From positions 1-34,400 of the forward strand of contig JAADFF010000046.1 in assembly GCA_013153035.1 (NCBI GenBank): a stretch of 34,400 nucleotides of DNA, written 5' to 3'. The DNA is from Dictyoglomota bacterium (GTDB lineage: Bacteria; Coprothermobacterota; Coprothermobacteria; Coprothermobacterales; JAADFF01). The stretch's first letter is position 1, and each line of letters starts with the position of its first letter. This document shows, piece after piece, positions 1 through 34,400 of this stretch. The position numbers and the translations under genes were made by a program. The notes below the pieces were generated by a model that saw only the letters and a list, made by a program, of their open reading frames with translations, was not told the origin of the DNA and searched no databases.

Positions 1-2
1 CA

Positions 3-353
3 GAGTGGGATGATACATACGAGTTTCCACCGTATATCAAGTTCTTGCCAGAGCAGATGAGAAGGGAACTGACCAAGGCCCGCGAAGATTATGGGAAAAT
101 TGTTTGCAGGTGCAGACAGGTTAGTGAAGGGGAGATTGTTGATGTTATTAGACTGACTCCCGGTGTTAACGATGTCGATGCCATCAAGAGAAGACTTGGT
201 GTAACAGGTGGCCATTGTGGTGGCACTTACTGTCTGCCTAAGATTATGGAGATATTGGCTAGAGAAAAAGGTATTCTTCCCCAATATGTAAAGAAATCTG
301 CCGATAAAGAAAAGGCCTTTTTTGTTTCTGTAAAAGGTGGTGATGTCAGGTGA
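3..353 (+). CDS. GlpA-like FAD oxidoreductase, C-terminal end with BFD-like [2Fe-2S] domain (5' truncated)
   Basis: The reading frame is open from base 3, so the gene begins outside the window; the TTG at 45 is internal and not a credible start. The visible 116 residues hold a BFD-type [2Fe-2S]-binding module: VCRCRQVSEGEI supplies a Cys-x-Cys pair and GGHCGGTYC supplies Cys-x4-Cys, in the order and spacing seen at the C-terminus of anaerobic glycerol-3-phosphate dehydrogenase GlpA and related flavoproteins. The expected role is FAD-dependent oxidation of glycerol-3-phosphate to dihydroxyacetone phosphate, but the FAD and substrate domains are not visible. It overlaps the next gene by 4 bp (GTGA), and the following two genes are the usual partners of such dehydrogenases. 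Family is fairly sure; substrate is inferred from the trio. Confidence 0.75.
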   Translation, partial: EWDDTYEFPPYIKFLPEQMRRELTKAREDYGKIVCRCRQVSEGEIVDVIRLTPGVNDVDAIKRRLGVTGGHCGGTYCLPKIMEILAREKGILPQYVKKSADKEKAFFVSVKGGDVR

Positions 354-1576
354 AAGTTGCCGTTATAGGTGCAGGTAGTGCCGGTATGGAGGCTGCCAAG
401 ACACTTGCCAGTAATGGTGTTAAAACAGTTCTTGTTGATGTAGAGGAGCGTATGGGAGGCATACTTAACCAGTGTATTCATCCAGGCTTTGGGCTTCATA
501 TGTTTGGTGAAGAGCTGACCGGCCCTGAATTTGCTCAACGTCTGGAAGATACTATAAAAGATTTAAATATTGATGTTAGAACCAATACCTATGTCAAAGC
601 TTTACAGGTAAAAGATGGTAAGAAATCGTTGGTGCTTCAGGCTCCGAAACTTGGAGAATACGAAGAGGAGTTTGACAAAATTATTATTGCCACAGGTGCA
701 AGAGAGCGCACACCGGCCGGTATACTGACACCAGGTCACCGAGTTGCCGGTATTTATACAGCTGGATTGGCACAGACATTTACCAATATAAAGGGGTGGC
801 TTCCAGGAAATAAAGTGCTTATAGTCGGTTCAGGCGATGTGGGACTTATTATGGCAAGAAGACTGACCCTTGAAGGAGCAGAAGTTGTTGGTGTTATTGA
901 AATCAATCCATTTCCCGGAGGTCTTCCCCGTAATGTGAAGGCCTGTCTTGAAGATTTTGGTATACCTCTTTATTTATCAAGAAAAGTTATTCATATAGAG
1001 GGTAAAGATGGAAGAGTGCATAAGGTTTATGTGGCAAAGGTAGATGAACAGTGGAATATTATCTCTGACGATTATGAAGTGTTTGAGGTGGATACCGTTC
1101 TTTTCTCTGTAGGCCTTATACCAAACACCGGTCTTCTCAAACACTATGTTCCTATCAAGAAGGGGTTTTATGTAGACTTCGACCAAAACTTTATGACAGA
1201 TATACCGGGTGTACATATCATAGGCAATAGTGCAATGATATTCGACCTTGCTGATCATGCGTCACTGTCAGGTAAAATGGCGGCCAATGCTATTTTGTCG
1301 GAAATAGTAATAGATAAGAAAATTCCTGTTGTATCCGAAGGTCTTACTGTATATCCTTCTCATATTACTTTGCCACTTTTAGAGAACTGTGTAAAGATAT
1401 TTATTCGTGTAAGAAGACCTGTTGCTTCTGCCACTATACATGTGTCCACTGATCACGGCCAGATAAAACACGAGATAAAAGATATTGTGCCAGCCCAGAT
1501 GCTTGAAGTGTGTGTGCCCGGTGATATGTTAAAAACGGCCTTTGCATTGAATGTGGCATTGGAGGTGCATGAATAA
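350..1576 (+). CDS. NAD(P)/FAD-dependent oxidoreductase, partner of GlpA-like dehydrogenase
   Basis: This is a 408-residue pyridine-nucleotide-disulfide-type flavoprotein. The N-terminus has the FAD dinucleotide-binding loop GAGSAGMEAAK (residues 7-17) followed by the acidic strand end LVDVEE. A second Rossmann loop, GSGDVGLIMARR, near residue 161 should bind NAD(P). ATGARERTP and a late GN near residue 293 complete the FAD pattern. The GGILNQCIHPGFG segment after the first strand is characteristic of the subgroup that lies beside GlpA-like dehydrogenases and DUF1667 proteins. It probably passes electrons between the dehydrogenase and NAD(P)H or another carrier. The GTG start overlaps the upstream stop (GTGA) and the stop shares its last base with the next ATG (TAATG), so the three proteins are translationally coupled. 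The exact electron acceptor cannot be read from sequence. Confidence 0.85.
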   Translation: MKVAVIGAGSAGMEAAKTLASNGVKTVLVDVEERMGGILNQCIHPGFGLHMFGEELTGPEFAQRLEDTIKDLNIDVRTNTYVKALQVKDGKKSLVLQAPKLGEYEEEFDKIIIATGARERTPAGILTPGHRVAGIYTAGLAQTFTNIKGWLPGNKVLIVGSGDVGLIMARRLTLEGAEVVGVIEINPFPGGLPRNVKACLEDFGIPLYLSRKVIHIEGKDGRVHKVYVAKVDEQWNIISDDYEVFEVDTVLFSVGLIPNTGLLKHYVPIKKGFYVDFDQNFMTDIPGVHIIGNSAMIFDLADHASLSGKMAANAILSEIVIDKKIPVVSEGLTVYPSHITLPLLENCVKIFIRVRRPVASATIHVSTDHGQIKHEIKDIVPAQMLEVCVPGDMLKTAFALNVALEVHE

Positions 1577-1947
1577 TGAGGCGTCAATGTAAGTGCATAA
1601 TGTGTCCTGTAGGGTGTGAAATAGAGATTGTTCTTGATGACAGTGGGAATGTTGTTGAAGTTATTGGAGGTCTATGTGAAAGGGGAAGAAACTTTGCCAA
1701 AGAGACAGCTGGTCAGAATATGCAGATTGTAACAACAACAATAAAGCTGGCGAAACCTGTAGGAGAGGTTAGGGTAGTGCCCGTAAAAACACTTACTCCT
1801 GTGCCTGTATCCCAGATGAAGGAGGTTGTTTCTTATCTTAAAACACTTGTTGTGCAACCACCTGTAAAAGTGGGAGATGTTATAGCTGATAATATCGGAG
1901 GTAAGTATATAATAGTTGTAGCCACTCGTTCCGTTGGAACCTCTTGA
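1576..1947 (+). CDS. DUF1667 family cysteine-rich protein
   Basis: This 123-residue protein starts with a cysteine cluster, [10 protein letters not shown] (residues 5-14), and has another cysteine in [13 protein letters not shown] near residue 34, the signature of DUF1667. The pattern resembles the [4Fe-4S] motifs at the start of molybdopterin oxidoreductases, so an iron-sulfur cluster is plausible though not shown. Members are nearly always encoded beside a GlpA-like dehydrogenase and an FAD/NAD oxidoreductase, as here, so it is likely the third component of that complex. Its ATG shares one base with the upstream stop. The stop TGA is embedded in the -35 box of the tRNA promoter. Confidence 0.85.
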
Positions 1948-1972
1948 CATACTGGAAGCTTCCTTGTATAAT
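1944..1972 (+). promoter_or_regulatory. Consensus sigma-70-type promoter for tRNA-Pro
   Basis: TTGACA (1944-1949) is followed by exactly 17 bases and TATAAT (1967-1972): both hexamers are perfect and the spacing is ideal. Initiation would fall near 1979, about 10 bases before the mature tRNA. The -35 box contains the stop codon of the DUF1667 gene. Confidence 0.9.
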
Positions 1973-1989
1973 TTATTTGCTTGGTCGGT

Positions 1990-2066
1990 CGGGGCGTAGC
2001 GCAGCCAGGTAGCGCACTCGTTTGGGGTGCGAGTGGTCGGCGGTTCAAATCCGCCCGCCCCGACCA
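1990..2066 (+). tRNA. tRNA-Pro (anticodon GGG)
   Basis: The sequence folds as a complete cloverleaf of 77 bases with encoded CCA. The acceptor arms CGGGGCG (1990-1996) and CGCCCCG (2056-2062) pair perfectly. The D stem is GCGC/GCGC, and the anticodon stem 2017-2021/2029-2033 has one U-G pair. The loop is TTGGGGT with U33 at 2023, anticodon GGG at 2024-2026 and G37. The T arm GGCGG/CCGCC closes the TTCAAAT loop. The discriminator is A2063 and CCA is 2064-2066. Anticodon GGG with G37 specifies proline (CCC/CCU codons). The leader bases GGT (1987-1989) could extend the acceptor helix by pairing with ACC of the 3' end. Confidence 0.97.
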
Positions 2067-2077
2067 TTTTTGTTTTT
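2067..2077 (+). terminator. T-rich tract after tRNA-Pro
   Basis: Two T5 runs separated by one G directly follow the CCA end. With the acceptor or T stem acting as the hairpin, this could end the tRNA transcript. No separate terminator hairpin is seen before gap. Confidence 0.35.
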
Positions 2078-2140
2078 GAAACTTAAATATTCCACAATAT
2101 GCGATTTTTCCTCCTTTTATTCGATAATAAATGCAAGGTC

Positions 2141-2169
2141 TTGCTGGTACATACTTATTGATGTATACT
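2141..2169 (+). promoter_or_regulatory. Probable promoter of the gap operon
   Basis: TTGCTG (2141-2146), 17 bases, then TATACT (2164-2169). The -10 box matches five of six consensus bases; the -35 box is weak. Initiation near 2176 would give a leader of about 55 bases. The rest of the 2078-2231 interval is AT-rich and shows no convincing riboswitch or operator. Confidence 0.4.
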
Positions 2170-2198
2170 TATTTCCTTAAGGGTGATAAAATTGATAA

Positions 2199-3242
<1,044 letters not shown>

Positions 3243-3247
3243 TAGCC

Positions 3248-4444
3248 ATGGAGCTGCACAAACTTGATGAAGTTAAGGTTAAAGGTAAAAGAGTGCTGGT
3301 AAGGGTGGACTTTAATGTCCCCCTTACCAGCGATGGTGAAGTTGCCGATGATACACGTATAAATGCAGCAATACCTACCATTACCCATCTAATGAAGAAT
3401 GGAGCAAAAATTATTCTTGTATCCCATTTGGGAAGACCTAAGGGACAAAGAAAACCTGAGCTGTCCTTAGTACCTGTTGCAAAGAGATTGGCTAATATTC
3501 TTCGTAAAGAGGTATTGTTCGTTCCTGATGTTATAGGAGAAGAGGTTGAAATGGCTGTTTCTTCACTTGAAGAAGGCGATGTTCTCATGCTTGAGAATGT
3601 GCGTTTCTATCCAGAGGAAGAGAAAAATGATCCTGAATTTGCCAGGAAACTTGCGTCTTTGGGAGATATATTTGTTTCCGATGCTTTTTCTGTCGCACAT
3701 AGATCCCATGCCTCTAATGTTGGTGTAGCTCAATATCTTAAGGCATATGCTGGTTTTCTTATGATAAAAGAGATAGAAAATCTTGGTATGCTACTTGATC
3801 CATCGGATGAGCTAAGACCATACTATGTCATTATGGGAGGGGCCAAGGTTTCCGATAAAATTGGTGTTATTGACAATATCCTTGACAAAGTAGACGGGCT
3901 CTTTATTGGTGGGGGCATGGTCTTTACATTCCTCAAGGCTAAGGGGTATGAAATCGGTAGATCTTTGCTAGAAGAAGATTATATTGAATACGCCAAAGAG
4001 GTTATGAAAAAAGCCGAAGAGACAGGCAAGAAAATTGTTTTGCCTACTGATATTGTGGTAGCCGATAGCATTGATGCAGACACCGGTGAGGTTGTTCCCG
4101 TAGATGCTATTCCTGCCGATAAGATGGGCCTTGATATTGGTCCTGAGAGCATAGAGCTTTTCAAGAAAGAGCTTGCCGATGGAAAACTTGTATTCTGGAA
4201 TGGACCTATGGGTGTATTTGAAAAAGACGCATTTGCCGAGGGTACCAAGGCTATTGCAGAGTACCTTGCCCAGAAGTGTGAAAAGGGTGAGATGAAAGTT
4301 GTACTTGGTGGAGGCGATTCTGCAGCAGCAGCACATAAGTTTGGGGTAGCTGATAAGTATACCCATGTATCTACTGGCGGAGGTGCTTCCCTGAAATTCT
4401 TAGAGGGTAAGACGCTTCCTGGTATACAGGTTCTTTATTGGTGA
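3248..4444 (+). CDS. pgk: Phosphoglycerate kinase
   Basis: Phosphoglycerate kinase transfers phosphate from 1,3-bisphosphoglycerate to ADP. The 398-residue protein has RVDFNVPL near the N-terminus, SHLGRPKG, the hinge and nucleotide-site motifs GGAKVSDKIGVI and WNGPMGVFE, and the C-terminal GGGDSAAA and STGGGASLEFL-type segment (here STGGGASLKFL). I prefer the ATG at 3248: it gives the same distance to KGKRVLVRVDF as I recall for the T. maritima enzyme. A GTG at 3239 overlapping the gap stop (GTGA) is the alternative, but its AAGGGG sits only two bases upstream. Unlike Thermotoga, Pgk is not fused to triosephosphate isomerase here; tpiA follows 12 bases later. A strong hairpin lies in codons about 17-28. 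Confidence 0.97.
   Translation: MELHKLDEVKVKGKRVLVRVDFNVPLTSDGEVADDTRINAAIPTITHLMKNGAKIILVSHLGRPKGQRKPELSLVPVAKRLANILRKEVLFVPDVIGEEVEMAVSSLEEGDVLMLENVRFYPEEEKNDPEFARKLASLGDIFVSDAFSVAHRSHASNVGVAQYLKAYAGFLMIKEIENLGMLLDPSDELRPYYVIMGGAKVSDKIGVIDNILDKVDGLFIGGGMVFTFLKAKGYEIGRSLLEEDYIEYAKEVMKKAEETGKKIVLPTDIVVADSIDADTGEVVPVDAIPADKMGLDIGPESIELFKKELADGKLVFWNGPMGVFEKDAFAEGTKAIAEYLAQKCEKGEMKVVLGGGDSAAAAHKFGVADKYTHVSTGGGASLKFLEGKTLPGIQVLYW
3295..3331. repeat. Near-perfect inverted repeat / hairpin inside the pgk start region
   Basis: The left arm 3295-3310 and right arm 3317-3331 form 15 base pairs with one bulged T (3306) around the six-base loop TTTAAT. The outer arms are GCTGGTAAGGG and CCCTTACCAGC. 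The element encodes the conserved VLVRVDFNVPL segment using C- and G-rich codons (GTC CCC CTT ACC AGC) unlike most of the gene. No T-run follows, so it is not a simple terminator. Confidence 0.8.
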
Positions 4445-4456
4445 GGGGGTGTTTCT

Positions 4457-5215
4457 GTGAGAAAGACTATTGTTGCCGGCAATTGGAAAATGAATGGCTC
4501 TACACTAATGACAAAGAAAATTATTATAGGTACAATGGCTCGTCTATGGGATGTAGACTTTAATGAAAACCTTGAGGTGGTATTTATTCCGCCGTTTATA
4601 TATATTCCTATAGCTTCTGATCTTGTTAAAGATAGCAGATATGAGATTGGTGCCCAGAATATGTACTTTGAAGACAAGGGAGCATTTACTGGTGAAATTG
4701 CACCTGATATGCTCAAGGATTTTGATGTCAAGTATGTTGTGTTAGGTCACTCCGAGCGCCGTCATATCTTTGGAGAATCCAATGAGATGGTAGCCAAAAA
4801 GGTAAAGAAGGCTGTAGAAAAAGAGCTTGTGCCTATACTGTGTGTTGGCGAGACACTGGAAGAGCGCGAAGAGGGTAAAACATGGGATGTAATTCGTGAG
4901 CAACTGGAGACAGCTCTTAGTCAGTTTGACACTTTGCCAGAGATTGTGATTGCCTATGAGCCTGTCTGGGCTATAGGTACTGGTAAGGCTGCAACTAAAG
5001 AAGATGCCGAAGAGGTTATCTCTAAGATTAGAAGCTGGATCAAAGAAAAATTTGGAACCGATGAGGTGTCAATACTCTATGGTGGTAGTGTGAAACCTGC
5101 CAATGTAGAAAACTTTGCCTCTTCCCAAGAAATAGATGGGGCACTTGTTGGAGGGGCTTCCCTAAAACCCGAAGATTTTGCTATAATTGTTAAAACATTT
5201 GTTGGAAGGGGTTGA
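4457..5215 (+). CDS. tpiA: Triosephosphate isomerase
   Basis: This 252-residue TIM interconverts dihydroxyacetone phosphate and glyceraldehyde-3-phosphate. The active-site residues are all present: Lys11 in GNWKMNG, His98 in VLGHSERR, and Glu168 in AYEPVWAIGTG. The phosphate loop YGGSVKPAN and the GALVGGASL end are intact. The start is GTG at 4457, with GAGGGGGT upstream at good spacing. It lies 12 bases after pgk and 6 before secG. It would draw dihydroxyacetone phosphate from the GlpA-type dehydrogenase set upstream. Confidence 0.98.
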   Translation: MRKTIVAGNWKMNGSTLMTKKIIIGTMARLWDVDFNENLEVVFIPPFIYIPIASDLVKDSRYEIGAQNMYFEDKGAFTGEIAPDMLKDFDVKYVVLGHSERRHIFGESNEMVAKKVKKAVEKELVPILCVGETLEEREEGKTWDVIREQLETALSQFDTLPEIVIAYEPVWAIGTGKAATKEDAEEVISKIRSWIKEKFGTDEVSILYGGSVKPANVENFASSQEIDGALVGGASLKPEDFAIIVKTFVGRG

Positions 5216-5221
5216 AGTGGG

Positions 5222-5437
5222 ATGAAGGAAGCAATAATGATTGGTGTTGCTATTGTCTCTGCAATACTTCTTATACTTATTGGTATACAGGAGCCCAAAG
5301 GAGAAGGACTGGGTGCTATTGGTGGTACAGCGTCTATTTTTCACGGTTCGTCTCCTAGACAAAAGTTACTAGACAAACTCATTATTGTGTTTGCTGTATT
5401 ATTTGCCGTTGGTGTGTTTGTTGCTGGTCTTATGTAA
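5222..5437 (+). CDS. secG: Preprotein translocase subunit SecG
   Basis: This 71-residue protein has two hydrophobic segments (about residues 4-22 and 52-70) joined by a glycine-rich loop, GEGLGAIGGTASIFHGSSPRQ, the hallmark of SecG. SecG is the small SecYEG channel subunit that assists SecA-driven export. A secG gene just after tpiA is a common arrangement in Firmicutes and relatives. GAAGTGGG precedes the ATG. Confidence 0.92.
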   Translation: MKEAIMIGVAIVSAILLILIGIQEPKGEGLGAIGGTASIFHGSSPRQKLLDKLIIVFAVLFAVGVFVAGLM

Positions 5438-5466
5438 GACTGGCTAAAACAATAAAAACAAAAAAA

Positions 5467-5522
5467 CCTAGTTCTGGGAAGGACCGTAGAGTCCTATCTC
5501 GGGCTATGGAGGAGGTGCGATT
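5467..5522 (+). promoter_or_regulatory. rpsO leader with small hairpin and strong Shine-Dalgarno
   Basis: A five-base-pair hairpin (AGGAC 5480-5484, GTCCT 5491-5495, six-base loop) lies upstream of a near-perfect Shine-Dalgarno AGGAGGTG (5510-5517). TCCT at 5492-5495 could instead pair with AGGA at 5510-5513, so the hairpin and SD sequestration are mutually exclusive. S15 represses its own mRNA through leader structures in several bacteria, but the pairing here is short and the call is tentative. Confidence 0.35.
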
Positions 5523-5789
5523 ATGTTTAACAAGGAGATTAAACAGCAGATTATTAAGGAGTTTGGTAAACACGAGGGAGACACAGGTTCTACAGAGGTG
5601 CAGGTGGCTATTTTGACAGCCAGAATCAAGCATCTTACAGAGCACCTGAAACAGCATCCCCACGATTACCACTCCAAGAGGGGCTTGCTGAAGCTTGTTG
5701 GTCGTAGAAAAAAGCTTCTCAAGTACCTCAAGAGGAAGGACATGGAAGCCTACCTATCTCTTATTAACCGTCTCGGCTTGAAGAGATAA
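5523..5789 (+). CDS. rpsO: Small ribosomal subunit protein uS15
   Basis: This 88-residue protein has normal S15 length and its hallmarks: the [17 protein letters not shown] segment, [19 protein letters not shown], and the basic [11 protein letters not shown] stretch. It binds the central domain of 16S rRNA early in assembly of the small subunit. It precedes pnp, the classic rpsO-pnp pairing. An 8-bp inverted repeat (TATCTCTT 5755-5762, AAGAGATA 5781-5788) spans its end with an 18-base loop, which is within chance expectation. Confidence 0.98.
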
Positions 5790-5826
5790 ATTGGGTTGGG
5801 CTCCGTGGAAAGGAAGTGAACAAGGT

Positions 5827-8070
5827 ATGGAGAGAAAAAAGATTATAGAAGTAGTAGAACTAGAAGAGGGTAAACAGATAGTCTTTGAAACAGGCTATGT
5901 GGGTTTACAGGCAAATGGTTCTGTATTCGCTAAAATAGGAGATACAGTGGCCTTTGTTGCATCTGTTATGAGTAAGGAGCCCAGATTGGACATTGATTTC
6001 TTCCCTCTACTAGTTGAGTACGAAGAAAAACAGTATGCCGTTGGTAAGATACCTGGCGGTTTCTTTAAGAGGGAAGGAAAACCTTCCGAAGCTGAGATTT
6101 TGAGGGCGAGATTGATTGACAGATCAATCCGCCCTCTTTTCCCTGAAGAGATGCGCAATGATGTAGAAGTTATTGCTATGATTCTTGCCAGTGATAGCAC
6201 TAATCCACCAGAAATCGCAGCTATGAATGGTGCTTCGGCAGCACTGTATATCTCTGATATCCCGTTTAATCATCCATTTGGTGCTGTAAGGGTTGGACTT
6301 ATTGATGGTAAATTCGTAATAAACCCAACATTTGAAGAGTTAGAGAAGTCTGATTTGGACTTAGTTGTTGCCGGTATCGAAGATGGTATCGTAATGGTTG
6401 AGGCAGGCGCACGAGAGGTTTCCGAAGACACAATGATAGAGGCAATGAAATTTGCCCACGAGTATATCAAGAAGATTATTGCTGGTATTAAGAGACTTCG
6501 CGAAAAAGCTGGAAAAGAGAAGGCTGAAGTGCCACTTGTAGAAATACCAGAAGACCTTAGAGAGTTCATTATGTCTTACAAAGACGAGATACTTGCTGCA
6601 CTACTTGAGGTTGAAAAGAAAGCAAGAGAAAAGAAAGTTTCCGAGGTAAAGACCAAGATAAAAGAAGCAGTAGAGGAAAAGTGGGCCGAAAACGAAGACT
6701 ATATAAAGGTGTTTGATCTAGCCTTCAAAGAAGTAGAAAAGAAAATTGTTCGCCAGTATATGAAAGAAACAGGTAAGCGCGTGGATGGTAGAACATTTAA
6801 AGAGATTAGACCTCTCAGTGCTGAAAAGGGTGTTTTACCTGTTGTTCACGGTAGTGGTCTGTTTACAAGGGGGCAAACTCAGGTACTTAGCATTGCAACA
6901 TTGGGTAGTTTCTCTGATGTTCAAATTATTGATAGTATTAGCGTTCAGGAGGAGTTTAAGAGATTTATTCACCATTATGACTTTACACCGTTCTCTACCG
7001 GAGATATTAAGCCAAGAAGAGGTCCCAGTCGCCGTGAAATTGGTCACGGTGCGTTGGCAGAAAGAGCGCTTAAGTATCTTATTCCTTCTGAAGAAGAGTT
7101 CCCATATACTATTCGTGTAGTCAGTGAGGTTATGGAATCTAACGGTTCTACCTCAATGGCCAGTGTGTGTGCAAGTTCCATCGCACTGATGGATGCTGGT
7201 GTACCTATGCCCAAACATGTCGGTGGTATTGCTATGGGTCTTATCAAGGAAGATGACACCTTTATTATTCTTACAGATATCCAAGGACTTGAAGACCATC
7301 TTGGTGATATGGACTTTAAGGTGGCTGGTACCCGAGATGGTATTACAGCTCTCCAGCTCGATATTAAGGTCAAGGGTATCACATTTGAAATCATGAGACA
7401 GGCGCTGTATCAGGCTAAAGAGGCAAGATATCAGATACTTGATGTCCTTTATCAGGCTATTCCTGCTCCAGATGAGATTCCTGAAACAGCTGATAAGATT
7501 TTCTATATGCAAGTTCCCGTTGAAAAGATTGGGGAAATCATTGGACCCGGTGGAAGGGTTATTAAAAAGATTATTGCCGACGCAGGTGTAGAAATAGATA
7601 TCAATGATGAAGATGGAAAAGTTTTCATCAAGGGCAAACATATGAGCAACATAGAAAGAGCTAAACAGATTATCGAAGCTATTGTTAGAGAACTGCATGA
7701 AGGTGATGTTATAGATGGTAAAGTTACACGTATTGATCCCAAACTTGGTATTTTCCTCGAGATAGCACCTGGCAAAGAGGGATTACTCAGAGTAGATGAT
7801 CTCAGCCCAAATAGACTTGTTTCCGTCAATGACTTTGCTAAGATAGGAGATACGATCCGAGTGATTGTCAAAAGTATAGATGCTATGGGCCGTATAAACT
7901 TCACCCGCAGAGGTCTCGAAGAATGGAAGAAGGAAGAAGAAGAAGCTCGCAAGACAGGTAATCTCCGGGTTCCAAGACCCCCAAGGCAATCCCATGGTCG
8001 TAGACATGATAATAGAAGAGATAATAGGGGACATGGAGGCAGAAGAGACGGAGGCAGGCGAGACGGATAG
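5827..8070 (+). CDS. pnp: Polyribonucleotide nucleotidyltransferase (PNPase)
   Basis: PNPase degrades RNA 3'-to-5' by phosphorolysis. The 747 residues show an RNase PH domain, an alpha-helical linker rich in Lys/Glu, a second RNase PH domain ([36 protein letters not shown]), a KH domain with [11 protein letters not shown], an S1 domain ([11 protein letters not shown] to [11 protein letters not shown]), and an Arg/Gly/Asp-rich tail. I prefer ATG 5827, preceded by AGGAAGTGA, over the TTG at 5791, which would add an implausible GWAPWKG extension. The tail (HDNRRDNRG, then two GRRDG units) looks disordered and RNA-binding, as in some RGG-type tails. It follows rpsO and ends at an intrinsic terminator. 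Confidence 0.97.
6072..6140. repeat. Tandem hairpins inside pnp, the second followed by TTTT
   Basis: The first hairpin pairs GGAAGG (6072-6077) with CCTTCC (6082-6087) around AAAA. The second pairs 6102-6116 with 6123-6136: 14 base pairs (GAGGGCG, bulged A6109, GATTGAT; loop TGACAG), immediately followed by TTTT (6137-6140). It encodes the conserved [16 protein letters not shown] segment. The shape resembles an intrinsic terminator inside a coding region. Confidence 0.75.
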
Positions 8071-8089
8071 TATGAACGTTATTTATAGC

Positions 8090-8116
8090 GGGGGAGAGAT
8101 TATCTCCCCCTTTTTT
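8090..8116 (+). terminator. Intrinsic terminator after pnp
   Basis: GGGGGAGA (8090-8097) pairs perfectly with TCTCCCCC (8103-8110) around GATTA, followed by six T residues. It begins 19 bases after the pnp stop. Confidence 0.95.
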
Positions 8117-8129
8117 ATTTAGAGCTGGG

Positions 8130-8135
8130 TATAAT
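8130..8135 (+). promoter_or_regulatory. -10 box (TATAAT) of the dut transcript
   Basis: A perfect TATAAT follows the pnp terminator. At normal spacing the -35 region falls in the terminator's C/T run and is not recognisable. Initiation near 8142 would coincide with the ATG at 8142, which argues that translation starts at the GTG at 8157 instead. Confidence 0.45.
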
Positions 8136-8156
8136 ATTCACATGAGAGGTGATAGT

Positions 8157-8600
8157 GTGCAACGAATAGAAGTTAAAGTAAAGTTGAAACCCGGTGCCAA
8201 ATTGCCATTTTATGCAACAGATGGTTCTGTTGGCGCTGATTTATATGCATATCTTGAAGAACCTGTGGAACTCAAGCCTATGGAGCGATACATGGTTCCG
8301 ACGGGGGTGTCTATCGAATTGCCACCAGGCTATGAGGCACAAATTAGACCTCGGAGTGGACTTGCTGCCAAATATGGTATAACAACTCTTAACTCCCCAG
8401 GTACCATTGACTGGGATTATCGTGGTGAAATAAAAGTTATTCTCATTAACCTTGGTAACGAATCTTTTATCATTGAACCCGGCATGAGAATAGCTCAAAT
8501 GATTGTCGCTCCTGTTGTTATAGCAGAGTTTACAGTTGTAGACTCTCTATCAGATACCAGGCGTGGTGAAGGAGGTTTTGGACATAGTGGTACACGCTAA
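8157..8600 (+). CDS. dut: dUTP diphosphatase (dUTPase)
   Basis: The trimeric dUTPase hydrolyses dUTP to dUMP and diphosphate, keeping uracil out of DNA and feeding thymidylate synthesis. The five family motifs occur in order: [29 protein letters not shown] (uracil-recognising hairpin with the catalytic Asp), RIAQMIV, and the C-terminal arm [13 protein letters not shown]. From GTG 8157 the protein is 147 residues, a normal length; GAGAGGTGAT lies at correct spacing before it. The ATG at 8142 would sit at the predicted transcription start and lacks an SD. The 3' end overlaps the uracil-DNA glycosylase gene by 14 bases. Confidence 0.95.
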
Positions 8601-9159
8601 ATGGGAATCTTATCTTGCAGAGGCTATAAAACGATGCAATAGATGCCCTTTACATGAAAGCAGAACAAATCCTGTTCCTGGAGAAGGCAATCCCAACGCC
8701 TCCCTTATGTTTGTTGGAGAAGGTCCTGGAGCTGATGAGGATAGAATGGGAAGACCGTTTGTTGGGAGAGCAGGTAAGAGATTGGATTTATGGATAACAG
8801 ACTATCTGGGTATGAAACGTTCAGATGTTTATATAGCCAATACGGTAAAATGTCGTCCACCTGGTAATCGAGTACCTACAGATAGTGAGATGGCTATGTG
8901 CTTCCCATATTTATTAGCCCAGATATCGTTTATAAAACCTAAAGTTATAGTGGCACTTGGAAAAACAGCCGCTCAAGATTTACTAGGCTTTCCCAAGGCA
9001 ACCTCTCTTAAGCTTCTCCGGGCTGATAATCCCTATAGAAGGAACGGATATTATGTTGTTGTTACATATCACCCTGCAGCAATACTAAGAAACGCATCCT
9101 ATGAATCCGCAGTTAGAGAAGATTTAATAATAGCAAAGAAACTGTTAGAGGTGGGCTGA
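8587..9159 (+). CDS. Family 4 uracil-DNA glycosylase ([4Fe-4S])
   Basis: This enzyme excises uracil from DNA. The cluster ligands of family 4 are visible: CNRC near the start, then the Cys of [11 protein letters not shown] and the Cys of MAMCFPYLL. Motif [24 protein letters not shown] binds uracil and the late motif [10 protein letters not shown] is the histidine-containing catalytic loop. GTG 8587 gives 190 residues and the same N-terminal length as I recall for the T. maritima enzyme; AAGGAGG at 8569-8575 lies 11 bases upstream inside dut. TTG 8578 and GTG 8563 are alternatives. Overlap with dut ties prevention and repair of DNA uracil into one unit. The family is most common in thermophiles and anaerobes, but not restricted to them. 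Confidence 0.93.
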
Positions 9160-9161
9160 TT

Positions 9162-10823
9162 ATGGTTAGATGGATTGTGATTAGTGGTATAGATGAAGTA
9201 GGTAGAAATTGCCATTTGCTAGAGACAGATGATGAATTGTATATTGTTGATTGTGGTGTGAGATTTGGTACACTAAAAGAACCAGGTATAGAATATATCA
9301 TTCCTGATTTTTCCTATATTGTAGAGAATGCCGATAAGTTAAAAGGGGCATTTTTCTCTCACGCTCACGAAGACCATATAGGAGCTGTCCCATATCTTTT
9401 AGAAGCTTTGAAAGGAAAACTAAATCGTCTAGATATATACAGCGCTCCACTGACTTTAGAGATGCTTAAAGACTATGTGGGTGGGCATCATGGCATAGCT
9501 GTGAATATGCGAGCTATACATCCTCGAGAGGAAATTCGTATATCACATAACTTAAGTGTTTTACCGATACACGTCAATCATAGTATTCCCCATGCCTTGT
9601 CTTTGGCTTTTTATACGAAAGAGGGAAAAATCATATATACCGGTGATTTTAAAATAGATCAAAATCATCCTACAATGGAAACAACTGATCTTCATACCTT
9701 CGCACGACTTGGGGAAGAAGGAGTAAAACTACTTCTTTCTGATAGTACCAATGCCGATGAACCGGGCTTTGGTACTTCTGAGATGAAGGTCAGAGAAGGA
9801 TTAGAAAAGGTTTTTGCTACATATACAGATAGAAGAATTATCATTAGTGTATTTGCTTCTCATGTTAGTCGAATTGAACTTATTATGAGTCTCGCTAAGA
9901 AATATGGTAGGGTAGTAGCAGTTGATGGTAGGGGAATTGTAAAGATTACCCAACTGTCACGAAAATTAGGTTTTCTCGCCGACTATGACGATATTATTGT
10001 CTCTGTATCTGATGCCCTAGCATTGCCACCTGAATCTCAGGTTATATTAAGCACGGGCACTCAGGGAGAACCCTTATCTGCCCTAACTCGTATGGCATAT
10101 GATAAACATAGATTTATCAAACTTCAACCGGAAGATGTTGTTGTTATATCTGCTGACCCGATTCCCGGCAATGAAAGAGCTATATTTGACGTTATCAATC
10201 GTCTGTTTAAGAAAGGAGTAGAGGTTGTATACTCGGAATATTTTCTTGTACATGCTTCGGGTCACGCTTCTATGGAGGAACTGAGATTGATGCTTAATTT
10301 AGTAAGACCTGAATACTTTGTACCCATACATGGTGAAAGAAGACAATTGGTATCTCATAAAAAACTTGCAATAGAAACGAGGGCAGTTAAGGAAGATAAC
10401 GTATATCTTTTAGAGCGAGGAGATGCTATAAGGTTCGAAGACGGTAAGGCTACTATAGAGAAAGAAGTGGCTTCAGCTAGAGAAATTCTCGTTGATGGCG
10501 GGGTTGTTGATATTTCTACTCAAGTTGTAAGTCAGCGTATGGAGCTTGCAAAGGATGGTATTATCATAGCTATCTTTACACTTGACAGGAGAAATAAAGC
10601 CAAACTCCAAGATCTTGTTGTTAAAGGGGCTTATGTAGGTGATGAAAAAGAACTTCAGAGTCTTAAACAGTACATATCATCGGCAGCAGGTGAAATTGTT
10701 TCTCGACCTGATCTAACAATTAAGCAGAAAGAGGATATGATGAAAGAAAAAATAGCATCAAAGCTGGCATCTAAATGGAGGCAAAAGCCTCATATAGAAG
10801 TCAGAGTTATACCTGTTCATTAG
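9162..10823 (+). CDS. rnj: Ribonuclease J
   Basis: RNase J combines endonuclease and 5'-to-3' exonuclease activity and matures or degrades RNA. The 553-residue protein has the metallo-beta-lactamase motif SHAHEDHIGA (His67, His69, Asp71, His72), His140 in HVNHSIPHAL, Asp162 in YTGDFKID, and the beta-CASP motifs including DSTNADEPG, LSTGTQGEP and HASGHAS, then PIHGERRQL and a C-terminal domain. It starts two bases after the UDG stop. Its stop codon is the first three bases of the rightmost strand of a perfect palindrome at 10821-10856, and its last 17 bases overlap the convergent TIM-barrel gene. Confidence 0.96.
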   Translation: MVRWIVISGIDEVGRNCHLLETDDELYIVDCGVRFGTLKEPGIEYIIPDFSYIVENADKLKGAFFSHAHEDHIGAVPYLLEALKGKLNRLDIYSAPLTLEMLKDYVGGHHGIAVNMRAIHPREEIRISHNLSVLPIHVNHSIPHALSLAFYTKEGKIIYTGDFKIDQNHPTMETTDLHTFARLGEEGVKLLLSDSTNADEPGFGTSEMKVREGLEKVFATYTDRRIIISVFASHVSRIELIMSLAKKYGRVVAVDGRGIVKITQLSRKLGFLADYDDIIVSVSDALALPPESQVILSTGTQGEPLSALTRMAYDKHRFIKLQPEDVVVISADPIPGNERAIFDVINRLFKKGVEVVYSEYFLVHASGHASMEELRLMLNLVRPEYFVPIHGERRQLVSHKKLAIETRAVKEDNVYLLERGDAIRFEDGKATIEKEVASAREILVDGGVVDISTQVVSQRMELAKDGIIIAIFTLDRRNKAKLQDLVVKGAYVGDEKELQSLKQYISSAAGEIVSRPDLTIKQKEDMMKEKIASKLASKWRQKPHIEVRVIPVH

Positions 10824-11595
10824 AGAGCAGAGAGCGTATACGCTCTCTGCTCTCTATAAAGTCTTCAATATCGTTGAATTCTCTAATCTCCAGTAGTATG
10901 ATTCTCCCTTTTAGAAATGGAATAAGTTTATTCCAATCTACAGTGCCATGTCCTATAGGTTTGTGCTCATCGTATTTCCCATTATTATCGTGAGCATGAA
11001 TGTACTTAATACGTTCAACAACATCATAGGCATTTCTCATACCGTCAAAGTTCCATCTCATTGTATTGGCATGTCCTACATCGAGGCATATACCGGCGCT
11101 GGGAAATTTTCTTACAAATGCTATGAAGCTATCAAGTCGTGAAAACAACTCTCTTTTTACCCCATTTTCTATAAGAAGAGTGGTACCTGTTATTGAGGCC
11201 ACTTGAAGTAAACGATAAATAGAATCTTCTGAAGATGACATGTTAATGTGTGAAAAATCTACAGATTTTGTACCAGTAGGTTTGCCTGTATGTACCACGG
11301 CGAGGCGTGCTCCTATTCGCCTCGCCGTGATTAGTGCTCGTGTTGATAGCTCCAGTGATACCCGTCGAATATCTGGGTTTGCACTAGCAATGTTCATATC
11401 AAGATATGGTAGATGCACTGAAAGTTTTAGATGAGTATCCTTGAAAAATCGATAAGTTTCTTCTATCCCATTTTCTGATAGTAAAACAAGCCCATCTCCC
11501 CATAGCTCAACCCCATCAAAGCCATATTCGAGTGCCAGTTTAGCCGTTTCTATCCCTTGTTTGTCACCAAATGATGAAGCGGGGAGAAAGAACAT
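10807..11595 (-). CDS. Endonuclease IV / xylose isomerase-type TIM-barrel protein
   Basis: This 262-residue protein has the TIM-barrel fold of the AP-endonuclease-2 superfamily. Likely metal ligands are seen in order: the Glu of GVELW, His in LSVHLP, His in VVHTG, Glu in LLIENG, Asp and His in CLDVGHAN, HAHDN, and Glu in ILLEIREF. The family includes sugar epimerases, isomerases and true AP endonucleases; which one cannot be decided, though the short length favours a sugar or sugar-acid isomerase. A good SD (AGAGGAAGG) precedes the ATG. It follows the cupin gene by four bases. Its last codons are made of the 36-bp palindrome, and a second perfect inverted repeat lies at 11296-11329. Confidence 0.8.
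   Translation of the reverse strand: MFFLPASSFGDKQGIETAKLALEYGFDGVELWGDGLVLLSENGIEETYRFFKDTHLKLSVHLPYLDMNIASANPDIRRVSLELSTRALITARRIGARLAVVHTGKPTGTKSVDFSHINMSSSEDSIYRLLQVASITGTTLLIENGVKRELFSRLDSFIAFVRKFPSAGICLDVGHANTMRWNFDGMRNAYDVVERIKYIHAHDNNGKYDEHKPIGHGTVDWNKLIPFLKGRIILLEIREFNDIEDFIESRERIRSLLSNEQV
10821..10856. repeat. Perfect 36-bp palindrome at the convergent rnj / TIM-barrel gene ends
   Basis: The half-site TAGAGAGCAGAGAGCGTA (10821-10838) is followed directly by its exact reverse complement (10839-10856). As RNA either strand could form a 16-bp stem with a TATA loop. It starts at the rnj stop codon and codes for the ESRERIRSLL tail of the minus-strand protein. No T-tract follows on either strand, so it lacks the second half of a standard intrinsic terminator. 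Confidence 0.95.
11296..11329. repeat. Perfect 12-bp inverted repeat inside the TIM-barrel gene
   Basis: CACGGCGAGGCG (11296-11307) and its exact reverse complement (11318-11329) flank a 10-base loop. The arms are almost pure G/C in a gene otherwise near 40% G+C and encode, on the minus strand, TARRIGARLAV with rare CGC, CTC and GCC codons. No T-run follows. Confidence 0.9.
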
Positions 11596-11599
11596 GCTT

Positions 11600-11947
11600 T
11601 TAATCCTTCCTCTTAGGAATGATACAGATGAAATTCATAGGCTCATCGCCTACATTAATAAACTGATGCATAATATTTGGTGGAACATATGCAGCAGTTC
11701 CTGGTGTAAGTTCATAATCTCCAAATTCAGTATGAAGCTTACCTTTACCCTTTACAAAGAAAATTTCATGCTCCCATTCGTGTTTGTGGTAAGGTGTAGC
11801 TTTTCCAGGTTCCACCGTGAAGTATCTCATTTCAAATGTGGGAACCCCGATATCCTTTGATAAAAGCCACTGAATCCATACTCCCTCCAAACCATAAACC
11901 TCTTCTTTGGGATGAGTATCAATGTGTGTAATGAATGGCTTTTGCAT
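11600..11947 (-). CDS. Cupin domain protein
   Basis: This is a 115-residue single-domain cupin. Motif 1 is PYHKHEWEHEIFFVKGKGKL, with His, His and Glu metal ligands, and motif 2 is PPNIMHQFINVGDEPM with the final His. Such small cupins bind a metal and serve as isomerases, dioxygenases or sugar-binding proteins; the substrate is unknown. AAAGGAGGGGG precedes the ATG. It is the first gene of a two-gene minus-strand unit with the TIM-barrel protein, which suggests a shared small-molecule, probably carbohydrate, pathway. It diverges from the NTPase at 12018. Confidence 0.85.
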   Translation of the reverse strand: MQKPFITHIDTHPKEEVYGLEGVWIQWLLSKDIGVPTFEMRYFTVEPGKATPYHKHEWEHEIFFVKGKGKLHTEFGDYELTPGTAAYVPPNIMHQFINVGDEPMNFICIIPKRKD

Positions 11948-11971
11948 ATTTTCCCCCTCCTTTGTTATAAT
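11942..11971 (+). promoter_or_regulatory. Extended -10 promoter for the NTPase-argF-arcC unit
   Basis: TGTTATAAT (11963-11971) is a perfect -10 box with the TGn extension. A weak -35 (TTGCAT, 11942-11947) lies 18 bases upstream, across the cupin start codon. Initiation near 11978 leaves a leader of about 40 bases with AAAGGGGG before the ATG. I found no well-spaced promoter for the divergent cupin gene. Confidence 0.6.
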
Positions 11972-12017
11972 CTAAATGTAGTATATCAAATATCCTTCAG
12001 AAAGGGGGAATCCGTAA

Positions 12018-13334
12018 ATGGATAGAAAGAAAGTCATCATCATGGGGGCGGCAGGTCGCGACTTCCACAACTTTAACACTTATTTTAGAGACAGAGAAGA
12101 ATATGAGGTGGTCGCCTTTACCGCCACACAGATTCCAGACATCGAGGGAAGGGTATATCCCGCAGAGCTTGCAGGAAAACTTTATCCTGAGGGTATTCCC
12201 ATATATCCTGAGGAGCAGCTTCCCGAGCTTATTAAGAAACATAACGTTGACTTTGTAGTATTTTCCTATTCAGATGTATCTCATGAATATGTAATGCATA
12301 AAGCTAGCCTTGTTCATGCTGCTGGTGCATCCTACATGCTTCTTGGTCCCGGCCATACAATGTTAAAATCCTCTAAGCCAGTTATTGCTATCGTTGCCGG
12401 TCGTACTGGTTCTGGTAAATCTCAGACAACAAGAAGAGTTGTTGAGATTCTCAGAAATATGGGTAAAAAAGTTGTTGTTGTCAGACACCCAATGCCTTAT
12501 GGCGACCTTGTAAAGCAGAAGGTACAGAGATTTGCTACCTATGAGGATTTGGATAAACATAATTGTACCATTGAAGAAAGGGAAGAGTATGAGCCACATA
12601 TTGACCGTGGTGCTGTTGTCTATGCCGGTGTAGACTATGAAGCTATTCTCAGAGAGGCAGAGAAAGAAGCAGATGTTGTTCTTTGGGATGGTGGAAACAA
12701 TGACTTCCCATTCTATGTTCCAGATTTAACTATCACTGTTGTTGACCCACACAGGCCGGGACATGAGGTCACATATCACCCCGGTGAGACTAATGTTCGT
12801 ATCGCCGATGTTATTGTTATCAACAAAGTTGATACTGCTGATCTTGAAAATATCGAGTTCGTAAGAGAAAATGTCAGAGCAGTTAATCCAGATGCTGTTA
12901 TTATTGAGGCAGCATCTCCACTGTTTGTTGAAGATCCTGATGCCATTCGCGGTAAGAGAGTATTGGTTGTTGAGGATGGTCCAACTCTGACACACGGAGA
13001 GATGTCTTATGGTGCCGGTTACATTGCAGCAATCAAGTATGGTGCTGCTGAAATTGTCAGAGCAAAGGAATTTGCTGTGGGAACCATCAAAGCTGCTTAC
13101 GAAAAATATACTCAGATTGAAGAGGTCCTTCCGGCTGTTGGTTATAGTGAACAGCAGCTTAAAGACCTTGAGGAGACTATCAATGCCACAGATGCTGATG
13201 TTGTTGTTTCCGCAACACCTATCAATCTACAGCGTGTTATCAAGGTTAACAAACCAATGGTTAGAGTTAGATACGAGCTTCAGGAGATTGGCAAGCCAAC
13301 CCTTGAAGACATCATCAAAAAGCAGTTTGCTTAA
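12018..13334 (+). CDS. Cyclic 2,3-diphosphoglycerate synthetase-like NTPase (COG2403 type)
   Basis: The 438-residue protein begins with a Rossmann-like domain (IIMGAAGRDFHNFN) and continues with a P-loop NTPase domain: Walker A GRTGSGKS at residues 128-135, RHPMPYGDL, an acidic WDGGNNDFPF segment at 223-232, and NKVD at 269-272. This architecture matches the family named for archaeal cyclic 2,3-diphosphoglycerate synthetase and annotated as a predicted GTPase in bacteria. In archaea the enzyme closes 2,3-diphosphoglycerate with ATP; bacterial members are uncharacterised as far as I know. Here it heads an operon with ornithine carbamoyltransferase and carbamate kinase, so a role tied to carbamoyl phosphate or amino-acid catabolism is at least as likely. 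Family is confident; function is not. Confidence 0.8.
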   Translation: MDRKKVIIMGAAGRDFHNFNTYFRDREEYEVVAFTATQIPDIEGRVYPAELAGKLYPEGIPIYPEEQLPELIKKHNVDFVVFSYSDVSHEYVMHKASLVHAAGASYMLLGPGHTMLKSSKPVIAIVAGRTGSGKSQTTRRVVEILRNMGKKVVVVRHPMPYGDLVKQKVQRFATYEDLDKHNCTIEEREEYEPHIDRGAVVYAGVDYEAILREAEKEADVVLWDGGNNDFPFYVPDLTITVVDPHRPGHEVTYHPGETNVRIADVIVINKVDTADLENIEFVRENVRAVNPDAVIIEAASPLFVEDPDAIRGKRVLVVEDGPTLTHGEMSYGAGYIAAIKYGAAEIVRAKEFAVGTIKAAYEKYTQIEEVLPAVGYSEQQLKDLEETINATDADVVVSATPINLQRVIKVNKPMVRVRYELQEIGKPTLEDIIKKQFA

Positions 13335-13355
13335 TATTATAAATTTATCACCATT

Positions 13356-13378
13356 GGGGGCACTACCGGTGCCCCCTT
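13356..13378 (+). terminator. GC-rich hairpin between the NTPase gene and argF (weak terminator or attenuator)
   Basis: GGGGGCAC (13356-13363) pairs with GTGCCCCC (13369-13376) around TACCG. Only two T residues follow, so full termination is doubtful; partial attenuation or 3'-end protection of the upstream mRNA are alternatives. argF has its own strong SD but no clear promoter. Confidence 0.55.
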
Positions 13379-13403
13379 AACACATTAGAGGGAGGGATGA
13401 AAT

Positions 13404-14339
13404 ATGGCTATTAATATGAAAGGGAAAAGTATTACCTCTATGCTTGATCTTTCTAGAGAGGAAATTTGGCAGATTCTTGAATTTGCTAAACAGATGAAGC
13501 ATGAACACCTTGCAGGTAAAAGACATGATTACCTTAAAGGTAGAACTCTTGCCATGATTTTCCAGAAACCATCTACCCGTACAAGGGTATCCTTTGAGGT
13601 TGGCATATATCAGCTTGGGGGTTATGCACTCTATCTTGGAGCAAACGATCTGCAGCTCAGAAGAGGAGAAACTATTGCAGATACAGCCAGAGTTCTTTCT
13701 AGATATGTAGATGGTATCATGGCTCGTGTCTTTGACCACAAAGATATAGTAGATCTAGCAACATATTCTAGTGTTCCCGTAATCAACGGTTTGTCAGACT
13801 TTGAGCATCCTATGCAGATTTTGGCCGACTTTCTAACAATTTGGGAAAAGAAAGGGACACTTGAAGGTCTAAAATTTGCATATGTTGGTGACGGAAACAA
13901 TGTGGCAAATTCTCTTATATTTGGTGCCGCTACCATCGGTATGGATATATATGTTGCATCTCCTAAGGGATATGAACCTCTGCCAGAAGTAGTTGGTAAG
14001 GCTCAGGAAATTGCTAAGAAATCTGGTTCTAAGGTTGTTATTACTAATGACCCCATTGAGGCAGTAAAAGATGCAGATGTTATTTACACAGATGTATGGG
14101 CATCTATGGGACAGGAAGCAGAGGCCGAACAGAGAAGAAGGATTTTTGAGCCATATCAGGTAAATCCAGAACTTGTAAAACATGCCAAAGAGGATTATCT
14201 GTTTATGCACTGTTTGCCAGCACACAGAGGAGAAGAGGTTGTAGATGAAATTGTTGACGGACCAAATTCTGTCGTATTTGATGAAGCAGAAAATAGACTT
14301 CATGCCCAGAAAGCCGTAATGGCCCTTATTATGAGGTAG
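13404..14339 (+). CDS. argF: Ornithine carbamoyltransferase
   Basis: This 311-residue enzyme joins carbamoyl phosphate and ornithine to citrulline, or runs in reverse in catabolism. The carbamoyl-phosphate motif STRTR is at residues 57-61, HPMQ at 135-138 (many homologues have HPCQ), the ornithine-specific DVWASMGQE at 230-238, and the [11 protein letters not shown] motif has Cys270. The SMG motif supports ornithine over other acceptors. GGGAGGG lies seven bases before the ATG. It is followed by carbamate kinase after 10 bases, which favours the catabolic direction (ArcB role); no arginine deiminase gene is in the window. Confidence 0.95.
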
Positions 14340-14349
14340 GTGATATTTT

Positions 14350-15285
14350 ATGAAGGTTGTCATAGCCCTAGGGGGAAATGCCATACAACTGCCGGGTAGT
14401 AAGGGGGATGCTTTTTCTCAACTTAAGGCATGTAACCAAACAGCAGAAAGCCTATTTAAAGTGCTTTCCGATCCTGGGGTAAAGGTGGCATTGACACACG
14501 GTAACGGTCCACAGGTTGGTATGGAACTACTTAGACATGATATTGCCAAAGACAAACTGCCACCATTTCCCATGGATTTTCTCGGGGCTATGACCCAGGG
14601 ATATATTGGTTATATGCTCTCTCAGTCTATTAGAAATATCTTTGATAAGCATGGTGTGAATAGAGGAGTGGCCACTATTGTTACCCAGGTTATTGTTGAC
14701 CCTTCCGATCCTGCATTCGAAAACCCTACTAAGCCAGTTGGGCCGTTTTATAGCAAAGAAGAGGCAGAAGAACTTATGGCTTCCAAAGGCTGGGTTATTA
14801 AAGAAGATGCCGGCAGAGGATATAGAAGGGTTGTTCCATCTCCGGAACCACTTGATATTGTGGAGCTAGAGGAAATTAGAGATATATATGAGGATGGCAA
14901 GATTCCTATATCTGTTGGTGGTGGAGGTATACCTGTTATCAAGACAGAAGAGGGACTTCGTGGTGTAGAGGCCGTTATAGATAAGGATCTTGCTTCAGCA
15001 CTTCTCGCTAACAAACTGGGAGCCGAAAAGCTTATAATACTTACGCAAGTAGATAAGGTATATATTAACTTTGGCAAACCTGAACAGAAGGGGCTCGATA
15101 GAGTATCTCTTGAGGAAATAAAAAGATACTATGAAGAGGGACATTTCCCTGCTGGTTCAATGGGACCTAAGGTTAAGGCAGCAATTAAGTTCTTGGAAAG
15201 AGGCGGCAGCGAAGTTATTATCGCATCTCTCGAAGATGCAGCTCTGGCTATTCAGGGTAAAGCAGGAACAACAATTTTCAAGTAA
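14350..15285 (+). CDS. arcC: Carbamate kinase
   Basis: Carbamate kinase transfers phosphate from carbamoyl phosphate to ADP, releasing ammonia and CO2 from carbamate. The 311-residue protein has the amino-acid-kinase start VIALGGNAI, LTHGNGPQVG, the insert with PTKPVGPFY, and the GSMGPKVKAAI segment near the C-terminus. AGGTAGGTGAT precedes the ATG. Together with the preceding OTC it would give one ATP per citrulline cleaved. cdaA starts 17 bases later without a terminator, so transcription may continue into the c-di-AMP block. Confidence 0.96.
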   Translation: MKVVIALGGNAIQLPGSKGDAFSQLKACNQTAESLFKVLSDPGVKVALTHGNGPQVGMELLRHDIAKDKLPPFPMDFLGAMTQGYIGYMLSQSIRNIFDKHGVNRGVATIVTQVIVDPSDPAFENPTKPVGPFYSKEEAEELMASKGWVIKEDAGRGYRRVVPSPEPLDIVELEEIRDIYEDGKIPISVGGGGIPVIKTEEGLRGVEAVIDKDLASALLANKLGAEKLIILTQVDKVYINFGKPEQKGLDRVSLEEIKRYYEEGHFPAGSMGPKVKAAIKFLERGGSEVIIASLEDAALAIQGKAGTTIFK

Positions 15286-15302
15286 GCATGAGGTGAGATA
15301 AC

Positions 15303-16166
15303 ATGTTGGGAAGTTCCTCTACACTGATAATGCTGTTGGATATACTTATTGTTACATTATTTATATATAATTTGCTTAAGATACTACAAAGTGTAGGGGG
15401 GCTTCCCCTTGCTATTAGATTTGTAACAGTTGCTTTTATACTGTCTGTCATTTCTTGGGTTTCCAAGCACTTTCATATCCTCATATTTACAGGATGGGTT
15501 GCCGACAAGGTGCTAGCCATTCTGTTGATTTCTGTTCCTATTATTTTTCAGCCCGAGTTTCGAAGAGCTCTTCAAAGATTTCAGCTTCTTCGTTTTCCCT
15601 CAAGTAAGTCAATAAGTTTTCGTGTCATTGATGAAGTTTTACTTGCATCTGAATGGTTAAGAAAAAATGGATATGGAGCGTTAATTATCATCGAAAGAGA
15701 TGATGTGATAGGTGATGTGGAGGCAGGAAGAGGTACTATAATAGATGCTCTTCCCAAAGCTAAGCTTATAGAAACAATCTTTTATCCGGGATCTCCACTT
15801 CATGATGGTGCAGTTATTATTAATCAAAAAGGAAAAATATGGGCGGCTGGCTATGTGGTACCTATTCCAGAGGACATCAACATAGACACCAGTTTATATT
15901 CTCATTTCGGAACAAGACATACAGCTGCCCTTGCTATAACCCGTGAAAAAGATGTTGTGGCCATCATTGTATCAGAAGAGAAAAAGTGGATAAAAATCGC
16001 ATATAAAGGCAAAATATTAGACGATACTTTTAATGCTTCTCCTCGTGAGATATTAACCAAATTACTTATAAGAGAAAAGGAAGAAGAAAAGAGAAAAAAA
16101 TCTTCTAATGTGAAATCTAGAAATAGACGGCAGAGAAAGAAGGGCGATCGAGATGCAACAGAATAG
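15303..16166 (+). CDS. cdaA: Diadenylate cyclase CdaA (membrane-bound, DAC domain)
   Basis: CdaA makes cyclic di-AMP from two ATP. The 287-residue protein has three N-terminal membrane segments (about residues 8-28, 37-55, 60-82), a short helix, and a DAC (DisA_N) domain with the signature PLHDGAVII (DGA 168-170) and GTRHTAAL (RHT 205-207). A basic tail (KRKKSSNVKSRNRRQRKKG) follows. GAGGTGAGAT precedes the ATG. The regulator gene cdaR starts inside its last 14 bases and glmM follows, the conserved cdaA-cdaR-glmM order seen in Firmicutes and others. c-di-AMP typically controls potassium uptake and cell-wall stress. Confidence 0.96.
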   Translation: MLGSSSTLIMLLDILIVTLFIYNLLKILQSVGGLPLAIRFVTVAFILSVISWVSKHFHILIFTGWVADKVLAILLISVPIIFQPEFRRALQRFQLLRFPSSKSISFRVIDEVLLASEWLRKNGYGALIIIERDDVIGDVEAGRGTIIDALPKAKLIETIFYPGSPLHDGAVIINQKGKIWAAGYVVPIPEDINIDTSLYSHFGTRHTAALAITREKDVVAIIVSEEKKWIKIAYKGKILDDTFNASPREILTKLLIREKEEEKRKKSSNVKSRNRRQRKKGDRDATE

Positions 16167-17226
16167 AGGTATACTAATTACTCTGTCTCTATTATTTACA
16201 TTAGCACTTTGGTTCGCGATGTCGCAGACTATCACTCCTTATACAGAAAGAGTATTCACTGGGGTAAAGATTCAAATAAGGGGCTTAGGTGATGATAGAG
16301 TTATATTAAGTGATGTACCTCTGGTCAATATTCGCGTTAGAGGACCCGAAGATATTGTTTCAACTATGCCACAACCCGTTGCATGGGTAATGATTCCAGC
16401 AGGTGCTGTAGGAGATGTTGTCCTCAGTGTCAATGTTGACTTACCATCAAGTGTTAACTTAATAGATATAAGTCCTTCATCTGTAGCATTGCGAATAGAT
16501 GTTATAAAATACAAAAATGTAAAAATTGAAGTGTTAACTGCTAGTCGCACAGATATAACCAGTCAGTTTGAAATACTGCCACCTCGTGTATCTATAAAGG
16601 GTCCTTCAAGCATTGTTAATTCTATTGCGAAGGCTGTGATTGTTCTTGACAAAATGCCCAAAGAGGCTATTAAAGTTTCGGCTTCTGACCTCATGCTTAT
16701 AGATGTTTCTGGCAAACCTAAGGATAAAAAACTTATCTCAATAGAGCCATCCGAAATAAAACTTTCACCATTTACTATAAAGCAAGATTATTTACAGCTA
16801 CCTGTTATTCCTGTTATCAAAGGTTATGCCCAAGGAGAATATGTACTTGCCGGAATGAAAATTGATCCCAGCTTTGCTGTAGTAAAAACCTCTACAGATA
16901 ACTTGCCTGTATCTTTTATCAAGACCGCTACTATAGATTTACATGGTGAGTATCCTTCATCTATTGAAGTTTCTCTAAATGACAAGCCTTTACAAGGATT
17001 GGCATCTATCATTTATCCACCTCACAAAAAAGTTACTATTCGATTTTTATGGCAGAAAACCAAAGTATATAAGATAAAGACAATGGTTAATGGTACTCCG
17101 TGGATTGTTATGATTAGGTGTCCCGATAACATTGAGCCACCTCCAGATATAGTAGATGATCACGGGAATGTAAAAACAAATAAATTACCCGATACCTGTG
17201 TGGTAATCTATTCAGGTGTTTATTGA
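16153..17226 (+). CDS. cdaR: YbbR-domain protein CdaR
   Basis: This 357-residue protein has one N-terminal membrane anchor (about residues 7-25) followed by extracytoplasmic YbbR repeats, recognisable by recurring segments such as VNIRVRGPEDIV, VSIKGPSSIV and the LP-VPV-IKG pattern. CdaR homologues bind CdaA at the membrane and modulate its activity. The ATG lies 14 bases inside cdaA with AAGAAGGG upstream, indicating translational coupling. The C-terminal 70 residues (HKKVTIRFLWQ onward) show a less regular repeat and two cysteines. Confidence 0.9.
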   Translation: MQQNRGILITLSLLFTLALWFAMSQTITPYTERVFTGVKIQIRGLGDDRVILSDVPLVNIRVRGPEDIVSTMPQPVAWVMIPAGAVGDVVLSVNVDLPSSVNLIDISPSSVALRIDVIKYKNVKIEVLTASRTDITSQFEILPPRVSIKGPSSIVNSIAKAVIVLDKMPKEAIKVSASDLMLIDVSGKPKDKKLISIEPSEIKLSPFTIKQDYLQLPVIPVIKGYAQGEYVLAGMKIDPSFAVVKTSTDNLPVSFIKTATIDLHGEYPSSIEVSLNDKPLQGLASIIYPPHKKVTIRFLWQKTKVYKIKTMVNGTPWIVMIRCPDNIEPPPDIVDDHGNVKTNKLPDTCVVIYSGVY

Positions 17227-17241
17227 AGGGAGGGATTTCTA

Positions 17242-18579
17242 TTGAAATGGTTTGGTACTGATGGAATTCGTGGTATTTTTGGTGAAGACCTAACCCCAGA
17301 CATAGCCTTTAAGCTAGGTGTAGGAGTAGCAAGATATTTCTCCAAAGGAAGCAAGCCCACAATTATGATTGCCAAAGATCCCAGACTTTCCTCTGATGCC
17401 CTTGAAGCATCGCTAATATCAGGTATTCTCAGTGCTGGTGGAGATACAATAACCCTTGGAATTCTTCCCACTCCTGGACTTGCTCTTTTGGCATCCCTTA
17501 ATAAGGAAGTAAATGGTGCAGTGATGATATCTGCTTCCCATAATCCCATAGAATACAATGGTCTTAAAGTATTTAATGGTAAAGGAGAAAAACTCGAACC
17601 TACAGCAGAAGAAGAAATAGAGCATCTTATGGAAATCCCCTTATCTGCATCGTGGGATAAGGTTGGTAGCAATATTTTATATCCTGAGGCCACAAAGAGT
17701 TATATAGATATCCTGTTTGATAGAATAGGGGATATTGACTTAAAGGAAGAATTTATACTTGTAGATACTGCCCATGGTGCAACATGTAATGCAGCTGTTT
17801 ACGCCCTTCAAAAAGGGGGGGCAAGGGTAAACGCCCTATTCGGGTATCCTGATGGATGGTGGATAAACAACAAATGTGGTGCTACCCATCCAGAAGTAGT
17901 GGCCAAGGAAACAGTTAATCTTGGAGCTGCATATGGTTTTACTTTCGACGGTGATGGAGATAGAGTCTTTATGGTGATGTCAGATGGCATGGTACTAACA
18001 GGTGATCACCTACTTGCTGTATTGGCATATTACCTTAAGGAAAAGGGCCTTTTGGGGCAGTATGTTGTATCTACAATAATGGCCAACCTTGGTTTGGAAG
18101 CCTTTTTACGTGATATGGGTATCACTCTAATAAGAACACCAGTAGGCGATAAGTACGTGTATGACGAGATGAAAAAAACAGGTGCAATACTAGGTGGTGA
18201 ATCGTCAGGACACATTATTCTTATGCCTGTTAACAACACTGGAGATGGCATTGGCATAATGCTTTATATACTGCATGCTATATACAGTGATGGTCTGGAT
18301 ATCGAGGAAGTTTTGCGAAACTTTACCCTTTATCCTTCAAGGATGTATAACCTTAAAACTAAATACAAACATGAATTGGCCAATCATCCTAAAGTCAAGG
18401 AAATAGTGAATAAATATACAACAGAATATGACGGTATAGCCCGTATTATCGTTAGGCCATCTGGTACCGAGCATGTTTTAAGAATATCAGTAGAAGCACA
18501 AAATAACGAATTAGTGGTAAAATTATTAGAAACTATAGTTAGTGAAATACAAGATGTGGAAAATTCACTAAGGAGTTGA
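17242..18579 (+). CDS. glmM: Phosphoglucosamine mutase
   Basis: GlmM converts glucosamine-6-phosphate to glucosamine-1-phosphate for peptidoglycan precursors. The 445-residue protein has WFGTDGIRG at the start, the phosphoserine loop ISASHNP (Ser99), the Mg-binding DGDGDR at 236-241, GGESSGHII for sugar recognition, and the phosphate loop RPSGTE near 410 (followed by HVLR rather than the common PLVR). The start is an uncommon TTG at 17242, fixed by GAAGGGAGGG upstream and by the family's N-terminus. A run of five A and seven G (17810-17821) lies within the coding sequence. GlmM is known in some bacteria to inhibit CdaA. Confidence 0.96.
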   Translation: MKWFGTDGIRGIFGEDLTPDIAFKLGVGVARYFSKGSKPTIMIAKDPRLSSDALEASLISGILSAGGDTITLGILPTPGLALLASLNKEVNGAVMISASHNPIEYNGLKVFNGKGEKLEPTAEEEIEHLMEIPLSASWDKVGSNILYPEATKSYIDILFDRIGDIDLKEEFILVDTAHGATCNAAVYALQKGGARVNALFGYPDGWWINNKCGATHPEVVAKETVNLGAAYGFTFDGDGDRVFMVMSDGMVLTGDHLLAVLAYYLKEKGLLGQYVVSTIMANLGLEAFLRDMGITLIRTPVGDKYVYDEMKKTGAILGGESSGHIILMPVNNTGDGIGIMLYILHAIYSDGLDIEEVLRNFTLYPSRMYNLKTKYKHELANHPKVKEIVNKYTTEYDGIARIIVRPSGTEHVLRISVEAQNNELVVKLLETIVSEIQDVENSLRS

Positions 18580-18583
18580 TAAT

Positions 18584-20437
18584 ATGTGCGGAATAGTTGG
18601 ATATATAGGCACAGATAAAAAGGTTCCTGTTATTATCGACGCATTAAAAAGATTAGAATATCGTGGTTATGATTCCAGTGGTATAGCTCTACTTATGGAA
18701 GATGGTAGTGTAGTTATTGAAAAGAAAAAAGGTCCGATATCTGTCTTAGAATCGGAGCTGACAGATATCTGGAATAGCGATAAGGTATTACTAGGAATAG
18801 CACATACAAGATGGGCTACCCACGGTGAACCTAATGACACAAATGCCCACCCACATACTGACTGTACTGGAAGGGTCGCTGTCGTACACAATGGTATAAT
18901 AGAAAATTTCCAACATCTTAAGGATATGCTTATTAAAGAAGGGCATATATTTAAGTCTGATACAGATACCGAGGTCATTGCCCATCTTATAGAAAAATAT
19001 CTAAAAGAAACAGGAAACCCATTTGAGGCATTTAAAAAGACCATAGATACTCTTGAGGGGGCTTATGCACTTGCTGTGATCATTGCCGATGAAAAAGATA
19101 AGATCTTCTTCGTTAGACAACAAAGCCCTATGGTAATAGGTAAATCTGATAAGGGTACTTATATAGCATCTGACATTCCAGCTATTCTGCCATATACCCG
19201 CGATATTATGCCACTTGAAGATGGTACATATGGTTATATCGATGGCAAAGAAGTCGTCTTATTCGACAAGGAAGGTAACCGCATACCATTTACTCCTATC
19301 AAGATAGACTGGGATATAGAATCAGCAGAGAAAAAAGGCTATCCACACTTCATGCTTAAAGAGATTCATGAGCAACCTCAAACAATACAAGATGCTTTGC
19401 GTGGTCGTATAGATATAGCTAAAAGTGAAATAGTAATGCCAGAACTTGATAGTCTTGTTGATAAATTAAAGACTGCGAAGAAAGTATATATTACAGCATG
19501 CGGAACAGCATTTCATGCCGGTCTTATCCTGAAATATTTGCTAAAAACATATACTGACCTTTCTGTAGAAGCAGATGTTGGTAGCGAGTTCAGATATATG
19601 CCATGGGATCTATCTCGAGACAAAGATGACAGTATTGCTGTTGTTATAAGTCAGTCCGGAGAAACTGCAGATACTATTGCTGCTATGAGACTTATTAAAT
19701 CTTATGATATTCCCGTTATTGGTATCGTCAATGTAGTCGGATCGACTATATACCGTGAAAGTGATGTTCCTTTGGTTATCAATGCTGGCCCTGAAATAGC
19801 AGTTGCCTCTACTAAAGCTTATACCAACCAACTTATTGTTGGTTATCTACTTGCAATGTATATAGCCAAATTGAGAGGTTTCATAGACAAACAGTTTGAA
19901 CACCAATTTGTATCTGATATGCTGGCACTACCTAACCTTATATCTACGGTTCTCGGTGTTGAAGAAACTGTTAAAGATATAGCACTAAATATCAAAGATT
20001 CTAGTAATATCTTCTTTATCGGTAGACTTCTTGACCATCTTATTAATATGGAAGGTTCATTAAAACTAAAAGAGATATCCTATATCCATTCTGAGGCTAT
20101 TCAAGCAGGTGAACTAAAACACGGACCACTGGCCCTTATATCAGAGGGTACTCCAGTAATAGCTACTGTGCTTCAAGATAGGGTAAAGGAAAAACAAATT
20201 TCCAACATCATAGAGGTTAGAGCACGAAAGGCAAAAACCATAGTTCTAGGATACAGAGACGATATAGAAGCTCAATCTGTAGCCGATATGTTTATAGGGC
20301 TACCTCGCATTGACTCTCTTTTTGCTCCTATTGCTGGAATCATTCCACTACAACTTCTTGCATATCATGTAGCTGTTATGCGTGGTAACAATGTTGATAA
20401 ACCACGAAATCTTGCAAAGTCTGTAACTGTTGAATAG
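18584..20437 (+). CDS. glmS: Glutamine-fructose-6-phosphate aminotransferase (isomerizing)
   Basis: GlmS makes glucosamine-6-phosphate from fructose-6-phosphate and glutamine. The 617 residues comprise an Ntn glutaminase domain starting MCGIVGYIG (catalytic Cys2), with RWATHGEPN and DTDTEVIAH, then two SIS sugar-isomerase domains (CGTAFHAGL, SQSGETADT, STKAYTNQL, EAIQAGELKHGPLALI) and the conserved end NLAKSVTVE. It starts four bases after glmM with AAGGAGTTGAT, so there is no room for a glmS ribozyme directly upstream. Enzymes for two successive steps of amino-sugar synthesis are thus adjacent and linked to c-di-AMP genes. Confidence 0.98.
   Translation: MCGIVGYIGTDKKVPVIIDALKRLEYRGYDSSGIALLMEDGSVVIEKKKGPISVLESELTDIWNSDKVLLGIAHTRWATHGEPNDTNAHPHTDCTGRVAVVHNGIIENFQHLKDMLIKEGHIFKSDTDTEVIAHLIEKYLKETGNPFEAFKKTIDTLEGAYALAVIIADEKDKIFFVRQQSPMVIGKSDKGTYIASDIPAILPYTRDIMPLEDGTYGYIDGKEVVLFDKEGNRIPFTPIKIDWDIESAEKKGYPHFMLKEIHEQPQTIQDALRGRIDIAKSEIVMPELDSLVDKLKTAKKVYITACGTAFHAGLILKYLLKTYTDLSVEADVGSEFRYMPWDLSRDKDDSIAVVISQSGETADTIAAMRLIKSYDIPVIGIVNVVGSTIYRESDVPLVINAGPEIAVASTKAYTNQLIVGYLLAMYIAKLRGFIDKQFEHQFVSDMLALPNLISTVLGVEETVKDIALNIKDSSNIFFIGRLLDHLINMEGSLKLKEISYIHSEAIQAGELKHGPLALISEGTPVIATVLQDRVKEKQISNIIEVRARKAKTIVLGYRDDIEAQSVADMFIGLPRIDSLFAPIAGIIPLQLLAYHVAVMRGNNVDKPRNLAKSVTVE
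18734..18772. repeat. Inverted repeat inside glmS
   Basis: GATATCTGTC (18736-18745) is perfectly repeated inverted at 18760-18769; CC (18734-18735) and GG (18771-18772) add two pairs past one bulged T. The loop is 14 bases. It encodes the PISVLESELTDIW segment. On its own it is only mildly unlikely by chance. Confidence 0.6.
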
Positions 20438-20448
20438 GAGGTGATAGT

Positions 20449-22395
20449 ATGGGTACTTATTATGTAACAACGCCAATTTATTATGTAAACAGTAAACCGC
20501 ACATTGGAAGTGCCTACACGACCATTCTTGCTGATACACTGGCAAGATATCACAGGCTCATCGGCGATGATACACTGTTTCTAACAGGAACCGATGAGCA
20601 CGGTGTTAACATAATGCGCACAGCAGAAAAATTAGGTAAACACCCTAAGGAATTCTGCGATGAGGTATCTGCCGTCTTCCGCAAGGTCTTTGATACATAC
20701 AACATTAGTTATGATAGGTTTATTCGTACAACCGATGAAGATCATGAAAAAGTTGTGCAGCATGTTTTTAAGACCATGTATGAAAAGGGTGACATATACA
20801 AGGGAGAATATAGAGGTTTTTACTGCCCGAAATGTGAAACATTCTATAGCCCCGATGAACTGGTAGATGGTAAATATTGTCCCATACATGGCATAGAGGT
20901 AGAAGAAGTTGCAGAGGAAACCTATTTCTTCAAATGGAGCAAGTATCAAGATGCACTCATAAAGTGGTATGAGGAGAAAAAGGCCATTGTACCAGAAAGT
21001 AGGTATAACGAGATTTATACCTTCGTAAAAAATGGCCTAAAAGATGTCTCCGTAACCCGTATAACTGTACCTTGGGGTATTACAGTACCTATCGATCCTA
21101 AGCATACCGTATATGTATGGTTTGATGCTCTTATTAACTATATTACCGGTGCAGGATATCCATTTGATATGGATAAATTCAACAAGTATTGGCCTCATGT
21201 AAGACATATATTAGGTAAGGATATTCTCAGGCATCATGCCGCCATGTGGCCTGCAATGCTTATGTCTCTTGGAATAGAACCTCCCCATAAACTGATAGTC
21301 CATGGTTGGTGGATGATGGGTGGCAAGAAGATGTCTAAGAGTGGAGGCAACATTGCAGATCCTCTAGAGCTCGTTAAGGAGGTATCTCAGGTTGCCGGTA
21401 TATCTGAGCCATTTGCCGTCGATGTTATCAGGTACTTCGTTATTATTGACGGTCCACAGAAAGATGACAAGGAGTTTTCTATGGAACTCTTATTCAAGAG
21501 ATACAACTCAGATCTTGTTAACGACTATGGTAATCTCATCTACCGTATTGTTGGGTTTGCCAAAAAGAAAGGCATAAGTGAAGTATCACCTGTATTTGAT
21601 GGAGAATATAAAGATAAACTGGTTGATATATTCAACGATTACTTCGACAGGTATAGAAAGGCTTTCGACGAGGATGATTCTGCCGAAGCTTTAAGACAAG
21701 CATCGGAATTTGTTAAAGCCCTCAATAAATATGTAGATGAAACAAAGCCTTGGAGTGCTGAGCCCGATGTTAGGGATACAATTATCTATTATGTGCTTGA
21801 TGGTATCAGATTGGCTTCTTTGATGCTCATGCCATTTATTCCTACGGTTGCAACTCATGTACTCGAGTTAATCGGTGCTTCTGAAGCAGGCGACTGGCTA
21901 GATGCCCTCCAAGTTGGCAAACTTCCAAGACCTGTATCTATTCCAGTAGATATGAAGCCCTTATTCCCTCGCGTTGATGTAAATAAATATCTCAAGGAAA
22001 TAGAAAAGGCAGAGAAGAAAGAGGAAAAGAAAAAGGAGGAGAAAAAAGTGGAAGAAAATAAGGTGGACATTATAGAATACGATGACTTTGCTAAAATAGA
22101 CCTCAGAGTGGGTAAGATTGTTGAGGCAGACAAACATCCCAATGCAGATAAGCTTCTTCTTCTTAAAGTTGATCTTGGTGAGGGGCAACCTCGTACTATA
22201 CTTGCGGGCATAGCCGCATGGTATAAACCAGAGGAGCTTGTAGGTAAGGAAATTATTGTTGTTGCAAACCTGAAACCTCGCAAAATGAGGGGAATTTTCT
22301 CTGAAGGTATGCTTCTTGCGGCTACTGATAGTAGTGGCAAGCCTGTACTTCTGACCCCAAGTGAATACGTGGAGCCGGGTGCAAAGGTGAAATAA
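20449..22395 (+). CDS. metG: Methionyl-tRNA synthetase with C-terminal tRNA-binding domain
   Basis: This 648-residue class I synthetase charges tRNA-Met. It has PHIGSAY at residues 17-23 (HIGH-type motif), KMSKS near residue 295, and an anticodon-binding helical domain. The connective peptide has one zinc-knuckle candidate, YCPKC and later YCPIHG (three Cys and one His, about residues 126-147). A highly charged Lys/Glu linker near 518-540 leads to an EMAP/Trbp111-like tRNA-binding domain (FAKIDLRVGKIVEADKHPNADKL to the end), which usually mediates dimerisation and tRNA capture. The SD AGGAGGTGAT is a nine-base or longer match to the 16S 3' end. tatD follows after two bases. Confidence 0.97.
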   Translation: MGTYYVTTPIYYVNSKPHIGSAYTTILADTLARYHRLIGDDTLFLTGTDEHGVNIMRTAEKLGKHPKEFCDEVSAVFRKVFDTYNISYDRFIRTTDEDHEKVVQHVFKTMYEKGDIYKGEYRGFYCPKCETFYSPDELVDGKYCPIHGIEVEEVAEETYFFKWSKYQDALIKWYEEKKAIVPESRYNEIYTFVKNGLKDVSVTRITVPWGITVPIDPKHTVYVWFDALINYITGAGYPFDMDKFNKYWPHVRHILGKDILRHHAAMWPAMLMSLGIEPPHKLIVHGWWMMGGKKMSKSGGNIADPLELVKEVSQVAGISEPFAVDVIRYFVIIDGPQKDDKEFSMELLFKRYNSDLVNDYGNLIYRIVGFAKKKGISEVSPVFDGEYKDKLVDIFNDYFDRYRKAFDEDDSAEALRQASEFVKALNKYVDETKPWSAEPDVRDTIIYYVLDGIRLASLMLMPFIPTVATHVLELIGASEAGDWLDALQVGKLPRPVSIPVDMKPLFPRVDVNKYLKEIEKAEKKEEKKKEEKKVEENKVDIIEYDDFAKIDLRVGKIVEADKHPNADKLLLLKVDLGEGQPRTILAGIAAWYKPEELVGKEIIVVANLKPRKMRGIFSEGMLLAATDSSGKPVLLTPSEYVEPGAKVK

Positions 22396-22397
22396 AG

Positions 22398-23177
22398 ATG
22401 AAACTATACGATACCCATGCCCATCTTCAAGATGATATTTTCAATAATGATAGGGCAGAGGTAATAAAACGAGCTAAGAGTGCCCTCTCAGGTATAGTGA
22501 TTCCCTCATACGACAGGGAATCATCTGAGAGGGCACTTGCCTTTTTAGAGGATCCCTTCTTCAAGGTAACTGTAGGAGTACATCCTCATTATGCTGCAGA
22601 GCATAAAGATCTGAGTTTCCTAGATGCTCTATATGAAAAAGCTCATGGCATTGGTGAAATAGGACTTGATTATTACAGAAATATATCACCTAAAAAAGAT
22701 CAAAAAGATGTATTTTATAATCAATTGTTGTTCGCTGTGGAACACAAAAAATTTATTATCATTCATGAAAGAGAGGCGTTTGACGACCTATGGGATATTA
22801 TTCAAGGAGTAAGACCCCAAGTTCCCGTAATATTCCATTGTTTCTCACATGGTGAAGAAGAGATAGAAAAAATACTAAAAGTTGACAACTACATTCCTGC
22901 ATTTTGCGGGAATTTGACATATAAGAAAGCAGATAATCTTAGAAAGGCTTTAAAGATTGCCTACAGATACAGTAAGTTTTTCTTAGAAACAGATTCTCCG
23001 TGGTTATCTCCCATTCCACTAAGAGGCAAACGTAATGAGCCGCGTAATGTATTTTATATATACGAATTTGCCTCAAAGTTTCTTGGTATAGGCATGGATA
23101 AAATCTCCCAAATCACCACACGGTGGTGGGAGTTTATATTTGGAGGTGATAGCAGTGCCAGGCAAGAAAACTTATGA
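22398..23177 (+). CDS. tatD: TatD-family metal-dependent hydrolase / deoxyribonuclease
   Basis: The 259-residue TIM-barrel hydrolase has the family's metal motifs: DTHAHL at residues 5-10, GEIGLDYY, IHEREA (usually IH.R.A), HCFSHGEEE, and ETDSPWLSP. TatD enzymes act as 3'-to-5' DNases or on D-aminoacyl-tRNA-like or quality-control substrates; the in vivo role varies. metG-tatD adjacency is common in Firmicutes. The 3' end overlaps korD by 23 bases. A long stem-loop near its start (22479-22546) and a smaller one at its end (23105-23141) may affect readthrough into korDABC-eno. Confidence 0.92.
   Translation: MKLYDTHAHLQDDIFNNDRAEVIKRAKSALSGIVIPSYDRESSERALAFLEDPFFKVTVGVHPHYAAEHKDLSFLDALYEKAHGIGEIGLDYYRNISPKKDQKDVFYNQLLFAVEHKKFIIIHEREAFDDLWDIIQGVRPQVPVIFHCFSHGEEEIEKILKVDNYIPAFCGNLTYKKADNLRKALKIAYRYSKFFLETDSPWLSPIPLRGKRNEPRNVFYIYEFASKFLGIGMDKISQITTRWWEFIFGGDSSARQENL
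22479..22546. repeat. Long two-part stem-loop inside tatD, followed by a T5 run
   Basis: AGTGCCCTCTCAG (22479-22491) and its exact inverse (22525-22537) form 13 pairs. Inside, TGATTCCCT (22498-22506) and AGGGAATCA (22515-22523) form nine more around an eight-base loop, with an asymmetric 6/1 internal loop between. CTTTTTA follows four bases after the outer stem. It encodes ordinary, family-conserved TatD sequence (about residues 28-48). Confidence 0.9.
23105..23141 (+). promoter_or_regulatory. Hairpin with T-rich tail just before korD
   Basis: CTCCC (23105-23109) pairs with GGGAG (23128-23132) and ACCAC (23115-23119) with GTGGT (23123-23127), with a five-base bulge and a three-base loop, followed by TTTATATTT. 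It sits ten bases before the korD Shine-Dalgarno. It could be a leaky terminator; the bulge makes this uncertain. Confidence 0.35.
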
Positions 23178-23376
23178 TGTTGTTGTGGATTTCGACAGGT
23201 GTAAAGCCTGTGGAATCTGCATCAATGTGTGTCCAACAAAGGTATTTGATAAAAGAAATGATTTTAAGGCTTATCCCGCACATCCTGAAAAGTGCGTGGG
23301 ATGTCTCATGTGCGTTTACTCTTGCCCTGATTTTGCCATAAAAATCTATGAAGTTGTAGAAGAGGAGGCGGTATAA
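23155..23376 (+). CDS. korD: 2-oxoacid:ferredoxin oxidoreductase, delta (ferredoxin-like) subunit
   Basis: This 73-residue protein carries two [4Fe-4S] motifs, CKACGICINVCP and CVGCLMCVYSCP, and serves as the electron-transfer subunit. GTG 23155 has GGAGGTGAT eight bases upstream; the earlier TTG at 23140 lies inside that SD region and is unlikely. It overlaps tatD by 23 bases and abuts the alpha-subunit gene. The gene order delta-alpha-beta-gamma is the korDABC order known for 2-oxoglutarate:ferredoxin oxidoreductase in methanogens and others. Confidence 0.93.
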   Translation: MPGKKTYDVVVDFDRCKACGICINVCPTKVFDKRNDFKAYPAHPEKCVGCLMCVYSCPDFAIKIYEVVEEEAV

Positions 23377-24525
23377 ATGGAACTTGTATTTGGTAATCAT
23401 GCAGCTGCTAAAGGTGCTATTGACGCAGGATTAAAATTTTATGCCGGTTATCCTATCACACCCTCCTCTGAAATAGCAGAAGAGCTATCTGTTGAACTAC
23501 CCAAAGTTGGTGGTATTTTCATTCAAATGGAGGATGAAATAGGTAGTATTAACGCCTGTATAGGTGCCGCATATGCTGATAAAGTGTCACTTACTGCAAC
23601 ATCTGGTCCAGGATTTGCACTAATGCAGGAAGGTCTTGGCCTAGCATCTATGGCAGAGCTTCCTGTTGTTATAATCGATGTTATGCGTGGTGGTCCAAGC
23701 ACAGGTTTAGCCACACTGGTTGGTGAAGGTGATCTTCTCATGGCAATATGGGGAACACATGGCGACCATCCTGTTATCGTGGTATCACCAGGAAATGTTA
23801 AAGAATTTTACATCTATACTCAGAAGGCTTTAGTATGGGCTGAAACACATAGAATACCCGTTGTAGTACTTGCTGATGAGGTTATAGGACACTCATATCA
23901 ATGGATTGATGAGTGGCCTGAACCTATTAAGATACCAGAGCGAACTAAAGAAAGAGTACTGGAAATCTTCGAGAATCCTGATGATTATCTGCCATTTGCT
24001 ACAGACGAAGAGGGACATATTGTACCTTTACCCCCTATTGACTCAGGGATTAAATGGCACATGACAGGTTCTGCCCATGATGTTGACGGATTCCCAACCA
24101 TCATGCCTGAAAAGGTTAAAAGACTTATCGAGAGATTATGGAACAAAGTAGGAGATATTCGCGATGAACTTATTGACTACGAATACCTTGGTGACGGTGA
24201 TGCAGATATCCTTCTTATGTCGTTTGCATCTATGGGAATGTCTGCTAAACAAGCATACCTTGAGCTAAAAGAGGAAGGCTATAAAGTTGCCTTGTTTAGA
24301 CCAAGAGTTCTCTGGCCATTTCCTGGAGATGAACTGGCAGAGATTATCAAGAAAAACGGCATTAAAAAAATTATTATTCCTGAACTCAACGCAGGTCAGC
24401 TGATGTTGCTTACCAAAGCATTCCTTGCCGATAAAGGTGTTAATGTACAGTATGTTGGTATTAACCATCAATACGGAGAAATGATTTCTCCCGATGAAAT
24501 CAAGGAGGCGGTCTACAATGGTTAA
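23377..24525 (+). CDS. korA: 2-oxoacid:ferredoxin oxidoreductase, alpha subunit (probably 2-oxoglutarate)
   Basis: The alpha subunit (382 residues) holds the pyrimidine-binding domain of the thiamine-diphosphate fold: GNHAAAKGAIDAGLKFYAGYPITPSSEIAE near the start, EDEIGSINACIGAAYA, TSGPGFALMQEGLG, and the MRGGPSTGLAT segment, followed by a transketolase-C-like domain. The enzyme oxidatively decarboxylates a 2-oxoacid to acyl-CoA and reduces ferredoxin. The subunit split and gene order favour 2-oxoglutarate (KorA), but branched-chain 2-oxoacids (VorB type) cannot be excluded. AGAGGAGG lies eight bases before the ATG, which directly follows the korD stop. Confidence 0.92.
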   Translation: MELVFGNHAAAKGAIDAGLKFYAGYPITPSSEIAEELSVELPKVGGIFIQMEDEIGSINACIGAAYADKVSLTATSGPGFALMQEGLGLASMAELPVVIIDVMRGGPSTGLATLVGEGDLLMAIWGTHGDHPVIVVSPGNVKEFYIYTQKALVWAETHRIPVVVLADEVIGHSYQWIDEWPEPIKIPERTKERVLEIFENPDDYLPFATDEEGHIVPLPPIDSGIKWHMTGSAHDVDGFPTIMPEKVKRLIERLWNKVGDIRDELIDYEYLGDGDADILLMSFASMGMSAKQAYLELKEEGYKVALFRPRVLWPFPGDELAEIIKKNGIKKIIIPELNAGQLMLLTKAFLADKGVNVQYVGINHQYGEMISPDEIKEAVYNG

Positions 24526-25352
24526 AAAGCCCCTACCTTATACCTATACTGAAGAAAAGTGGATTAGAGATAGATATCTACCCCACCAGTGGTGCCCAGG
24601 TTGTGGTATAGGAACCATTCTCAAAGCAGTTATCGATGCTATGGATGATTTGGGATGGGAGCCTGAAGATGTAGCGTTTGTCAGCGGTATTGGTTGTACT
24701 GGTCGTTCTTCAGGTTATGTTAACGCCCATACCTTTCATACAATTCATGGACGTGCAATACCTGTAGCTACAGGTATCAAACTATCCCATCCAGAGCTTC
24801 ATGTAGTTACTATGCTTGGTGATGGTGATGGAATAGCCATAGGAGGTAACCACTTTATTCATGCAGCCAAGAGGAATATTGGTATTACAGCTATTATAGT
24901 AGATAATTCTATTTATGGTATGACAGGCGGTCAAGTATCTCCTACAACACCAGAAAACATGAAGAGTACAACATCGATATACGGTGCACTCGAACCGCCC
25001 ATGGATCCTATTTCACTGGCACTTGGTGCAGGTGCCACGTTTGTAGCCAGAGCTGCAACATGGAACCCAGTTCACATGCGCCAAATTGTAAAGAAAGCCC
25101 TCGAACATGATGGGTTTGCCGTTGTGGACATTAAATCCCAGTGTCCAACGTATTTCGGAAGATATAACGGAATCTCTGATCCCGTTGAACTTCTCAATTG
25201 GTATAAAGAACATACATATATCATGAAAGATCCCTCTGATATTCGAGAAGGTAAATTACCTCTTGGTATATTCCGTGATAACAAAAGCAAAGTAGAACTT
25301 TCCAAGAAATACAGACAACTATTCGAGCACCTTAGGAAAGAAGGTGAAAACA

Positions 25353-25360
<8 letters not shown>
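24518..25360 (+). CDS. korB: 2-oxoacid:ferredoxin oxidoreductase, beta subunit
   Basis: The beta subunit (280 residues) binds the diphosphate of thiamine diphosphate: HQWCPGCGIGTILKA near the start, SGIGCTGRSSGYVNAHTFHTIHGRA, and the ThDP-Mg motif GDGDGIAIGGNHFIHAAKRN followed by VDNSIYGMTGGQ. ATG 24518, preceded by AAGGAGG nine bases upstream, overlaps korA by eight bases; the upstream in-frame start at 24494 lies deep in korA and has no SD. The stop is overlapped by the gamma-subunit gene. Confidence 0.94.
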
Positions 25361-27229
<1,869 letters not shown>

Positions 27230-27250
27230 ATTAGTTTTGCGCTAATAATG

Positions 27251-27280
27251 GGGGTGGGGTAGACCCCACCCCTTATTTAT
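27251..27280 (+). terminator. Intrinsic terminator after eno
   Basis: GGGGTGGGG (27251-27259) pairs with CCCCACCCC (27264-27272) around TAGA, followed by TTATTTAT. The stem is strong; the T-tract is interrupted, so some readthrough to the next gene, only 26 bases away, is possible. Confidence 0.85.
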
Positions 27281-27298
27281 ACGAAGGGAGGGTTTACC

Positions 27299-28492
27299 GT
27301 GGGAAAGTTTCTCATGAATGAAGAAGTAGATATATTATCTGGTCTCTCAACAGATGCCTATTTTCTTAGAACAGAAGAGGTCCTTGATGGTTTAAAACAC
27401 TATCCACAAGTGGCAATGGAGTTACATACTAAATCATTTCCATCTAAAGATTACGGCTTTGGTATTGTTGCAGGTTTATGGGAGATTGTTAAGCTTCTTG
27501 AGGGATTTCCTGTGGATATATATATGATTCCAGAGGGTAGTGTGTTTTTCCCCGGTGAACCCGTGATGTATATCGTTGGAAATTATAGGAACTTCTTGAG
27601 GTATGAAACAGCTATCATCGGTTTTGTATCTTCCATGAGCGCCATAGCCACTAAAGCTGCCCGTATCAAGCTTGCTGCGGAAAACAAACCTGTTTTTTCC
27701 TTTGGAACAAGAAGGGTACATCCCGCTATTGCACCAGCAGTGGAATATGCATCCTATATAGGTGGAGTTGATGGAGTTAGCAATGTTTCGGGAGCTAGAA
27801 AAATTGGTATTAAAGCTATAGGAACAATGCCACATGCACTTATACTCGTCATGTCTGATCCTATAGAAGCTTTTATAGCATTTGATAAGTTTGTAGATCC
27901 TTCTGTACCCCGTATAGCTCTTGTAGATACATATGGTTATCCATTGAAAGAAACAGTAGAGGCCGCTAAAGTACTAAAAGATAAGCTGTATGGTGTTCGT
28001 ATTGATACAAAAGACTTTATACACATTATTGATATCATTCGCTGGGAATTAAAAAGATTAGGCTATGACAATGTAAAGATCACGCTTAGTGGTGGGCTAG
28101 ACGAGTTTACTGTAAACAAATACAAAGATTTAATTGATTCTTTTGGTGTAGGTACCCGTCTTGCTTCTGCCCGGGTGTTTGATTTTGCATTAAAAATAGT
28201 TGAAGTCAATGGTCAACCCAAGGCAAAGGTTAGCAATTACCCAGGGCAAAAAAGAATATATAGGAGAGTAGGGGCAGGACATATTGAAGACATTGTGAAA
28301 TTGGCATCTTCCCAACCACCTCAGGAATATAAACCCCTTATGAAGCAAGTCATGAAAAAGGGTATTATTATAGAAAATATACCAACGCCCCAAGACATTA
28401 GAGAGCATGTTAAAAAGGAACTTGAGAATCTTCCCTTTACGTATAAGGCCCTTGAGTTCTCAGAAAAATATCCTGTGATATTTGAACCCTAA
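27299..28492 (+). CDS. pncB: Nicotinate phosphoribosyltransferase
   Basis: The 397-residue protein matches the archaeal/short type of nicotinate phosphoribosyltransferase, which makes nicotinate mononucleotide in NAD salvage. Visible motifs are STDAYFLRTEEVL at the start, SFGTRRVHPAIAPAVEYASYIGG (phosphoribosyl site), GTMPHAL, VDTYGYPLKE, IDTKDF and LSGGLDE, in family order. The start is GTG 27299 with AAGGGAGGG upstream. No promoter was found in the 26 bases after the eno terminator, so expression may depend on readthrough. The stop codon interlocks with that of the convergent trkA gene (overlap 28489-28492). Confidence 0.88.
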   Translation: MGKFLMNEEVDILSGLSTDAYFLRTEEVLDGLKHYPQVAMELHTKSFPSKDYGFGIVAGLWEIVKLLEGFPVDIYMIPEGSVFFPGEPVMYIVGNYRNFLRYETAIIGFVSSMSAIATKAARIKLAAENKPVFSFGTRRVHPAIAPAVEYASYIGGVDGVSNVSGARKIGIKAIGTMPHALILVMSDPIEAFIAFDKFVDPSVPRIALVDTYGYPLKETVEAAKVLKDKLYGVRIDTKDFIHIIDIIRWELKRLGYDNVKITLSGGLDEFTVNKYKDLIDSFGVGTRLASARVFDFALKIVEVNGQPKAKVSNYPGQKRIYRRVGAGHIEDIVKLASSQPPQEYKPLMKQVMKKGIIIENIPTPQDIREHVKKELENLPFTYKALEFSEKYPVIFEP

Positions 28493-29853
28493 GCTCCGAT
28501 ATGTGCTTTATATTCTTCAAGATGTTCTCGGGCTCCCATAATAAGCAGCCTGTCTCCTTGTTTAAAAGTCTCATCAGGTGATGGAACCGGTATAAAATTG
28601 TTGTTTCGTATGATACCTACTAAGGTTAATCTATGAAACTCTCTTAAGCCGGATTCTCTTACTTTCTTACCTATAAGGGACTTCGGTACATATATGATAG
28701 ACAGATACACACCTTCAAGCCCCATCACTTTACCCTCAAGCACCTGAAGAGCACTGCTACTACCTGATTCCTCTTCAGGTAGAACTATCTGTTTTTCACG
28801 GGTTTTAGCCTGAGTATACCTCAGACCTATTTTCATAAGAACCTTCATATGAGGAGCATTCAGCGCTTTAACAGCAAAATCCATAGCTCCAACATCCATA
28901 CTATGGAATACAGCCATCAGGGAAGAGGCGAGGTCATCTCCTGTTGCTATCGTAGCAAGCATAGGCGGTCTACTAACTAAAGAGCGCAAAGCTTCTAAGC
29001 CAGTTTCATCAACAATATTCATGCTAGCGGCAAGTTTAGCATAGTTCTTGGCAGCATTGACTTTAGTCTCATCTCTATCAATAGCAATAACATCATATCC
29101 CAAATCATATGCCTTTTTTACAAAGTTAAACCCAAATCGTCCCAGTCCGATACTAAGAACAGTACCTGATGTGTCAAGATCAACAAACTTTCTAACAAAT
29201 GCATCGATAGCTGTGCTAGATGCGGCGAGTAGAAGCTTATCTCCTTCCTGAATTTCTTCATCGGCGGATGGAATAACAATGAGTTGTCCTTGACGTCTAA
29301 TACCAATAAGGGTCATTTGAAAATCTTCTCGAAGTCGCGAATGCCTAACAGCAACATTCCACAGTTTAGGTGGGGCATCTATTTCCAGTATAAACATGTC
29401 TATATATGTGCCTTGGAGGTCATGAATAATGGCCTTTCCACCAAGCAGCTTAACATACGCCATAGCAACACCGGCATCTTTTTCTGGAGATATGATATTG
29501 TCAACTCCCATCTTCTCAAGTATTCGGATGTGTTCTTCATCGGAAGCCTTAGCAATAATAGTGGATACACCAACTTCTTCAAGTTCCAGTACAGATATAG
29601 CAGAGGCTGATATATCTGTACCTATAGCAACAACACCCACATCAGCATTTTCTGCACCAAGCTTTCTCAAAATCTGTTTGCCATCTGTCTTTATATCTGC
29701 AACAGCATATACACTAAGAAAATCTTGTATATTTTCAATATTTTTAGGATTGTGGTCTATAGCTATAACATCGTGACCAAGATTAGCGGCCTTTTTAGCA
29801 AACATAGATCCAAATCGTCCGAGACCAATAACAACAACTGTTTTCTTTGCCAT
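28489..29853 (-). CDS. trkA: TrkA-type potassium transport regulator with two tandem RCK units
   Basis: The 454-residue cytosolic protein contains two RCK repeats. Each has a Rossmann NAD-binding domain (VIGLGRFGSMFAKK at residue 8; LSIGLGRFGFNFVKK near 235, each followed by DVIAID) and an RCK_C domain (about 140-215 and 370-450). This is the TrkA layout that gates Trk/Ktr potassium channels. No membrane TrkH/KtrB gene is in the window, so the partner is elsewhere. RCK_C domains are common c-di-AMP receptors, and cdaA is encoded 13 kb away, but direct binding is an inference. AAAGGAGG lies nine bases before the ATG. A 10-bp inverted repeat (28742-28751 / 28771-28780) lies in the linker before the last RCK_C domain. 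Confidence 0.92.
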   Translation of the reverse strand: MAKKTVVVIGLGRFGSMFAKKAANLGHDVIAIDHNPKNIENIQDFLSVYAVADIKTDGKQILRKLGAENADVGVVAIGTDISASAISVLELEEVGVSTIIAKASDEEHIRILEKMGVDNIISPEKDAGVAMAYVKLLGGKAIIHDLQGTYIDMFILEIDAPPKLWNVAVRHSRLREDFQMTLIGIRRQGQLIVIPSADEEIQEGDKLLLAASSTAIDAFVRKFVDLDTSGTVLSIGLGRFGFNFVKKAYDLGYDVIAIDRDETKVNAAKNYAKLAASMNIVDETGLEALRSLVSRPPMLATIATGDDLASSLMAVFHSMDVGAMDFAVKALNAPHMKVLMKIGLRYTQAKTREKQIVLPEEESGSSSALQVLEGKVMGLEGVYLSIIYVPKSLIGKKVRESGLREFHRLTLVGIIRNNNFIPVPSPDETFKQGDRLLIMGAREHLEEYKAHIGA

Positions 29854-29880
29854 ATCATATACCTCCTTTATAACAATGAC

Positions 29881-29908
29881 ATTATATAAAATTACAAGGT
29901 AAGTTCAA
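29881..29908 (-). promoter_or_regulatory. Promoter of trkA
   Basis: On the minus strand TTGAAC (29908-29903) is followed by 16 bases and a perfect TATAAT (29886-29881). Initiation near 29874 gives a leader of about 20 bases containing the SD. Confidence 0.7.
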
Positions 29909-29930
29909 GGGGTAGATGGCTCATATAGAC

Positions 29931-29962
29931 AAATGTCACAATAGGCACATTTTGTGACATTT
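29931..29962. promoter_or_regulatory. Perfect 11-bp inverted repeat, candidate operator between trkA and the recombinase gene
   Basis: AAATGTCACAA (29931-29941) and TTGTGACATTT (29952-29962) are exact inverses with a 10-base spacer; arm centres are 21 bases apart, two helical turns. The repeat covers the -35 region of the recombinase promoter and lies upstream of the trkA promoter, so a dimeric regulator could affect both. The core TGTCACA/TGTGACA recalls CRP/FNR-type sites in reverse arm order, but the protein is unknown. Confidence 0.7.
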
Positions 29963-29964
29963 TA

Positions 29965-29973
29965 TGATATGAT
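29965..29973 (+). promoter_or_regulatory. Extended -10 promoter of the tyrosine recombinase gene
   Basis: TGATATGAT is a TGn-extended -10 box with five of six matches to TATAAT. No -35 box is visible at normal spacing; the right arm of the inverted repeat lies two bases upstream. Initiation near 29980 leaves a leader of about 35 bases. Confidence 0.5.
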
Positions 29974-30014
29974 ACTACTGCCACGGAAATAATCTTATTG
30001 GGGAGGCAATGCCT

Positions 30015-30848
30015 ATGAAGATTACAGAGGATATTTTGAAAGAACCTGACGCCCTGATTGATGCATTTGCCGATTGGCTATATTTACATAAGGCAAACTC
30101 GCCATCATCCGTTCAATGGAAACGCTATATCATTCGCAAAATGCTAATAGATATTATGGACGGAGACCCAAGAAACTACACAAGACTACTTCCTTTTATA
30201 AGGTCTCTTGAGGTTGATACCCAAAAAACATATATGTATGTTATTAGACAGTTTTATCAGTGGCTTGCCAGTGCATTTCGTGAAGCTGGTAATCTACAGC
30301 TGTACGATGAGTTTACAGAGTTTGCCGAAGATATACGAGTACCCCGTGGAAGTAAGCGTCCACAGTGGTTAACTATCGAGGAAGCACAAAAACTATTAGA
30401 AACTGCCAAGGAAGAAAGAGATCCAAGAAAATATGCTGTCATTAAGTTTATGCTCTCTACCGGTCTCCGTGTATCAGAATTTGTATCTATGGAACTGACA
30501 GATTTTAAGAAAGATGGTCACTCCTATCTACTGAGAATACGGGGAAAAGGTAATAAAGAACGTATCCTCCGAATATCGGAGGATTTGTATAAACTCCTTG
30601 TAGACAGTGGCTGGTTTAATAAAAAGGTTCATAGGCGAACTATTCATCGATGGATATCTGACATTGGCAAAAAAATTGGCATAGATGTGCATCCCCACAC
30701 ACTTAGACATACGTTTGCCCATACACTCCTTGAACGAGGTGAATCATTAGCTATGATTCAAGCACTGCTGGGACACTCCTCTATTTCTACCACAGGAAGG
30801 TACGTGAGGGAAAGTTCTGCAGAGGTTATGTTAGGGAGAGATTGGTAA
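30015..30848 (+). CDS. Xer-type tyrosine recombinase
   Basis: The 277-residue protein has a SAM-like core-binding N-terminal domain and a C-terminal catalytic domain with the full set of active-site residues: Arg152 in STGLRVSE, Lys178 in RGKGNKER, His228 and Arg231 in HPHTLRHTFAH, His254 in LLGHSSISTT, and Tyr263 in GRYV. ATG 30015 lies eight bases after GGGGAGG; ATG 30009 is only two bases after it and less likely. The size fits XerC/XerD/XerA, which resolve chromosome dimers at dif. No neighbouring integrase-associated genes or attachment sites are seen, so a housekeeping role is likely but not proven. Confidence 0.88.
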   Translation: MKITEDILKEPDALIDAFADWLYLHKANSPSSVQWKRYIIRKMLIDIMDGDPRNYTRLLPFIRSLEVDTQKTYMYVIRQFYQWLASAFREAGNLQLYDEFTEFAEDIRVPRGSKRPQWLTIEEAQKLLETAKEERDPRKYAVIKFMLSTGLRVSEFVSMELTDFKKDGHSYLLRIRGKGNKERILRISEDLYKLLVDSGWFNKKVHRRTIHRWISDIGKKIGIDVHPHTLRHTFAHTLLERGESLAMIQALLGHSSISTTGRYVRESSAEVMLGRDW

Positions 30849-30886
30849 AAATAAAGGCCCCCATGAATATGGGGGCTGTTGTTTGT
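30847..30886. terminator. Bidirectional terminator between the recombinase and pilin genes
   Basis: GCCCCCAT (30857-30864) pairs with ATGGGGGC (30869-30876) around GAAT. On the minus strand the stem is followed by CTTTATTTTT, a good tail for the pilin operon; on the plus strand TGTTGTTTGTT is a weaker one for the recombinase. Confidence 0.88.
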
Positions 30887-30899
30887 TATCACAAAAAAA

Positions 30900-31316
30900 T
30901 TACGGACAAACCGTTGTAGTTGCGTTAGTTGTTGGGTCTATGAATATCAACTGGTAAGTTTCACCACTTGTAGAGGTATACTGAATTTCATTTGTATCTG
31001 TTGGGTTTGTATTAATAACCACAAATTGTTTACCAGAGAATGGATCCACAGGTCTCTTATCAAAGTATTTTGGATTGTCAAGCAAACTATCCACAATTTG
31101 ATAACTTGCCGTCAATGGATAAGTATAACTAGGAGAATTGGTAGCCCTATAAACCTCAATAGCCATCCTCAAATTAGAAATTGTAGAACAATAGGCCTTT
31201 ACCTTGGCCTGTTGAATACCCTCAAAGTATCTGGGAATAGCTACAGCAAGTAGAATACCCAAGATAATGATAACTACTAAGAGTTCAATGAGTGTAAAAC
31301 CTCTTTCTCTTCTCAT
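30900..31316 (-). CDS. pilA: Type IV prepilin (major pilin candidate)
   Basis: The 138-residue protein has a class III signal: a basic six-residue leader MRRERG, cleaved before FTLIELLVVIIILGILLAVAIP, with the invariant mature Glu5. The globular part ends VCP, and Cys43 and Cys137 could form the C-terminal disulfide typical of pilins. ATG 31316 follows AAAGGAGG; a 10-residue upstream extension would spoil the leader. It is the last gene of the minus-strand pilus cluster but has its own promoter, which fits high, separate expression of a major subunit. Prepilin peptidase would process it at the membrane. Confidence 0.9.
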   Translation of the reverse strand: MRRERGFTLIELLVVIIILGILLAVAIPRYFEGIQQAKVKAYCSTISNLRMAIEVYRATNSPSYTYPLTASYQIVDSLLDNPKYFDKRPVDPFSGKQFVVINTNPTDTNEIQYTSTSGETYQLIFIDPTTNATTTVCP

Positions 31317-31347
31317 AATGCAAGACCTCCTTTCATATTTATGCAAT

Positions 31348-31385
31348 GTGGTAATATTCTACCACTTTTAGAACCATTCTATCAA
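31348..31385 (-). promoter_or_regulatory. Pilin promoter with an inverted repeat over the -10 box
   Basis: On the minus strand TTGATA (31385-31380), 18 bases, TAGAAT (31361-31356), each five of six matches. The -10 box lies inside the inverted repeat GTGGTA-N6-TACCAC (31348-31365), a likely operator or a short hairpin at the start of the message. The -35 overlaps the stop of the upstream membrane-protein gene. Confidence 0.55.
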
Positions 31386-32053
31386 AACCATTTAGAAACC
31401 CGTACTTGTTTTTTACCTGTACCCTTAGCCGCTGCTCTCTCGGGCCACAGGTTGACATAATGTTTAAGCCCATTTGCGAGCTGTTTAATAAATTCATTTT
31501 CGGGCTTCCATTTCTTTATACTATCATCGGTTTCCTCTTCTACAATTTTACGTCCCTCTGGTGTCAGGGGTGCTCTTCGTAGGGTTAACAGCCCTGCCAC
31601 AATTGGAGCACCGAATATCCATGACCACATAAGATAAGGATACACAGTTGTCCCCCTCAGTGCCAAAAATGGTATCCAACCTACAAGAACAACAACCCAT
31701 GCTATAGCCGAAATAACATTAATCCTCCTTTCGGCTTCAAAGTCATAATAGTCTTTAACAGCACTTCGAAGGATGCTGAAAAACTTTGCCTCTATCTCTT
31801 TGAGATCTTCTACTAACACTTTTATTTCTTTCTTATCTTTTGCCCGTTCCATACCAAAAGCTTGAAGGATAATTCGGTCATACACTGGGATATCTTCCAT
31901 AAGTCTCTCATGATCTACAACAATCTTATCGCCTTGGTCCTGTAATATGCCTCGTTTCATCATATCTTCAAGAGCAAACGCCATAAGCGTTATATCATCT
32001 TCTCTTACAACAAGATAACGTTTTTCCGTACGAGAAACATGACTTTTCTCCAT
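31382..32053 (-). CDS. Membrane protein resembling the DUF2207 C-terminal region
   Basis: I do not recognise a characterised family. The 223-residue protein has an N-terminal helical, winged-helix-like part (DDITLMAFALEDMMKRGIL), a charged helical stretch, two adjacent membrane segments (about 111-131 and 138-157), and a cytosolic LTPEGRKIVEE segment at 163-173 before a basic C-terminus. This order recalls the C-terminal half of DUF2207 (YciQ-like) proteins, without their N-terminal beta domain. ATG 32053 has GGGGGG six bases upstream; an earlier start at 32080 lacks an SD and overlaps the pilO-like gene. It lies 11 bases after the PilO-like gene and ahead of the pilin, so it probably acts with the pilus machine. 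Confidence 0.55.
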   Translation of the reverse strand: MEKSHVSRTEKRYLVVREDDITLMAFALEDMMKRGILQDQGDKIVVDHERLMEDIPVYDRIILQAFGMERAKDKKEIKVLVEDLKEIEAKFFSILRSAVKDYYDFEAERRINVISAIAWVVVLVGWIPFLALRGTTVYPYLMWSWIFGAPIVAGLLTLRRAPLTPEGRKIVEEETDDSIKKWKPENEFIKQLANGLKHYVNLWPERAAAKGTGKKQVRVSKWF

Positions 32054-32064
32054 TAACATCCCCC

Positions 32065-32610
32065 CTACTTTATGTCCCATACATTATCGGCAATATCTGT
32101 AACATACGGCAATGTAATACCAAATGAAACTGAATAGCCCTGGCCAGAATATTTTATCGAAGGAGCATTAGATATCTCACTCCACTTTTCTTGAGATTCT
32201 ACTGTGTTAATGATGCTTAATATACGAGAATATTTATCGGTGGAAAATGATGTATCCAGCCTAACAATCTCATACTTGTCTGTTACCTTTTCAACATTAG
32301 ATACCTTAAGAGAATAGGCAATAGAATTAGTATCTAGGGCACCTGTTATGTCATCAATGTATTGTTTGGCTTCCTTTTGGAGAAGAAGTTTTTCGTTCAA
32401 TCTTTCGAAGAAAGCTTGCAATTTAGGAATAGAAGCTTTTTTTGATTGAAGTTCACCAATTCGTGTTGTTAACGTGGTAATCTGCTTGTCTTTAGCTTGA
32501 ATATCCTTCTCTACCTCTCTAATCTGCCAATATAAATACCCTTGTACAGATAGAACAGCAACCACTACCAAAATAACAAGTATCCATAATATTCTTTCAA
32601 CTTTTCTCAT
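32065..32610 (-). CDS. pilO: PilO-like type IV pilus inner-membrane protein
   Basis: The 181-residue protein has a short cytosolic start, one membrane segment (about residues 8-27), a coiled coil (about 31-60, KDIQAKDKQITTLTTRIGELQ), and a C-terminal domain with a ferredoxin-like alternation of strands and helices. This is the layout of PilO/GspM. Its ATG overlaps the stop of the preceding PilM-PilN fusion gene (ATGA), matching the pilM-pilN-pilO order of type IV pilus operons. It would form an alignment subcomplex with the PilN part of that protein. Sequence identity in this family is low, so the call rests on topology and position. Confidence 0.8.
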   Translation of the reverse strand: MRKVERILWILVILVVVAVLSVQGYLYWQIREVEKDIQAKDKQITTLTTRIGELQSKKASIPKLQAFFERLNEKLLLQKEAKQYIDDITGALDTNSIAYSLKVSNVEKVTDKYEIVRLDTSFSTDKYSRILSIINTVESQEKWSEISNAPSIKYSGQGYSVSFGITLPYVTDIADNVWDIK

Positions 32611-33899
32611 TTTAAACTCACTCCTATATTTAAGAGAAAGACATTGGTCTTTTTATCAGCTGTTTTGCTAGTAGAGTATACAATAACCCTTTGAAATAAA
32701 TTGGAAGATTTAAAGGCGGAAAGAGCTCTAAGCATATCTTCCTCCTGATAAAACTTTACTGTTACCTGTAGCATAGAAGATGTACCATTTATCGAAATTA
32801 ATGTTCCCCTATTTCCAAAGATAAGTCTACCTAGTTCTACATAATATTGCCAGTATCGATGTGGGTTATTTTCTATGAAGGCCAATTTGCCTAATGCTTC
32901 TCTTTGTTTTAGCAAGCGATTGTATTCTTCTTCATAAGGTAGAAGCTTAGAGATCTCCTCATTCAGAATCATTAACTGCCTCTGCTTTGTTTCTTGCTCC
33001 AATTTCAAAGCTAACAGATTTTGATAGGTTAAATTTATACTACCTAAGCCAAATAGTATAGTAGCAATTAAGACTATTGTAGTATAAAACACCCTTCTAG
33101 CAACCCTCTGCTCTTCTTTGTAGAGCTCAGGAACAAACACATACATAGGATGGCCTGACACACCAAGATTCCATGCCGCCCTAAGAACAGCTTCATGAGT
33201 GTCCTCAGCAGCGATAGACATAAGACTGCTAAAAGACTCGATTTCATAGGAGGAATATCGTCTAAGGGCTTCAATGATGGTAGGATCATCTCTAGTTATA
33301 GATGCTACAAACACTTTAACAGGGTTGGGAAAGTTTCGAATAATCGCTTCATCAATGTTAGATAGAAAATCTGTAATGTCTCTTTCAGAAAATCCAACAT
33401 CGGTTATCATATCCCTATGGCCTATATTGATGTTTCTTCCATATATAGGCTTACCATTCTTATAAAATATTAGGTCAGACTGATTGTCACCAACAAATAC
33501 CACTCCAAAATCCTTTTCCTCTGATAAGTCTTTTACAAGCTCTGCAACCACACCAACAAGTACTACAGCTGCAAACAGTTTGACCCCAGATTCTTTTTTT
33601 ACCTCCGTGTAAATCTCATTAAGATGCTCCTTTTTTATTCCTATAGCCAGTACACGAACATAGTCATTTGTTTCGTCTATAATTTCCCAATTAATATCTG
33701 GTGTACCTCCAGCTATTGCAGCATAACTAAGGTATTCTGTTACTATAGCCTCTTCTAATTCTTTCCTTTTCATCTTTGGAAAAGACATATAGCGAATAAT
33801 CGTGTCCTGAGGCTTTAGCAGATATACTCCCTGTTTACGAAAAGAGTATATATATGAATGCCTGTCTGATATAGAAATACGATTGTTTCTACCCTTCAC
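32607..33899 (-). CDS. PilM-PilN fusion (GspL-like) pilus assembly protein
   Basis: The 430-residue protein joins two modules usually encoded separately. Residues 1-255 resemble PilM: FPKMKRKELEEAIVTEYLSY matches the PilM helix after the first lobe, and LIFYKNGKPIYGRNINIG plus the following helices match the second lobe. Residues 256-430 resemble PilN: a short basic stretch, one membrane segment (about 269-289), a coiled coil (about 295-335) and a ferredoxin-like domain. This is the topology of GspL. The N-terminus is shortened and the ATP-binding GxDxG start of PilM is not seen, so the actin-like part is probably not an ATPase. The start is GTG, overlapping the prepilin stop (GTGA). Confidence 0.78.
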   Translation of the reverse strand: MKGRNNRISISDRHSYIYSFRKQGVYLLKPQDTIIRYMSFPKMKRKELEEAIVTEYLSYAAIAGGTPDINWEIIDETNDYVRVLAIGIKKEHLNEIYTEVKKESGVKLFAAVVLVGVVAELVKDLSEEKDFGVVFVGDNQSDLIFYKNGKPIYGRNINIGHRDMITDVGFSERDITDFLSNIDEAIIRNFPNPVKVFVASITRDDPTIIEALRRYSSYEIESFSSLMSIAAEDTHEAVLRAAWNLGVSGHPMYVFVPELYKEEQRVARRVFYTTIVLIATILFGLGSINLTYQNLLALKLEQETKQRQLMILNEEISKLLPYEEEYNRLLKQREALGKLAFIENNPHRYWQYYVELGRLIFGNRGTLISINGTSSMLQVTVKFYQEEDMLRALSAFKSSNLFQRVIVYSTSKTADKKTNVFLLNIGVSLK

Positions 33900-34330
33900 T
33901 GTCTATCAACTCCTATTAAACAACCTGGATAAACTTCGTTTTTAACAGTTTGACTAACACCTAGCTTATATGAAAACACTTTACCATTTGTCCTAATAGG
34001 ACAATATCTAATAATGTCTGTGCTAACATTGCCACTACAGTTACTTGTAGTTTCTATATAGATTTCATGGCTTGTATATGGGTCAGTCAAATGAATATCA
34101 AGTAGAGTTTCTATAGAAGCGGTAGAAATATTATCTGGATAGGCTCTACTAACAATATCTTTTTCCTTTTCTATTTCAAGATATGTTCTGATAGCGCGTA
34201 AAAATCCACAGTATGTTGACGGTTTACTTTCATGAAATATAGGAGTAAATCTTGGAACAATAGCAAGCAACAAAACACCTAAAATAACTAACACTACTAA
34301 TAACTCAATAAGCGTATAACCTTGTTGCAT
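33896..34330 (-). CDS. Type IV prepilin-like protein (minor pilin candidate)
   Basis: The 144-residue protein begins MQQG|YTLIELLVVLVILGVLLLAIVP: a leader of only four residues, then Tyr at mature position 1 and Glu5. The globular part has four cysteines (41, 98, 110, 137), enough for two disulfides, unlike the other pilin's two. Position between pilC and the pilM-pilN fusion suggests a minor pilin or pseudopilin that primes assembly. The ATG follows AAGGGG and lies three bases after the pilC stop; its stop overlaps the next GTG. Confidence 0.85.
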   Translation of the reverse strand: MQQGYTLIELLVVLVILGVLLLAIVPRFTPIFHESKPSTYCGFLRAIRTYLEIEKEKDIVSRAYPDNISTASIETLLDIHLTDPYTSHEIYIETTSNCSGNVSTDIIRYCPIRTNGKVFSYKLGVSQTVKNEVYPGCLIGVDRQ

Positions 34331-34333
34331 AAC

Positions 34334-34400
34334 CTATTTCCCCTTTACGATTGATGTCATGCTGAATATTGGTAGATACATTGCAAGCAAGATTACAAGC
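34334..34400 (-). CDS. pilC: PilC/GspF inner-membrane platform protein, C-terminal end (truncated)
   Basis: Only the last 21 codons are in the window. Read on the minus strand from 34399 they give LVILLAMYLPIFSMTSIVKGK and a TAG stop at 34336-34334. A final membrane helix followed by a MYLPIF-type motif is the usual end of PilC/GspF, the platform protein that couples the assembly ATPase to pilin insertion. Its place directly before prepilin and PilM-PilN genes agrees. Confidence 0.8.
   Translation of the reverse strand, partial: LVILLAMYLPIFSMTSIVKGK

Follow-up and report, generated by a model that had tools for sequence, protein, structure and literature searches.

The 36 bp palindrome at which the RNase J gene (rnj) meets a convergent xylose isomerase-like TIM-barrel gene is probably a shared bidirectional hairpin that serves as the mRNA 3' end of both genes. 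The palindrome lies in a window (the whole stretch of DNA analysed) of 34,400 nucleotides, positions 1 to 34,400 of contig JAADFF010000046.1, and the features of the junction are listed in Table 1. The comparison of sequences shows the hairpin itself, where it sits and that one relative has kept it, and indirect signs suggest that the hairpin is very probably functional.

Table 1. Features at the junction of rnj and the TIM-barrel gene (window positions)
Feature	Position	Strand	Basis
RNase J gene (rnj), 553 aa; the palindrome opens with the TAG stop of the gene (10821-10823)	9162..10823	+	Pfam RNase_J_b_CASP (3.1e-40), RMMBL, RNase_J_C
Xylose isomerase-like TIM-barrel gene, 262 aa	10807..11595	-	Pfam AP_endonuc_2 (1.8e-31), residues 19-252
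Overlap of the rnj and TIM-barrel coding sequences, 17 bp	10807..10823	.	ORF coordinates
Perfect 36 bp palindrome; the RNA of both strands forms a 16 bp stem with a 4 nt loop	10821..10856	.	Repeat search, fold, genome scan

The palindrome and the two coding ends

The initial annotation had described an exact 36 bp repeat that has no spacer and begins at the rnj TAG, and both the repeat search of the window and the ORF coordinates confirm this (10821-10856; two 18 nt arms, 0 nt spacer). Among the 1.42 Mb (99%) that were scanned of the 1.43 Mb draft genome (94 contigs, 94% complete), this is the longest perfect inverted repeat with a loop of up to 8. The predicted RNA folds with -29.8 kcal/mol, which none of 200 dinucleotide shuffles equalled, and the z-scores for the two strands are -6.8 and -7.1. 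Chance is ruled out as the origin of the palindrome.

The palindrome overlaps the rnj stop codon and sits wholly within the TIM-barrel coding sequence, whose frame runs through all of it as I247-N259. The initial annotation had the palindrome supply the last codons of the minus-strand gene, which is wrong: three codons and the stop lie further on. The TIM-barrel stop codon is at 10807-10809 and the stem ends at 10821, which places the stop 12-14 nt past the stem. The residues after the stem (SNEQV here, SYFNE in a relative of the same genus) are not conserved, and distant homologues finish near that point.

The TIM-barrel protein of the relative, with the C-terminal end ESREKILSLLSYFNE, has the tail ESREKILSLL, and distant homologues from other lineages (about 26-30% identity) finish in the same helix (KSMERLKELLQ, RSLEYVSKLL, ISLENLKRILAD). 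Judged from these homologues, the tail is the normal C-terminal helix of the family, and the hairpin was written into a pre-existing coding end and did not create the tail. Since the tail is the usual helix, the TIM-barrel frame is not newly extended; by the test that the initial annotation itself had set, this refutes its suggestion of a recent template switch that lengthened the minus-strand frame.

The palindrome is flanked by no T-tract. Each direction has two T in the eight bases beyond the arm, and the U-tract immediately 3' of the stem that characterizes a canonical intrinsic (Rho-independent) terminator is missing. Pure intrinsic termination at the palindrome is therefore doubtful. The junction does have a stable stem without a U-trail near a stop codon, which is the mark of U-less (I-shaped) elements, and a stable inverted repeat at the point where two convergent genes meet.

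Hairpins at gene ends across the genome

The best stem was scored at every gene junction, and scores of at least 24 were counted as strong. The 1393 genes were called genome-wide with a simple ORF and codon-usage script, and a few of the overlapping junctions may involve spurious genes. Strong hairpins are present at 47 of 104 convergent junctions and 50 of 914 tandem junctions (Fisher p = 2e-25 for the convergent excess), and at none of the 95 divergent junctions or the 312 coding controls inside genes. The same test on six stretches sampled from E. coli K-12 found a strong hairpin at 14 of 33 convergent pairs. Additionally, in every bacterium studied, stem-loops favour the intergenic regions between convergent genes (PMC1590033). 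Shared hairpins at convergent junctions are therefore ordinary.

These counts bear on the proposal that the element has a special link to RNase J, for example as a site of cleavage by the enzyme itself. Dozens of unrelated convergent pairs end in the same kind of hairpin, and most of the other bacteria sampled have no strong hairpin at the 3' end of rnj. Self-cleavage or autoregulation by RNase J was rejected on these grounds; because unrelated pairs carry the same kind of hairpin, a special role for RNase J is not needed, and the proposed link is unsupported.

Genome-wide, purines make up 76-79% of the 5' arms of hairpins at gene ends (typically AAAGGGG...CCCCTTT), in comparison with 58% in the E. 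coli sample; on both strands the 5' arm is thus rich in purines and the 3' arm in pyrimidines. Within the window there are ordinary hairpins with T-rich tails at 8090-8110 and 30857-30876, the latter between convergent genes and T-rich on both sides, so the organism also has canonical terminators. The convergent pair that overlaps by its stop codons over 4 nt at 28489-28492 has no strong hairpin (best score 15) and is a natural contrast to the rnj/TIM-barrel pair. There is also an inverted repeat, GGGGTGGGGT / ACCCCACCCC, in the gap between tandem genes at 27251-27272. Elsewhere in the genome, L114:1034-1070 holds AGTTATCCACAG...CTGTGGATAACTGTGGATAAGT, sequences that resemble DnaA boxes and form an inverted set; this is possibly the replication origin region.

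What sets the rnj/TIM-barrel hairpin apart is its U-poor, coding-embedded placement, which is unusual. Hairpins that overlap coding sequence by at least 10 nt have on average 4.1 T in eight bases on their richer side and 2.25 on their poorer side, in comparison with 5.3 and 3.4 for all others and a background of about 2.2-2.4. Tight junctions (overlap, or a gap of at most 4 nt) have a strong stem, here a score of at least 22, in 10 of 45 cases, against 0 of 11 in the E. coli sample. With p = 0.18 (Fisher), this difference does not establish coding-overlap hairpins as a speciality of the lineage. Five of the 10 tight-junction hairpins are centred on overlapping stops (L135:258-289, L135:6716-6737, L150:7275-7308, L155:7074-7107 and L157:17824-17851), with both stops in the loop or palindrome centre and with arms that are coding. 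These five further junctions offer natural material for studying how termination, the collision of polymerases and translation affect one another where there is no untranslated space.

The scarcity of U bears on the main alternative to shared termination, in which the hairpin is purely a block to exonucleases: transcripts would read through into the opposite gene and would then be trimmed by 3'-5' exonucleases back to the protective stem, which itself does not terminate. The palindrome without a U-tract and the low T content of the coding-overlapping hairpins as a group are as this would predict, and co-transcriptional folding of hairpins is repressed by ribosomes near a stop codon (PMC4824070). 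However, the preference for convergent over tandem junctions suits shared termination better, although many tandem ends lie inside operons, and the stem of the relative is followed in one direction by a T-rich run. We consider a hairpin that only stabilizes 3' ends rather unlikely.

Conservation of the hairpin in a relative

The same junction was found in one genome of the same genus (L003, JAMORD010000038.1; about 124 kb of its DNA was compared), with approximately 78% DNA identity around it. The arms of its stem, AGAGAGTAGGGAGAGAA / TTTTCTCCCTACTCTCT, differ in their letters from those here, but all 17 of 17 pairs are kept: 12 are unchanged, four are double substitutions and one is a G-U pair. 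When the partner columns were slid as a control, 0-1 double changes were seen in place of four. The shuffle control for covariation (35/500) is weak, with two sequences only, and the covariation between the two genomes of the genus is suggestive only. Six orthologous convergent junctions could be compared; five of them have a hairpin here, and all five have one in the relative. An assembly artefact was rejected, because the hairpin recurs, in other letters, in the relative, which was assembled independently.

Some details of the junction differ between the two species. The rnj stop of the relative precedes the stem by a few bases and is not inside it, so in this comparison of two genomes the fusion of hairpin and stop codon is not conserved. 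The palindrome of the relative has a short loop where there is no spacer here. Directly after its stem, in the TIM-barrel direction only, there is a T-rich TATTTT, which is removed here by an in-frame 6 nt difference. The statement in the initial annotation that T-tracts are lacking thus holds for this species but not for the TIM-barrel direction of the relative, and its view that this is not a normal bidirectional intrinsic terminator needs qualifying, since the TATTTT brings the relative's hairpin nearer to an ordinary bidirectional terminator than was then thought.

The perfect two-fold symmetry without a spacer had suggested a site for a dimeric DNA-binding protein. The half-site has no further copy in the genome within three mismatches, a count that the initial annotation had called for, and the centre and both half-sites are altered in the relative while their complementarity is kept. 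A half-site sequence that is conserved or recurrent, as expected of a protein-binding palindrome, was thus not found, and the location is a 3' end and not a promoter. Pairing that is kept while the letters change favours an RNA hairpin, and a protein site is extremely unlikely.

Template-switch repair could also keep the arms complementary. The palindrome might then have no function and be left over from template switching in replication (quasi-palindrome correction), for which perfection with zero spacer here and a short loop in the relative are the expected products, and which could create matched changes as well. Template switching should not choose convergent junctions, yet the hairpins do, and the TIM-barrel frame is not newly extended. 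We regard such an origin without function as very unlikely.

The stop of the TIM-barrel gene lies past the stem in the relative too (about 13-15 nt, with the TATTTT run adjoining the stem). Because the two species agree in this, a TIM-barrel mRNA whose 3' end is formed at the stem would be a non-stop message. The hairpin may therefore resemble the one at the coding end of arfA: the stop codon would be lost once the transcript terminated, was cut by RNase III or was trimmed at the stem, and the protein would be tagged or limited by trans-translation. In only four of 110 hairpin-gene pairings in the genome does the stop codon fall at the end of the 3' arm or beyond it; of these, the TIM-barrel gene is the most extreme. 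The genome has a tmRNA gene and also a gene like that of RNase III, which scores below the curated cut-off of its family; the residues beyond the stem are not conserved and distant homologues finish near there, and arfA / mscL is a precedent (PMC10070815). However, for most hairpins of this class the stop codon precedes the stem or falls within the 5' arm or the loop, and the placement here may be accidental. We think it unlikely that the hairpin works in this way. It is likewise improbable that there is a genus-wide class of convergent pairs ending in coding-built hairpins in which the rnj/TIM-barrel hairpin routinely makes the TIM-barrel mRNA non-stop and trans-translation controls the protein. 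If true, a device like that of arfA would operate in the gene of an unrelated enzyme, next to the gene of a ribonuclease.

Probable shared 3' ends and known systems

The shared bidirectional 3'-end hairpin is supported by position, by the genome-wide enrichment and by the covariation, and it corresponds to the shared 3'-end block that was among the candidate roles first proposed. We infer that the hairpin terminates transcription or protects 3' ends, and that both mRNAs would end in the palindrome. Transcription from either side would form a stem of 15-16 bp, which may stall or backstop RNA polymerase and so set the termination point where two polymerases meet, possibly with the help of Rho, for which the genome has a gene. 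The stem would then protect the new 3' ends against exonucleases. Against a shared terminator, both flanks here lack a T-tract and the stem lies within the reading frame in the TIM-barrel direction; terminators near or ahead of a stop codon are repressed by translating ribosomes (PMC4824070). A head-on polymerase collision positioned by the hairpin could, by analogy, work with a weak or absent U-tract. In a convergent E. coli pair, a native hairpin positions such collisions and shortens the transcripts from both sides, and it raises the half-life of the collided RNAP complex from 6 to 150 min (PMC13082048).

Taken together, the rnj/TIM-barrel hairpin belongs to the known class of bidirectional hairpins at convergent junctions, and its coding-embedded placement is unusual within it. 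It suggests how, where genes are packed tightly, a signal for 3' ends can be embedded in the coding ends of two opposing genes and maintained through paired substitutions.

The closest systems are bidirectional terminators at which a hairpin between convergent genes positions the head-on collision of RNAP, such as that of ynaJ-uspE in E. coli (Ju/Li/Liu 2019 and Wang 2023, both cited in PMC13082048). There, as is proposed here, one hairpin between convergent genes acts on the transcripts of both sides, and as here such hairpins are found at a large share of convergent pairs. In contrast, the present hairpin overlaps one stop and is wholly inside the coding sequence of the other gene.

The U-less 'I-shaped' elements of the GeSTer nomenclature in mycobacteria are alike in having a stable stem near the stop and no U-trail. 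However, they were described from GC-rich genomes, the one tested worked in one orientation only, and their termination activity is disputed (PMC5335608).

In E. coli, arfA and mscL are likewise arranged tail to tail, and the coding end of arfA is a stem-loop antisense to the 3' region of the other gene; RNase III cleavage, which removes the stop codon, has been shown for arfA only. The genes are unrelated to those here, and the arfA stem is deeper within the coding sequence (PMC10070815). Finally, in the covarying intrinsic terminators of B. cereus, bidirectional ones included, compensatory changes keep the stem and convergent genes share one stem, as in the present case; those terminators, in contrast, are predicted to be canonical and lie mostly outside coding sequence (PMC5381666).
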